A stretch of 56,269 nt of DNA from Calditrichia bacterium (GTDB taxonomy: Bacteria; Calditrichota; Calditrichia; Calditrichales; Calditrichaceae), in the NCBI GenBank assembly GCA_026983775.1, contig JALSTK010000095.1:1-56269 (forward strand), given 5' to 3'. Position numbers and translations under genes: made by a program. Position 1 is the stretch's first letter; each line of letters begins with the position of its first letter. Below are positions 1 through 56,269 of this stretch, in pieces. A model generated the notes under the pieces. It was not told where the DNA came from. It did not search any database and was given only the letters and a program-made list of their open reading frames with translations.

Positions 1-401
1 TGAAGAAGTTTATTGTATCTGCCAGGCGGTAGAGAATCGAAAACGGCAAAGCCCTCTTTCAGATAGCGCCTATTAACGAATAATTCCTGTAACGGATATT
101 TAAGAAAAAGGTAGACCGCTAAAACATTTGCGGAGGGTAAAGAAGCCGGTTCATAACGAAGAGAACGTTTAAGAATGCGGGCACGGGCATATTTAACAAT
201 GCGCCGGGCTAAGGTTTGTTGCACGGAATCCGTATCCGTTAGAGAGGGACAGATTAAATTGGCCAGCCTTATTTGCTTTCCGCCCTGAATTTCGAACAAA
301 TTGGCGTCCAGAACCTTGACGATTTTTGTCTCCTGGCCATACAGGGGCAGAATGATCAGCAGGGATAAAAGGCTAAAATTACCAATGATTTTATGTATCA
401 T
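1..401 (-). CDS. Secreted protein with a staphylococcal-nuclease-like start (partial, cut by the left edge)
   Basis: The reading frame begins with ATG at 401 and runs off the left edge, giving about 133 residues. The first 22 residues are a hydrophobic signal peptide ending near YGQE. The next stretch, KIVKVLDANLFEIQGG followed by IRLANLICPS, resembles the first beta strands of thermonuclease (SNase/TNase) domains, which normally read VxxVxDGDTxxV then VRLxGIDxPE. The acidic catalytic residues of true nucleases are not evident: Asp-Ala-Asn replaces Asp-Gly-Asp. It may therefore be a non-catalytic SNase-fold protein. The start at 401 has GAGG about nine bases upstream; an in-frame ATG at 416 is the alternative. 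It overlaps the stop of the upstream ABC ATPase gene by 11 bases, suggesting translational coupling. Confidence 0.6.
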   Translation of the reverse strand, partial: MIHKIIGNFSLLSLLIILPLYGQETKIVKVLDANLFEIQGGKQIRLANLICPSLTDTDSVQQTLARRIVKYARARILKRSLRYEPASLPSANVLAVYLFLKYPLQELFVNRRYLKEGFAVFDSLPPGRYNKLL

Positions 402-1179
402 TTTGGTTGGCCTCATAGGGTAAAAGGTAGATTGATTTGGTAAAAGGGTTGATATCAATATAGACCTTTACGCCATATACTTGCTGAATCAAATCGAATT
501 GCAGCACCTGATCCGGTTTACCCCGGGCAACCATACGTCCATCGGACAACAGAATCAGATAGTCACAAAACTGGGCAGCCAAATTGATGTCATGGGTTAC
601 CAGCACCGTGGTCTTTTGTTCTTCCCGGACCAGGCGTTTGATATTCCGAAAGATTCGTTGCTGATGATTTAAATCCAGGGAGGAAGTGGGTTCGTCTAAA
701 AAAATCAACGCCGACTGCTGGGCCAGAGCGCTGGCAATCAAAGTGCGCTGTTGTTCGCCTCCGCTTAGCTGGCTGAAATTACGATTCCTTAAATTCCATA
801 AATCGAGTTGGCGTAAGGCTTGATCCACGATCGCCACGGACTCCGCATCGAGATGAAAAATATGCTTCATACGGGCATAGCGCCCCATCTCCACGATCTG
901 CTTCACCTGAAACGTAAAGGGGATATTCAGAGACTGGGGTACATAAGCCCGTAACAAAGCCAGCTCTTTGGAGGCATAAGAATGAACGGTTTTCCCCTGC
1001 AGCAAAACGCGGCCCTGGCCGGGCTGTAATAAACCCATCAGTACTTTGAGCAGAGTGCTCTTCCCCGCTCCATTGGGCCCGATAATTCCCAGAAACATGC
1101 CCTTCTTCACGGAAAATGAAAGATCATGTAAAGCTTCCCGGCCGTTGTAAGCAAAAGAAATGTGTTCGGCGAGTAACAT
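391..1179 (-). CDS. btuD: ABC transporter ATP-binding protein, BtuD/FecE type
   Basis: This 262-residue ATPase powers import of a metal chelate or corrinoid through an inner-membrane permease. It has Walker A GPNGAGKST (34-42), a Q-loop VPQ (about 80), the signature LSGGEQQR (138-145), Walker B ending LIFLDEP (158-164) and the H-loop VTHD. The overall pattern is that of the FecCD/BtuCD family (class with VPQ and a short C-terminus). Its position in a B12 locus with BtuB and BtuF homologues argues for cobalamin as the substrate, but siderophore or heme import cannot be excluded from sequence. It lies beyond a terminator that closes the nrdJ transcript, so it probably has its own promoter. No BtuC-type permease lies in the window; it may lie left of the edge or elsewhere in the genome. 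Confidence 0.8.
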   Translation of the reverse strand: MLLAEHISFAYNGREALHDLSFSVKKGMFLGIIGPNGAGKSTLLKVLMGLLQPGQGRVLLQGKTVHSYASKELALLRAYVPQSLNIPFTFQVKQIVEMGRYARMKHIFHLDAESVAIVDQALRQLDLWNLRNRNFSQLSGGEQQRTLIASALAQQSALIFLDEPTSSLDLNHQQRIFRNIKRLVREEQKTTVLVTHDINLAAQFCDYLILLSDGRMVARGKPDQVLQFDLIQQVYGVKVYIDINPFTKSIYLLPYEANQNDT

Positions 1180-1230
1180 TTTTCCCGGTTTGATTTAATT
1201 TATGGTTTCGTTTGTTATCCTTCCGAGCCA

Positions 1231-1269
1231 CAAACAAAAACACCCTGTCTGAAAGGTCCAAACAGGGTG
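1231..1269 (-). terminator. Rho-independent terminator after nrdJb
   Basis: Read on the minus strand, the 8-bp stem CACCCTGT / ACAGGGTG (1262-1269 with 1241-1248) is followed by TTTTTGTTTG. It lies 24 bases past the stop of the NrdJb gene and separates it from the downstream ABC ATPase. Confidence 0.85.
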
Positions 1270-1292
1270 ATTCGTATATAATGCAGCTATTT

Positions 1293-1913
1293 TTACTTAT
1301 CGCATTTGCTGTAACCGCATTCCGGATTTATACAGGTCAGGCAGCCATTCTCCATTTTAAGTGTACGCTGATTGCAGTCGGGACAAATCTGGAATTCCGT
1401 ATTCACCTCCGGAGCATTTTCGGCCGCCTCCAGGGCTTCGGTTACCTGCGGAGCCAACCGGATGGCCGGTTCTTCTCCCACATCGAGACAACCGATTTCC
1501 TTAAAGAAACGCTCGATGACATCGGCTATTTCCGAATAAAAAGAATGAATATACTTGCCGTTTTTATAATAACCGCCGTTCGGGTCATGAATACTGCTTA
1601 ATTCTTCCAGGATAAATACGGGATTAGAGGATTTGCGGAAGATGGCGGAAATGAGACGCGTCAATACGGCATACTCCGCATTCTTGGTTAAGTCCTTGCT
1701 GTTGATAAATATCTCGATCGGCCGGTTACGGCCGTTCTGTTCGATATAACCAAGGGTGATATACACGCTGTGCTTAACAAATCCGCTGCGCAGCTTATAC
1801 ACTTTGGCGCTGACAATTTCCGGTCTGACCGCCACATGCTCGGTAACATTATCCAGAGGTTCTTCGTGTTTGACTTCTTCGATCTTGATTTCGCTGTTTT
1901 TAATTTTGAACAT
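1293..1913 (-). CDS. nrdJb: Ribonucleotide reductase class II small component NrdJb (TSCPD domain and zinc ribbon)
   Basis: This 206-residue protein matches the C-terminal part of class II ribonucleotide reductases when that part is encoded separately (the NrdJa/NrdJb arrangement known from Pseudomonas). The middle holds a TSCPD-like domain (about 35-145). The C-terminus is a cysteine-rich ribbon with Cys at 177, 180, 191, 194, 199 and 204, ending YSKCDK. In this family the terminal Cys pair passes electrons from thioredoxin to the active-site disulfide, and the ribbon probably binds zinc. It starts 35 bases after the NrdJa stop and is clearly cotranscribed with it. A terminator follows. Confidence 0.88.
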   Translation of the reverse strand: MFKIKNSEIKIEEVKHEEPLDNVTEHVAVRPEIVSAKVYKLRSGFVKHSVYITLGYIEQNGRNRPIEIFINSKDLTKNAEYAVLTRLISAIFRKSSNPVFILEELSSIHDPNGGYYKNGKYIHSFYSEIADVIERFFKEIGCLDVGEEPAIRLAPQVTEALEAAENAPEVNTEFQICPDCNQRTLKMENGCLTCINPECGYSKCDK

Positions 1914-1948
1914 GGTTAATCCGCACTCCCTTACTAAGCCTTAAAAGT

Positions 1949-4426
1949 TTACATACGTGATTTCAGGTAATGGTATACAGTGGTGAGACGATCATCCGCA
2001 GTCAGGATCACATCATCGCCATGTAATGTAACTTCTTCTTCCGAATTATCCAAGAGAATTTTGTATAATTTTTTCTTCATTTTCTGGAATTCCGTTTCCT
2101 CGCCTTCCACACTTAAAATAGGATAACGGCTGCCGTCCCTGTAAATAGTGATGCCCTTCAATCCCCGTTTCCAGGCCATGAGATAGATACTGGAAATTTT
2201 CTCCGGTTCTGTAGTTTCCTGAAGATTAACGGTGGAGGAGATACTGTGATCCACAAATTTCTGGCAACGGCCCTGGATGTCGACCCGTTTCTCGGCATCG
2301 ATATGATGAGCGGTACGGAAGAAATAGGGAGGTAAATACTCGGTCAGCTCGGCTTCGGTTTGGGCATTTTCCACAGAACTGTTCAAATCGTGCATGTCAA
2401 TATAGGCCTGAACCGTAGAATGGAATACCTTGAAGAACTGATTACCGAAAGATTCGGATCGGCGGGTGTAGAAGAGGGCAAAGATGGGCTCAATCCCCGA
2501 GGACACACCCATATAATGTTTTTGACCCTGCACGAAACTCAACACGATATTACTGATCGAACCGGTGGGTGCAATGGCCAGCATGGCAATATTGCGCAAC
2601 CCCTTTTCTTTAATCATGGCTTTGGTTTCTTCGCTGAGTGATTCGTTAAAGAACGGACCCTGCTGGTATTTTTCATAATCAAAAATGGGCGATGGACCTT
2701 TTTCTTCGGCCAGTTTCGCCGAGGTTTGGTAGGCCGCATCCGCCACTAATTTCATGACCTTTTCAACCATCTCGATGCCCTCCGGAGAATCATACCCAAT
2801 ACCGAGTTGGTTCAGCATATCGGCGGCACCCATGGTTCCCAGGCCCAGACGACGCGTTTCGGAAGCCGCCTTGCGTTGTTTCTCGAGAGGATTTAAAATT
2901 TCATTCCACGAAACCACATTATCCAGAAAGCGGATGGCTGTTTCGGTCACCGATTTTATTTCGTCCCAATCCAGATACGCATCTTTGCTAAAGCCGTTAC
3001 GTACCATGCGGGAAAGATTAATAGAAGCCAGGTTGCAGGCCCCGCCTTTCTCCAGAGGTACTTCGGCACAGGGATTGGTACAGGTAATCGGACGACCCAC
3101 ATAATTGGACGGTGAATATTTGCTCATCCGGCTCCATAAAATAAGACCGGGCTCAGCGGTTTTATAATTCCCTTCCACAAAAGGATCCCATACATCGCGG
3201 GCTTTAACAAGACGTCGGATTTCACCGGTGGGCTGAGAGGCAAAATAGAGCATAAAATCACCACTATAGCGAATGGCCAGATCATAGGGCTCATTCTCCA
3301 ATTGCAGGATCAGATCACCGTATACATCCCGCTTAAACGGATCTTTTAAATCATCATCGGTTAAAATGAATTCATGAGTCTTGAAAAGAAAATCATTCAG
3401 GCTGCTCAGATTTTCGAACGAGCGCCAGCGTTCGTATTCGTCAATATTTTTAGCCGGAATCTGGTAAGCATAATGATGACCCTCGTCCTGATAGGCCTTT
3501 TTAAGCAGGCTTTTATTGAATTTTTTATAGATGAGAATCTTGTCTTTCCCATAAGTAATCTGTTCATCCACAGCCTGCATAAATTCATCGGAAACCTTGA
3601 TACTGATATTGGCAAAACGTACCTGGGTATTTTCCATGACCTGTTTCTGGATTTCACTCAGCTGATCGTCGTCAAATTGGTTGGTCCATTTCAACTGCTC
3701 GACGATCTGCCTTGTGACCCAATTGGGAATATTTTTGGTGCGGATGAATTCTATGATATCCGGATGTTTTACGTCGATGGTCAGCATTAAGGCTCCCCGC
3801 CGGCCGCTCTGACCGATCAGACCCGTGGTCAGAGAGAAAAGTTCCATGAAAGATACGGCACCGGTGGAACTGTCGGCTGCGTTATGGACAATGGAATCTT
3901 TGGGCCGTAGCGGAGAGATATCCACCCCGATGCCGCCGCCGTAAGAATAAGTCCGGGCGCATTCGTAAGCTGTATCATAAATCGATTCGATATTATCTTT
4001 TTCGATCTGGGCCGTAAAACAATTGGACAGGGTTTTTAAACGATACAGGTCTCCGGCCCCGGCCAGCACCCGACCTCCGGGTACAAAATATCCATGATAC
4101 AGATCATTATAGAAACGGGTAGCCCATTTTTCCGCCCGCTCCTGGTCCGGTTCCATGGCCGAAATAAAGGCGGAAACACGGGTAAATAAATCTTCGGGAC
4201 GATTTTCGATCAGCTTGTTTTCCAGATCCTTAACAAAGTACTTCTTTTCATATAAATTTCTGGCCAGATCATTATCACCCCAGTATTTATTATCCGGATG
4301 AATCGGCAGGTGGCCTTCTTTCTGCTGCTTTTTGAGAAAGAGATAAAGATTCTCATAAGCTTTTATATTCTTTTTACCCCCAATCTGGGAAAACTTACCT
4401 TTGTGCTTGAACATATCCAAAAACAT
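1949..4426 (-). CDS. nrdJ: Adenosylcobalamin-dependent (class II) ribonucleoside reductase, large component NrdJa
   Basis: This 825-residue enzyme reduces ribonucleotides to deoxyribonucleotides using an adenosylcobalamin radical. Visible motifs are the first active-site cysteine in LKTLSNCFTA (about 135), the GGIGVDIS and GRRGALM loops, the finger-loop region CTNPCAEVPL (radical Cys near 450) and the substrate phosphate-binding PTGSISNI near 620. It lacks the C-terminal Cys tail, which is supplied by the adjacent NrdJb. No ATP-cone is evident at the N-terminus; the protein starts directly with lysine-rich sequence. The start codon follows an AT-rich leader containing a hairpin. It lies in one direction with cobO and the B12 uptake genes, tying cofactor supply to its main user. 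Confidence 0.95.
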   Translation of the reverse strand: MFLDMFKHKGKFSQIGGKKNIKAYENLYLFLKKQQKEGHLPIHPDNKYWGDNDLARNLYEKKYFVKDLENKLIENRPEDLFTRVSAFISAMEPDQERAEKWATRFYNDLYHGYFVPGGRVLAGAGDLYRLKTLSNCFTAQIEKDNIESIYDTAYECARTYSYGGGIGVDISPLRPKDSIVHNAADSSTGAVSFMELFSLTTGLIGQSGRRGALMLTIDVKHPDIIEFIRTKNIPNWVTRQIVEQLKWTNQFDDDQLSEIQKQVMENTQVRFANISIKVSDEFMQAVDEQITYGKDKILIYKKFNKSLLKKAYQDEGHHYAYQIPAKNIDEYERWRSFENLSSLNDFLFKTHEFILTDDDLKDPFKRDVYGDLILQLENEPYDLAIRYSGDFMLYFASQPTGEIRRLVKARDVWDPFVEGNYKTAEPGLILWSRMSKYSPSNYVGRPITCTNPCAEVPLEKGGACNLASINLSRMVRNGFSKDAYLDWDEIKSVTETAIRFLDNVVSWNEILNPLEKQRKAASETRRLGLGTMGAADMLNQLGIGYDSPEGIEMVEKVMKLVADAAYQTSAKLAEEKGPSPIFDYEKYQQGPFFNESLSEETKAMIKEKGLRNIAMLAIAPTGSISNIVLSFVQGQKHYMGVSSGIEPIFALFYTRRSESFGNQFFKVFHSTVQAYIDMHDLNSSVENAQTEAELTEYLPPYFFRTAHHIDAEKRVDIQGRCQKFVDHSISSTVNLQETTEPEKISSIYLMAWKRGLKGITIYRDGSRYPILSVEGEETEFQKMKKKLYKILLDNSEEEVTLHGDDVILTADDRLTTVYHYLKSRM

Positions 4427-4512
4427 ACTTCAACCTCACTTGAATTCGCCGTAACAGACGGTTCTCCTTAATGGCTTCTATTTATTTTTTTTAGACCTCG
4501 GTTTTGCAGGAA

Positions 4513-4536
4513 CTCTTCTCCATAGCAGGAGAAAAG
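4513..4536 (-). promoter_or_regulatory. Hairpin in the leader of nrdJa
   Basis: On the minus strand a 9-bp stem (one G-U pair) with a 6-base loop forms from CTCTTCTCC and GGAGAAAAG about 90 bases before the nrdJa start. It could be an attenuator or a weak terminator of the cobO transcript; no strong U-tract follows directly. I did not find a clear NrdR box in the 4427-4629 gap. Confidence 0.35.
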
Positions 4537-4629
4537 CGGTTGCATTTGGGGGCCGATTTTATCGGGTGCTTAAGTGTGAATATAAAAAAAAATCGGCGTA
4601 TTTCAAATTTAAATTCCATTTGTTTCGGG

Positions 4630-5166
4630 CTAAGATTCGATACCTTTTCTTGCCTTAACTCCTTGTTTATAATAGTGTTTTACTTCCTTCATTTCTGTGA
4701 CGAGGTCTGAAATTTTTTTTATAGACTGCGGACAGTAGCGCCCGGTAAGAATCAGCTCTACTGCCGGCGGACGCTTCCGGATAAAAGAAAGAATTTCTTC
4801 GGTGCTAAATAGTCCGAAATAGATGGAAACCAGGACTTCATCGAGCACAACCAGATCATATTTTCCGCTCAGCATGGCCTGCTCGGCTTCCTCTAATCCC
4901 TGACGTACAATTCGCTTTAGTTTTGTTGACGGCTGCTTTTTTTCAAAGACAAACGAATCATTTCCATAGCGTCTTAAAATTAAATCCGGAGCAAAGGATT
5001 CTAAAATCTTGACCTCACCATAGGGATAGTCTTTCATAAATTGAACAAAATAGATTTTCAGGCCGTTGCCCAAGGCACGTATCGACAGACCTACCGCAGC
5101 CGTTGTTTTACCTTTACCGTTACCCGTGTATACCTGGAGATAACCTTTTGCTAATCTCTCCGTCAT
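4630..5166 (-). CDS. cobO: Cob(I)yrinic acid a,c-diamide / cobalamin adenosyltransferase, CobO/BtuR family
   Basis: The enzyme attaches the 5'-deoxyadenosyl group of ATP to the cobalt of reduced corrinoids, making the coenzyme that NrdJ needs. The P-loop GNGKGKTT at residues 15-22 and the following AVGLSIRALG are diagnostic of the CobA/CobO/BtuR fold, and VVLDEV (Walker B-like) follows in the middle. I chose the ATG at 5166 (178 residues) because GAGAGG precedes it by six bases and it then starts just after the btuF stop. An upstream in-frame ATG at 5202 would overlap btuF and has a weaker ribosome site. Length agrees with the usual 175-200 residues. Confidence 0.93.
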   Translation of the reverse strand: MTERLAKGYLQVYTGNGKGKTTAAVGLSIRALGNGLKIYFVQFMKDYPYGEVKILESFAPDLILRRYGNDSFVFEKKQPSTKLKRIVRQGLEEAEQAMLSGKYDLVVLDEVLVSIYFGLFSTEEILSFIRKRPPAVELILTGRYCPQSIKKISDLVTEMKEVKHYYKQGVKARKGIES

Positions 5167-5176
5167 CCGGTACCTC

Positions 5177-6073
5177 TCAATTTTTTTCTGATCGTTCTTC
5201 ATACTTTTCCAGAATTCTGTAAAAATCCCTGGCTAAAAGATAGACTCTGGGACCCGGGATGAGTGTGTAATCGGCCGTTAACACATACAACTGCTTGTTA
5301 AAAGCGGCTCGAAGTCCGGAAAAGTGCTGCCATTCCAGAATATTGTGTTCGTTCTTTTGCCGATCCCAGGGTTCTTTGAAACGAAATTCAATAATCAAAT
5401 CCGGCTGACGGGCCAGAATCGCTTCATGGCCGACCTGGGCATAACGCACCGTCAAGTCGTTAAACGCATTCCTGCCTCCCATTTCTTCCCAAAGAGAAGT
5501 AATAAAATTATTTGATCCCACCACGGTTATATTGCGAATGGAACCGGGCTGACGGCCGATGACCAACATGGCCCCGGGCGGCTTGAGCTTTAAAGAACGG
5601 CTTAACCGTTGGTAATAAGCCAGAGAATCTTTCATTTGCCGCTTCAGACTATCGGCCGAAGCCGGACAATCCAACCACTTACCGATTGAATCTATGGAAG
5701 CGAATACATCGGACAGCTCATCATTATTCACGATTTTCGTGTGTAACCCTTCGTGCAGGAGTTGCTCTGCCAGCTCACTATGGGCGGCCGTGCCGATCAG
5801 AAAATTCGGATCCAGAGCAAAAATTCTTTCGATATTTGGATTCAAAAGGCCGCCGATATGTGGTTTAGTTCTGGCCGACGGCGGATAGTCACAAAAATCG
5901 GTTACAGCCAGTAAATGGCTCTGCTGATGCAAGGCATATATAATTTCCGTAATATTCGGAGAAAGGGATATAACTTGCCGGGCTGCGCCCCTTTTTGCTC
6001 CCACCTTTCCCGTACATTGTCCGATAAAAAGCAGAGCAACGGTTAAAATAAATAGATTTTTCATGGCGCTCAC
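5177..6073 (-). CDS. btuF: Periplasmic cobalamin-binding protein, BtuF/FecB type
   Basis: This is a class III periplasmic binding protein of an ABC importer, 298 residues. It has a hydrophobic N-terminus, then VISLSPNITEIIYAL, FCDYPP and IGGLLNPNIERIFALDPNFLIG, the typical N-lobe pattern of BtuF, and a C-lobe ending in YTLIPGPRVYLLA. The N-terminus ends in GQC, a poor lipobox, so it may be a soluble periplasmic protein or an atypical lipoprotein. The GTG at 6073 overlaps the upstream stop (GTGA), while an ATG at 6064 is equally possible. It forms an operon with btuB and the btuG-like gene upstream and cobO downstream. Confidence 0.85.
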   Translation of the reverse strand: MSAMKNLFILTVALLFIGQCTGKVGAKRGAARQVISLSPNITEIIYALHQQSHLLAVTDFCDYPPSARTKPHIGGLLNPNIERIFALDPNFLIGTAAHSELAEQLLHEGLHTKIVNNDELSDVFASIDSIGKWLDCPASADSLKRQMKDSLAYYQRLSRSLKLKPPGAMLVIGRQPGSIRNITVVGSNNFITSLWEEMGGRNAFNDLTVRYAQVGHEAILARQPDLIIEFRFKEPWDRQKNEHNILEWQHFSGLRAAFNKQLYVLTADYTLIPGPRVYLLARDFYRILEKYEERSEKN

Positions 6074-7131
6074 TTTTGATCATAGACGAAGGTAACGGCT
6101 CCGGGTGTGATACCCACTACATGCGTTTCCTGCAAAATACCCTTAAAATCAAATATCTTCAGTTCCCCGTTCTGGGTATAGTCTTTTGCATCCAGTACGA
6201 ATAGTTTCTTCCCTACCGGATCGGCTTCCAGACTGTAATAATAACCGCTGATTAATGAGTCATTGACCAATTTATGGCTCTGGGTAGAATAAGATACGAT
6301 ATGCCCGCCATAGATGAAAAACGCACTCTCATTACCATCATAGGTTAATTCCGAAGGATGACCCGGCAAGGCAAGAGAATCGACCACTTGCTCTCCGGCC
6401 GGATCAATTACATAAAGGCTGCCGTCCGTACCTTTGTCGGTCGAATCACCCCAGGCCGGCCAGCGCCCTCCACAGAGGACATGGATATATCCCCCGTCAT
6501 CCTGAATCATATATGCGGGATTATCTCCGACTTTTAGATTTTTCAGCAAAAAGCCCGGTTTCAAATCGATTACGGAAACGGTGTTGCTATAGCCAAAACC
6601 ACTATTGGCCACAAAGGCTTTATCGCCGTTGATAATTATTTCTTCCGGATTGGGACCCACATTAATAGTACCGATAACCTTATAATCGGATAAACTGATA
6701 ATCGAAACCGAATGGGTCATCAGGTCGGTAACATACGCCTTGCCGTCATAAAAAGCGATATTCCGCGGACTACTGTTGGCCGGCATGGAAATAGTCGCTA
6801 CACTTTTCCAACTGTTCAGACCGATCACCTCTATTTTATTGGAAGTATTCACTACGATGAAACCCAGCGTATCATAAATGGCCATGCTTTGAGGTGTATC
6901 TCCCAAATCACGTCCATTGGCTTTCCTGAAAATGGAATTCTGCACCTGATGGGTTGCAAAATCATAGTAAGAGAGCGTACCGTTATTATGCCCCCAGTTT
7001 CCTTCATTGATGATAAAGGCCCCTTTTGAACTTTTACTTTTCAAGCCATCGAGCGCATCATTAGGATTGCGCTCACAACCGACCAGGGCCCATACACTAA
7101 TCATCATTACCCATACCACGTATCTGAACAT
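6070..7131 (-). CDS. btuG: BtuG-like surface lipoprotein (YVTN/YncE-type beta-propeller, DUF5074 family)
   Basis: This lipoprotein (353 residues from ATG 7131) resembles BtuG, a beta-propeller of Bacteroidetes that binds vitamin B12 at the cell surface and hands it to BtuB. After the signal sequence MISVWALVGC (Cys 19, good lipobox) comes GAFIINEGNWGHNNGTLS, then repeated propeller blades (for example TIEVIGL-like strands, AYVTDLMTHSVSII, AFVANSGFGYSNTVSVIDL). I reject the longer frame starting at 7227: the ATG at 7131 has AGGAGGAGGT four bases upstream and exposes a correct lipoprotein signal. It sits directly between btuB and btuF, as in Bacteroides loci, which supports the assignment. Function is inferred from family and context. 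Confidence 0.82.
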   Translation of the reverse strand: MFRYVVWVMMISVWALVGCERNPNDALDGLKSKSSKGAFIINEGNWGHNNGTLSYYDFATHQVQNSIFRKANGRDLGDTPQSMAIYDTLGFIVVNTSNKIEVIGLNSWKSVATISMPANSSPRNIAFYDGKAYVTDLMTHSVSIISLSDYKVIGTINVGPNPEEIIINGDKAFVANSGFGYSNTVSVIDLKPGFLLKNLKVGDNPAYMIQDDGGYIHVLCGGRWPAWGDSTDKGTDGSLYVIDPAGEQVVDSLALPGHPSELTYDGNESAFFIYGGHIVSYSTQSHKLVNDSLISGYYYSLEADPVGKKLFVLDAKDYTQNGELKIFDFKGILQETHVVGITPGAVTFVYDQK

Positions 7132-7239
7132 TTTACCTCCTCCTGCGTTTTTTGTAACCTTTTCGAACTGTTTATGGTCCTTTTCCAGACCGGTTAATAC
7201 CCTATAAAGAAATCCTTTGAACATCATCCTACCGTAGAT

Positions 7240-9375
7240 TCAGCGATAAATTCCCAGGCCAAGTGCAAAATTGCGTAAGGGCATGGGATAACCGCTAATC
7301 CATTCATATTGCTCGTTAAACAAATTATTTATACGGAAGAGAATTTGCATCCGGTAATTCATCCAGTGTCCGGAAATACTTAAATCCCAATCCGCACTAT
7401 TAAAAGCCGGTAAAATCTCATCGGCCCGGTTGACGAGGGATTTGTAACGGAAGCTGATTCTGGAAAGACGAAATTCAGAGCGAATGGTATGCCATGCATT
7501 GATGAGCGAAAGATGAATCATTTCCCGCGGTAAAAGAGGAAGCTGATGTCCTACCGTCCGATCCCCGGGAAACTCTGCCCGTGTTTTTTCGGATAGACCA
7601 TAGGTGTAATTAACTACCAATTTCTGTCGCTCATCAGAGCTGGACAGGGCGGCTTTGATTTCAACGCCTTTACTAAGCACACCGGCTATATTGCGGGGTT
7701 GCCAATATCCCGAAGCGGGTGTCCAGCGAATTAAATTCTTTATCCGATTATAATACCCGTCCACATGCAACGTAACCTGCCCCGGAGCGAAGAGTCTCTG
7801 CCATTGTATTCCGCTTTCGGCATTGGTGGATGCTTCGGGCTTTAACTGCGGATTACCGCCGGGCACCCAGTACAAATCATTAAAAGTCGGGATACGATAG
7901 TTACGGCCTATGGTCTGGAAAAAACGGAAATCTCCCCATTCCAGGCTTAACCCCGCTGCCGGTAACAACAATGAATTTGTGTTTGAATACCGATCCCCCC
8001 GCAAGCTAAAATTGAAATGCAGGCTATGCGCCGGCCGACTCTGCCAGAGCAACCAGTCCGTATTTACATAGGCGTTGGCATGTTGCCGGCCATGCAAACC
8101 GGCCTCTGTGGAATGCACCTCTTCCTGTATCCATGAACCGCCCCCCATCACCAATAGTGAAGGAGTAACCAGCCAGCGTCCCCGGAAAAGGGTGCCAAGG
8201 GTTTGATTTAAATGAAGACTATGCAAAGATTTGTAATTGATGATCAATAGGGGATCGCTATATTCCATCCACTCATTACGGGTATAGGCCTGAATCATAA
8301 ACTGTTTACCTTGTGAGCGAAAAGCAATTTTCGCTTTGGCCAGCGTATAATCCTGCGCCATTCTGGCCCGATTGGTTACTTCGGAATTGGTCGAATAGGG
8401 CTTCGGAGATCCACCCCTGTGTTTAAACGAAGAAAGATAACTGCTTATCTGCCAGGATTTGTTTACGGACCATTGTAATTGATGTATCCATTGGATGCGG
8501 GAAAAATCACGATTTTGTAATGTGTATAAATGGTTACCCTTCCGAATCGAATAGTCATTTTTTCCGTAAGAGCGGATCATCTGCACAGATTGCCGTATCG
8601 CTCCCCACGGTAAGTTCAACCGGAACGACAATCGCCGATTACCGAAAGAAGCCGTCATAAGATTCAGGCTATAGTGCAGACTATTCTGCAGGAGACGAGG
8701 GTGCAGATTAATTGTCCCGCCGATGGCTCCGTTGCCGGCCAGAATGGAATTACCTCCTCTATAAATAACAACGGATTCCAGGGATCCCGCATCGTACATA
8801 CCCAAATCGGCGCTACCTAACTGAGGACTGTTTAAGGGGATCCCGTCCAGCATGATCTGCGTTTGCTGCGCGGACATACCCCGCATTGAAATGGTTTGCA
8901 ACTGACCGCTTCCCCCGTAGGATTTAATAACCAGACCGTTCGACATCGTCAATATCCGATTTAAGGCACAGCCGGACAGACGGTCACTATTATGGATACT
9001 GATTCGGGTAATATTTGCCGGCAAAGCAAGAGGAACTTCCGAACTACGTTGAGCAATCACCGTGATTTCGTCTACTGCGTCAAGAGGGACTAAATAATAA
9101 ATTTTGTTTTGTTTCCATGAACTCAGTTCACGCGAGAAATAGCCGGACTTTTGCAGAATAAGAGTTGGACAAGCGGAATTTAATGTATCGATCCACACAC
9201 GTCCCCGCCGATCGCTTCGCAGGGTATCCTTCCCGGCAATGATGATTACCTCGGGAAGAGGCTGCATCGTCCATATATCATGTATCCGGATACTCTGCCG
9301 ATTACCGGCCATGGAGAGTGAGGATCCGAGATAAATCAACAGGAAACAATAGAGAAGAGATTTTTTAAACACCAT
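7240..9375 (-). CDS. btuB: TonB-dependent outer-membrane receptor, probable BtuB
   Basis: The product has 711 residues: a signal peptide (1-24), a short carboxypeptidase-like beta domain (about 25-105), a plug domain (about 110-225) with ITRISIHNSDRL, the SMRGMSAQQTQIMLDGIPL region and the IYRGGNSILAGNGAIGGTINL ending, and then a 22-strand-type barrel finishing RNFALGLGIYR. Such receptors import corrinoids across the outer membrane with energy from TonB. Cobalamin as the ligand is inferred from the riboswitch immediately upstream and from the btuG, btuF and cobO neighbours. A canonical TonB box is not obvious, though VDEITVIAQ just before the plug fits the position. Confidence 0.9.
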   Translation of the reverse strand: MVFKKSLLYCFLLIYLGSSLSMAGNRQSIRIHDIWTMQPLPEVIIIAGKDTLRSDRRGRVWIDTLNSACPTLILQKSGYFSRELSSWKQNKIYYLVPLDAVDEITVIAQRSSEVPLALPANITRISIHNSDRLSGCALNRILTMSNGLVIKSYGGSGQLQTISMRGMSAQQTQIMLDGIPLNSPQLGSADLGMYDAGSLESVVIYRGGNSILAGNGAIGGTINLHPRLLQNSLHYSLNLMTASFGNRRLSFRLNLPWGAIRQSVQMIRSYGKNDYSIRKGNHLYTLQNRDFSRIQWIHQLQWSVNKSWQISSYLSSFKHRGGSPKPYSTNSEVTNRARMAQDYTLAKAKIAFRSQGKQFMIQAYTRNEWMEYSDPLLIINYKSLHSLHLNQTLGTLFRGRWLVTPSLLVMGGGSWIQEEVHSTEAGLHGRQHANAYVNTDWLLWQSRPAHSLHFNFSLRGDRYSNTNSLLLPAAGLSLEWGDFRFFQTIGRNYRIPTFNDLYWVPGGNPQLKPEASTNAESGIQWQRLFAPGQVTLHVDGYYNRIKNLIRWTPASGYWQPRNIAGVLSKGVEIKAALSSSDERQKLVVNYTYGLSEKTRAEFPGDRTVGHQLPLLPREMIHLSLINAWHTIRSEFRLSRISFRYKSLVNRADEILPAFNSADWDLSISGHWMNYRMQILFRINNLFNEQYEWISGYPMPLRNFALGLGIYR

Positions 9376-9475
9376 ATGGATTTTTGCCTTGTCAACGCTT
9401 TATGGTTCGTCATACAGGGCAAACAAAGCCGATGAAGGAGACCCGAATTGCGGAATAATCTCTGAGGTAATCGCG

Positions 9476-9515
9476 ATGAAAAAATGAAAAGTGGGATATT
9501 CGTCCCGTATTCCAC
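9476..9515 (-). terminator. Intrinsic terminator of the cobalamin riboswitch (expression platform)
   Basis: On the minus strand GTGGAATA (9508-9515) pairs with TATCCCAC (9491-9498) with one mismatch, and the stem is followed by TTTTCATTTTTTC. Placed between the aptamer and btuB, it would stop transcription when B12 is bound. The mechanism is inferred from the arrangement. Confidence 0.7.
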
Positions 9516-9534
9516 CCTCGTAGAATCTCAGGGA

Positions 9535-9700
9535 ATTGCAAATTCCAGTCGGTCTCCTGACTCAAGCTTCTTCCTACCGGCCAGGCCTTCCCATTCCGCC
9601 CATACGGAACAGTGGCATATTCTGGCTTTCGTCAGCTTTTACAGTTGCGGGGCAGTGGCGGATTTTCACCGCTCTTCCCGGCACTGAAATCTGTTTGCCT
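9535..9700 (-). promoter_or_regulatory. Cobalamin (adenosylcobalamin-class) riboswitch aptamer
   Basis: Read on the minus strand, the conserved core GCCACTGCCCCGCAACTGT lies at about 9643-9657 and the neighbouring GGTGAAAATCCGCC follows the same stem. The B12 box AGTCAGGAGACCGACTG is at about 9547-9563. Both elements are hallmark sequences of the Rfam cobalamin riboswitch and occur in the right order and spacing. It controls the downstream btuB-btuG-btuF-cobO genes, and possibly nrdJ if transcription continues. Confidence 0.95.
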
Positions 9701-9749
9701 TTTGCTATTAGGCTAATATAATGGAAACAAATATTACAAACAAAATTTT

Positions 9750-11090
9750 TTATTCTTTAATAAACAGACGGTATGCCCAGGGTTCCAAATCGAACATATG
9801 ACCGCTGCCATAGTGTACCTTCATTCCGCTGAAGTATTCGAGAAAAGTCCCGTTAATCAAAGAAGACGATACGGTTATGCTTCGTCTTTGCGGGCTTAAG
9901 TTTAAGATAACAACGATCCTGTGATCATCTTTTTCACGGACAAAAGCAAATATATGAGCCTTATCCGAGGTATCGATTTCCTTCATCTCACCTTCATACA
10001 GGGCAGGATTGGCCTGATAGAGATTCAGGATACGTCGATAAAACCGGCGATAATTATTGATCCTCCACTCTATCGGATCCTTTTCGAAAAAAGCCAGGCT
10101 TTTGTTTAAACCGGCTTCCTGACCGTTGTAGATCATCGGTTTACCCGGAATGGTAACCGTTAGAACCGTAAAGGCCTTAAAACCGCCGTCTAAACGATCC
10201 AGGGCGGTTCCGTTCCAGGCGTTTTCATCATGATTCGTAGTAAAACGCATGCGCATGGCACCCGGAGGGTACATTTTTTTTTCCTTGTTTAATAAGCCGG
10301 TTATGTCCGATGCCTTCTTCTCACCGCCGGCTATATCGTTCATCAAATAATAAAGATTCCAGGAATAGGTAGCATCAAAAGCGTGGTCATGCAATTCCGG
10401 AGCATCCCCTTCGGCCAGCATAAAAACCGGCTTAATCATTTCCAGTGAATCCCGTACCTGATTCCAGAAAGCAAGAGGCACCCTTTCCGCCACATCACAA
10501 CGAAAGCCGTCCACATCGGCTTCTTGCACCCAATATTTCATGGCTTTAATCATGTAAAGCCAAAGATCTTTATGAGTATAATCCAAATCAGCCACATCGG
10601 TCCAATCCGCTACAGGTGAGCTGATTTTCCCTCTTGAATCATGAGTGTACCACTCGGAATGAGCTTTTAAGAGAGGATTGTCCCAGGCGGTGTGATTGGC
10701 CACCCAATCTAAAATCACATACATCCCCAGACGGTGGGCTTTGTTCACCAGAGATTTGAGATCGGCCATCGAGCCGTAATCAGGGTTTACCTTAAAATAG
10801 TCTTTTACCGCGTAAGGACTACCCAATGTACCTTTTCGGTTCTTTTCACCGATGGGCTGAATGGGCATTAACCAGATAATCCCTACACCCAAATCCTGCA
10901 GGGCAGGCAGACGGCGTTCAACGGCCTTAAAGGTTCCGCTATTGCTAAACTGGCGTACATTCAGTTCATAAATGGTTTTATTGAGACTCCATTGCGGGTG
11001 ATGAACCGAGGGGATCGTTTGCTTCTCAGCATTGCAGGCAAAGATCATCCACAGAAATGTGATCAGTAAGACTTGCCCTTTACGTATCAT
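9750..11090 (-). CDS. Secreted alpha-amylase family (GH13) glycoside hydrolase, lipoprotein
   Basis: This 446-residue protein has a lipoprotein signal (MIFAC, Cys 19), then a TIM-barrel of the GH13 family. Catalytic residues are visible: the nucleophile Asp near 198 in DGFRCDVAERV, the acid/base Glu near 226 in FMLAEGDA, and the third Asp near 287 in TTNHDENAW. VILDWVANHTAWDNP is conserved region I. A short C-terminal beta domain follows from about 370. It probably cleaves alpha-glucans or malto-oligosaccharides at the cell surface or periplasm; the exact specificity cannot be read. It is a single gene with no other carbohydrate enzyme next to it. Confidence 0.9.
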   Translation of the reverse strand: MIRKGQVLLITFLWMIFACNAEKQTIPSVHHPQWSLNKTIYELNVRQFSNSGTFKAVERRLPALQDLGVGIIWLMPIQPIGEKNRKGTLGSPYAVKDYFKVNPDYGSMADLKSLVNKAHRLGMYVILDWVANHTAWDNPLLKAHSEWYTHDSRGKISSPVADWTDVADLDYTHKDLWLYMIKAMKYWVQEADVDGFRCDVAERVPLAFWNQVRDSLEMIKPVFMLAEGDAPELHDHAFDATYSWNLYYLMNDIAGGEKKASDITGLLNKEKKMYPPGAMRMRFTTNHDENAWNGTALDRLDGGFKAFTVLTVTIPGKPMIYNGQEAGLNKSLAFFEKDPIEWRINNYRRFYRRILNLYQANPALYEGEMKEIDTSDKAHIFAFVREKDDHRIVVILNLSPQRRSITVSSSLINGTFLEYFSGMKVHYGSGHMFDLEPWAYRLFIKE

Positions 11091-11221
11091 GCGGTTTTCC
11101 TTTCGTTAAACCCGCGAACAACGGGAATATGTTTTGGGATTTTTTTGTTTTCTTCCTGGCAGATATTTTACAAAAATTTGGCCATTGAAATAAAGAATAA
11201 AGAAATTTATTATTTAATTGA

Positions 11222-11253
11222 GATTTTTACGATACGATCGTAACTTAAAAATC
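11222..11253. promoter_or_regulatory. Inverted repeat in the divergent amylase/trxB promoter region
   Basis: TTACGAT-ACG-ATCGTAA (11227-11243) is a perfect 7-bp inverted repeat, extended by imperfect arms GATTTTT and AAAAATC. It sits between two divergent genes and could be an operator; no regulator is evident nearby. Confidence 0.4.
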
Positions 11254-11338
11254 AACCTGTAACCTGCTTCACATTTTAGCATCAAAGAGGCAGTATAAAA
11301 TTAAAAGGAATCTATTTTTCAGAAAGGATAAGCGAGTC

Positions 11339-12313
11339 ATGCAGTTTACCGCTCTTAATACCAATACATCAGAAAATCCGGATTCATCGGCATCCGAATC
11401 GCAGCATTATAAAGTAGTGATCATCGGCTCCGGGCCGGCCGGACTTACGGCTGCCATTTATACTGCACGGGCTGAATTAAAACCTCTGGTCCTTGAAGGC
11501 AGCGAACCGGGCGGTCAATTAACTATTACCACGGAAGTGGAAAATTTCCCGGGATTCCCCGAAGGGGTCATGGGACCAAAATTAATGGAAGATATGCGCA
11601 TTCAGGCTCAGAAATTCGGCAGTGAAACAAAATTCGAGATGGCCACCCAGGTGGATTTTTCCAAACGTCCTTTCACTATCACCGGCGAAGGCAATCTCTA
11701 TACAGCCGATGCGGTTATTATCGCTACCGGCGCTTCGGCTCGCCTTCTCGGACTGGAATCGGAATCCCGTCTCATGGGCAAAGGGGTTTCTGCCTGTGCC
11801 ACTTGCGACGGCTTTTTTTACAAGGATAAAGAAATCCTCGTAGTGGGCGGAGGGGACTCGGCCATGGAGGAAGCCACCTTCCTGACCAAATTCGCCAGCA
11901 AAGTAACCATTGTCCACCGCCGGGACGCCTTTCGGGCCTCAAAATATATGATCGAAAAAGCGGAGGCCAACCCTAAAATTGAATTCGCCATGAATAAAGT
12001 CGTTGTCGATATCCTTGGCAAAGATTTTGTAACTTCCGTCAAACTCAAGGATACCCAAAGCGGGGAAATAACCGAAATGCCTATCGACGGTATTTTCATG
12101 GCCATTGGTCATAATCCCAATACGGGTATCTTTAAAGATCAGATTGAGACCGACGAAAAGGGTTATATTAAAACGATCCCCGGTACAACCAAAACCAATG
12201 TGGAAGGCGTTTTTGCCTGCGGCGATGTCCAGGATGCCATCTATCGTCAGGCGGTGACTGCGGCCGGCTCCGGCTGTATGGCCGCTCTGGAAGCGGAACA
12301 TTTCTTGGGATAA
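11339..12313 (+). CDS. trxB: Thioredoxin reductase
   Basis: This NADPH:thioredoxin reductase has 324 residues. The FAD-binding [10 protein letters not shown] lies near 30, the redox-active CATCDG at 152-157 (Cys 152 and 155), the NADPH-binding [10 protein letters not shown] just after, and the C-terminal FAD motif [11 protein letters not shown] near 290. The first 24 residues are a low-complexity extension before the usual start of the fold. It would reduce thioredoxin, which in turn regenerates the class II reductase encoded nearby. It is monocistronic and followed by a terminator. Confidence 0.96.
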
Positions 12314-12335
12314 TATATTGTCGGTTCGGATTGAT

Positions 12336-12372
12336 AAAGGGTTTTTCCGTATATTTCGAAAAAACCCTTTTT
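12336..12372 (+). terminator. Rho-independent terminator after trxB
   Basis: The 11-bp stem AAAGGGTTTTT / AAAAACCCTTT (12336-12346 with 12360-12370) is followed by TTCTGTC, 23 bases past the trxB stop. It may also end the convergent mgtE transcript. Confidence 0.8.
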
Positions 12373-12502
12373 CTGTCTATTAGGTCAAACCTGCTTAATG
12401 AGTTTAACCGAATCGCATCTGACTGACAAATATAAAAAATATCCGTTACATACGAAGGCTGGTATTTATTTATTCTTAACCGGCTTACTTTATGACATTC
12501 CA

Positions 12503-13852
12503 TTATGCCAGATGAAATACAAATTGGGCCAGTGTAAAATATATAATCAATCCAGTTGAATCCACTACGGTTGTCAATAAGGGACTACTTATCACTGCCG
12601 GGTCTAATTTAAATTTTGTCAAAATGATCGGAAGTATGCTCCCCAATAAATTTGACCAGATAGTTATTCCGATCATTGATATTCCTACAACCATTCCAAT
12701 AGTCGGGCCACCACGCCAAAAAAATCCACGAACATATAGAATAACCCCAAGAGTCAGTCCTATCATTAAACCAATAAGCAACTCTTTTTTTAGAACCTTA
12801 AACCAGCTTTTTATCGTTAATTCCCCTGTGGCCAGGGCCCGAATAATTAAGGTTGAAGACTGGGCGGCAATATTACCTCCGCTGTCAATTAAAACCGGGA
12901 TAAAAAAGGCCAAGGCAATGACTGCCTTTATAGCATTTTCGAAATGAGCTATTATGCTTGAAGACAAAAAATCGGTTATTAATAACACGAAGAGCCAGCC
13001 TATTCTTTTTTTATAAAGCATTCCAGCAGATACGCTATAGTAACTTTCCTCTATTGGTGAAATGGCCGATGTTTTTTGAAAATCTTCATTAACCTCTTCT
13101 TCACTGACATCCAGAATATCATCCACTGTAACGATTCCCAGCAGGACCCCTTCTTTATCTACCACAGGCAAAACGGTTAGGTTATATTTTTTAATTAAAT
13201 TATATGCGTTTTCCTGGTCTTCCATTGCTTTTATTGAGACAAAAGAATAATCCATTATATCCATAACCAATTTATTTTGTTCAACCAAAATAAATCTTCG
13301 AATGGGAATATCGTCCGTTAATTTCCCTTCGTCATCAATCACATAAATCATATCGAGGGTCTCCGCATCTTTACCGTAGCGGCGGATATACAGCAGAGCT
13401 TGTTCGACGGTCCATTCTTTCTTAACGGCAATGTAGTCCGGCGTCATTAATCTTCCCACACTGTCTTCAGGATAGCCTAATAATTGCAAGGCTTCTTTAC
13501 GTTCTTCAGCAGATAACAAATTCAGCGTTTTTTGTGCTAAACGTCCCGGTAAATCCTCGAACAGAGCTGTCCGGTCGTCCGGAGGGAGTTCCTGAACCAG
13601 TTCTTTAATTTCCTTATCCGCAATATGGCGTAATAGAAATTCCTGTAACGAAGGACCTATTTCAGCAAACACATCCGATGCTTTTTTTGAAGGAAGTAAC
13701 CGAAATACAAAAACCATATCCTGCGCTTCCAGCATACTCAATAGCTCAGCAATATCCTGAGCCGCCAAATTCGAAAGAATTGTTTTAAGAGCTTTCCATT
13801 GTTTTTGTCGGATAAGTTCCCGAATATCCGGTAAAATCAGGTGCGTAAACAT
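12503..13852 (-). CDS. mgtE: Magnesium transporter MgtE
   Basis: The protein (449 residues from ATG 13852) has the complete MgtE layout: an N-terminal superhelical domain with ELVQELPPDDRTALFEDLP, a CBS-domain pair (about 130-255, starting at RLMTPDYIAV) and five membrane helices from about 290, including SGGNIAAQSSTLIIRALATGE, the conserved pore segment. It conducts Mg2+ down its gradient, gated by Mg2+ binding to the CBS domains. I chose the ATG at 13852 because GGGAG precedes it and the length then equals that of the family; the longer frame from 13927 adds an atypical arginine-rich tail. It ends a minus-strand run of transporter genes. Confidence 0.95.
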   Translation of the reverse strand: MFTHLILPDIRELIRQKQWKALKTILSNLAAQDIAELLSMLEAQDMVFVFRLLPSKKASDVFAEIGPSLQEFLLRHIADKEIKELVQELPPDDRTALFEDLPGRLAQKTLNLLSAEERKEALQLLGYPEDSVGRLMTPDYIAVKKEWTVEQALLYIRRYGKDAETLDMIYVIDDEGKLTDDIPIRRFILVEQNKLVMDIMDYSFVSIKAMEDQENAYNLIKKYNLTVLPVVDKEGVLLGIVTVDDILDVSEEEVNEDFQKTSAISPIEESYYSVSAGMLYKKRIGWLFVLLITDFLSSSIIAHFENAIKAVIALAFFIPVLIDSGGNIAAQSSTLIIRALATGELTIKSWFKVLKKELLIGLMIGLTLGVILYVRGFFWRGGPTIGMVVGISMIGITIWSNLLGSILPIILTKFKLDPAVISSPLLTTVVDSTGLIIYFTLAQFVFHLA

Positions 13853-13965
13853 TTCTACTCCCTTGTTCCGTGTTCGATACGTTTGTGATCTTCTTCGGGT
13901 TCTACTACATATCCCCGATAACTTCATCCACGTAATTGCAGGTTATTTTTAGTATTTCCTTCGTA

Positions 13966-14517
13966 TCAAAAGTTTTGTTTGGAAATATCCCTTAATATTT
14001 GCTGAGTATCGGATGACCGGGATATATAAACATTAATTTCGTAAGCCTTCAGGGCATCGGCAATCAGGCTTGGAGAATTAATCTGTCTGCCTACCTGTAT
14101 TTCATACCTGCTAAAAATATATGGCAGAATTAGAGCTACCATTACTCCCAACAACATAAGCGGTTGTACTTTTACTATGTGATTAGTCGCAATAAGAGCT
14201 CTACGAACAATTTCGTATCCGGTGAAAAAAATACTAAAGGCAATGATGGCTTGCAACATGTTTTCCACTTTGTATAAACCGTAGGGGAAATCACGTTGAT
14301 TTCGCTGGGAAAGCCGCAATCCGGTTAAAACTAAAACAGAAACCAGTAAATCTAAAATATTATGGGCTGTTTCCGTAAACAAAGCCAGACTCCCCGAGTA
14401 GTATGCCATAAAAAAATTAAGAACCAATAACCCGACATTGATACATAAGGACATCCAGCCCATACGGATTCCCGATTTCTCGCTTATTTTGGTTATGTTT
14501 ATATCCATCTTGTGCAT
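13966..14517 (-). CDS. Truncated cation diffusion facilitator (CDF) family protein
   Basis: The 183 residues cover the first membrane helices of a CDF zinc/cation antiporter. GSLALFTETAHNILDLL carries the first His-x3-Asp metal site and the FPYGLYKVENM loop is typical. The sequence then runs to SPSLIADALKAYE, where a second HxxxD site (as in ADAKHFRTD) is expected; His and Asp are both absent and the protein ends about 25 residues later, without the last helices or the cytoplasmic domain. Full CDF proteins have about 300 residues. I saw no continuation in another frame before mgtE. It is probably non-functional as a classical antiporter. Confidence 0.6.
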   Translation of the reverse strand: MHKMDINITKISEKSGIRMGWMSLCINVGLLVLNFFMAYYSGSLALFTETAHNILDLLVSVLVLTGLRLSQRNQRDFPYGLYKVENMLQAIIAFSIFFTGYEIVRRALIATNHIVKVQPLMLLGVMVALILPYIFSRYEIQVGRQINSPSLIADALKAYEINVYISRSSDTQQILRDISKQNF

Positions 14518-14538
14518 TCCGATAGCAGATAATCCTTT

Positions 14539-15651
14539 TTATAACAACAGTATATATACACTAAAGGCCGTTACTAAAAAATATAGAATAGAATATTCAT
14601 GAAAATATCGATATTTATGACTACTTTTTATAAAACGCAGGGCAATTATATTAGCAAACGAAGCAATAAGCAGACCGTTGCCGCCGATATTAACCGCGTA
14701 AGTAATAAGTTTAAATTGGGATGAATAATTCACAAGTAGAATAGTAGCCGGAACATTACTGATAATTTGGGAAATTAATGCCCCGGAAACAAACAAAACC
14801 CGGCCGTTTTGCAAATCCAAACCAGCCATAAACCTGTTAACTACATGGAGTCGATAGAAAAGATTCACATCGATAAAAATAATGATGAAAAGCAGGATAA
14901 GTCCCCAGTCCGCATTTTTAAGCACATCTCTTCTAAAAAATAAATAATAAACAGATAAAAATCCCAAACAATATTTATCATAATTGAACTCGGTTGTAAG
15001 GATAAAGACTATTAAAAAAATAATCGAGAACCAGAATGAAGAGCTATATATTTTTGGATTTCGCCCGTTTATGGAATCTATCGGTGCGGAGGGGAAGATC
15101 AGCCATAAACCTAAACCGAGCCAAAATGCAAAAACAACTCCAAGCGGCAGCATTTCCTTAATGAATAAGGGAAATGAAAGCCCCCATTTATGCCATAATA
15201 ATATGTTTTGCGGATTACCCACAGCCGTAAGCGATGATCCCGAGTTTACCGCTATGGCTTCGAAAACAATTAATTTTATATAATCTTCATTGGAAATACT
15301 TTGCAAACTTAAGGTAAGAGGCACCATGATGAACAAGGCGATATCGTTCGTTAAAAACATTGCCAGCACAGCAGAAGTAAAAACCAAAAACATAGCCAGT
15401 CGGCGCATGTTCGCAATATGTTTGGAAATTCGAAAGGCCAGCCAGTGGAAAAAACCGCTTTCCTTTATGGCCGTGGTAATTAGCAGTAAGCCGGACAGCG
15501 TAACAATAGCATCCCAGTCCACATAGGCCGGAATATATCGGACCGGCTTACCAGTCAGCGCCCATAAAACTGCCCATGCCGATAACGCAGCAAACAATAG
15601 TCCGTTTCGCTTACAAAATCCACAGTATTCTTTCAACTGCTTACTGACCAT
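14539..15651 (-). CDS. ArsB/CitM-superfamily (SLC13/NhaD-like) membrane transporter
   Basis: This 370-residue polytopic protein has about ten membrane segments. The pattern FLTNDIALFIMVPL followed by NSGSSLTAVGNPQNILLW is the duplicated hairpin signature of the ion-transporter superfamily that includes ArsB arsenite pumps and citrate/anion carriers. It is shorter than ArsB (about 430). The substrate cannot be read from sequence; inorganic anion, arsenite or Na+/H+ exchange are all possible. Its start overlaps the stop of the upstream secreted-protein gene by 11 bases, so they are coupled. The region is visibly more AT-rich than the rest of the window. Confidence 0.8.
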   Translation of the reverse strand: MVSKQLKEYCGFCKRNGLLFAALSAWAVLWALTGKPVRYIPAYVDWDAIVTLSGLLLITTAIKESGFFHWLAFRISKHIANMRRLAMFLVFTSAVLAMFLTNDIALFIMVPLTLSLQSISNEDYIKLIVFEAIAVNSGSSLTAVGNPQNILLWHKWGLSFPLFIKEMLPLGVVFAFWLGLGLWLIFPSAPIDSINGRNPKIYSSSFWFSIIFLIVFILTTEFNYDKYCLGFLSVYYLFFRRDVLKNADWGLILLFIIIFIDVNLFYRLHVVNRFMAGLDLQNGRVLFVSGALISQIISNVPATILLVNYSSQFKLITYAVNIGGNGLLIASFANIIALRFIKSSHKYRYFHEYSILYFLVTAFSVYILLL

Positions 15652-16300
15652 AAAAAGTCATTTCCTGGTTTTCCGGATAATTTTGAATAACATGAATACC
15701 GTCATAAAGAATTTTAATATGTGCCACAATAAAATCTTGATAAACCAGAGGAAAAGACCAGCTTGCTTCCGGTTCTATAAATTCTGCCGCGGGCAAAATC
15801 TTTAGCTTACTGACGGCCGCCGATAAACCGGATTTAACTGACTGAATTGAAACATTCCCCACATACGAATGTGAATTAACACCGGAAGGTAATATGCTTC
15901 CATCCATAGGGCTGAAATGTAGAACTGCCACAACCACACCCTGGTATAACACACCTCCCTTTATTTCCCTCTGCCCGTCCGGAGCGCGTATAATCCATAC
16001 TTTCCCGGGCATGAATTGAGTACTTAGTTTTTGGACGGTTACCAAAGCGCGGGGCAAATTTTCCATCAATGCTTTAGCTGAAATAGTTTGAATTACCGGA
16101 ATCCCTGGAGCTGAAGGGGGTGAAAACGACGGAGGTAGCGTAGCTTCCGGGGCAGGCGGAAGCGGTTTATTACCAACGGGCACAGGATTTTGCTGTAGCA
16201 ATATTGGCGGAGAAACATTCTGCGGAACCGGGATGTTCTGACCGATACAAAAACTTCCTAAAACGGCCACAAAAATAACTGCTTCAATTATCTTATTCAT
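15641..16300 (-). CDS. Secreted proline-rich protein of unknown function
   Basis: I do not recognise this 219-residue protein. It has a signal peptide (1-20, cleavage near FCIGQN), a proline-rich linker (about 22-75) and a compact C-terminal domain with alternating hydrophobic strands (for example GGVLYQGVVVAVLHFSPMDG). That domain vaguely recalls PepSY-type or inhibitor folds, but I cannot support this. It is probably periplasmic. It lies between a small lipoprotein gene and the ArsB-type transporter in one operon and may be an accessory factor of that transporter. Confidence 0.6.
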   Translation of the reverse strand: MNKIIEAVIFVAVLGSFCIGQNIPVPQNVSPPILLQQNPVPVGNKPLPPAPEATLPPSFSPPSAPGIPVIQTISAKALMENLPRALVTVQKLSTQFMPGKVWIIRAPDGQREIKGGVLYQGVVVAVLHFSPMDGSILPSGVNSHSYVGNVSIQSVKSGLSAAVSKLKILPAAEFIEPEASWSFPLVYQDFIVAHIKILYDGIHVIQNYPENQEMTFYGQ

Positions 16301-16311
16301 AACTCATCTCC

Positions 16312-16620
16312 TCATTTATTGGATTTTTGTTTTATGTTTTGATCCAGTTTCTTCTCCAGTTGATTCATTCTTTTCTCCAGATTCTGTAAATGTTGATTGA
16401 TCGTATTTAAAATTTCGGTTACATAGTGCGTTTTTACCGGCGCTGTTAAAGTATTTTTTTTCCATAGAATTATACCTAGCCCAATCGCAAGCCCGGCAAC
16501 CAACCAGCCAAGCCCTGGTAAAAACGGTGGCAATGGAGGCCCCGGAGCACAACCGGTCAGGAAAAAAATTATTTCCACCGAATATATCACTACTTTTTTA
16601 ACGAGAGCGTACTTGTACAT
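16312..16620 (-). CDS. Small lipoprotein or membrane protein with C-terminal coiled coil
   Basis: This 102-residue protein of unknown function has an N-terminal hydrophobic segment ending FFLTGC, a plausible lipobox. A second hydrophobic helix (about 36-52, GLGWLVAGLAIGLGIILW) follows, and then a C-terminal heptad pattern (ILNTINQHLQNLEKRMNQLEKKL) that should form a coiled coil. It starts a minus-strand operon that continues with the secreted protein and the ArsB-type carrier. Confidence 0.55.
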   Translation of the reverse strand: MYKYALVKKVVIYSVEIIFFLTGCAPGPPLPPFLPGLGWLVAGLAIGLGIILWKKNTLTAPVKTHYVTEILNTINQHLQNLEKRMNQLEKKLDQNIKQKSNK

Positions 16621-16949
16621 AAAATTCTCCCAAAATAGTTTAATTTCAGGTCCATCGTCCTCTGTTTATAATCAATATGATGTCCTTTGCCCGATTTTGC
16701 GACATCCAAATATTCTCATCGGAATAAACAAGATTTATCCCGTACTCTCTAATAAAAGATAATAAGATATTTTGAAGGAAAAATTAAGAAATGATTAAGT
16801 TTACGGATAAATACGGTTCAAACATATTGGGAATTTAATGGTGTACAGATAGAATAAAAGCCCGGTTAAGAGAATCACCACTACAAAATCAGCAAACCTG
16901 ATAAAATAAAAAATAGTGTTAAAGGCAAGCTTCCGGAACCAGGAAGAGA
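16621..16949. other. 329-base AT-rich gap without a gene
   Basis: It separates the histidine-kinase stop from the start of the small envelope operon on the same strand and should hold that operon's promoter. I see no convincing ORF, strong hairpin or repeat. Confidence 0.5.
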
Positions 16950-18389
16950 TTATAAAGGAAGAGTAAAAAATACTGTTGTACCTTTGCCGTATTCACTTTC
17001 GATCCGTATGAAGCCTCCTTGGGTTTCGACCATGGATTTGGTTAAAGCTAGGCCTAATCCTGCTCCTTTTTTCCGGATATTCGCCGAAGATCTTAAGCGG
17101 TAAAAAGGCTCGAACACATGTTCTAAAGTTTCTTCATCCATACCTTCGCCCCGGTCGGAAAATCTTATTTCAACAAAATCAGGAATCAACTTCCAGCTTA
17201 TAACGAGCGACGATTGTTGTGAAGAATGTCGCAAGGCATTGGTCAGCAAATTAAATAAAATCTGTTCCAGCATATCCGGATCGGCCATAAGGGAGAGGGA
17301 AGGACCTTCCCGAATGCTCAAAACCCGATTGAAGAGAAGCGGTTTTGCTTGCTGTTCAAATTCACGAATAAATACGGTTAAATCAATGTACTGCTTTTCC
17401 ACATTCGCAGTGCTATCCAATTGTGAAAGCCCCAATAATTGATCACAAACCCGGATTAAGTGATTGACCTCTTTATACATTCCTTTGGAAAGACGATTTA
17501 AATCCCGGGGGTCTTCCTGCGCCCCACGCAATAAAACTTCCAGTGATCCCTTTAAGCCGGTTAACGGTGTTAACAGCTCATGGGCTGCATTGGCTACAAA
17601 GCGTTTCTGAGAATTAAATAAGTTTTCCAGTTTGTCTATCATCAGATTAAATGATTCAGCCAGTCTGCCAATCTCATCTTTCCGTTTGCTGATCACAGCT
17701 CTTTGGGTAAAGTTACCTTCTGCAATCTTCCTGCAGGCCAAGGATAAATTCTGTAAATCTTTCAGACTCAGACCGATTAACCAATACCCGAGGAATATAC
17801 CTAAAACAAGGACCATTGCCATGGCCGCAATTTGCATGGAGCCATGCCTAAAGAGGATAGCATAAATATCCGAGAGAGAGGTACTCTCCTGGATTACACC
17901 GAAAACAGTTTTACTGTCCGGTTGGGGACGCAGCGGAATTAAAATAACCAAAACGGGTTTTTCATTCACTTTACTCCAATAAGTAATCTCATTCATCCCG
18001 GATAAAGCTCTCTTAAAATATTGGAGAGCGGGATGAGGCGCAACAGGCTCTTCGGGTAAACGTCGGCCGTCGGCAATGACTTTCCCTTGGGGATTCAAAA
18101 TAATTGCTACGGAATTACGGGAGGTCAAATCACGCGCTAATACCAATGCCTTCTGAGCATTAAATTTAAAATAAATTGAATCCGTATTCGTCAGCTTTTG
18201 ATTCTCCAGCCAATGTTCAATAATTGGTTTCGCCCTGGCTCTCATATGGTTGGTTTCATTTTTAATAAGTAGCTGCCAGATATTCCAGTAAGAATAATAA
18301 CTCACTACAACAACAGAGCCGATTAATAAGGTTGAATAAAGTAAGGCCAACCTGGCTCTTAAGGATAGCTTTTCAAAAATTCGTATCAT
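16950..18389 (-). CDS. Two-component sensor histidine kinase
   Basis: This 479-residue inner-membrane kinase has a transmembrane helix (14-34), a periplasmic sensor region (about 35-185), a second helix (about 186-208), a HAMP domain (about 210-262), HisKA with the phospho-accepting His in NAAHELLTPLTG (about 270), and a catalytic ATPase domain with the N-box NLLTNALRHS, DRGEGMD and the GAGLGLAL glycine box. The layout is that of metal- or stress-sensing kinases such as CusS/BaeS. Its start overlaps the stop of the response-regulator gene by four bases. The signal is not known; the neighbouring transporter operon is a plausible target. Confidence 0.92.
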   Translation of the reverse strand: MIRIFEKLSLRARLALLYSTLLIGSVVVVSYYSYWNIWQLLIKNETNHMRARAKPIIEHWLENQKLTNTDSIYFKFNAQKALVLARDLTSRNSVAIILNPQGKVIADGRRLPEEPVAPHPALQYFKRALSGMNEITYWSKVNEKPVLVILIPLRPQPDSKTVFGVIQESTSLSDIYAILFRHGSMQIAAMAMVLVLGIFLGYWLIGLSLKDLQNLSLACRKIAEGNFTQRAVISKRKDEIGRLAESFNLMIDKLENLFNSQKRFVANAAHELLTPLTGLKGSLEVLLRGAQEDPRDLNRLSKGMYKEVNHLIRVCDQLLGLSQLDSTANVEKQYIDLTVFIREFEQQAKPLLFNRVLSIREGPSLSLMADPDMLEQILFNLLTNALRHSSQQSSLVISWKLIPDFVEIRFSDRGEGMDEETLEHVFEPFYRLRSSANIRKKGAGLGLALTKSMVETQGGFIRIESEYGKGTTVFFTLPL

Positions 18390-19075
18390 CTCACCTCAGG
18401 ATAGAAAGCATAACCCACACCATAACGGGTGCGAATTATTTGATGCAACTTGTCATCCAATTTAAGACGCAAATGATTCACATGAACATCAATGATATTC
18501 GTCCCTCCATCATAATCATAACCAAGTACCCGATTTAGAAGCGTTTCTCTGGTAAAAACGCGATGCGGGTAAGACATAAATATTTCTAGCAAAGCAAATT
18601 CGGTTGGCGTAAGGTTCAACCGTCTGTCTTTAAAGCTTACTTCACGGGTTTCCGCATTAAGAACCAGGACTCCTGCGGTTATTATTCGATCTTTTTTTAT
18701 TTTTCCGCTTCGGCGCAGTAAGGCCCGAATACGCGCCAGCAACTCATCAAAACTAAAAGGTTTGGTAAGATAATCATCAGCCCCGCTATCCAGTCCCCTG
18801 ACCCTGTCGGATATATTTTTTTTAACCGTCAACATAAGAACAGGAAGGTCAAAGCCATCATTTCTGATACGACGACATACTTCAAAACCATCTATATCAG
18901 GAAGCACAATATCCAAGACAAGCAGACTAAAGGAATTCTGATATAGCAGGTCCAGGCCGCCATTCCCGGAATTACTTGTCGTAACTTCATAATTTTCATA
19001 CCTTAGGCCTGTTTGTATAAATTCGCTGATAACAGGGTCATCTTCAATGATTAAAACGGATATTTTACGGTTCAT
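18386..19075 (-). CDS. OmpR/PhoB-family response regulator
   Basis: The regulator has 229 residues: a receiver domain with acidic pocket EDD (11-13) and phospho-acceptor Asp in LLVLDIVLPD (about 55), the conserved Lys in DYLTKPF (about 104), and a winged-helix DNA-binding domain (130-229) with LTPTEFALLEIF and NIIDVHVNHLRLKL. It is translated first and is coupled to the adjacent kinase. It presumably activates or represses the envelope/transport operon downstream, and autoregulation is likely. Confidence 0.95.
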   Translation of the reverse strand: MNRKISVLIIEDDPVISEFIQTGLRYENYEVTTSNSGNGGLDLLYQNSFSLLVLDIVLPDIDGFEVCRRIRNDGFDLPVLMLTVKKNISDRVRGLDSGADDYLTKPFSFDELLARIRALLRRSGKIKKDRIITAGVLVLNAETREVSFKDRRLNLTPTEFALLEIFMSYPHRVFTRETLLNRVLGYDYDGGTNIIDVHVNHLRLKLDDKLHQIIRTRYGVGYAFYPEVR

Positions 19076-19357
19076 TATAATTGCCCGTTGTTACTTTTCA
19101 TCCCTGCGTATAACCTATCCCTAGCCATGCTCTGTCCTTACCCTCTAGTTCGTGCATAATTTACCCGAAAATACTTTCAAACCCAAATAGCCAAATTCGT
19201 TTAAAAACGAATATCTTTTGAAATGCAACCGTACTTTTAAATTAATCCATTTGCGATATTTCCCATAGGAAGACTTATCATATTCCTTATTTAATATGAA
19301 ATTTTGTCACCTCCCGGTTCCGGGAACATCTAACTGTAAAAATTGTAGAATAAATCT

Positions 19358-19951
19358 ATGTATATGCCGAAACAATTATCAGAAATATATGTCGTTTCCG
19401 GATTGCCCCGTTCCGGCACTTCTTTAATGATGCAAATGCTGCAGGCCGGAGGAATCCCGCTGTTCACGGACGACGCTCGTCCTGCGGACAATAATAATCC
19501 CAGAGGGTATTTCGAGCATAGCCTGGTAAAAACCCTTCCTGGTCGAACGGATTGGTTGGAACAGGCCCGGGGTCAGGCGGTTAAAGTCATCTCTTATTTA
19601 CTGCCTTATTTACCGGATACGTTTAACTACCAAATCATTTTTATGAAACGGGACCTGGATGAAATCATCCGCTCCCAGAATAAGATGCTTATGGAGTTCA
19701 ATCAGCATGATTCCAATGGGGATGAAGCGCTTGTGGCTCAGGAATTCCGCGCTCATTTGCAACAAGTTTTCACCTATTGTAAGGAGAAGAAAAACATTGA
19801 ATTGCGGACCATACCTTTCCGGGATTTGATTGTAAATCCAATGTACTGGGCTAAAGAAGTGAAAACATTTTTAAATCTTACCCTGAATGTAGAGCGAATG
19901 AGCCGAGAGGTGGCTCCGCATTTATACCGAAATCGTACCCCTTACCATTAA
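19358..19951 (+). CDS. Sulfotransferase-family protein
   Basis: The protein of 197 residues starts with VVSGLPRSGTSLMMQML, the 5'-phosphosulfate-binding loop of PAPS-dependent sulfotransferases, and keeps the second half-site around IIFMKRDLDEIIRSQ (family motif with Arg then a Ser binding the 3'-phosphate). It is shorter than most members (250-300). In bacteria such proteins occur as single genes of unknown acceptor. No sulfation or PAPS-synthesis gene is adjacent. The first ATG was kept; a Met at residue 3 is the alternative. Confidence 0.75.
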   Translation: MYMPKQLSEIYVVSGLPRSGTSLMMQMLQAGGIPLFTDDARPADNNNPRGYFEHSLVKTLPGRTDWLEQARGQAVKVISYLLPYLPDTFNYQIIFMKRDLDEIIRSQNKMLMEFNQHDSNGDEALVAQEFRAHLQQVFTYCKEKKNIELRTIPFRDLIVNPMYWAKEVKTFLNLTLNVERMSREVAPHLYRNRTPYH

Positions 19952-20347
19952 AAAAGGGCGCATATTGAAAGGAAAAATCTAAAGAAACGGCATTTTTTAA
20001 CGACAATATTATATAAAACGTGACCTATATCATTTGCAAACAAAGTGTTATGGGCTATTTTGACCTTGAAATTCGTAAGTAGAGCTAGGGAATAAGTATC
20101 ATGAAAATTAAAATGAAGATTAAAATAAAATCCAAATACCTGATCTATTTTGCCGATCAGCCTGCCCGGGTAAAACATCAACCTAAAATTTATTACCTCG
20201 ATTTTGAACAGGCCGGTAAAAATTCTTTCTCATATAAGAAAGCCTACGCCCGATAATTTCTTCACTTTAATCCCAGCCTCTATTGCTTAGCAATAAAACA
20301 ATTATTATATTTGCTGCTCATTTGACAGGAAAAGCGGAACTTTTACT
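19952..20347 (+). other. 396-base gap holding one possible small gene
   Basis: After the sulfotransferase stop the only candidate is the 51-codon frame at 20101-20256, listed separately. The rest is AT-rich with a likely promoter for the following membrane-protein gene. I see no terminator with a clear U-tract. Confidence 0.4.
20101..20256 (+). CDS. Possible small basic protein, 51 residues
   Basis: An ATG preceded by AGGGAA (spacing about 8) opens 51 codons to TAA. The product starts with alternating Lys and Ile (MKIKMKIKIKSKYLIYF) and contains a strand-like KIYYLDFEQAGKN region. The codon choice looks like that of neighbouring genes (GCC, CGG, GAT). I do not recognise it. It could be a real small protein or a chance frame. 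Confidence 0.35.
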   Translation: MKIKMKIKIKSKYLIYFADQPARVKHQPKIYYLDFEQAGKNSFSYKKAYAR

Positions 20348-20596
20348 ATGGCGAAAGTCGCAGCAAAAAAAAAGAAAATCGAAGAAGAGTTTATCGGTAA
20401 GAAAAATATCTATCTCTTTCTGATCGGTCTGGTCACCATTGCCATCGGTTTCATCATCATGGCTCAGCCCCCGGTAAACGGCTTCTTATCGAGGACTCTG
20501 GCACCGATCATTTTAGTTATTGCTTATCTGATCATCATCCCTCTTTCGATTACTTTAAAAAAGAAGCCGATACAGAACGAAAAAACGGGCGATTAG
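20348..20596 (+). CDS. Small inner-membrane protein, DUF3098-like
   Basis: The product has 82 residues, with a Lys-rich N-terminus, two membrane helices (about 21-41 and 50-69) and a short basic tail. The pattern IYLFLIGLVTIAIGFIIM then LAPIILVIAYLIIIPLSI resembles the DUF3098 family common in Bacteroidota and relatives; the function is unknown. The striking point is that its last codons (Gly-Asp-stop) are the first ten bases of the tRNA-Val gene, so coding and tRNA sequence share 20587-20596. Confidence 0.7.
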   Translation: MAKVAAKKKKIEEEFIGKKNIYLFLIGLVTIAIGFIIMAQPPVNGFLSRTLAPIILVIAYLIIIPLSITLKKKPIQNEKTGD

Positions 20597-20661
20597 CTCA
20601 GTTGGTTTAGAGCACCTGCCTTACAAGCAGGGGGTCGTAGGTTCGAATCCTACATCGCCCA
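20587..20661 (+). tRNA. tRNA-Val (anticodon TAC)
   Basis: The acceptor stem GGGCGAT pairs with ATCGCCC (20654-20660), the D-arm reads AGCTCAGTTGGTTTAGAGC, the anticodon stem CCTGC/GCAGG encloses CTTACAA, and the T-arm reads TAGGTTCGAATCCTA. The discriminator is A and the CCA end is not encoded. The first ten bases are also the end of the upstream membrane-protein gene. Confidence 0.97.
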
Positions 20662-20667
20662 CTCCAG

Positions 20668-20698
20668 GCTCACGGGTGAATTTCCGTGAGCTTTTTTT
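20668..20698 (+). terminator. Rho-independent terminator after tRNA-Val
   Basis: The 8-bp stem GCTCACGG / CCGTGAGC (20668-20675 with 20684-20691) is followed by seven T residues. Confidence 0.9.
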
Positions 20699-20878
20699 AT
20701 GACACATTTTCAGCCAAAAAAATTCACCTGTCTATGTCGATCGCCTGTTTACCGTCAACCCATAAAATCGCCTCAATAATTTTTAACCGTTTGTTCAAGT
20801 AAAATATTTTTCCCTGTTTCCCCTTTCACATTTTCATTGTATATTTACGTATTCGTTCACCTAATTCTTCAGGATGAT

Positions 20879-21862
20879 ATGGTTAGTAAAGCACAAAAAA
20901 TACGTTTGGGCATTTTTCTGACGATCTCCATTCTCATCTTCCTGGCTATGATTGTCGTCCTTTCCATCAACCGTTTTTTCAAAGAAAAGGATATTTATCA
21001 TATCGCTTACCAAAATGTTTCCGTAACCGGGCTCGATGTGGGCAGTTCGGTTAAATTTTTAGGGTTGACCATCGGTTCGGTTCAAAACATAAAAATCGAT
21101 CCTAAAGATATCAGTCGTATTATTGTCACCATTGGAGTTAAAAAAGGGACCCCCATCAAAAAGGATGTGCATGCCGATATTTTTACGGTCGGCATTACCG
21201 GCCTGAAAATGATTGAGTTGCGGGGAGGAACCAACGAATCACCCAACCTGCAGCCGGGTGATTTCATCCAGGCCGGCACTTCTTTAACGGAAAATATTAC
21301 CGGTAAAGCCGAAGTGATCGCCGGTAAAATCGAACAGGTCCTCAATAATTTACTGCGTCTGACTACGGAACAGAATCAAAATAAAATTTTCTCTCTGGTT
21401 GATGATACACGAAAGACTCTGCAAAATGCCAATACTGTCCTCACCGAAAACCGTGGTACGATCAACCGTAGCTTCCGGAATCTGGACAGTACCTTTGCCC
21501 ATCTTTCTTCCAGCAGCAAATCCGCTGATCTGGCCCTGCGTAAAATTGATTTTTTTGTTCAATCCGATTCTTTCCGAACGACCCTGAGTAATATCGCTCA
21601 GATTGCCGACAAGCTCAATAAGTCCAATATTTACAACTTGGACAAGCAACTGAATTTGGCCGTGGGACAGCTGAACCATCTGCTGAATCAACTGGATATC
21701 ATTATTACCGCGAATAGATTTAAATTCAATAAATCGGTTGATGAACTCAACCAGGCCATAGAATCCTTGAATCGCACGGCACGACGGGTTGAAGCAAATC
21801 CAGCCATACTCTTAGGGGGAAGCAAGCCGGAAAACCCGCCGGACCAACAACTGGAGCAATAA
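20879..21862 (+). CDS. mlaD: MlaD-like MCE-domain protein
   Basis: This protein has an N-terminal membrane helix (about 10-32) and an MCE domain (about 38-118, with TGLDVGSSVKFLGLTIGSVQNI). A long helical C-terminus (to 327) would form a periplasmic barrel or tunnel. MCE proteins bind lipid in the periplasm for transport between inner and outer membranes. I chose the ATG at 20879 (327 residues) because CAGGA precedes it and the helix then starts at the usual distance; the upstream frame from 20837 adds 14 untypical residues. It is the first gene of a four-gene operon with an auxiliary lipoprotein, permease and ATPase. Confidence 0.9.
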   Translation: MVSKAQKIRLGIFLTISILIFLAMIVVLSINRFFKEKDIYHIAYQNVSVTGLDVGSSVKFLGLTIGSVQNIKIDPKDISRIIVTIGVKKGTPIKKDVHADIFTVGITGLKMIELRGGTNESPNLQPGDFIQAGTSLTENITGKAEVIAGKIEQVLNNLLRLTTEQNQNKIFSLVDDTRKTLQNANTVLTENRGTINRSFRNLDSTFAHLSSSSKSADLALRKIDFFVQSDSFRTTLSNIAQIADKLNKSNIYNLDKQLNLAVGQLNHLLNQLDIIITANRFKFNKSVDELNQAIESLNRTARRVEANPAILLGGSKPENPPDQQLEQ

Positions 21863-21864
21863 AT

Positions 21865-22491
21865 ATGTTAAAACGAATAGCCGTTTTTATTCTTATTTTA
21901 ACCCTAATGCTGCTTTTTTCCTGTTCCCAAAAGCAAATTATCAAACATTATTATCTACTCGACGTTCCATATACCGGCCCGGCCGATACTGCAGGATTCA
22001 GCACATCACTTCCCTATACGGTTCAGATTCTGCCTTTCGAAATTAGCAAGGCCTTTGACCAGAATCGCATTGCCTTACGAACCAAAAGTAATCAAATTGA
22101 ATATTATTACTATAATTTTTGGGCAACGGATCCAGGTACAGCCGTCCGGGAATTTATCTTTCACTATCTGCGATCCTCGCATCTCTTCCGGAATATCTCC
22201 TTGCAACTTCCCCGATGGCAACCCGATTTTTTCCTGAACGGTTCCATCGAACAAATCGAACGCCTCAGCCTGCCCGATCAATCATCGGCTCATTTAAAAA
22301 TGCAATTATGGCTAAGCGACAGGAAAAGCGGAGCGGTATTGGTCGAGTATCGCTTTGACCGCTACGAACCATTACGAAAAAATGCGGCAATGAATATTTT
22401 CGCTGCCAAAATAAGCCGGATTCTCGGAGAAGAATTGGGAGTGTTTGGGAATCGTATTCGTCAATATTTTACAAAACAAGCTCATCCGTAA
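21865..22491 (+). CDS. ABC-type transport auxiliary lipoprotein (PqiC/DUF330-like)
   Basis: This 208-residue protein has a lipoprotein signal (LLFSC, Cys 20). HYYLLDVP near residue 30 and the later ELSISKAFDQNRIALRTK-like strand (residues about 60-75) match the ABC_trans_aux family (PqiC, MCE-associated lipoproteins), which anchor MCE assemblies to the outer membrane. Two bases separate it from the mlaD stop and two from the following permease gene. Its presence makes this operon a mixture of Mla-type (STAS-permease-ATPase) and Pqi-type (auxiliary lipoprotein) parts. Confidence 0.8.
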   Translation: MLKRIAVFILILTLMLLFSCSQKQIIKHYYLLDVPYTGPADTAGFSTSLPYTVQILPFEISKAFDQNRIALRTKSNQIEYYYYNFWATDPGTAVREFIFHYLRSSHLFRNISLQLPRWQPDFFLNGSIEQIERLSLPDQSSAHLKMQLWLSDRKSGAVLVEYRFDRYEPLRKNAAMNIFAAKISRILGEELGVFGNRIRQYFTKQAHP

Positions 22492-22493
22492 AA

Positions 22494-23588
22494 ATGTCCG
22501 AATATCATCTTCTTTTACCGGAACAACTGACCCTATCCAACGTGGCTGAAGAATATGCTCTTCTGCGGCAGGATATACGCAAAGCCCGAAACGGCGATAC
22601 GATCATCCTTGATTGTGGTCGGCTTCATCTTCTGGATAGCGCCGGGGTAGCCATGCTCGATCAATTCAACAGCCTGTGCCAGCAGCGTGAACTAAGGTTG
22701 ATTGAAGAACATTGTTCTGCCGACATCGGAAAGATCAAAGAGCTTTTCCATTTCTCAGCACCCACTTCAAAAAAACATGCACCCCGCCCCTCATTCTTTG
22801 AACGACTCGGACAACGTGGCTACGCCCTTCTCGGTCACCTCAGTGAAGGACTCTTCCTGATTTCCAACATCTTTTACTGGGCAATTGTTTCCTTTTTCAA
22901 CAAACGATTACGCCGCCAGGGCGAGGTCATTCGCCAAAGCCTGCAAATCGGCCTCAATGCTCTGCCCATTATCGGTTTGATCGCCTTTCTGATCGGTTTC
23001 ATTTTAGCCCTGCAATCTGCCGTGCAACTCCGTCAATTCGGTGCCAATATCTATGTGGCCGATCTGGTTGCCGTGGCCATGGTCAGTGAGATGGGTCCGC
23101 TAATTACGGCCATTATGGTTGCGGGTCGATCCGGTTCGTCCATTGCCGCCGAAATTGCCACTATGAAGGTAAGCGAAGAACTGGATGCCTTACAGGTTAT
23201 GGGTATCGATCCTCTGCCCTATCTGATGGTACCGAAATTTTATGCCCTATTACTTACCCTGCCTCTGTTGACCGTATTGGCTAATGTTATAGGGATACTG
23301 GGAGGAATGATTATCGGGGTTACCTATCTGAATATTGAAATAATTCCCTTTTACCACGAAGTGATTTCCGTTCTGCGTTACAAGGATATTATGATTTTTT
23401 TGGTTAAAAGTATCACTTTCTCCGCCATAATACTGTTTACCGCCGCCTATTTCGGTTTAAAAGCCGAAGGCGGCGCCGAAGGGGTGGGACGGGTCACTAC
23501 TTCCGCAGTGGTAGCGTCCATCTTTTGGGTTATTGTGGCCGATAGTATTTTGGGCCTGATCTTTTATTTTGTGGAGCCGGTATTCTGA
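22494..23588 (+). CDS. mlaE: MlaE-family permease with fused N-terminal STAS domain
   Basis: The 364-residue protein starts with a STAS domain (about 1-85, DTIILDCGRLHLLDSAGVAML), the MlaB-like part. It continues with the MlaE permease (about 115-364; QIGLNALPIIGLIAFLIGFILALQ, SEMGPLITAIMVAGRSGSSIAAE). In E. coli MlaB is a separate protein, so this is a fusion, a known variant in other phyla. It forms the inner-membrane part of the phospholipid transporter with the ATPase encoded next; the ATG of that gene overlaps this stop. Confidence 0.95.
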   Translation: MSEYHLLLPEQLTLSNVAEEYALLRQDIRKARNGDTIILDCGRLHLLDSAGVAMLDQFNSLCQQRELRLIEEHCSADIGKIKELFHFSAPTSKKHAPRPSFFERLGQRGYALLGHLSEGLFLISNIFYWAIVSFFNKRLRRQGEVIRQSLQIGLNALPIIGLIAFLIGFILALQSAVQLRQFGANIYVADLVAVAMVSEMGPLITAIMVAGRSGSSIAAEIATMKVSEELDALQVMGIDPLPYLMVPKFYALLLTLPLLTVLANVIGILGGMIIGVTYLNIEIIPFYHEVISVLRYKDIMIFLVKSITFSAIILFTAAYFGLKAEGGAEGVGRVTTSAVVASIFWVIVADSILGLIFYFVEPVF

Positions 23589-24322
23589 TGAAAGAGCCCC
23601 TGATTAATGCAACCCATCTCAACGGCGGATATGGTCAACGGCTGGTGTTACATGATATCAATCTGCACATATTGCCAAACACTATTACAGCCATTCTCGG
23701 TACGAGCGGTTGCGGAAAGACCACTTTACTAAAACATTTGATCGGGCTATTGCCTCCAATGGAGGGCACGGTTCGTTTCCTGGGGGAAGACCTTTTTCAG
23801 TCGGATGAAAAAGAGTTGAACAGGCTTCGTAATAAAATGGGCGTTCTCTTCCAGAACGGGGCGCTGTTGAACTCTTTACCCGTTTCCGAAAATCTGGCCA
23901 TTCCATTCGAGCAGCACACGAATCTACCCCGCGAAATGATTGAACAATTGGTACGACAGAAACTACACTTAGTTGGCTTATCCTCCGCCTACGACCTTCT
24001 CCCTTCTCAGCTTTCCGGCGGGATGCGTAAACGGGCAGCCCTGGCCCGGGCTATTGCCCTGGATCCCCTGATTTTGTTTGCAGACGAACCCAATGCCGGT
24101 TTGGATCCGGTTACGGCTAAATCCTTAGACCAATTGCTGCTCTCTTTAAAAGTCCGGTTGAATATAACCGTCGTCCTGGTTACTCATGAAATCATCAGCA
24201 TCAAACGCATTGCCGAACACGTTATCTATTTACACGAAGGACGAATTTTATTCGACGGCAGTCTCTCCGCCGCCTTAAATTCTACGATTGAACCGGTTCA
24301 GAACTTTTTCACCAGCGATTAA
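23588..24322 (+). CDS. mlaF: MlaF-type ABC ATPase
   Basis: The ATPase of the Mla phospholipid transport system has 244 residues. Walker A GTSGCGKTT near 37, Q-loop LFQNGALLNSL, signature LSGGMRKRAALARA and Walker B LILFADEPNAGLDP are all intact; the Met-Arg-Lys-Arg after the signature is characteristic of MlaF. It energises lipid movement through the fused STAS-MlaE permease and MCE protein. The start overlaps the mlaE stop by one base. Confidence 0.95.
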   Translation: MKEPLINATHLNGGYGQRLVLHDINLHILPNTITAILGTSGCGKTTLLKHLIGLLPPMEGTVRFLGEDLFQSDEKELNRLRNKMGVLFQNGALLNSLPVSENLAIPFEQHTNLPREMIEQLVRQKLHLVGLSSAYDLLPSQLSGGMRKRAALARAIALDPLILFADEPNAGLDPVTAKSLDQLLLSLKVRLNITVVLVTHEIISIKRIAEHVIYLHEGRILFDGSLSAALNSTIEPVQNFFTSD

Positions 24323-24351
24323 CCTTTTCCATATCATAAACAGGTGGAAAA

Positions 24352-26253
24352 ATGATCAGAAAAGTGATCATGGTTCTGATTTTTATTTCATCAGCCTTTT
24401 CGCAAAATGACAGTCTACTGGCTCCCTGGTCCGAATTTTTAGAGGATGATCAGGGATTGGCAGAACGGATCCAGCAACTGTTGAATGCTCCTCTGTCAAT
24501 CAACAGCGCCACTGCTTCTGATCTGGCATCCGTGCCTTTTTTAAATGAAGAGGATATCCGGCTTATTTTGCAGTACAGGGAAGAACATGGGTTTTTCAAA
24601 AAAAAGTCTCAACTTAAGCCGGTTCTGGGCTCCGCGACCTACGCGTTGATTAAGGCCTTCGTCACCATAAAAAAGCCCAAAAACAAAAGGGCCTATTATA
24701 TTCACAAAAATCATGTCCCTCTTAAAGAATCCGCCTATGCGGGCCTTTCCGCTTTGTACGATTACAATAAATTTTTCTTTCGGGTCAATTCGCGTCTATC
24801 CGGTGGATTCATTTCACAAAAGGACGCCGGAGAAGAGGATTTTGCTGATTATATCAACGGCTATCTGACTTACCGCTCCTCATCCCGGCAAATCATTCTC
24901 GGTAAATTCAATTATCAGTTCGGCATGGGGTTGGTTTTTGCCAATCCTTTTTCCGCTTTAAAATCGATTCCGATTCTTTCCTCCTTCAAAGGAAGCAAAC
25001 AGGCAGCGACTCCTTATTTGACCTCTCTGGAGAATAACGGACAATTCGGATTTTTCATCGGGAGCTCTTTCCCTGAAAGAGGGCAAATTCATTTTTTTTA
25101 CACTCGAAATCTTCGGGACGGACGAATTTCCGGCAACGATCGATTCGTCACCGGATTCAGTTACGACGGCTACCATCGCACAAACCGGGAAAAACGACAA
25201 AAGAATCTCATAACAGAACGAATCACTGCCCTGGCCCTTGCCTATGATTTTCCTTTCTTGGGATCCGTGGGATTACTTGCCGCTCATACAAGTTTCAATC
25301 CCGCCATTCGTTTTGACAAAGGCTCCGTGGGCGAGGCGGACCTTCGGCGCCGGTATTTTCATTTCTCCGGAAATCATCTTAGCCACTTTAGTCTGCGTTA
25401 TGAGAGGAGTTTCCGGCACCTACAATTCAACGGCGAAGTAGCTTTGTCCGTACCGGGAAGCCGGGCATGGTCCCAGTCCGTTTTCTGGAATTATCCACAT
25501 TTTAAGACAGGAATCAGATATTGGCAGGTCGATAAAAATTTTCAATCTCCTTACGGACGTATCTTTGATAGCACCCGGCCCTTTCCTCAGGCAGAACAAG
25601 GATTTTATTATGCACTCTCATGGGCGCTTTCTAAATGGATACATGTTGAGGGCTACCGTATATTTAAGAAGCAACTATGGCGGGGATACTTTGAACCCCT
25701 GCCCGGGAGTAAGCTGGAATGGCTGCTTCAAAATACGATGCAATTAAACGGCATGGCCCTCATAATGCGTATCCGTTACAAACAGAGAGAGCAATTTAAC
25801 AACCCTACCGGGCGTGTTCAGTCCGGTCAATGGATTTACCGCCTGCAATATACTTTTCGCAATCATCACGGCTCGGTGCTAAAATTTCGCTGGGTGCGGA
25901 CCCGGATTCCTCTTTATAAGGAAAAAGGCTCCTATATATTTCAGGAATTGCGCTATAGCCCGAATCGTCATTATCAATTCGGGGCGCGTATCACCTTTTT
26001 TCGAACCGATTCCTACCAAACACGATTGTATGAATATGAACAGGATTTACCCGGAAGTTTTGCCAATTTTGCCTTTTGGGGAGAGGGATATCGTTGGTAT
26101 GTTTTACTCAAAAGCCGCTGTTTCCGCTGGCTGACCCTGTGGCTGAAATTAAGATATCTGCACCAATATCAATCCCAATTAACGAGCGATGAATGGTTCC
26201 CCCGGGAAAAAACAGACCTTACTTTGCATCTTCAACTGCAAATGAATTTTTAA
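24352..26253 (+). CDS. Helix-hairpin-helix protein with a beta-barrel-like C-terminal region
   Basis: The product of 633 residues has a signal peptide (1-17, SSAFSQ) and then a HhH motif (about 45-105: SINSATASDLASVPFLNEEDIRLILQ) like that of ComEA, and a long region of alternating aromatic strands ending in Phe (QLQMNF), as in outer-membrane barrels. Similar large HhH proteins occur in Bacteroidota and relatives; the function is unproven, with DNA uptake or envelope DNA binding a possible reading from the HhH part. It follows the Mla operon by 29 bases and may be cotranscribed. Confidence 0.7.
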   Translation: MIRKVIMVLIFISSAFSQNDSLLAPWSEFLEDDQGLAERIQQLLNAPLSINSATASDLASVPFLNEEDIRLILQYREEHGFFKKKSQLKPVLGSATYALIKAFVTIKKPKNKRAYYIHKNHVPLKESAYAGLSALYDYNKFFFRVNSRLSGGFISQKDAGEEDFADYINGYLTYRSSSRQIILGKFNYQFGMGLVFANPFSALKSIPILSSFKGSKQAATPYLTSLENNGQFGFFIGSSFPERGQIHFFYTRNLRDGRISGNDRFVTGFSYDGYHRTNREKRQKNLITERITALALAYDFPFLGSVGLLAAHTSFNPAIRFDKGSVGEADLRRRYFHFSGNHLSHFSLRYERSFRHLQFNGEVALSVPGSRAWSQSVFWNYPHFKTGIRYWQVDKNFQSPYGRIFDSTRPFPQAEQGFYYALSWALSKWIHVEGYRIFKKQLWRGYFEPLPGSKLEWLLQNTMQLNGMALIMRIRYKQREQFNNPTGRVQSGQWIYRLQYTFRNHHGSVLKFRWVRTRIPLYKEKGSYIFQELRYSPNRHYQFGARITFFRTDSYQTRLYEYEQDLPGSFANFAFWGEGYRWYVLLKSRCFRWLTLWLKLRYLHQYQSQLTSDEWFPREKTDLTLHLQLQMNF

Positions 26254-26256
26254 ACA

Positions 26257-27759
26257 TCATCCGACTTTCAACCAACGCCAGATTTCCGTCCAACTGGCTT
26301 TTTTACCCTGCATTAAAGTGGCTACACGGAAAATCCGCCCGGCTACAAAAATAACAAACAGGATAGAAATTACCATGATGGCAATGGTTACATAGATATC
26401 TGTGGTTATCAGCTGACTGCTTAAAGGGATGCGCATAATCATGAATGAAGGGGTAAGAAAGGGAATATAGCTCAGAATACGAATCCACAGAGAATTCGGC
26501 TCGGCCAGGACAATCAGGGAAAGAAGGACCGGGAACACAGCCACCGTACGCAACAACTGGTTAATCTGCTGGGCGTCATATTCATTAGAAGACAGGGACC
26601 CCACCGAGATAAAAATCGCCCCGTAAAACAAAAAACCCAAACTGAAATAGATGATGAAATAAAGGGCATTGGATAAGGTCAGATAACTGATTTTATCCGC
26701 CGGTATAATCCCACTGCTGATAAAAAGAGCGGTCAACAACAACCAGATCAAGACCTGAACCAGGCCCAACGAACCGAGGCCCAGAATTTTCCCCCCCATA
26801 ATCTGTATACTGTTGGCATAGGAAAGCAAAACCTCGATCACCCGGTTGGATTTCTCCAATAAAATGCTGCTGAACAAATAGCCACCGGCTGTAAAAATAG
26901 CCATAAATAGTAAGAAAACACCGATTAAAGGACCGTAAAACTGAGCATAGAAATCCCACTCTTTCTGTCCCTGAGGCATGAGTTGGTATTTTTTGATATA
27001 GATGGGGCTCAACCATTTATGAACTTTGGCCTGTTCCACGTGATCATCCATCATACGTTTTTCAATGATGATGTTTTGCAATATTTTTTCAAAGCGCTCG
27101 GTCTCGCGTAAATCACCCGGATTTTTGGAATGGTATTCCACAATCCCGTTCTTGGTAAATTCATGCGGAAAGAGAAGATAAGCATTCAATACATTGGTAA
27201 TGAGTAAAGAATCGGCCATCTTAAGTGCTTCGAACTTGTAAACCGAATCCAGCGAAGTCTTGAAATTTTCCAGTTCCATATCGGTCAGCTCTTTCTCTTC
27301 GCGCGTATTTTGCAGCTTTTCGTATGAAGTGCGTAAGAAATATTCCCGGTTGGCAATTTTGGTATTTTTGTAATAGGCCGCACGCTGCGCTTTGATTTGT
27401 TCATATAAGCGGGCAATCGAATCACGACGGGATTTTATCTCTTTATATTCGGATAACATCTCCCTGTATGGGCCGGAAGAATTAACCGATACTTTCATCA
27501 CCACGTATTCTCTGGAACGATTCTCCGGGCTATAATAATGATTAAGCGCTTTCTGCAAATCCTTTTCGATATTTTTACCGGAAAGGTCGATCACCCCGAT
27601 GAGTTTGGTAGAAACCTCCGGCTGATACTGGAAGAAAAAAATGGGCAGAGTAATAACCGATATAAAGAGTAACGGCGATATAAAGGTATTGAATAAAAAA
27701 GAACGGGAGCGGAAGCGGGTAACAAACTCCCAGCGGGCAATACGAAAAATATTCTTCAT
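26257..27759 (-). CDS. ABC-2 type exporter permease (NatB-like)
   Basis: This membrane protein has 500 residues: one N-terminal helix (about 22-42), a large extracytoplasmic domain (about 45-270, rich in charged helices) and five to six C-terminal helices (from about 280), the ABC2_membrane_3 layout of NatB and related Na+ or drug exporters. Its start overlaps the stop of the ATPase gene by four bases. It ends three bases from the convergent HhH gene with no visible terminator. The substrate is unknown. Confidence 0.88.
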   Translation of the reverse strand: MKNIFRIARWEFVTRFRSRSFLFNTFISPLLFISVITLPIFFFQYQPEVSTKLIGVIDLSGKNIEKDLQKALNHYYSPENRSREYVVMKVSVNSSGPYREMLSEYKEIKSRRDSIARLYEQIKAQRAAYYKNTKIANREYFLRTSYEKLQNTREEKELTDMELENFKTSLDSVYKFEALKMADSLLITNVLNAYLLFPHEFTKNGIVEYHSKNPGDLRETERFEKILQNIIIEKRMMDDHVEQAKVHKWLSPIYIKKYQLMPQGQKEWDFYAQFYGPLIGVFLLFMAIFTAGGYLFSSILLEKSNRVIEVLLSYANSIQIMGGKILGLGSLGLVQVLIWLLLTALFISSGIIPADKISYLTLSNALYFIIYFSLGFLFYGAIFISVGSLSSNEYDAQQINQLLRTVAVFPVLLSLIVLAEPNSLWIRILSYIPFLTPSFMIMRIPLSSQLITTDIYVTIAIMVISILFVIFVAGRIFRVATLMQGKKASWTEIWRWLKVG

Positions 27760-28676
27760 TTACCCCCCTCCGTTTCAGCCTGGACCAGACGGATAAAAAT
27801 ATCATGCAACGAAGGCTCTACGATTTCGAATCGTTTAATTCCTGCCTTCTTCTGGATGTTTTCAAACAAAACCGGAATTTTTAACCGCTGCTCCGCTACC
27901 GTAAATTTGCAGGAGTTATTGTCCTGTTCAATAATGCTTATACCGGAAATCTCTTGCATAAATTCCAGCGAATCATCCGATTCGACGAAGAAGGCATTCT
28001 CGCGATAGTTCTTCTTAATACGACTCAATTGCCCGTCTAAAATAACTTTGGATTGATTGATCAGACAGATATGGTCGCAAAGCTGTTCGGCCTGTTCCAT
28101 CTGGTGGGTGGAAATAATCAGTATTTTTTTCTTCTGCTTGTACTCCTGTAGAATTTCCCTGAGAACGATTTGATTGATCGGGTCTAAACCGGAAAAGGGC
28201 TCGTCCAGAATGAGTACATCCGGATCATGTAAAAAAGCAACAATAAACTGAATCTTCTGCTGCATCCCTTTGGAAAGCTGGTTGATCTGGGCATCGGTAA
28301 ATTCCACCATGCCCAACCGATCCAGGTAACGAATGGCCTCCACCTCAGCCCGACGGGCAGAAAGATTATTAAGCGTTCCGAAATAAACCAGCATTTCCAG
28401 CACGGTAGCCCGGGGATAGAGCCCCCGTTCTTCCGGCAGATAGCCGAAATGTAAATTTTTAATCTTATGCCGCGGCTGATCATTGTACAGGATCTCCCCC
28501 TGGTCCGGACGAATTATATTCATGATCATCCGCATGGTAGTCGTTTTCCCGGCCCCGTTCGGTCCCAGCAGACCGAAAACCTCGCCGCCTTTAACCTTCA
28601 GATTCAGGTCACCAACCACTACCGTACCGGCAAAAGATTTACTTACCTTTTTTAACTGCAATATATTCTGGGCCAT
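27756..28676 (-). CDS. ABC transporter ATPase (NatA-like)
   Basis: The 306-residue ATPase of an export system has Walker A GPNGAGKTTTMR near 38, signature LSKGMQQK, and Walker B DVLILDEPFSGLDP followed by STHQMEQAEQLCD. A C-terminal extension (about 225-306) resembles the DUF4162 domain common in NatA-type exporters. It pairs with the downstream NatB-like permease. Confidence 0.92.
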   Translation of the reverse strand: MAQNILQLKKVSKSFAGTVVVGDLNLKVKGGEVFGLLGPNGAGKTTTMRMIMNIIRPDQGEILYNDQPRHKIKNLHFGYLPEERGLYPRATVLEMLVYFGTLNNLSARRAEVEAIRYLDRLGMVEFTDAQINQLSKGMQQKIQFIVAFLHDPDVLILDEPFSGLDPINQIVLREILQEYKQKKKILIISTHQMEQAEQLCDHICLINQSKVILDGQLSRIKKNYRENAFFVESDDSLEFMQEISGISIIEQDNNSCKFTVAEQRLKIPVLFENIQKKAGIKRFEIVEPSLHDIFIRLVQAETEGGK

Positions 28677-28691
28677 ACGATACTCGCATAT

Positions 28692-29315
28692 TTATCCGAC
28701 AAGGGAAAATTGAACCGCCTGATAATGCAGCTCTGACAATTGCCGCTCGAAGCGGGCACTTTGTCCGAGGGGAACGGTTACAGTAAACTGCACCTGCTTA
28801 CCATACTTACTATCCTTTAATTGACCCTTCAGGGCAGCGATCAGACGCCTGATATTCGGTTCCAGTTCATAAGGAAAATTTACGTTATATTGACGACTTC
28901 TGACTTTAATTTTTACCGTCAAATTTTTGATTGCCTGCGCGGTTGCTTCCGAATAGGCACGGATCAGGCCTCCCGTTCCTAATTTTGTACCGCCGAAATA
29001 ACGGGTCACCACACAAAGGACCTCCTGCAAATGTTTGCCGTCCAGGATTTGCAGAATCGGTTTTCCGGCCGTTCCCGAAGGCTCACCATCATCCGAATAG
29101 CGGAAAACATCTTCATTTATACGATAAGCCAGACAATGATGGGTAGCAGTATAATATTTTTTTTTAAGAAGAAGATAATTTTCCTCGGCCTCCTCTTTAC
29201 TTAAAACCGGCAAAATGCGGGCAATAAATTTTGACCCTTTTACCTTAATTTGCGCTTCAGCCGCTCCTGCCGGAACGAGATATTCATCTTCCGAAAGTCC
29301 TGGGGGACGATCCAT
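28692..29315 (-). CDS. IMPACT/YigZ family protein
   Basis: This protein of 207 residues belongs to UPF0029. The N-terminal half keeps the family signature (KKYYTATHHCLAYRI, DGEPSGTAGKPIL, VTRYFGGTKLGTGGLIRAY), and a ferredoxin-like C-terminal domain follows. Family members are thought to bind nucleic acid or regulate translation; the bacterial role is not settled. It lies 15 bases after the NatA-like gene in the reverse order of transcription, so it is transcribed before it. Confidence 0.9.
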   Translation of the reverse strand: MDRPPGLSEDEYLVPAGAAEAQIKVKGSKFIARILPVLSKEEAEENYLLLKKKYYTATHHCLAYRINEDVFRYSDDGEPSGTAGKPILQILDGKHLQEVLCVVTRYFGGTKLGTGGLIRAYSEATAQAIKNLTVKIKVRSRQYNVNFPYELEPNIRRLIAALKGQLKDSKYGKQVQFTVTVPLGQSARFERQLSELHYQAVQFSLVG

Positions 29316-29424
29316 TTCTTACCTAAGATTAAAAATAATAAATACTTACGAGAACAATCCCAATTTAGCAATTCCTGCAATGATTGTCAAGGATGTGTTG
29401 ATGGCTTCATGGGAGTCGGAACAT

Positions 29425-29724
29425 TTAAAAAATAAATTGGACGGTAAAATTCGGAAAGGTCTTTGTAAGCTCGTTTCGCAAATCTTCGATGGTTTGATCA
29501 TAAGCAGTGTTGTTGAATACCATACAGCAGGCATGATCGACGCTCATTATCCGGCAAAACACAAGAAGACGCTTCTTATCCGGCTGTAATCGAAAACGCT
29601 CCACTAAGCCGACCCGGGAAAGGGGGGATCCGGACTGGTGATCAATCACACGATCCAGCACCGCATCCAACTGCTTATGCATGATTTCGTACATTTTACC
29701 TGCTTCTCTCGATTTGAGAATCAT
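29425..29724 (-). CDS. Small DUF59/MIP18-like protein
   Basis: A 99-residue protein whose layout matches the MIP18 (DUF59) fold: an N-terminal helix (about 17-28), then GSPLSRVGLVERFRL (second strand), a beta hairpin, a Cys-Cys pair at the expected loop (DHACCMVF, about 65), a helix and a last strand. In bacteria such proteins take part in Fe-S cluster assembly or carry substrates for oxygenases. The start at 29724 has AGAGGA five bases upstream. The family call is by pattern and moderate. Confidence 0.6.
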   Translation of the reverse strand: MILKSREAGKMYEIMHKQLDAVLDRVIDHQSGSPLSRVGLVERFRLQPDKKRLLVFCRIMSVDHACCMVFNNTAYDQTIEDLRNELTKTFPNFTVQFIF

Positions 29725-29781
29725 CTGTATCCTCTATTCAATACTTTTATTTCTTTTAACCGTAGCGAGCGGCTTTTTATT

Positions 29782-30513
29782 TCAAACCCTTTCGATAAAG
29801 AGCTGTTTGACAAGATCGATGGCTTTTAATTGGTCCATAAAGAAAGGACTGGTAGCGATGGTAACAAATTCCGCTCCTTTTATATACGCACGTATTTTAT
29901 CCATTTTAACATCATATCCGATATAGTCCATGGCCCCGGCAAAAATGTCCATATCGATATCCAGCACAAACCGTTCGGGAATTTCATTCTCGAAGGACAG
30001 AGTGCTGTCGATAATTTCCACTTCGGAGAATAAACCCATTTGCAGCGCCGGTTTGATAAAGCTGGAGACATTCAGAATACGATTGGTATAGTTAAATAGA
30101 TTTTCCAAAGTGAAATCTTTGCGTAAGGAAAGAGCAAAAGGAACCGCGGGCTCATACATATCACTGTGCATATCCACATGGATCAGCCTGGCCTTGGGCT
30201 TGAGAGTGCCTTGTAAGAAAGCGGCCATCCAAAAGAAGAAGGCATGATTATGATTATCGAAGATGAATATAGGAACATCCTTGTGCCTGTAATAAATAAA
30301 TTTTTCCAAACCGACTTCGTTTTTTTCCACCCCTTCTTCTATTTCGCTGAATGCAATACGCCTGCCCACTTTTAAATCGGCCGGAGTACTTGCTACCAAC
30401 GGGGCCACATGAATTTTCTTATTTTTGCGTCGTGCAAATGAAAAGGCGTTGTTTCCTGCCGGTGAACTAAGGGTAAAACCCTTATATAGCTTCTTTAACG
30501 GTTCGATATTCAT
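29782..30513 (-). CDS. UPF0489 family protein
   Basis: The product (243 residues from ATG 30513) has the UPF0489 signature: IFIFDNHNHAFFFW (about 85), LIHVDMHSDMYEP (about 113) and FVLDIDMDIFAG (about 180). The His and Asp residues are arranged like those of arginase/deacetylase-fold metal sites. The exact reaction is unknown; the fold suggests a metal-dependent hydrolase. An upstream TTG at 30522 is the alternative start. Confidence 0.8.
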   Translation of the reverse strand: MNIEPLKKLYKGFTLSSPAGNNAFSFARRKNKKIHVAPLVASTPADLKVGRRIAFSEIEEGVEKNEVGLEKFIYYRHKDVPIFIFDNHNHAFFFWMAAFLQGTLKPKARLIHVDMHSDMYEPAVPFALSLRKDFTLENLFNYTNRILNVSSFIKPALQMGLFSEVEIIDSTLSFENEIPERFVLDIDMDIFAGAMDYIGYDVKMDKIRAYIKGAEFVTIATSPFFMDQLKAIDLVKQLFIERV

Positions 30514-30573
30514 ATTCACCAAAGTTAAAAGCGAAAATTATCGTCTACATAGGAGCGGACCTATGAAATCGTG

Positions 30574-30801
30574 CTATTTATATACCCTGAAATTGGCCGT
30601 ACGCACGGCTATCTGCTCGGTCAGTTCTTCCAGCGCCTGGTCGCGGGCTTCTTGCGAGTCGAAAGATGTGCCGCTGCCGTAAAAATATGCGCCGGAATTA
30701 ATTATCTGACGTTGGTTTTGAGCAAAGGAAACAGTTAAAAGTTGAGCAAAGCGAAATCCCGCTTTGCGGAAAAAAAAGAAATATTTCCGCCGCATATTCA
30801 T
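30574..30801 (-). pseudogene. Remnant of an LPP20-like protein gene
   Basis: The 75-codon frame encodes an N-terminal stretch (SGAYFYGSGTSFDSQEARDQ then ALEELTEQIAV) that matches the start of LPP20-type envelope proteins, but it breaks off at RTANFRVYK with a stop where the domain should go on for at least another 60 residues. The first 28 residues do not look like a clean signal peptide. A frameshifted PEGA gene lies upstream on the same strand, separated by a foreign-looking ATPase gene and repeats, so this is best read as decayed. Confidence 0.5.
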
Positions 30802-30972
30802 TCCTTTTTAGTGAGAATCCAATATTACAATTTCGCCTGATTATGTATCGAAAAAGTAAACGGTGTCACAAAGTTAAGAAATTTTCTTTTAAAAGAAAAC
30901 GGATTGATTGAATTGCCACGGATTTTAATCGGGGAGAATGGCGCTCGAGGAGAATCCCCTGATTCCACAGCT

Positions 30973-31061
30973 GTCATTCTGAGTGAAGCGCAGCGAAACG
31001 AAGAATCCTCCGATTATTTGAAAGGGATTCTTCGCCCCGACAAGTCGGGACTCAGAATGAC
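30973..31061. repeat. 89-base palindromic intergenic repeat
   Basis: The outer arms GTCATTCTGAGT (30973-30984) and ACTCAGAATGAC (31050-31061) are perfectly complementary, the inner arms GAAGAATC (31000-31007) and GATTCTTC (31026-31033) as well, and a small hairpin CCCGACAAGTCGGG sits in the right half. The type resembles the widespread REP-like repeat that reads GTCATTCTGAGTGAAGCG. The other frames predicted here are artefacts of the repeat. Confidence 0.7.
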
Positions 31062-31072
31062 ACCCCCAGACG

Positions 31073-31147
31073 TAAAAAATCCCCCCAAACAAAACGGGGC
31101 TTTCCCAGAGGGTGCCTTCGGCAAACCCAAATTGGGGGTAAAAAATC
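31073..31147. repeat. Small hairpin element flanked by a 9-base direct repeat
   Basis: TAAAAAATC occurs at 31073-31081 and again at 31139-31147. Between the copies lies a segment with pairing ends CCCCCAA (31082-31088) and TTGGGGG (31132-31138) and an inner hairpin around GGTGCCTTCGGCA. The direct repeats resemble a target-site duplication, but their A-rich sequence could arise by chance. Confidence 0.45.
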
Positions 31148-31165
31148 TTAAACTCTATTTTGTCC

Positions 31166-31181
31166 CCATCGTTTACGATGG
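31166..31181. repeat. Near-palindrome, left copy of a pair flanking the ATPase gene
   Basis: CCATCGTTTACGATGG differs at one base from the copy at 32557-32572 on the other side of the DUF4143 ATPase gene. Confidence 0.6.
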
Positions 31182-31331
31182 GTAAAGAGAAAAAATTTCT
31201 CAAAAAATATTCCGCCCTTCAGGGCGTAAACGCCGGGGCTAACAGAAACTGAAAAACGATGTTTCCTTTTCATTGTGCGACTTTTTTAACTTTCCTCCAA
31301 AAATTTGTAGCTATCTCCTTGATGAACGTGT

Positions 31332-32504
31332 TCATTCGTATTTATTTCTCATAAATGACAAGAATTCCGACAGACCGGAAACGCTAATATTATTTTTAAC
31401 GGGATATTGTCCATCCATAGGGGCCACAATCCAGCGATCTTTGATTTCCAGGTCTTCCACGGAAAGTAAAAAACCTTTGCTTATTTTGGGTGCGCTTCCG
31501 CTTTTAAATTCGACCGCCACGCGTCTGTTTCCCTTAACCAAAAGTAGATCAATCTCCGCGCCGTTTGAAGTGCGGTAAAAAAAGGACTCCCATTCCGGCA
31601 ATTCATTTAAAATGTTTTCCAGGGCAAAGGCCTCCCAGGAAGAGCCGAGCGCCGGATGACTCAATAGATCGTTAAAATTCCGAATATTTAAAAGCGCTAA
31701 CAGTAACCCGCTATCGCGAATGTATATTTTGGGATTTTTAACGAGACGTTTTTTAATATTCACGGAATAGGGCTTTAAAAGACGAATTAGATATGTGCTT
31801 ATAAAAAGATCCGTATATCTCCGAATGGTGTTGTGCGATAAATCAAGAGTGTTGCCTATTTGTGAAAAATTGACAAGCTGCCCGGTGTTATGCGCGCATA
31901 ATATTAAAAAGCGCCGTAATGTTTCGGGCGGTAAAGTAAAGCCAAACGTCTGTAAATCCCTCTCCAAAAAGGTTTGTAAGAAACTGTGGCGCCAGCGGAA
32001 AGACATCGAATCATCCGGCGCCAGATAACTTCTGGGGAAACCACCCCGCGTCCAGAAACGATGCAATGAAAAATCCTTTTCCCTTTGCAGCTCCGAAATC
32101 GTAAACGGGGTTAATGGATGGTAAACAATACGGCCGGCAAGGCTTTCGGATGATTGTCTGAGTAATTGCGGCGAAGCGGAACCGAGAACAAGAAATTGCC
32201 CCGCTCTGTCCCGTTGATCAATAACGCTGCGTAAAACGCTGAATATTTCCGGCGTTCTTTGAATTTCGTCGAGACAAATCGTTCTGGCAGGATTGGCATC
32301 AAAAAATAGCAGCGCATCCTGAAGTTTATTCCGATCCTGAGGATTTTCCAGATCAAGGTACAAAAAATCCTCTATGCGTTGGGCCAGATGTTTGATCATA
32401 GTCGATTTTCCGCATTGCCGCGGTCCAACGACGCCGGCCACCGGGAAAAAGGATAAGTCGGTTAAAAGCTGTTTTTCTAGTCTTCGCTTTATATATCCAT
32501 GCAT
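31332..32504 (-). CDS. AAA ATPase with C-terminal DUF4143 nuclease-like domain
   Basis: The 390-residue protein has Walker A GPRQCGKST near 27 and Walker B TICLDEIQ near 100, the AAA_14 pattern, then a winged-helix region (about 200-250) and a C-terminal DUF4143 domain carrying EIDLLLVK then AVEFKSG (about 315-340), a PD-(D/E)xK-like core. Such proteins are common, patchily distributed and of unknown role. No ribosome-binding site is evident before the ATG at 32504, and an inverted repeat lies immediately upstream. The gene sits inside a decayed locus between near-identical palindromes, suggesting insertion. Confidence 0.88.
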   Translation of the reverse strand: MHGYIKRRLEKQLLTDLSFFPVAGVVGPRQCGKSTMIKHLAQRIEDFLYLDLENPQDRNKLQDALLFFDANPARTICLDEIQRTPEIFSVLRSVIDQRDRAGQFLVLGSASPQLLRQSSESLAGRIVYHPLTPFTISELQREKDFSLHRFWTRGGFPRSYLAPDDSMSFRWRHSFLQTFLERDLQTFGFTLPPETLRRFLILCAHNTGQLVNFSQIGNTLDLSHNTIRRYTDLFISTYLIRLLKPYSVNIKKRLVKNPKIYIRDSGLLLALLNIRNFNDLLSHPALGSSWEAFALENILNELPEWESFFYRTSNGAEIDLLLVKGNRRVAVEFKSGSAPKISKGFLLSVEDLEIKDRWIVAPMDGQYPVKNNISVSGLSEFLSFMRNKYE

Positions 32505-32505
32505 A

Positions 32506-32524
32506 TTGTAAATATAACTTACAA
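32506..32524 (-). promoter_or_regulatory. Inverted repeat at the ATPase gene start
   Basis: TTGTAA-N7-TTACAA lies one base from the start codon of the DUF4143 ATPase gene. It could be an operator or a promoter component. Confidence 0.35.
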
Positions 32525-32556
32525 ATTACATGGTAGCAAGTTTTTCCGGATTCGTT

Positions 32557-32572
32557 CCATCATTTACGATGG
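32557..32572. repeat. Near-palindrome, right copy of a pair flanking the ATPase gene
   Basis: CCATCATTTACGATGG lies in a longer stem TTCGTTCCATC / GATGGAGCGAA (32551-32578). The left partner is at 31166-31181. Confidence 0.6.
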
Positions 32573-32587
32573 AGCGAACTCCCCTCT

Positions 32588-33360
32588 TCAAAATATTTCC
32601 GGTGGGGCTTGCACCTCAATCCTCAAACAGTCACCCTTCGACCCGTCCCGGCGGCCAAGCAAGCCCATTACCCCTTTATCCTGCCCGTTAATATATATCT
32701 GCGCACCGCTCGGCCGTGATTTTATCTGCACGGCCTGCAAGTCCACTTCGCTTAAGGTATAGTTAAAATAGACCTTACTTTTTGAAACGTCCATCGTCTT
32801 TTCTATGGTTTTAAAACCCTCTTTTTCTATTTTTATGCGGTGCCTGCCTTTGCTTAACTCTATGGCCGTTCCGCTTGCATAGCGTTTGCCGTCTATGGTA
32901 ATTTGGGCGTCTTTGGGCTGCAACATTATGGTAACCGGTAACAGGTCGCCCGTTTTGGCGCCCCTTCAATTTTGAGTATCCACACCTCTTTGGGATGCAG
33001 TTGGATGCCGTATTCGGATAAAATCAGTTTTAAGGGTTCATAGCTGCTTTTGTAGATTTCCAACACGCGCTCGTCCGGCGAAACATAAACGCGGTCTTCA
33101 CCGGGTTTATCATCCACTTTTATTACGCCGTTATAGGAGTCGTATTTAAAGCCGTCTATATCGGAAATCACTTTGATCATGGCGCAGATGCGCCCGTTGT
33201 CGTCGCGCAGGCCCACAAACTCCGTGGAAGACTTATAAGGTTTGCCAAGTACGCTCATTTGGGACAGGGAGCTTGCCGAACCGGTGGTTTGAGCAAAAGA
33301 AAAAGACAAATGAAAAATGACAAATGAAAAAAGAAAAATCCGTTTCATGGCCCTTCCCAT
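32588..33360 (-). pseudogene. Frameshifted and truncated PEGA-domain secreted protein
   Basis: Two adjacent frames make one protein. The first (33360 to 32926) has a signal peptide (FSFVIFHLSFSFAQ) and a domain of unknown function ending EVWILKIEGAPK. The second (32926 to 32588) begins with PEGA repeats (AQITIDGKRYASG, GRHRIKIEKEGFKTIEK, AQIYINGQDKGV). Adding one A in the run at 32953-32956 would join them as GAPKTGDLLPVTIMLQPKDA, so a one-base deletion is likely. The second PEGA repeat then diverges after DKGV and ends early. PEGA proteins are secreted or envelope proteins with repeated beta-hairpins. A sequencing error is the alternative for the frameshift but not for the early end. Confidence 0.7.
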
Positions 33361-33578
33361 AGAATAAGATCTTGATTTTTGTTTAAAATGAAGCGGGGAT
33401 TTCGTAATTATTGGGATAAATATACAAAGAAAAAAGGGTCTATGAAAATTTTCAACCTGCCTTATTCCGTTAAAAATAACCCCTGCCGCTCCGGCCGGCG
33501 ATTTGTTTTTTTACATTCTAAAGGCGCGGTCTTAGTCGCATAAAACACAGAGCCGGCCAAATAAATAGCGGCCTTTTG

Positions 33579-34481
33579 TTACGGATGATGATCGTAATCC
33601 TTCTCCCCTGCCGAAATCTTCAGCGGCAAATGATTTTGCCGGGGAGGCAGGGGACAGGTGGCAAAATCACTGAAGGCACAGGGCGGATTGTAGGCTTTAT
33701 TAAAATCGATATAGGTATATCCGCTCGAATCCGGCCTCTTTATATCCAGAAAACGACCGGCGCCATACGTCGTACGCCCGCTTGTCTCATCGGAAAAAAT
33801 AAGGAACAGTTCGTCACTGCCGGCTTCGGCAATGGGATCCAATCGGTATTCTTTATCGTTGATTTTAAAAATCAGAGCCCCGGGACAGGGTTCTTCACTA
33901 AGCTGGCCGAGTACATTGGCAATAGCTATTTTTTTAGGCGGATCATAGGGCTGCAGAAAAGCCCTGACCCGCCATTTCTTATCCACCGGGTAACGGGCTA
34001 TTCCTTTGAAACGGCTAATATTCGGATTGGCACTGTCTTTAAGTCGAATCAGATAACGGTCTCCCCTTTTAATCACATACCAACTCAGGGTGCCGCACTT
34101 TAAAACGGTAGGGGAACCGTCGGCATCGCTTTTAAGGAGTAGAGTGTGAACGATTGTACTGTTCGTAAAAACCGGGACCTTATCCTGGATAACCGCCCTA
34201 ACCTTGCCATGAGTCAGAATAAATTTACCTATAAGAGCCGGGGCCTTTGCGGGGAACACGATATCATTTTCCTTATCCGAACCGAAAGTGTTCTGCCCTT
34301 CTTTCAGCCAGAACAGCCCTGCCAGACTAAGCCAGCCGTCCCGGCGGGTTAGACGTTCTTCACGTGCTTTATGCCATTTTTCAATGGATTGAGTGTAGGC
34401 CTGATCCCGCTCCCTGGGGTGGCAGCCTGCAATTAGCCACAATCCCCCCCAAACCGATAAAAATAAAATGATACGGGCCAT
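33579..34481 (-). CDS. DUF1684 family lipoprotein
   Basis: This 300-residue protein has a lipoprotein signal (WLIAGC, Cys 20). The family core is visible: HKAREERLTRRDGWLSLAGLFWLKEGQN (Trp-rich N-terminal strand region) and the C-terminal hallmark DFNKAYNPPCAFSDFATCPLPP. DUF1684 proteins are of unknown function; the conserved Cys and Trp residues suggest a compact beta structure. It lies 72 bases downstream of citF on the same strand; whether it shares the transcript is not clear. Confidence 0.88.
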   Translation of the reverse strand: MARIILFLSVWGGLWLIAGCHPRERDQAYTQSIEKWHKAREERLTRRDGWLSLAGLFWLKEGQNTFGSDKENDIVFPAKAPALIGKFILTHGKVRAVIQDKVPVFTNSTIVHTLLLKSDADGSPTVLKCGTLSWYVIKRGDRYLIRLKDSANPNISRFKGIARYPVDKKWRVRAFLQPYDPPKKIAIANVLGQLSEEPCPGALIFKINDKEYRLDPIAEAGSDELFLIFSDETSGRTTYGAGRFLDIKRPDSSGYTYIDFNKAYNPPCAFSDFATCPLPPRQNHLPLKISAGEKDYDHHP

Positions 34482-34553
34482 TTATTTTATCCCCAAATCA
34501 AAGGTATGGTTTCATTCTCCCGACGATACTTCAACTGCCCTGATTGCCAAAAC

Positions 34554-36101
34554 TTAAATATCCAGTTCCCTCACGGCATCGATAATGGTCCCGTCACGCC
34601 ATTCGATCACCGCTACCACGTTATCTTTGGTTCGGGGTTTTCGCGGTTTGCCGGTGATTCGGATGGCCTTTTCGTGCAGTTCCTCGATGGACACCAACGG
34701 CAGATTGCTGCTTTTTAAGCGCTCCAGCAAATCCTCACGTTTGGGATTAACGGCGATTCCCTGGTCGGTTACAATAGCGTCTATGACGTCACCCGGGGCG
34801 GTAACGGTATGCACACGATCCACAACGATCGGATTGGTTTTACGATATAAGGGTACGGTAATGATGGTCATGAATGCATCGGCCGCATCCTGAAAACCGC
34901 CGATCCCGTGCAGCAGCCAACCGTCGGAATGGGTATTTACATTGACATTAAAGTTCAGATCGATCTCGGTTCCCCCCAACACAGACGCCTTTACTCTGGG
35001 GGCAAAACAGCCCTTGGTGTGATAGTTATAAGAGACAAAGGGATTCGTTTCGATATGATTCCAGTTGTCGCGTAAAGAAGCTACCCCGGCCAGGTCGAAT
35101 GACTGTCCGTCCAAAATAAACCGGGTTAATCCTTCCTTTAACATCTTCACCAGGGTTTCCGTGGATCCGCCGCGGACAAAATCGGCCACCACCTTTTTTT
35201 CGCGCATATATTCGGCCACATACTGAATAAAGGCCAGCGACATGCCCCCTGCGCCGGCCTGAAAGGAGAATTCCGGTTCGTCGATCAGGCCGCTGTCTCT
35301 GACAAGCTGGGCCGCCCAGGAAGCAATTTTTAAGCGATTGGGATCCGTAGTAACTTTAGTCGTACCGGAAACGATTTTTTCCGGATCGCCCAGTTTTTCA
35401 ATTGGAACCACATAATCCACATTGCCGCCTTCGATAGACCAGGGCCAGGCCGGAAAGGGTACCAGATTATCCGTAATAATGACGACTTCATCGGCATAGA
35501 GTGAATCGGCCAGAGCAAAGCCCAGAGGGCCGCAGGCCGATGGGCCCTGTACGCCATTGGCATTGCCGTGGGGGTCTGCGGTAGGAGCGGCGATAAAGGC
35601 GATATCAATGTGTAAATCACCATCCTGAATGGCCCGATACCGTCCGCCGTGCGAGCGCAGAACAGCCGTTTTTTTCATGCCTCCCGTGGTACAGAGTCTC
35701 CCCACCGGCCCGTTCATCGAACCGAGCACATGGGAAACCACCCCCCTTTTAATTAACTCAACCAATGGTTCATGGACAGGAAACAGAGCCGATGGGGCCA
35801 AAACAACATCCTTTAACCCGCGTTGGGCCAGCTTTTCCATTACCAGATTCACAATATAGTCTCCATTGCGCAGATGGTGATGGAAGGAAACGGTCATCCC
35901 GTTATGCAGGTCCAGTTTATCCAGCGCTTCGTCCAAATCCTTCAGCACCTTACTTCCGGTATAATCCGCGCCACTGGAAATGGGCGGTCCTATCTTGCGG
36001 CCCGAGGGTTTGTATCGACCGATACCTTTAAAAGGCACGGCCTGTTTTCCGTTGACTTCTATCGGGACTTCACGTCCCAAAGCGTTTTTTACCCTTTTCA
36101 T
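34554..36101 (-). CDS. citF: Citrate lyase alpha subunit (citrate CoA/ACP-transferase) CitF
   Basis: The 515-residue product matches CitF along its full length: NGMTVSFHHHLRNGDYIVNLVM (about 70), GMKKTAVLRSHGGR, DPHGNANGVQGPSACGPLGFA, TTDPNRLKIAS, FSFQAGAGGMSLA, THSDGWLLHGIGGFQDAADA and VTDQGIAVNP. In the classical complex CitF swaps acetyl on the acyl carrier protein CitD for citrate. Here no citD, citE, citC, citG or citX is near, so the acyl acceptor may be CoA itself. AAGGAGC precedes the start. The gene diverges from the trmB-type regulator and the citryl-CoA lyase operon, pointing to a joint function. Confidence 0.95.
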   Translation of the reverse strand: MKRVKNALGREVPIEVNGKQAVPFKGIGRYKPSGRKIGPPISSGADYTGSKVLKDLDEALDKLDLHNGMTVSFHHHLRNGDYIVNLVMEKLAQRGLKDVVLAPSALFPVHEPLVELIKRGVVSHVLGSMNGPVGRLCTTGGMKKTAVLRSHGGRYRAIQDGDLHIDIAFIAAPTADPHGNANGVQGPSACGPLGFALADSLYADEVVIITDNLVPFPAWPWSIEGGNVDYVVPIEKLGDPEKIVSGTTKVTTDPNRLKIASWAAQLVRDSGLIDEPEFSFQAGAGGMSLAFIQYVAEYMREKKVVADFVRGGSTETLVKMLKEGLTRFILDGQSFDLAGVASLRDNWNHIETNPFVSYNYHTKGCFAPRVKASVLGGTEIDLNFNVNVNTHSDGWLLHGIGGFQDAADAFMTIITVPLYRKTNPIVVDRVHTVTAPGDVIDAIVTDQGIAVNPKREDLLERLKSSNLPLVSIEELHEKAIRITGKPRKPRTKDNVVAVIEWRDGTIIDAVRELDI

Positions 36102-36256
36102 CGAGATGCTCCTTTTTCAATTCTCCAGGTTAAAAATTCCATAGAATTTTTCCGGAGTATAAATGTATGAGCCTTTAAAATTCATTATTTTGCATTCTTC
36201 AAATTAACGAGATGTTTTTCTCTTGAGACACATACTTTTTTACCGTACATTATTAA

Positions 36257-36279
36257 CTACTCGGGTAGGTAATATACTA
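36257..36279 (+). promoter_or_regulatory. Candidate promoter with operator in the spacer before the TrmB gene
   Basis: CTAC-TCGG-GTAG (36257-36268) is an inverted repeat, and TATACT (36274-36279) fits a -10 box. A weak -35 candidate TATTAA sits at 36251-36256 with a 17-base spacer that contains the repeat. It lies in the citF/regulator divergent gap, so it could control both sides. Confidence 0.4.
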
Positions 36280-36301
36280 TATTTCACGATAACGAGGCAA
36301 G

Positions 36302-37063
36302 ATGAAAAAAATAATTTCTTTACTCCAATCCCTCGGATTTAGCCAGTATGAAGCACAGGTATATGTGGCATTACTTAAGAAATCCAATATAACCGGATAC
36401 GAACTGGCCAAAAAATCGGGTGTACCTGCTTCGAAAATATATGCCATCCTGAACCGTCTCGAAGCCAAAGAGATGATTCAGACCGTCGGTTCCGACCCTA
36501 AAAAATATATTCCCCAACCGCCCCAGGATATTTTATCGCGGATTAAGGGTAACTATTTGCAAACCGTCAATATATTGGCCGATAAGCTGGAACAGGTTTA
36601 TGTGGAAACAGCGGATAATAATCATATTTTTAATATTTCCGGCCGCCCGGTGATTATTCGTAAGATCCTGGATTTCATTGGAGAAGCCCAAACAAGTTTA
36701 TGGCTTTCTGTTTGGGATGAAGAAGTGGAAGCTATTTCCAAAGCTCTACTTCAGGCACAAGAGAGGGGGGTGAAGATATCCATTGTACATTTTGGCCGAA
36801 AAAAATTGAACATAGGGAAAGAATATCGCCACGGAAGGGAGCATCAGATCCGAATCGAACGGGGCGGAAGACGCATCGCATTGATTGTGGATGACAGCAA
36901 AGTCATTTTAGGCCATTTTCTGGAAGACGGTTCCAGCAACGCCGCCTGGACAACCAACAAGGGTTTGGTACTACTGGCCAAAGATTATGTAATTCATGAT
37001 ATTTACACCATCCGCCTTGCCCAAAAGTTCGGCGAGGAGGCAGAGGAGATATTCAAGATATAA
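36302..37063 (+). CDS. TrmB-family transcriptional regulator
   Basis: The 253-residue regulator has an N-terminal winged helix (about 1-70: LGFSQYEAQVYVALL, KKSGVPASKIYAILNRLE) and a short coiled linker. Its C-terminal effector domain (about 110-253) resembles the phospholipase-D-like sensor of TrmB proteins (LSVWDEEVEAI, VDDSKVILGHF). TrmB proteins, best known from archaea for sugar sensing, occur also in bacteria. It lies between the divergent citF and the citryl-CoA lyase operon and is the likely controller of both; the ligand is unknown and might be the substrate of the pathway. Confidence 0.85.
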   Translation: MKKIISLLQSLGFSQYEAQVYVALLKKSNITGYELAKKSGVPASKIYAILNRLEAKEMIQTVGSDPKKYIPQPPQDILSRIKGNYLQTVNILADKLEQVYVETADNNHIFNISGRPVIIRKILDFIGEAQTSLWLSVWDEEVEAISKALLQAQERGVKISIVHFGRKKLNIGKEYRHGREHQIRIERGGRRIALIVDDSKVILGHFLEDGSSNAAWTTNKGLVLLAKDYVIHDIYTIRLAQKFGEEAEEIFKI

Positions 37064-37075
37064 AGAAAAGTAGCG

Positions 37076-37121
37076 GAAATTGGGAACCGGGAATTCGTTC
37101 CAGGTTGCCGATTACCGGTTT
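37076..37121. repeat. Intergenic inverted repeat A of the citrate cluster
   Basis: AACCGG (37085-37090) and CCGGTT (37114-37119) enclose further weak pairing (GGAAC / GTTCC). A similar GGGAA-and-CCGG-rich composition recurs in three other gaps of this cluster. Confidence 0.5.
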
Positions 37122-37158
37122 CATATTATACCATTCAAAAATAAGTGAGGAGATTACA

Positions 37159-37935
37159 ATGTCCGACCTGCACTGGAAAACCGCCATCACTAAGGTGGAG
37201 CCCAATAAACTGACGGTACGCGGTTATGAACTGGACAAACTGATCGGCCGGGTGAGCTATGCTCAAATGGTTTATCTGCTGTTTAAGGGTGAACTGCCAT
37301 CCGAAAATATCGGTAAAATGGTAGAAGCCATTCTAACTTCCTCGGTGGATCACGGCACCACACCGCCTTCGGTGCTCAGCGCTCTGACCGTCGCCTCCAC
37401 CGGCGCTCCGCTGAACGCCGCGGTGGCGGCCGGAATTTTATCCATTTCCAAATTTCACGGCGGTGCTATCGAAGATTGCATGTATATTTTACGTCAGGGA
37501 ATGGAATTGGTCAAAGAAGATCATATGGATTTTGAATCCGCCGCCGAAAAAATTATTAGTGATTACCGAAGTGCGAAAAAACGCTTATCAGGCTTCGGAC
37601 ACCGTTTTCATACCAGAGACCCGCGCACCCGCCGCTTGTTCGAATTAGCCGAAGAATATGGCGTTGCCGGAGATTATGTAAAACTAGCCAATGTCTTTGT
37701 TAATATGCTGAAAAAAATTACCGGTAAGGAGCTGCCTTTAAATGTGGACGGAGCCATTGCAACGCTTTTATGCGAAATGGATTTTGATCCCGTTTTAGCC
37801 AATGCTTTTTTTATGATATCCCGCATTCCCGGTCTGGTAGCTCATATTTATGAAGAAAAGACCCGTCAGAAACCCATGCGTAAAATTCATCCTACGGATG
37901 TGGAATACGACGGCCCGGAGGATAGAGTGTTATAG
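37159..37935 (+). CDS. ccl: Citryl-CoA lyase / citrate synthase-like protein
   Basis: The protein (258 residues from ATG 37159, preceded by GAGGAGA) corresponds to the C-terminal catalytic half of citrate synthases and to citryl-CoA lyase of the reductive TCA cycle (about 260 residues). All three catalytic regions are visible: HGGAIEDC near 101, SGFGHRFHTRDPR near 147, and the end MISRIPGLVAHIYEEK where the third (acidic) site lies. The reaction is probably citryl-CoA to acetyl-CoA and oxaloacetate, or the reverse. Paired with CitF, it could replace CitE. Synthases of other alkylcitrates or malate-type Claisen enzymes are alternatives. Confidence 0.85.
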   Translation: MSDLHWKTAITKVEPNKLTVRGYELDKLIGRVSYAQMVYLLFKGELPSENIGKMVEAILTSSVDHGTTPPSVLSALTVASTGAPLNAAVAAGILSISKFHGGAIEDCMYILRQGMELVKEDHMDFESAAEKIISDYRSAKKRLSGFGHRFHTRDPRTRRLFELAEEYGVAGDYVKLANVFVNMLKKITGKELPLNVDGAIATLLCEMDFDPVLANAFFMISRIPGLVAHIYEEKTRQKPMRKIHPTDVEYDGPEDRVL

Positions 37936-37979
37936 TCAGGAAATGATTTAGTTATTGGATAGTCGATATGACGACCGGA

Positions 37980-38035
37980 AATTGGGAATTGGGAGCGGTA
38001 ATCCGTTACCGGTTCTCAATTCCTGATTCTCAATT
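37980..38035. repeat. Intergenic inverted repeat B of the citrate cluster
   Basis: The left arm (37980-38001, with GGAATTGGGAGCGGTAA) pairs imperfectly with the right arm (from TTACCGG at 38006) around a short loop. It lies between the lyase and HD genes and could be a processing or pausing hairpin. Confidence 0.55.
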
Positions 38036-38059
38036 TTTACCCAAATGAAAGGATCGTAT

Positions 38060-38596
38060 ATGAGGAATCAAGTTTTGGAACTGCTCCCGGAGATCAACGA
38101 AATCGAAAATACGGAATTAAAAGAAAAAGTAATCGCCTGCTGGGAGGAAGCCATTGCCTACCGTAACTGGAGCAATGAAGAGCTACGTTCCATCCCCTTT
38201 ACCCTTCTGGCGGAAAACGTACAAATCAAATTCATCGAGCATGTGCGCACCTGCTGCAAAATGGGTCTGGCCTGTGACCGGGTTCTCTCCGGAGCTTACG
38301 GCGAGCGCAAGACTGCGATTAACCGCGACTATTTTGTAGCCGGATCACTTTTAGCCGATGTGGGTAAATTACTGGAATATGATAAAAATCCGGATGGAAC
38401 GATTTTCAAAAGTGCTTATGGCAAACACCTTCGCCATCCTTTTAGTGGTGTCGGACTGGCCTTTAAACATAATCTTCCTTCTGAAGTGATGCATATTATT
38501 GCCACGCATTCCAAGGAAGGAGACGGTGAAAAGCGGTCTCCCGAGTCCATACTGTTTCATCATGTGGATTTTATAGACTTTGAACTGGTTAAATAA
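38060..38596 (+). CDS. Small HD-domain-like protein
   Basis: The protein (178 residues from ATG 38060, preceded by AAAGGA) has the HD-superfamily helices with His in FIEHVRTCC (about 60), His at LRHPFSG and ATHSKEGDGE, and Asp in HHVDFIDF. The central dyad His-Asp is replaced by Ala-Asp in LLADVGKLLEYD (about 98), so one metal ligand is missing. It may therefore be a divergent hydrolase or a binding protein. It sits between the lyase and dehydrogenase genes of the citrate cluster; the role is unknown. Confidence 0.7.
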   Translation: MRNQVLELLPEINEIENTELKEKVIACWEEAIAYRNWSNEELRSIPFTLLAENVQIKFIEHVRTCCKMGLACDRVLSGAYGERKTAINRDYFVAGSLLADVGKLLEYDKNPDGTIFKSAYGKHLRHPFSGVGLAFKHNLPSEVMHIIATHSKEGDGEKRSPESILFHHVDFIDFELVK

Positions 38597-38729
38597 AAAG
38601 CAAATGGTTTATCCTGACCAAGCGGGACTAACTATTTCCGATTCACTTTATTATAAAGAATGCATAAACTTAATCGAAGTTCAGCGGTGCGGACCGGTGA
38701 ATCGATTGTAAGAAACAAGGAGAGCGAAT

Positions 38730-39848
38730 ATGGCAAAATACAAGATAGCCTGGTTACCGGGCGACGGAGTGGGCAATGATGTGATGGAAGCGGCACGCGT
38801 TGTTCTGGACGCGTTGCAATTTGATGCCGAATATATCCCCGGCGACATCGGCTGGGAATTCTGGAAACATGAGGGAGACCCTTTACCCGGCCGCACTATT
38901 GAAATGATGAAACAAACCGATGCGGCCCTTTTTGGTGCTATTACCTCCAAACCTAAAGAGGAAGCCGCTGAGGAATTAGATGATTCTTTAAAAGGAAAAG
39001 GATTGGTCTATTTTTCACCCATTGTTCGTCTACGTCAGGAGTTTAACCTTCATACCAACCTGCGGCCCTGTAAAGCCTACCCCGGAAATCCTCTCAATCT
39101 GAAGGAGGGCATCGATTTGGTTGTATTCAGGGAAAATACAGAGGGTATGTATGGCGGTGTGGAATTTCACCCCATTCCTCAGGAGGTTTATGATGTAATC
39201 GCAAAATACAATTCGAAGATGAAAAAATTCGAAAAATACGGTTTGGAAAACGTGGCCATGTCCACCCGTATCATGAGTCGCCAGATGTGCCGCAACATTG
39301 TTACCCGTGCTTTCGATTACGCCAAGGAACATGGTTATAAATCGGTCACGGTAGTCGATAAGCCCAATGTGCTGCGTGAAACCGGAGGATTAATGGTGCG
39401 CACGGCGCGGGAAGTGGCCAAAAATTATCCGGAAATTGAGCTATGGGAGACCAACATTGACGCCCAAACCATGTGGCTGGTCAAGAATCCCATGGACTAC
39501 GGAGTACTGGTTGCCGAAAACATGTTTGGCGATATAATATCCGACCTGGCTGCCCAGTTGGTCGGCGGGTTGGGATTTGCTTCCAGCGGAAATATAGGAG
39601 ATCATTATGCTGTCTTTGAGCCCACCCACGGTTCGGCTCCCAAATATGCCGGCCAGTACAAGGTGAATCCTATGGCCATGCTGCTTACTTGTAAACTGAT
39701 GCTGGACTGGCTAAAAGAGAAAGAAATGGCCAATAAACTGGAGAACGCTATCGCTAAGGTCATTAAAGAAGGTAAAGTCAAAACCTATGACATGGGCGGA
39801 AACAATACGACTTTGGAAGTAGCCCAAGAAGTAGCAAAGAAGCTATAA
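38730..39848 (+). CDS. Isocitrate/isopropylmalate dehydrogenase family enzyme
   Basis: The 372-residue product carries the family start LPGDGVGNDVMEAA, the substrate-binding TNLRPCK and VVFRENTEGMYGG (NTEG as in isocitrate, homoisocitrate and D-malate enzymes), the active-site Lys/Tyr regions (VTVVDKPNVLRE) and AENMFGDIISDLAAQL. The coenzyme loop reads THGSAPKYAGQYKVNP, like E. coli NADP-dependent isocitrate dehydrogenase (Lys-Tyr), not the Asp of NAD enzymes. I infer an NADP preference. The enzyme likely oxidises a 2-hydroxy-acid with a beta-carboxylate; isocitrate is the simplest candidate given the neighbours. Confidence 0.88.
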   Translation: MAKYKIAWLPGDGVGNDVMEAARVVLDALQFDAEYIPGDIGWEFWKHEGDPLPGRTIEMMKQTDAALFGAITSKPKEEAAEELDDSLKGKGLVYFSPIVRLRQEFNLHTNLRPCKAYPGNPLNLKEGIDLVVFRENTEGMYGGVEFHPIPQEVYDVIAKYNSKMKKFEKYGLENVAMSTRIMSRQMCRNIVTRAFDYAKEHGYKSVTVVDKPNVLRETGGLMVRTAREVAKNYPEIELWETNIDAQTMWLVKNPMDYGVLVAENMFGDIISDLAAQLVGGLGFASSGNIGDHYAVFEPTHGSAPKYAGQYKVNPMAMLLTCKLMLDWLKEKEMANKLENAIAKVIKEGKVKTYDMGGNNTTLEVAQEVAKKL

Positions 39849-39854
39849 TTCATT

Positions 39855-39901
39855 ACCGGGAACAGGAAATCCGGAACTATATTCCGGCAGCCGCTCCCGG
39901 T
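39855..39901. repeat. Intergenic inverted repeat C of the citrate cluster
   Basis: ACCGGGA (39855-39861) pairs with TCCCGGT (39895-39901), and inside CCGGAA (39871-39876) pairs with TTCCGG (39882-39887). It lies between the dehydrogenase and PrpD-type genes. Confidence 0.6.
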
Positions 39902-39927
39902 TCTCTATTTAGTAGGAAAGGATATCT

Positions 39928-41301
39928 ATGGAAAAATATATTACCTATCAATTGGCCGAGTTCACCAAAAATTTACGGTATAAGGATTTGACCGAAGAAA
40001 CGATTACTAATGTTAAGCGTTTTTTACTGGATGCCATCGGCTGTGCCTTTGGCGGCAGCCAAACCGAAGATGTTAAAATTATGCTTGATTTCTATAATGA
40101 AATGGGAGGCAAAGCAGAGGGAACCGTGATTAATTCGAAAGTCAAGCTACCCATTCTAAATCAATCTTTGCTTAATTCCTTGATGATTCGCGCCCTGGAT
40201 TATAACGATATATACTGGGAAGAAGACCCTTCTCATCCCAGCGACCTAATCCCGGCGGCTTTAAGTCCCGCCGAGGCAGAGCATAAATCGGGCAAAGAGC
40301 TGATTACAGCGATCGCCCTGGCCTATGAATGGGAACAACGGTTGTGTGAATTTGCCCATCCCGGCGTAAGGGAAACCAAATGGCATCACGCCACCCTCAC
40401 TCAATTCGCATCGCCCCTGGCAGCCGGTAAGATGCTCGACCTCACGGTGGAACAATTGGTACACGCCATGGGTATTTCGGCCAGCCATAATCATACGCTG
40501 GGCGTGGTAACTGCCGGTGATCTAACGATGATGAAAAATACGGTCGATCCCATGGCCGTACAATCCGGATTGCAGGCTGCATTATTGGCCCGGCGCGGCT
40601 ACGAAGGTCCTGCCCATGTAATCGACGGTAAGGAAGGATTGGTGGATGTGTTCAAAGACAATCAATTTGAGTTGAATGTTCTAACCGATGGACTGGGTGA
40701 AACGTTTCGCATAAACCGCTGCTCGATGAAGGCCTTTCCCACGGAAGCATTGACCCATACTCCCATGTCTGCCGTTATCAAACTGATGCATGAACAACAT
40801 ATCAAAAAAGAGGACATTGAGCAGATTACCATCGGCACAGTCGCCCGTGCAGCCGATATTCTATCCGATCCTTCCAAATATAATCCGCAAACCCGGGAAA
40901 CGGCCGATCATAGTTTACCCTATTGCATAGCGGTTTGTGTAGTAGACGGTACCGTTACGCCGGCTTCTTTTTCCAAAGAAAAAATCATGGACCCCGTAAT
41001 CCGTTCCTTTCTTCCCAAGATTAAGGTCCAGGCCGTTGCTGAGTTTGAAAAAACGTTTCCCAAGCTAAAGCAGGCCAGTGCGGAAATTCTTACCAAAGAC
41101 GGCAGGAAACATAACATTGTTCTGGATTATCCCTTAGGCGACTATCGTGAACCGATGGATGAAGAAACTCTGCTTAAAAAATTCGATGCCATGGTATTGC
41201 CGTTGACCGGCCGGGATAAGCGAAATAAAATCGTAGACGCCATTATGAATCTTGAGCGAGTGGCGGATGTGGCCGATCTAATGACTTTATTGAAGAGATA
41301 A
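39928..41301 (+). CDS. MmgE/PrpD family protein
   Basis: This 457-residue protein belongs to the MmgE/PrpD superfamily, which includes 2-methylcitrate dehydratase and cis-aconitate decarboxylase. Visible are RFLLDAIGCAFGG (about 35), RALDYNDIYWEEDPSHPSDLIPAAL (about 90-115; Asp and His of the active-site region), the helical AMGISASHNHTLG and the C-terminal RETADHSLPYCIAV. The substrate cannot be read; dehydration or isomerisation of a tricarboxylate such as citrate, or decarboxylation of cis-aconitate, are candidates. It ends the cluster. GGAAAGGA precedes its start. Confidence 0.9.
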   Translation: MEKYITYQLAEFTKNLRYKDLTEETITNVKRFLLDAIGCAFGGSQTEDVKIMLDFYNEMGGKAEGTVINSKVKLPILNQSLLNSLMIRALDYNDIYWEEDPSHPSDLIPAALSPAEAEHKSGKELITAIALAYEWEQRLCEFAHPGVRETKWHHATLTQFASPLAAGKMLDLTVEQLVHAMGISASHNHTLGVVTAGDLTMMKNTVDPMAVQSGLQAALLARRGYEGPAHVIDGKEGLVDVFKDNQFELNVLTDGLGETFRINRCSMKAFPTEALTHTPMSAVIKLMHEQHIKKEDIEQITIGTVARAADILSDPSKYNPQTRETADHSLPYCIAVCVVDGTVTPASFSKEKIMDPVIRSFLPKIKVQAVAEFEKTFPKLKQASAEILTKDGRKHNIVLDYPLGDYREPMDEETLLKKFDAMVLPLTGRDKRNKIVDAIMNLERVADVADLMTLLKR

Positions 41302-41339
41302 AAATTTTACGCTCGAAAAAAAATCATGAAAGGGAGCCA

Positions 41340-41364
41340 GGTTCCGGATATAACGTCCGGAACC
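41340..41364 (+). terminator. Hairpin after the MmgE/PrpD gene
   Basis: The 9-bp stem GGTTCCGGA / TCCGGAACC (41340-41348 and 41356-41364) is followed by a weak T-containing tract (CGCTTTCTTCATTT). It could terminate the citrate cluster transcript and shares the CCGG character of the intergenic repeats. Confidence 0.6.
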
Positions 41365-41475
41365 CGCTTTCTTCATTTAGAAAAACGTCTCTCTTGCTTT
41401 AAATAAATAAAACCTAATAGCTGTATTTGTCCAACCTGTGTAAGGCACGTTAAATGATCTTATTTAAAGAAAAGG

Positions 41476-42210
41476 TTAGTTTGTTCTGGAAGAATTGAAG
41501 GCAACCAGCTTATCCCAATTTATGACACCATCTTCACAAAAATCTCTGGCAAATTCAAGAGTAAATTTATTTACGATACTCGCATAGGCTTGCTGAAACG
41601 CTTCATTTTTTTCTTTGGCTTTATAGCCTAACGGTTCGATGATATCTTTATACAGATTTTCTTTACCAGAAATAAACTCCCAGAATACCTGGCCACAATA
41701 CTTAAAATACTCTCCTTTATCAGGACGATTATCCCTGCCATAACAGCAGCCGTTCACGGCAACTACATGCAAATTGGACTGCCCTGTCCGTAAGACACGT
41801 TTAGCTTTACGAAAATTATCCTTCATTTTGCTGATTTGACTGCTATTGCCCCAATGAGGACCGGATTTAATAGAAACAATATATCTAATATCATCCTTAC
41901 TAAATTCGAGGTCTATCCCTTCCGTTGATGACTTGCGACCGCCATAAATTCTCTGATTAATAAAGATTGCCAAATTTTCTAAAAAATCACCGAAGATGGT
42001 TTCTTCCTGAGAAGAAAGATGAGCGTCAACAATAGATTTAACTAAATCCTGCGCCATCAATATATTTTTTGCTTTAAAGAGATATGGATTTTTTCTCTTG
42101 AGAACTTGAGACAATTTCAATTGATCAATATTATCTAATCGTTTGGTATGGAATGTTCCTATATGGGATTCAACATAGCGGATTATCTCATTCATTCTTA
42201 GCGGTTTCAT
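41476..42210 (-). CDS. Type II restriction endonuclease, PmeII-like
   Basis: The 244-residue protein contains a PD-(D/E)xK-type core: STEGIDLEFSKDDIRYIVSIKSGPHWGNSSQ (about 105-135), with Asp and the Ser-x-Lys element at their usual spacing, followed by VVAVNGCCYGRDNRPDKGEYF. This pattern is typical of the PmeII family of type II enzymes. Its start overlaps the methyltransferase stop by 23 bases, and the Shine-Dalgarno AAAGGT lies within that gene, so the modification enzyme is translated first. It degrades unmodified foreign DNA; the recognition sequence is unknown. Confidence 0.8.
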   Translation of the reverse strand: MKPLRMNEIIRYVESHIGTFHTKRLDNIDQLKLSQVLKRKNPYLFKAKNILMAQDLVKSIVDAHLSSQEETIFGDFLENLAIFINQRIYGGRKSSTEGIDLEFSKDDIRYIVSIKSGPHWGNSSQISKMKDNFRKAKRVLRTGQSNLHVVAVNGCCYGRDNRPDKGEYFKYCGQVFWEFISGKENLYKDIIEPLGYKAKEKNEAFQQAYASIVNKFTLEFARDFCEDGVINWDKLVAFNSSRTN

Positions 42211-43048
42211 AGGTTACACCTTTATCAAACAAGGTTAGCACGGATGGTTGAATTTGGCGTGACATTAAATTATAATATTTTTCGTTAATTTCTATGCCGA
42301 TTGAATTTCTTCTCATTCTTTGGGCTACACGAAGGGTTGTTCCGGAACCTGCAAAAGGGTCCAAAACCCAGTCTCCCTCCTCTGTAAAAAGTTTTATAAA
42401 CCATTCCGGTAATGCTTCGGGAAATGCGGCACTATGATTTTTATTACCACATTCGGTAGCCATATGCAGCACATTGGTTGGATAGGCCATTTCCCGGCCC
42501 AGCCAATTTGAAATATTTTTACCGAATCCGCTATTTACCCGTGATTCATCCCGAATTTTATCCCGCTCATTCAACTTCTTTAACCGTGTATCGGCCCAGG
42601 AACCCATGGGGACCATAACCGCTTCCTGATACATTTTAAATTTCTTGTTTTTATTAAATTGCAATAAACGTTCCCATGAATCCCTAAACCGGTTCGGCCA
42701 CTTGCCAGGATAAGAATTCTTTTTATGCCATATAAATTCTTCCGTCCAAAACCATCCTTGTTCACGCATCTTCATAATCAATTCCAATACATAGGTATGG
42801 CGTTCTCCGTTAACCACCCTTTCTTTTATATTAAGAATAAATGTACCGGAGGACTTTAAGACACGGAGAAGCTGCTCTGCTATAGGTAAAAACCATTCGA
42901 CATACTCATTAGGGTGAATGCCGCCGTAGGTTTTTTTTCGGGCATCGGCATACGGCGGTGAAGTTACAATCAAATCAATCGAATTTTCTTCGATTGCTAT
43001 TAATTCTTCCAAACAATCACCCAAAATTATTTTACTTTGTATTTCCAT
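42188..43048 (-). CDS. DNA methyltransferase (amino, beta-class; probable N4-cytosine or N6-adenine)
   Basis: The 286-residue methyltransferase has motif IV TSPPYADARK near 30 ahead of motif I DPFAGSGTTLRVAQRM near 240, the beta-class order. The SPPY form is most often found in N4-cytosine enzymes, although N6-adenine enzymes with it exist. It protects the host from the coupled endonuclease. No specificity subunit is present, so target recognition must be in the central region. Confidence 0.88.
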   Translation of the reverse strand: MEIQSKIILGDCLEELIAIEENSIDLIVTSPPYADARKKTYGGIHPNEYVEWFLPIAEQLLRVLKSSGTFILNIKERVVNGERHTYVLELIMKMREQGWFWTEEFIWHKKNSYPGKWPNRFRDSWERLLQFNKNKKFKMYQEAVMVPMGSWADTRLKKLNERDKIRDESRVNSGFGKNISNWLGREMAYPTNVLHMATECGNKNHSAAFPEALPEWFIKLFTEEGDWVLDPFAGSGTTLRVAQRMRRNSIGIEINEKYYNLMSRQIQPSVLTLFDKGVTYETAKNE

Positions 43049-43231
43049 AAATTTATACGCTTTTAATTTTATCTTTATTTTTTAATATTAAAAAAATTTC
43101 GCTCAAAATCAAATCCATCGGGAATCATCAGCCATTATTCTACCTGGTGGCTGTAAACATTCATTTTGCCTTCAATATTTAGTATCAGAAGTACAATTTA
43201 CTCGCAAACTTCCATTTTATTATGCCATCCT

Positions 43232-44863
43232 TTACCGCTCCAGCCACAAACTCACGCCTACAATTATAATAAAATAAAAGACCGCCAAACCATAAACCAA
43301 CACCCATTTTTTCTGCGAGGGTTCCGCTTCGATCTGTTCGAAATCGGTTTGAATAAGCCGTGTTGGATGGAAAAGACCGGGCCGGCTCAGCAACCAGGCG
43401 ACTCCCACCGTACCGAGGAAACCGCTTACATTCCACCACATCCAGGAGATAGAGGTAAACAACCAGAGAATGATATTAATACCAATTCCGGAAATAAGCC
43501 CGATTTTCACCGCAGCAGCTCCGATCTTTCTGCTAAACATTCCCACCAGAAAGGCGGCCAGGATCGGCCCGTATAACATACTGCCCACAGCATTAATCAA
43601 TACAATCGTGGTCTGCCGCGCAGCCTGGCCGAAGCCGTCTAACCATAAAGCGGTTACGATGCAAAACGCCCCCCAGGCCAGAGTAATCATCTTGGAGGCG
43701 GTAAGATAATGACGTTCCGTTGCCTCGGGACGCCAGAAACGTTGGTAAATATCCTTCATGGTCACGGCGCTGAGGGAGTTCAACCCCGAATCCAGACTGG
43801 ACATCAGAGCCGCCATAATAGCCACAAAAATAAAACCGATCAGGCCATGGGGTAGAAAACCCAATATAAACATTGGCACCATACGGTCCGGATTTTTCTG
43901 TAAAACAGTGCCGATCTCTTCGGGTTGCAGATGAAGAACCCGGCTAAGATGAGCTAAACCCTGGGAATGAACAAAAACAGCGCCCACCAAAACACCCATT
44001 AATACATAGAGCAAAACCAGGGGGAATCGTCCCAGGGCATTAACCAAAAGAGATTTACGTACATCGCTCACGGTTCCCACCGACATTTCCCGTTGGACCT
44101 GACTCTGGTCGGTTCCATAATAGGACGCATATAGAAAAAATCCACCGATCAGCATCGGCCAAAAGCCGTACGTACTTTCGGAAGAAAATCCCCAACCTCC
44201 CAAGTCGAGTATTTTCAGCCGTTCCGGACTCAGGCTACTCCAGGCCACATCCCATCCGACGATATACCAGGCTACTCCACCGCAAATTAAAAGGCCCAGA
44301 ACAATGATGGCCATTTGCACAACATCACTCAGAATAACCACCCGTAATCCGCCCAGTACATCATAGATCAAAGTGACCAGCCCGATAATGAGTATGGCAT
44401 TTGCCGTGGAAATCCCCAATGCGGTAGATAAAATGATCCCCCCGGCCAGCACGGCTACGGCTGTGGCCAAACCGCGTCCAAGTTGGAATAGGATACTAAC
44501 CAAAGTACGTGTACCGGCATCGAAACGATGTTCCAGATATTCATAGATACTGATGTATTTACGGCGATGCAGAGTCGGGATGATAACAGCCATTACCAGA
44601 ATCAGAGCCAGGGGTACGGCGAACTCATAGGCCAGCCATTTCATCCCTCCGTTAGGTTTTAAAGCCACAAAGGCCGGCGCTGATACAAAACTGATGGCGG
44701 AAAGCTGGGTGGCCATGGTAGAAGCCCCGGACTGCCACCACTTTATTTTTCTTCCGGCCAGATAATAATCCCGGGTATCCTTCTGTGAACGGGAAAGATA
44801 GAAGGCAAAGCCAACGATTCCCGCCAGATAAAGAATAATAATGATCCAGTCAAGTATATTCAT
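43232..44863 (-). CDS. Sodium:solute symporter (SSS family)
   Basis: The protein (543 residues from ATG 44863) has about 13 membrane helices and the SSS signature around FVSAPAFVALKPNG and RDYYLAGRKIKWW, and LMSSLDSGLNSLSAVTMKDIYQRF in the middle. Members import sugars, organic acids or vitamins with Na+. The ATG at 44863 puts the first helix right after the start and is preceded by GGGATGGGAAG; the frame from 44902 adds 13 untypical residues. It is a single gene, and the substrate is unknown. Confidence 0.92.
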   Translation of the reverse strand: MNILDWIIIILYLAGIVGFAFYLSRSQKDTRDYYLAGRKIKWWQSGASTMATQLSAISFVSAPAFVALKPNGGMKWLAYEFAVPLALILVMAVIIPTLHRRKYISIYEYLEHRFDAGTRTLVSILFQLGRGLATAVAVLAGGIILSTALGISTANAILIIGLVTLIYDVLGGLRVVILSDVVQMAIIVLGLLICGGVAWYIVGWDVAWSSLSPERLKILDLGGWGFSSESTYGFWPMLIGGFFLYASYYGTDQSQVQREMSVGTVSDVRKSLLVNALGRFPLVLLYVLMGVLVGAVFVHSQGLAHLSRVLHLQPEEIGTVLQKNPDRMVPMFILGFLPHGLIGFIFVAIMAALMSSLDSGLNSLSAVTMKDIYQRFWRPEATERHYLTASKMITLAWGAFCIVTALWLDGFGQAARQTTIVLINAVGSMLYGPILAAFLVGMFSRKIGAAAVKIGLISGIGINIILWLFTSISWMWWNVSGFLGTVGVAWLLSRPGLFHPTRLIQTDFEQIEAEPSQKKWVLVYGLAVFYFIIIVGVSLWLER

Positions 44864-45116
44864 GGCTTCCCATCCCGATCGTGGTTTATATAAGTTAACC
44901 AATTTAGACGGGTAAAAGAAAGAAAAAGATTATATGTTGTTAAAACTTTTGTCGGACAAAACCGCCGTTACAGAGAAAAAAATTATATTGAATCACACTC
45001 AGTATCGATTGTTGCTCACAATTTTTAGGCTCTACTGGGGTTCTTGTGAAATCGTATATTAAATAAAGATTGACAATATGATTTTACTTCTTCGTTCCTT
45101 TGCATTTAATAATAAA

Positions 45117-45357
45117 AGTATCCGAAGGATACTAATGTGATTAACCACAGGCGAAGCCTGTGGTAAAGCGGTAAAAACGAGCGTGACGCTGAAGGCGTCA
45201 AATGTGTAGCTAATAATAGCATTATAACGAAATAGGAGAACCCTATATCTTGAAAGGCCTGGTTTATTTTACCGCTTTGCGGTACCCCTATTCGGTTACA
45301 TCTTGCCCACAGGCTTCGCTCCTGCCCGGAAGCTGACGGGTGTGGCTAATCATATTA
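45117..45357. mobile_element. MITE-like non-coding element with 16-bp terminal inverted repeats
   Basis: The 16-base sequence at 45133-45148 and the complement of 45342-45357 agree at 14 of 16 positions. Inside, AAAGCGGTAAAA (45165-45176) pairs perfectly with TTTTACCGCTTT (45267-45278), and there are hairpins CCACAGGC/GCCTGTGG (45145-45163) and GACGC/GCGTC (45185-45199). A hairpin AGTATCC/GGATACT abuts the left end. The 225-bp span codes for nothing, fitting a MITE or REP-like unit. Confidence 0.5.
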
Positions 45358-45521
45358 CATCAGTTCGTGATGATTTAAAGATAGGATGTGAATTAAATCT
45401 AATTTTATAGAAAATGATTTAAGGATGACATTTTTGCGGCGTTTAACCATAAAAAAACCAGTAGAGCCAATACATAAAACCGAAAGTTGTTAGTAGCGGT
45501 TCGAAACAAGCAGGATAAATA

Positions 45522-45553
45522 GGATACCGCCATTTTATAAAATGGCGGTATCC
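45522..45553. terminator. Perfect 32-base palindrome downstream of the LRR gene
   Basis: The two halves (45522-45537 and 45538-45553) are exact complements, forming a 16-bp stem with no loop beyond the centre. Placed about 35 bases after the LRR gene stop, it is a candidate terminator, though the run of T after it is weak on both strands. Confidence 0.6.
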
Positions 45554-45586
45554 TTATTATTTGTCAATGGATGCTGAGGTGTCGTA

Positions 45587-48142
45587 TTATTTAACCAGAG
45601 CCATTTTCTTGAATTGATGAAAACGGCCGGCCTTTATTTCGTAATAATAAATTCCTGCCGAAAGATGAGCGGCATTGAAATCTACCGAATGATAACCCGC
45701 CGCTTTGTGTTCGTTTAGCAGCACGGCCACTTTTTGCCCCAGCACATTGTACAAGTTGATCGTTACATCCGCCGCTTGAGGCAGCTCGAAACCAATTTTG
45801 GTACTGGGATTAAACGGATTGGGATAGTTTTGCCTTAAAGCATATCTTTGGGGCAGTCCACGCGATCCGTTATCCTGCAAACCCGTGGAGGATTTGACAT
45901 GTATTACAAACGGAAGGCTTTTAAGCGTTAATCCGCTCACAATATCATTGGTGATTTGACAGGTATAGGAACCGGAATCGCTTAATGCGGCAGAGGAAAT
46001 TGGATAAACGCTCAGCGTATCGCCGGGCAGTTCAGCGCCGTCTTTGTACCATTGATAGTGGTTGGCGCTGCCGCCCACGTCAACGGAAAGGACGATGGAA
46101 TCTCCTTCGACCAGCGTGCTGTCCATTTCCTCCCCGACCTTCTCCTGCGGAGAATATTGCAAGTTAGTAAATACCATATTGGGCTCGATATCTTCGAAGG
46201 TTAGCTGATTTCTCTGTACATAAAAATAGGTTAAGGTCGGCAACAAAGCGCTTAAATCCGGCAGATCGTCAAAACGGTTGTCGCTGAGGTCCATATAGGC
46301 CAATTGGGACAGATTTCTTAACGTATCGGGTACTTCGCCATAAAAGTCATTGTTTTTCAAAGAAAGTCGGTATAAATCCGTAATATTTCCCAACCACTCG
46401 GGCACCGGGCCGGTAAAATTATTATCATTTAAATTCAGAGTCGTCAGATTGGTTAAATTTTTCAGGGTGTCGGGAATTTCTCCGCTGAGCTTGTTGAATG
46501 ACAACGAAAGTTCCGTAAGCGTGCTTAATTTGCCGAGAGACTCGGGGATGGGACCACTTAGTTGATTATTACTTAAATGCAAGCCTTTTAAAGAGGGTAG
46601 ATCCCCAAGAGATTCCGGAATAGAACCGTATAACTGATTATGCCATAAGTCCAAACTCGATAATTGGCTTAAATGTGCGATGGAAACGGGTATTTCACCG
46701 GAAAAATTATTTTGGGCGAGTATCAATAGTTTAAGGCTGGTTAACTGATCGATCCAGGCGGGGATTTCGCCGCTCAACCGATTTTTTTGCAGGCCCATAA
46801 ACCACAAATGAACCAGGTTGACCAAAGAATCCGGCAGACGGCCGCTAAGTTTGTTATTGGCAAAATTAAATTTTGTTAATTCAGTTATTTTCCCCAGCTC
46901 GTTCGGCAGAGGCCCGTCGAGATTGTTGCTTGTCAATTCAATCTCCTGAACCCGTCCGTCGATCACCTTCACCCCATACCAGGTAGATACGGGCTGATCG
47001 GTCAGCCAATTATCCTTATGAGTCCAGTTCTCTCCGTTGGTGCTGTCATACAGAGCGACCAGCGCCAAAGAATCCTGAACCAAAGCCGATGATACGTTTA
47101 CATGGATGGGCCGGCTGTACAAGGTTAATGCGGTGGCTATGGTATTACGGATGCGGCAGATATACGTTCCGCCATCTTCCACGGCCGCGGAAGCAATGGC
47201 GTAAACAGAGTCTGTGGCGCCGCTAATAAGCGTGTCGTTCTTAAACCACTGGTAATAATTTGCCGTTCCGCCCACCGACACGGACATGGTATAGGAATCA
47301 CCCTCCGTAATGGATGCAAAAACTTCATCGCCCACGCTATCCTGATACAAGTAATAGAAATTGGAACCGAAGGTCTGGCTGTTCGTTTCGAGGTCCTCAA
47401 AGGTTAAACGGTTGTAATGCACATAAAAAGTTGTAATATTCCTCATCCCCGACAGATCCGGCAAATCCTGCAGTCGGTTATGGTCAAGGTAACACAGTCG
47501 TAAATTTTCCAAATGATTAAATTCCGGCGGAACGGCGCCGCTAAAAAAATTGTCGCTTAAGTCCAGAATATCCAGGTTGGTAATTTCGGCAATTTCCGCC
47601 GGTATATTTCCTTCGAGATTATTGTTCTGTAATTTTAGCTGGGTTAAGTTACTTAATCTGCCTAGCGATGCGGGAAGTTCTCCCTGGAAATGGTTGATGC
47701 CTAACCACAAAAAGACGAGATGCGTTAAAGAGCCGATCTCTTCGGGAATTTTACCGCTCAGGTTATTTTCACTCAAGCCGATGCGGGTTATGTTCTCCAG
47801 TCCCTTGATATCTGCGGGCAGTTCTCCACGAATATTGTTGCCGTCCAGAAACAAATAATTGAGCCCGTTCATGCCCCACAATTCGACTGGGATGGTGCCG
47901 TTTAAATTATTATCGGACAGTTCAATTGAAGTAACCCTGTCGCGCGAAACGGTTATTCCGTACCAGTCGGACAGAGGCCGGTTGGTTAGCCAATTGGTAT
48001 TATTGGTCCATTGATCGCCGTCGGTGCTCTTATACAGCGCAACCAGGGCCAATGAGTCCTTCTCCATATTCTGTGCATACACAGCGGTGTTCCACAAAAA
48101 TAAGGTCAACAGGAACAGTGAGATAATTTGTAACCGCTTCAT
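45587..48142 (-). CDS. Large secreted leucine-rich-repeat protein with Ig-like domains and C-terminal sorting domain
   Basis: The 851-residue protein has a signal peptide (1-24) and two similar halves. Each begins with a SLALVALYxSTxGxxWT segment (about 30 and 355), continues with plant-type LRRs (NNLSGKIPEEIGSL, NNLEGNIPAEIA) and ends with a short Ig-like domain (YTCQI/YICRI with Cys). The last 75 residues form a type IX secretion-like sorting domain (YPNPFNPSTKIGFELP, LYNVLGQKVAVL, GIYYYEIKAG). It is probably exported to the cell surface or medium. The internal duplication (about 30-345 and 355-745) is clear. AGGAGG precedes the start. Confidence 0.9.
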   Translation of the reverse strand: MKRLQIISLFLLTLFLWNTAVYAQNMEKDSLALVALYKSTDGDQWTNNTNWLTNRPLSDWYGITVSRDRVTSIELSDNNLNGTIPVELWGMNGLNYLFLDGNNIRGELPADIKGLENITRIGLSENNLSGKIPEEIGSLTHLVFLWLGINHFQGELPASLGRLSNLTQLKLQNNNLEGNIPAEIAEITNLDILDLSDNFFSGAVPPEFNHLENLRLCYLDHNRLQDLPDLSGMRNITTFYVHYNRLTFEDLETNSQTFGSNFYYLYQDSVGDEVFASITEGDSYTMSVSVGGTANYYQWFKNDTLISGATDSVYAIASAAVEDGGTYICRIRNTIATALTLYSRPIHVNVSSALVQDSLALVALYDSTNGENWTHKDNWLTDQPVSTWYGVKVIDGRVQEIELTSNNLDGPLPNELGKITELTKFNFANNKLSGRLPDSLVNLVHLWFMGLQKNRLSGEIPAWIDQLTSLKLLILAQNNFSGEIPVSIAHLSQLSSLDLWHNQLYGSIPESLGDLPSLKGLHLSNNQLSGPIPESLGKLSTLTELSLSFNKLSGEIPDTLKNLTNLTTLNLNDNNFTGPVPEWLGNITDLYRLSLKNNDFYGEVPDTLRNLSQLAYMDLSDNRFDDLPDLSALLPTLTYFYVQRNQLTFEDIEPNMVFTNLQYSPQEKVGEEMDSTLVEGDSIVLSVDVGGSANHYQWYKDGAELPGDTLSVYPISSAALSDSGSYTCQITNDIVSGLTLKSLPFVIHVKSSTGLQDNGSRGLPQRYALRQNYPNPFNPSTKIGFELPQAADVTINLYNVLGQKVAVLLNEHKAAGYHSVDFNAAHLSAGIYYYEIKAGRFHQFKKMALVK

Positions 48143-48845
48143 AAAACCATTTCCTCCTTTTGTTTGGTGATTATCAGGCCGGGCAACTCTTTCTTGCCCG
48201 GAATCCCATTTATGTTATGAGATAAAAAACAGCTACTATTTCCAAAAAAGGAATTCCTTTACAGCTTTTTGATAATGTTGTTCTTACAGTCGATTTTAAG
48301 AAAAACGATGAGTCAATTAACCAGTACGTTGGCGATCATGTTTAATAACAGCAAAAAAACTCAAACATTATTTTTACGCGGGTTTTATACTGTTTTATTA
48401 ACTCTTCGTGATTTCAATATCTATATTTTGCCGGTATTTTAGATAATTTGTTAAAATTACCTAAAATATTCTCAAAAGATGCTTTTGGATAACCAATTTA
48501 TTGTTAGATTTCGGCAAATGCTGTAAAATCTTTAGCACAAAATATAATAATATAGAGAGAGGAGAACCTTATCATATATCACATCTGTTCCCAACAGCGG
48601 TTTTGCCTGGTGCCGGGATGCATTAGAATCCATTGGAAAACAAGTTTGTCGAAAAAACCTTCCCGAATTTTTCCTATTTCAAACCGATTATAATGGCTTT
48701 ATCGTATAACATAGCGTTTCCGTGCTATCCGTTTAACAATCTATAGTCTCCATAGGTTTAGCCCAATATCTGTCGAGATCAGCCCAGAGATGCTTACAGG
48801 CCGACTCTTTCCTTGCTATTAACGCCGGACAGGAAACTTTGGCAT
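48143..48845. other. 703-base AT-rich gap upstream of the LRR gene
   Basis: It holds the promoter and leader of the LRR gene. A hairpin CCGGGCAA / TTGCCCGG (48179-48186 and 48194-48201) lies just upstream of the ribosome-binding site. The rest has no convincing gene or repeat. Confidence 0.5.
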
Positions 48846-50258
48846 CTATCCCACCGTATGCAGACGCAGCAGATTGGTACCTCCCCGTTCCTGGGTGGAC
48901 CCCGCAATTAAAACAATTTTATCCCCCGATTGAACAAATCCGTTTTTCTTAAGATAGGATTCCAGTATGGTCAGTTGCTCTTTAATTTCGATAGTGTGTT
49001 CCAAAAAAGAAGGAAAGACACCCCAATACAAAGACAAACGATGTAAGGCCGACTGGTTATTTGTTAAGGCTAAAATTGGTACGGACGGTCTGAAATTAGA
49101 CATGATTTTCGCCGTCATCCCACTGCGGGTTAAAACCACAATATATTTGGCCCCGATCTCCCTGGCACTGTAATAAGCGGCATGACATACGGAATGGGTA
49201 TAGCTTAAGACTTTAGTTTGCTCGCGGTCTGCGATATGAATCCGGAAAAAACGCCGGTTACTTTCCGCCTCCTCAATAATATCGGCCATCATTTGTACGG
49301 ATTCAAGTGGATATTTCCCAAAAGCGGTTTCGCCGGAAAGCATAACCGCATCGCTTCCGTCAAAGATGGCATTGGCCACATCCGAGGTCTCGGCGCGGGT
49401 TGGAACGGGATTGATCATCATCGAATCCAGCATTTGCGTGGCCGTGATCACCGGTTTGGAAGCCAAAAGACATTTTTCGATAATCTCTTTTTGAACAACC
49501 GGAACCCGGGAAGCGGATATTTCTACTCCCAGATCCCCGCGGGCTACCATTACCCCGTCGGTCTCGGCAATGATTTCATCCAGATTGTCCAGTGCTTCCG
49601 GTTTTTCCAGTTTAGCAATAACCGGCACCTGCCGATCACCCATAAACTGCTTGATATCCCGAATGCTCTGAGCATCGCGTACAAAGGACAAGGCCACATA
49701 ATCTACCTCCTGCTCCAAACCGAATTTAAGATCCCGTTTGTCTTTCTCCGTCAGGGAAGGTTCGGAAATTTGTACTCCCGGCAGATTAATGCCCTTATGG
49801 TCATATAGATTCCCGCCGTTAATGACTTCACAAAACAGATCCGCCCCTTTTTTTTGAACTACTTTTAATTTAATCAAACCGTCGTTTACCAGGATGCGGT
49901 CTCCGATCCGTACGTCTTTGGGGAGATTCTTATAGGAAGTGCTGACAATGTGCTCATTGCCGGGTACATCATCGGTGGTAATGGTGAACAGATCTCCGGG
50001 ATTAAGCTGGATGGGAGGTTCCTCAAAAGTACCGATGCGAATTTTGGGGCCCTGTAAATCCTGTAAAATGGCGATGGGATGCCCCACTTGTTGCGCTACC
50101 TTTCGAATACGCCGGATATTCCGTTTGTGCTCTTCGTGGCTGCCGTGGGAGAAATTCAGCCGGGCCACATTCATTCCTGCCCGGGCGAGGCGGGTAAGCA
50201 TCTCTTCCGACTCGCTGGTCGGGCCGATTGTACAAACGATTTTAGCCTTTCGGGACAT
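48846..50258 (-). CDS. pyk: Pyruvate kinase
   Basis: This 470-residue enzyme converts phosphoenolpyruvate and ADP to pyruvate and ATP. Visible are KIVCTIGPTSE (start), the phosphate-binding VARLNFSHG, the Mg/Lys site region AKLEKPEALDNLDEI, DGVMVARGDLGVE, ITATQMLDSM and the C-terminal domain ETAFGKYPLESV onwards. The C-terminus ends soon after the allosteric-domain fold. The gene is monocistronic; the terminator is not apparent. Confidence 0.97.
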   Translation of the reverse strand: MSRKAKIVCTIGPTSESEEMLTRLARAGMNVARLNFSHGSHEEHKRNIRRIRKVAQQVGHPIAILQDLQGPKIRIGTFEEPPIQLNPGDLFTITTDDVPGNEHIVSTSYKNLPKDVRIGDRILVNDGLIKLKVVQKKGADLFCEVINGGNLYDHKGINLPGVQISEPSLTEKDKRDLKFGLEQEVDYVALSFVRDAQSIRDIKQFMGDRQVPVIAKLEKPEALDNLDEIIAETDGVMVARGDLGVEISASRVPVVQKEIIEKCLLASKPVITATQMLDSMMINPVPTRAETSDVANAIFDGSDAVMLSGETAFGKYPLESVQMMADIIEEAESNRRFFRIHIADREQTKVLSYTHSVCHAAYYSAREIGAKYIVVLTRSGMTAKIMSNFRPSVPILALTNNQSALHRLSLYWGVFPSFLEHTIEIKEQLTILESYLKKNGFVQSGDKIVLIAGSTQERGGTNLLRLHTVG

Positions 50259-50370
50259 GATTCTTTTCCTTTTATGTTGATATCCGTTTTTTCATCTTCG
50301 ACAAAACCCGAACAAACTAAATAGAAAGGCGAATACTATTTCAGATAGCGAAAGTTCGAAAAGGAGGCCC

Positions 50371-51291
50371 CTACCAGGGAAATTCAATACCGAGGGTTTG
50401 CAATTTTTGTTCGAATTCAAAACGCTCGATATGAAAGCGTAATTTACCATCTTTGTATTTTAACCAACCTTCCCTATCCGCCAGAGCACGGGCCTGCTCT
50501 TTATCTCCCAGAGTGAGAGCACGGATGATCTGTCCTTCCAATTCGGAAAATGTATGACTGTTAAAAATATAATCCTGGAATGCTTCCCAGGTTAAAGGCA
50601 CCCAACGGCTGACAATTTCCCGGCCGATTATCGTGGCATATTGGCGAATTTCATACTGGGCGTGTCCTTCCATACGCAGGCGCAGGAAGTTGAGCAGATT
50701 ATGCAAATCAATTTTCCAGTAAGCTTCGGTATAGGTACAGAGCGGTAAATCCTTTCTGGCCTGTTCACGGGCCACACCCCTTTCCAGACGCTCTTCATAA
50801 AGTTTGCGGCTTAGCTGATGAAACTCTTTTTCCTTTTGTGAAAGTTCCCGACCTGTATCGTGATCCAGGAAGCCTTCGCTACCCTGACGGTTACTGGTGG
50901 CTTGCACACGCCATTCATCGGGAGCGGTGCTGTACATGGCATTGATGGCCACGGAATAGCGGGTGGAATACTCGTTCACATTGGCCGTGCGGTGCCGGAT
51001 CCATTGTCTCCAGGTATCCATGGGTACCCGCACGTGCAGTTTAATCTCACACATTTCAAACGGCGTGGTGTGATGATGTCGAATCAGATAACGGATTAAG
51101 CCGCGGTCTTCATGTCGTTTTTTGGTTCCCCTGCCATAAGAAACCCGGGCCGCCTGCACAATAGAGGCATCGGTTCCCATATAATCCACAACACGGATAA
51201 ATCCGTCATCCAGGACCGGAAAACTCTGGCCTAAAATCGCATCCAGCTCCGGACTGTGGTTACGTGTTAATTTTTCTGCCTGTTCATTCAT
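50371..51291 (-). CDS. thyX: FAD-dependent thymidylate synthase ThyX
   Basis: This 306-residue enzyme makes dTMP from dUMP using FAD, NADPH and methylene-tetrahydrofolate. The family motif RHRTANVNEYS (RHRx7S, about 95) is intact, as are RVSYGRGTK and KIDLHNLLNFLRLR. It is longer than the usual 220-250 residues, owing to N- and C-terminal extensions. Together with the class II reductase it would provide DNA precursors without conventional ThyA. The gene is a single unit, followed on the same strand by pyk. Confidence 0.96.
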   Translation of the reverse strand: MNEQAEKLTRNHSPELDAILGQSFPVLDDGFIRVVDYMGTDASIVQAARVSYGRGTKKRHEDRGLIRYLIRHHHTTPFEMCEIKLHVRVPMDTWRQWIRHRTANVNEYSTRYSVAINAMYSTAPDEWRVQATSNRQGSEGFLDHDTGRELSQKEKEFHQLSRKLYEERLERGVAREQARKDLPLCTYTEAYWKIDLHNLLNFLRLRMEGHAQYEIRQYATIIGREIVSRWVPLTWEAFQDYIFNSHTFSELEGQIIRALTLGDKEQARALADREGWLKYKDGKLRFHIERFEFEQKLQTLGIEFPW

Positions 51292-51379
51292 TCATTAAAG
51301 TCCCGATTAATTTACAGGTGATCGTTAATTTAAAAACAGAAGTTAACGGTGATCGGATATCAATTCAACTACCAGATTT

Positions 51380-51739
51380 TTATTTATTTTCCAGAATTTC
51401 AATCCGGTCTTCCTGGTTGGGAATCATGCATAAAAATTCAAACGGAACACGACCCGTGTTTTTATACCAGTGAGGCGTTCCGGCAGGGATAAAAACCACC
51501 GAGTCCTTCTGTACATTAAATACCCGCTCCCCGATGCCGATTTCGGCCTCCCCGCTCAGAACCAACTGCTCATGTTCCACGGTATTGGTGTGGTTGGGCA
51601 TATATCCTCCCGGTTCAATAATAAAGCGCCTCATCGCAAAATGGGGTGCTTCCTGCGCGCTGATCAACACCTGTTTAAAAGTAGCTTTACCGGCAGTAAT
51701 CTCTTCCTTCGCTATATCCCGCATCTTTTTTACAAACAA
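51380..51739 (-). CDS. Cupin-domain protein
   Basis: A small cupin of 120 residues with the beta-barrel motifs PGGYMPNHTNTVEHEQLVLSG (metal-binding His/Glu) and FIPAGTPHWYKN. I propose the TTG at 51739 as start: AAGGAGG lies seven bases upstream, while the ATG at 51769 lacks a ribosome site and the ATG at 51724 is too far from it. The metal-binding residues are preserved, so it could be a dioxygenase or isomerase, but the substrate is unknown. It is divergent from nth. Confidence 0.75.
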   Translation of the reverse strand: MFVKKMRDIAKEEITAGKATFKQVLISAQEAPHFAMRRFIIEPGGYMPNHTNTVEHEQLVLSGEAEIGIGERVFNVQKDSVVFIPAGTPHWYKNTGRVPFEFLCMIPNQEDRIEILENK

Positions 51740-51812
51740 AGGGGTTCCTCCTTTTCTTGCCAGAATCATACTATTTTCTTAGTTTACCCGTTTAATTTAA
51801 AGGAAAACAATT

Positions 51813-52454
51813 TTGGAAAAAAGTATTAAACAAATTTTGGATATTTTAGAATCAACCTATGGCGGCAGCGAAACCGCTTTAAAATACCAAACCCCGTTCC
51901 AACTGCTCGTTTCCACCATGCTGGCCGCCCAGAGTACCGACGTTCGGGTCAATATGGTTACCAAAGATTTATTCCGCGACTATCCCACAGCCGAAAAAAT
52001 GGCCACTCTGACCATATCCCGGTTGGAACAGTATATTAAAACCGTGGGTCTTTACCATACCAAAGCCAAACATATTATCGCCACCAGTAAAATTCTTTCT
52101 GAAAAATACCGGGGTGACGTCCCTTCGAACAGGGAAGAGTTTGTACAATTACCGGGAGTGGGCCGTAAAACGGCCAATGTGGTTCTGAGCATTGCCAAAC
52201 AGGTTCCGGCCATTGCCGTGGATACCCATGTCTTCCGGGTCAGCAACCGCCTGGGTCTGGCGCATGCCGATAATGTGCTGGACACTGAAAAACAGCTGAT
52301 GAAAAACATCCCGCAAAAAAAATGGTCCGAAGCCCACCACTGGTTGATCTGGCACGGACGTAAAATCTGTAAGGCACGTAATCCGCTATGTGGGCAGTGT
52401 CCTCTGAATAATTTGTGTCCTTTTTACAAAGAGCTGCGACCGGGGCCAAAATGA
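51813..52454 (+). CDS. nth: Endonuclease III
   Basis: This DNA glycosylase/AP lyase of 213 residues removes oxidised pyrimidines. The HhH motif LPGVGRKTANVVL (about 110), the catalytic Asp in VDTHVFRVSNRLG (about 138) and the [4Fe-4S] cluster motif Cys-x6-Cys-x2-Cys-x5-Cys at the end (CKARNPLCGQCPLNNLC) are all present. The start is a TTG, supported by AAAGGA upstream. The cupin gene lies divergently 73 bases away. Confidence 0.96.
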   Translation: MEKSIKQILDILESTYGGSETALKYQTPFQLLVSTMLAAQSTDVRVNMVTKDLFRDYPTAEKMATLTISRLEQYIKTVGLYHTKAKHIIATSKILSEKYRGDVPSNREEFVQLPGVGRKTANVVLSIAKQVPAIAVDTHVFRVSNRLGLAHADNVLDTEKQLMKNIPQKKWSEAHHWLIWHGRKICKARNPLCGQCPLNNLCPFYKELRPGPK

Positions 52455-52484
52455 CCCTGCTTTTTACCGCTTCGGAATGTACAA

Positions 52485-54611
52485 TCATTCCCGGGCAGAA
52501 AGATCATCCTCCGGTTGATCCAGCAGCGTTCTGACCTTGCGCAACAAATCGCTTACCGAATAAGGTTTATGCAGAAAGTTAACCCCGGCCTGAAGCGAAC
52601 CGTTATGAACCACATGATTATCCGTATAACCCGAAGCGAACAAAACACGGCATTTCGGTTTGATGAGTTTAAGCCGGTCGGCCAAATCTTTGCCGTTCAT
52701 TTTGGGCATGATTAAATCGGTGATAACCAATGATGGGTTCAAATTTTCCCGCTGTAAAAGATCAAGCGCATTCTGACCATTCTCGGCAATATGCACCCGA
52801 TAACCGAAATCATTCAGAGCGGAAGCGGCAAAATCTCGGACGGCAGGATCATCTTCCACTAATAGGATTTCTTCGGAACCGAAGAATTTTCGGATATCCA
52901 CTGCGGGCTTAGCCCCGGACGAACGCTTTCGATCCGTTGCAGGCCAGTAAATCTTAAACGTGCTTCCGGAACCGGGCTCACTGTAAACACTGATATAGCC
53001 GTTGTTTTGTTTTATGATGCCGTAAACGGTCGACAGCCCCAGGCCGGTTCCCTTTCCTTCCGATTTGGTGGTAAAAAAGGGTTCGAATATTTTTTGCCTG
53101 GTTGCTTCATCCATACCCTGTCCCGTATCACTGATAGAAAGAACGATGTATCGGCCGGCCCTGGCATAGGAGTGATCGCTAAGATAGGTATCCGTAAAAT
53201 TAACAAAATCGGTCTCTATGGTTATTTTCTTTTCTTCGGCATCATCCGTTTTTTCATTAATCGCGTCGCGGGCATTAATAATCAGGTTGAACAAAATCTG
53301 CTCTAACTGCCCCGGATCCGCCAATATATTGGGCAGTTCCTCCTTGAGATAGGTTTCGATATTGATATCCTCACCGATCAGTCTGCCCAACATTTGATCA
53401 AAGTTTGAAATAACCGTATTTATGTTTACAACCCGGGGTTTGTAAATTTGTTTACGACTGAAGGCCAGAAGCTGGTTGGTCAAATTAGCCGCCCTCCGGC
53501 CTGCGGATTGAATCGCTAAAAAATGTTTATCGGCACCTGGAAATTCACCGGCTTTCAGGGCTCCCATCTCGGCATGACCGTTTATCACGGTCAATAAATT
53601 ATTAAAATCGTGGGCAATACCGCCGGCCAGGGTACCGATCGATTCCATTTTTTGGGCTTGTCTTAACTGATTCTGAAGTTTTTGATTTTCTTTTTCTGCT
53701 TCTTTAATAGACGTTATATCCTGGAAAGTCCCGATGACCCGGGTTACCTGTTTTGCTTTATCCTCTTCCAATACTTTCCCGGAAATAAGCACCCATTTCC
53801 ATTGGTTATTTTTGTCTTTTAAACGAAATTCGCTTTTTAACATCGGAACGGATCCTGTTGACAATTCATTCAGAATACTTTCAACACTTTCCAGATCATC
53901 CGGGTGAACAATCGTTTTAAAAACACTTATATTATTCACATCCTGTTCTACTGTATAAGGCAACAGATCCAACCATTCTTTGTTTAAAAGAAACCGACCG
54001 TCACCCACATTCCACTCCCAGATGCCTAAGTTATTATTTTTAACCAGCAAAGATAATAACTGGGTGTCCCTTATCATTTCTTCACGAGATAATTTTAAAA
54101 GAAGAATGAGCGTGGTGATGACGGTTGTAGATATAATTTCAATCCGAACGCCTTCAAAAAAAATTATGTATTGCCGGAAAACTTCCGATAAATGAACTTT
54201 ATCCATTAATACGGCCATAATGATATAAAGCGGAATAAAGGAGGTCACATAAAGCAAAATTACTTCTGCGGCCCAAACAAGGGCCAATGTATATTCATTA
54301 ACGGTGTACAGCAGAATAGTCTGATAGATAAACCAGCCCAGGGGCAGAGTAACCACATGCATCACTAAGGTGATCGGCAAAGAATTATCATAGGGTCCGC
54401 CCAATGTAGCCAGAAGCGCCACCCCTAAAACACTGCGCCAATCTTTAAGAAAAAAAATACTGGTTAAGGCCACGATTTCCCGCGGATCGGAAGAGGCTCC
54501 GGGCATGCCCGGAATACGGAAATAAAAATTTCCGGCAATGGCCGCTAAAATACCAAAGAGTAGAATCGTTTTAATTTCAAAACGGGGAAACCGGATGGAT
54601 TCTTTTCGCAT
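52485..54611 (-). CDS. Hybrid sensor histidine kinase with PAS and receiver domains
   Basis: The 708-residue protein has about six N-terminal membrane helices (up to about 185), a PAS domain (about 195-315, with WEWNVGDGRF and a PAC tail), HisKA with His in GGIAHDFNNLLTVI (about 335), a HATPase domain (N-box LIINARDAI, SDTGQGMD, GKGTGLGLST) and a C-terminal receiver domain (about 590-700, with Asp in LVITDLIMP and Lys in HKPYS). The lone gene has no adjacent output regulator. The membrane part suggests an envelope or small-molecule signal. Confidence 0.92.
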   Translation of the reverse strand: MRKESIRFPRFEIKTILLFGILAAIAGNFYFRIPGMPGASSDPREIVALTSIFFLKDWRSVLGVALLATLGGPYDNSLPITLVMHVVTLPLGWFIYQTILLYTVNEYTLALVWAAEVILLYVTSFIPLYIIMAVLMDKVHLSEVFRQYIIFFEGVRIEIISTTVITTLILLLKLSREEMIRDTQLLSLLVKNNNLGIWEWNVGDGRFLLNKEWLDLLPYTVEQDVNNISVFKTIVHPDDLESVESILNELSTGSVPMLKSEFRLKDKNNQWKWVLISGKVLEEDKAKQVTRVIGTFQDITSIKEAEKENQKLQNQLRQAQKMESIGTLAGGIAHDFNNLLTVINGHAEMGALKAGEFPGADKHFLAIQSAGRRAANLTNQLLAFSRKQIYKPRVVNINTVISNFDQMLGRLIGEDINIETYLKEELPNILADPGQLEQILFNLIINARDAINEKTDDAEEKKITIETDFVNFTDTYLSDHSYARAGRYIVLSISDTGQGMDEATRQKIFEPFFTTKSEGKGTGLGLSTVYGIIKQNNGYISVYSEPGSGSTFKIYWPATDRKRSSGAKPAVDIRKFFGSEEILLVEDDPAVRDFAASALNDFGYRVHIAENGQNALDLLQRENLNPSLVITDLIMPKMNGKDLADRLKLIKPKCRVLFASGYTDNHVVHNGSLQAGVNFLHKPYSVSDLLRKVRTLLDQPEDDLSARE

Positions 54612-54796
54612 TGAACAATTCCTTCCTCTTCAGTCTCTACAGAGGGAAAATGAGGATTACAGACTTACAGGCATCATTTTGAAAATAATCAACGATTCCC
54701 CTTTTTGCAAATCCAACCGGAAAATAGACGGGTCAATCCGAGTATCCAGTGGAATGCCTATAAACCGCCCGTCATGTCGGGATATGTATTCATTTC

Positions 54797-55783
54797 CTAT
54801 TTTACAACCGATATAATCTTATTCAATGTCGCCGGATCCGCTTTAAGCATACCATTGGGTACTATCCGGCGGGTCAGCTCGATCCAATGGGGGTCTTTTT
54901 CAAAGACCTGTTTAAAAACCGGCAGAGCTTCATTCAGTCGACCGATATTAACGAGGGAAACGGCTGTCCAGTATTTCATTTCCAGATTGGCGGGAAACAT
55001 CTTTTGGGCAGTTCCATATTCGCGCAGGGCACCGTCGACATCATTTTTTTCAATGGCCAGGTCACCGTTGTTCATATGTTCATAAGCACGGTAAACTTTC
55101 AGCACCCGGGCCAGTTCTTTTACGGCATGGGGATTATCTTCCACGGCCAGATCAAGCAAACGATCCTGCCAGATTTTCCCGCTGGATTTTCCTTTAACTA
55201 CAATAATTGCCGCGGATTGCTGGCCCCGGATATCCCCCCCTGCCTTCTGTGCCGCTTCCAAAGCGGATACCATCCGTTCGGCCAGAGGTAATTCTTTGTG
55301 ACTACGATAGGCTTCAGCCATAGCGGGAACTACTTTGTCGTTTAACATCATATTGGCCTGAACCGAAAATTTATCGCCGATAATCTGTCCGGCCGCGGCA
55401 ATACATTGTTTTCCCGTATAGGTTGCCACCCGGCCTTTGCTATCGATAATGGATACCTGACGAAATTCACGACCTTTATCGGAATCCAACAAAATCTGTA
55501 AGGCTTGTTGGGGTGATTTCCCTTCTTTTAACAGCTCCAGGCCGCGCGGACCGAAAGAGGCATTTATCAACGACTGGGTTGCCACCGCTCCCACACCCGG
55601 TTCGGCCCAGGTAACCAGAGATCGCACCGAGAACCAATGGGACTGAACGGCGACTCCTATATCTCCGGTTTTTTCATCCACAGCAACGATCGAAAAAGTA
55701 TGGCTGAAGGGCTGCCCTTTAATGGTTTTGGCCTGCAGACCACTGATAAGAATCAGCATCGAAATAAAAAATACTTTTAACAT
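54797..55783 (-). CDS. DUF1028 family secreted protein with C-terminal TPR-like helices
   Basis: This 328-residue protein has a signal peptide (1-18, ending LQAKT). The DUF1028 core (about 27-225) starts FSHTFSIVAVDEKTGDIGVAVQSHWFSVRS and resembles N-terminal-nucleophile (Ntn) hydrolase folds; the family function is unknown. The last 80 residues form helix pairs (GDLAIEKNDVDGALREYGTA, NIGRLNEALPVFKQVFEKDP) typical of TPR. It is probably periplasmic or secreted, and transcribed after the serine hydrolase to its right. Confidence 0.88.
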   Translation of the reverse strand: MLKVFFISMLILISGLQAKTIKGQPFSHTFSIVAVDEKTGDIGVAVQSHWFSVRSLVTWAEPGVGAVATQSLINASFGPRGLELLKEGKSPQQALQILLDSDKGREFRQVSIIDSKGRVATYTGKQCIAAAGQIIGDKFSVQANMMLNDKVVPAMAEAYRSHKELPLAERMVSALEAAQKAGGDIRGQQSAAIIVVKGKSSGKIWQDRLLDLAVEDNPHAVKELARVLKVYRAYEHMNNGDLAIEKNDVDGALREYGTAQKMFPANLEMKYWTAVSLVNIGRLNEALPVFKQVFEKDPHWIELTRRIVPNGMLKADPATLNKIISVVK

Positions 55784-55815
55784 TCTTACATACTCCTGTT
55801 TCTTACTTCTCTAAT

Positions 55816-56269
55816 TCAGTTTTCATTTAGAAGATACCAATCCACCAGTTTTTCCGCTAAAGGCTGTACACCCGGTTCACTTCGATTGGTTAAGATAATA
55901 ACCGTAAAATGGTCATCCGGAAAGCGCTGAATCACGTTACGGAAACCGCTCGTCGATCCGGTATGATGATAGCGGCGATGTCCTTTGTATTGATCGATCC
56001 GCCAGCCATAACCGTAATTTTCTTTAAAAGGGGTAAAAGCTGTCTTCAGGGTTTGCTCAGAAACCAATTTATCGGTATACAGGGCCTGGTCCCATTTAAA
56101 TAAATCCTCCAGATTGGAGTAGATTCCGCCGTCACCCAGGACTGCACTATAGGCACTCTGATCGCTAAATTTCACCCCGCTGTCGGTTACCGTATAGCCG
56201 AAAGCCCGCTGAGGAACGGTGGAAATCCCTTTTTCATAGGCCACGGTATGATCCATTTTGAGAGGTGCG
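55816..56269 (-). CDS. Beta-lactamase-family serine hydrolase (partial, C-terminal part)
   Basis: The frame enters from the right edge in the register A-P-L-K-M-D-H-T, typical of the PLGMxxT motif of class C beta-lactamase/serine hydrolase family proteins, so the gene continues outside and the catalytic Ser-x-x-Lys is not seen. GGIYSNLEDLFKWDQAL, YGYGWRID and the HTGSTSGFRNVIQRFPDD segment (the KTG-box equivalent is HTG) are visible. It lies 32 bases upstream of the DUF1028 gene on the same strand and is probably cotranscribed. Confidence 0.85.
   Translation of the reverse strand, partial: APLKMDHTVAYEKGISTVPQRAFGYTVTDSGVKFSDQSAYSAVLGDGGIYSNLEDLFKWDQALYTDKLVSEQTLKTAFTPFKENYGYGWRIDQYKGHRRYHHTGSTSGFRNVIQRFPDDHFTVIILTNRSEPGVQPLAEKLVDWYLLNEN

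Follow-up and report, generated by a model that had tools for sequence, protein, structure and literature searches.

Citrate lyase is a textbook enzyme built around a covalent, CoA-derived cofactor. In its classical form (Klebsiella, E. coli), CitD, CitE and CitF are accompanied by CitC, CitX and CitG, and the cofactor is attached to CitD at Ser14 in the AGTLES motif. In the 1970s, Dimroth and Eggerer reportedly found that subunits of the Klebsiella enzyme work in vitro when isolated, the transferase with acetyl-CoA and the lyase with citryl-CoA. A CoA-transferase followed by a lyase acting on a free CoA thioester is also used in itaconate degradation, where RipA is followed by RipC/Ccl, a citramalyl-CoA lyase. 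In Hydrogenobacter thermophilus, citrate is cleaved in two steps by citryl-CoA synthetase (CCS) and citryl-CoA lyase (CCL) (Aoshima 2004, as cited in PMC5441870). CitF is a class II transferase; MdcA of malonate decarboxylase, the other one that works with an acyl carrier, relies on a prosthetic group of the same type borne by MdcC; this related transferase has no acidic active-site residue, and direct acid/acyl thioester transfer was proposed for it (PMC5534430).

The window, i.e. the whole stretch of 56,269 nt analysed here, is contig C95 of a 179-contig genome (4.03 Mb, 99.5% complete) of the phylum Calditrichota. It carries the single citF gene of this genome (34554-36101, minus strand), encoding the citrate lyase alpha, or citrate transferase, subunit of 515 aa with an ATG start. 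The product matches PF04223 with 490 bits (cut-off 27), covering profile positions 3-465 of 466, and the NCBIfam equivalog model TIGR01584 (citF) with 532 bits (cut-off 501); the claim of the original prediction that the full-length CitF motifs are intact thus holds. All positions invariant among 37 CitF proteins are preserved as well. Given motifs that are both intact and conserved, this CitF is no relic. The AlphaFold2 model (pLDDT 91.9) is closest in fold to two citrate lyase alpha subunits, 2hj0 (TM 0.92) and 1xr4 (TM 0.87), and its fold is related to that of MdcA (5vit, TM 0.61). The relatives compared were the nearest 80 of at least 429 loci, which is not a census; among these 80 the closest CitF proteins, with 80-90% identity, came from Caldithrix and other Calditrichota metagenome-assembled genomes (MAGs).

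Other parts of a classical citrate lyase were not detected. Profile searches of the whole 4.03 Mb assembly detected no CitD (PF06857), CitX (PF03802) or CitG (PF01874) at E<=1, and no CitE-type protein (PF03328) above threshold; the two sub-threshold PF03328 matches had 18-19 bits, one of them a pyruvate-kinase-like ORF in the window (48846-50258). As a control, the CitD, CitE, CitX and CitG models each found their E. coli target. CitC acetate ligase was not found in the neighbourhood of CitF within the window. Thus, neither a CitD with the attachment serine, nor CitE, nor the CitX and CitG pair is detectable genome-wide. The original prediction had described CitF as lacking carrier and maturation genes nearby, and had named citD, citG and citX elsewhere in the genome as the finding that would speak against it; none was detected, and for CitD, CitX and CitG the absence extends from the neighbourhood to the entire assembly.

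The label ‘orphan’ did not survive, since a citryl-CoA lyase gene lies ~1 kb away in a divergent operon. A 200-bp intergenic region (36102-36301) is common to citF and to this operon, which starts with a gene for a TrmB-type transcription regulator (36302-37063, plus strand; PF01978, 77 bits). The second gene (37159-37935, plus strand) encodes a citryl-CoA lyase (Ccl) of ~258 aa; the listed ORF begins with TTG at 37105, and the ATG at 37159 is the likelier start. Ccl matches NF004866 with 292 bits (cut-off 245), and its nearest solved structure is citryl-CoA lyase 6hxp (214 bits, compared with 71 for the best citrate synthase). The motifs HGGA, GHR and NVDG are invariant among nine sequences, as are His103, His151 and Asp200 (fragment numbering), which we take to be the catalytic His/His/Asp triad of the citrate-synthase fold. 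Then follow, all on the plus strand, genes for an HD-domain protein (38045-38596; PF01966), a constant companion of the cluster; an isocitrate/homoisocitrate-type dehydrogenase (Iso_dh; 38730-39848; PF00180, 293 bits); and an MmgE/PrpD-family hydratase (39928-41301; PF03972, 230 bits; PF19305, 138 bits). As judged from sequence, the hydratase probably interconverts citrate and isocitrate in the manner of aconitase. A citrate synthase homologue is encoded elsewhere in the genome (contig C29), and in view of it the reason for having the cluster is not self-evident. Directly after the cluster, at 41476-43048, the window encodes an EcoO109I-family type II restriction endonuclease (PF14511, 314 bits) and an N6/N4 DNA methylase.

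We propose that Ccl replaces CitE (and CitD). The best reading of the locus is a citrate lyase free of the prosthetic group, and we consider it likely that CitF and the divergently encoded Ccl act as a two-protein enzyme on free coenzyme A. First, CitF would function as an acetyl-CoA:citrate CoA-transferase, converting citrate and acetyl-CoA into citryl-CoA and acetate; second, Ccl would split citryl-CoA into acetyl-CoA and oxaloacetate. Acetyl-CoA would be regenerated and hence catalytic, standing in for the acetylated phosphoribosyl-dephospho-CoA covalently bound to CitD. The net reaction would yield acetate and oxaloacetate from citrate, with neither ATP nor prosthetic group, and would make CitD, CitE and citX/citG dispensable, and presumably citC, which encodes the priming ligase, as well. 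With the neighbouring hydratase and dehydrogenase, 2-oxoglutarate and isocitrate would be linked to citrate and then to acetate and oxaloacetate. The cleavage direction is favoured at cellular concentrations, and is presumably the one used here; running backwards, the two steps would incorporate acetate into citrate. According to the original prediction, an independent CoA-transferase function would be a new use of the CitF family. A transferase role independent of CitD is indeed the best reading, while the use itself is most likely still citrate cleavage rather than something unrelated.

Compared with the classical system, the proposed enzyme has the same CitF and the same ATP-free net reaction; it differs in lacking CitD, CitE and CitX/CitG, in using free acetyl-CoA instead of a carrier-bound cofactor and in having a lyase of the citrate-synthase fold in place of the TIM-barrel CitE. 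It shares with the CCS/CCL pathway a second step in which the same Ccl family, with 6hxp as nearest solved structure, acts on free citryl-CoA. However, a CoA-transferase, CitF, would supply the citryl-CoA in place of an ATP-dependent synthetase, and acetate rather than net acetyl-CoA would be formed. Malonate decarboxylase, in turn, depends on its carrier and acts on malonate. The likeness to the itaconate route lies in the order of events, a CoA-transferase and then a C-C lyase on a free CoA thioester, whereas RipA is a class I CoA-transferase, RipC is a CitE-like TIM-barrel lyase and the substrates are different. A prior description of the CitF and Ccl pair was not found in the open-access literature searched, and the word ‘citrate’ is absent from the main text of the Caldithrix abyssi genome paper (PMC5317091).

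Comparison with relatives showed that parts of the cluster are exchanged. Genome G001 (locus L101) belongs to the same genus as three genomes with both Ccl and CitF (G002-G004) and has no Ccl; its cluster reads TrmB, IDH, HD, aconitase, a CitD-CitE fusion and CitF, so that the CitDE fusion holds the functional place of Ccl. The position of PrpD in this cluster is filled by an aconitase-family enzyme of the aconitase/LeuCD type. Genome G030 (L118:5558-9409) has a Ccl-HD-IDH-PrpD cluster without CitF, and a SucD-like protein and a SucC-like ATP-grasp protein with a match to the citrate-binding domain PF16114 just above cut-off are encoded directly upstream of Ccl. This make-up hints at a citryl-CoA synthetase, another potential source of citryl-CoA; such subunits were not found beside Ccl in the window. 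CitF thus appears to be exchangeable for another citryl-CoA-forming enzyme. In Synergistaceae, HD, aconitase and IDH genes stand beside a classical CitD-CitE-CitF set with Ser14 and CitX. Together, these three cases indicate that the cluster serves to cleave citrate and couples this to (iso)citrate metabolism by means of interchangeable modules. Separately, we observed homologues of the HD protein (38045-38596) in L101 and beside citDEF in Synergistaceae; this protein accompanies either kind of citrate lyase cluster, in Calditrichota as well as in Synergistaceae.

These observations bear on an alternative in which the two-step chemistry on free CoA is the same and belongs to a different acid-degradation pathway, with a citrate analogue (2-methylcitrate, homocitrate or citramalate) as the true substrate. 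A familiar member of the MmgE/PrpD family is 2-methylcitrate dehydratase, and the top scores of the dehydrogenase were with models for homoisocitrate dehydrogenase (AksF2, 342 bits), none of which reached its cut-off. Against this, the PrpD position is occupied by the aconitase/LeuCD-type enzyme in G001, the Synergistaceae with Ser14 CitDEF and CitX keep the same HD-aconitase-IDH companions, pointing to citrate and isocitrate, and Ccl scores with citryl-CoA lyases. We therefore regard an analogue as an unlikely substrate and retain citrate.

CitF was present in 15 of 40 genomes of the phylum. Thirteen of these genomes have CitF without CitD, and all 13 have Ccl over the cut-off, compared with four of the 25 genomes without CitF (G011, G023, G030 and G033); Fisher's test gave p = 4e-7 for 13/13 versus 4/25 with kinship ignored, and, as most of the 13 come from one family, the association represents few independent events. 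Nor is the pair obligate, given the four genomes with Ccl and no CitF. The divergent arrangement of citF and trmB is kept in eight relatives (L103-L105, L108, L110, L111, L113 and L114), and the full order, citF facing away from TrmB-Ccl-HD-IDH-PrpD, in several genera (L103-L105, L110, L111, L113 and L114); other loci are split over contigs. In G022, CitF is separated from the cluster and located on a different contig. A Ccl-HD-IDH-PrpD cluster was also seen at L119:5636-9934, where no CitF and no synthetase is encoded close by.

A palindrome, TTAACTACTCGGGTAGGTAATATACT, is conserved upstream of trmB (36253-36278, plus strand; TTAACTACTnnGGTAGGTAA at 36253-36272). It was found upstream of trmB with 0-4 mismatches in 10 relatives (L103, L104, L105, L108, L110, L111, L113, L114, L116 and L117) and in a weaker form in L101 (G001) and L102 (G036); other loci totalling 907 kb contained 12 matches at <=7 mismatches. 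The palindrome is probably the operator of the TrmB-type regulator. Since it lies nearer to trmB than to citF, control of citF by TrmB is something that we only infer; near the detached CitF of G022 the palindrome was not found.

Outside the phylum, the CitF and Ccl pair was detected in Thermoplasmatota archaea. In L042 and L044, the gene after citF on the same strand encodes a Ccl over the cut-off, and in L043, L045 and L046 a longer Ccl-like protein below it. None of these genomes has CitD, and the four tested for CitX and CitG have neither.

If CitF and Ccl were not partners, Ccl could be fed by an ATP-dependent citryl-CoA synthetase encoded elsewhere, or run as a synthase, and CitF would be an unrelated CoA-transferase or a relic. 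The synthetase-like pair beside Ccl in G030, the presence of Ccl without CitF in G011, G023 and G033 and the separate location of CitF in G022 would all fit. The divergent arrangement kept in eight relatives, the 13/13 co-occurrence, the separate adjacency of CitF and Ccl in archaea and the intact, conserved CitF motifs argue for a partnership, and we find the two genes quite unlikely to be unconnected. The third alternative, a classical acyl carrier that is too divergent for recognition or falls into an assembly gap, could appeal to the 179 contigs and to the short, variable CitD sequence, but is highly improbable with CitE, CitX and CitG missing too, with a genome 99.5% complete and with the same pattern repeated in 13 genomes of the phylum and six archaeal genomes; because of this repetition we reject an assembly gap as the cause.

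The original prediction had raised a possible loss of the CitD-contact surface of CitF. Of the columns conserved in CitD-partnered CitF proteins, 5/117 are changed in the window CitF, which falls inside the 2-16 seen in other clades; these are alignment columns and not a CitF-CitD contact map. With so few differing columns, we found no clear CitF signature of free-CoA use, and TIGR01584 scores the protein as an ordinary CitF. As for residues that might mark a CitF partnered with Ccl, both Ccl lineages have Lys421 and have lost Arg422, but the overlap of changed columns between them amounts to only two, which is near chance, and we keep this as a lead only.

In the unrooted tree of 84 CitF proteins, a clade whose CitD partners have Ser14 is separated (SH-aLRT 95) from a clade whose partners are Ccl or CitD proteins with Lys or Arg; the window CitF belongs to this second clade, which is without CitX. 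Calditrichota and archaeal Ccl types fall on separate branches inside the second clade, which means that the partnership with Ccl had either two or more origins or several losses. The sister nearest to the Calditrichota CitF set comes from an Acidobacteria MAG (L015), which has no CitD and a Ccl of 259 bits. Two further loci were noted. In a 1.9 Mb Firmicutes MAG (L078:5806-8376), CitF is followed by CitE, and no CitD, CitX or CitG was found; this is possibly another carrier-free arrangement, judging by gene content. A Syntrophobacterales MAG with an Arg-type CitD has two adjacent weak Ccl-like matches (~86 bits; G072:C59:234-1930).

In the second clade, Lys occupies the Ser14 position of CitD in Krumholzibacteriota, Latescibacterota, Riflebacteria, an Actinomycetota MAG and DHVE2 archaea, and Arg in the Calditrichota fusions, L041 and L082. 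CitD of the Lys/Arg type in genomes without CitX/CitG was located at L101:10033-11268 and L102:9040-10278, in L016, L018, L021-L024, L027 and L031 (CitDE fusions) and in L029-L036 (archaeal CitD). An initial listing of Krumholzibacteriota and Riflebacteria loci as lacking CitD was wrong, CitD being fused to CitE there. Some of the Lys/Arg proteins have a serine one position later, so that a one-step alignment shift is conceivable there; the archaeal EKGD and the KKGD of L023 are without any serine. A Lys-type CitDE fusion was modelled with AlphaFold (pLDDT 86) with its N-terminus trimmed, and the model has no bearing on the Lys14 position. CitX was absent in 11/11 Lys/Arg genomes with a readable residue and present in 8/8 Ser14 controls, and CitG is distributed along the same split. 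This contrast follows essentially one split of the tree and is thus correlative, with few independent events behind it. Genome G059 has both types, a classical citC-D-E-F-X locus with Ser14 (L120) and a Lys-type fusion (L039). Two clostridial CitD proteins (L049 and L054) have Ala at position 14 and CitG present.

The residue change suggests that a cofactor-free CitDE preceded the replacement of CitDE by Ccl; with the CitF tree unrooted, gain of the cofactor in the Ser14 clade is equally allowed. More broadly, the whole CitF clade (Calditrichota, Krumholzibacteriota, Latescibacterota, Riflebacteria, Acidobacteriota, Thermoplasmatota archaea and others) may run citrate lyase on free CoA. Some members would do so with a Lys/Arg CitD-like domain that might hold free CoA non-covalently; in others, and seemingly on two or more occasions, Ccl would have taken over from CitD and CitE. 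For this wider reading, we see the case as evenly balanced.

If the wider reading is true, covalent phosphoribosyl-dephospho-CoA would be dispensable for citrate lyase or even a later addition. Lineages that retain the CitF transferase and have neither the carrier nor the cofactor genes would demonstrate that the enzyme can do without the cofactor, and the Lys/Arg-type CitD fusions would be natural intermediates for its gain or loss. The CitF and Ccl pair would also add an ATP-free route of citrate cleavage beside ATP-citrate lyase (ACL) and CCS/CCL, and surveys of the reductive TCA cycle that seek only ACL or CCS/CCL (e.g. PMC9802188) would miss such organisms or misread a lone Ccl.
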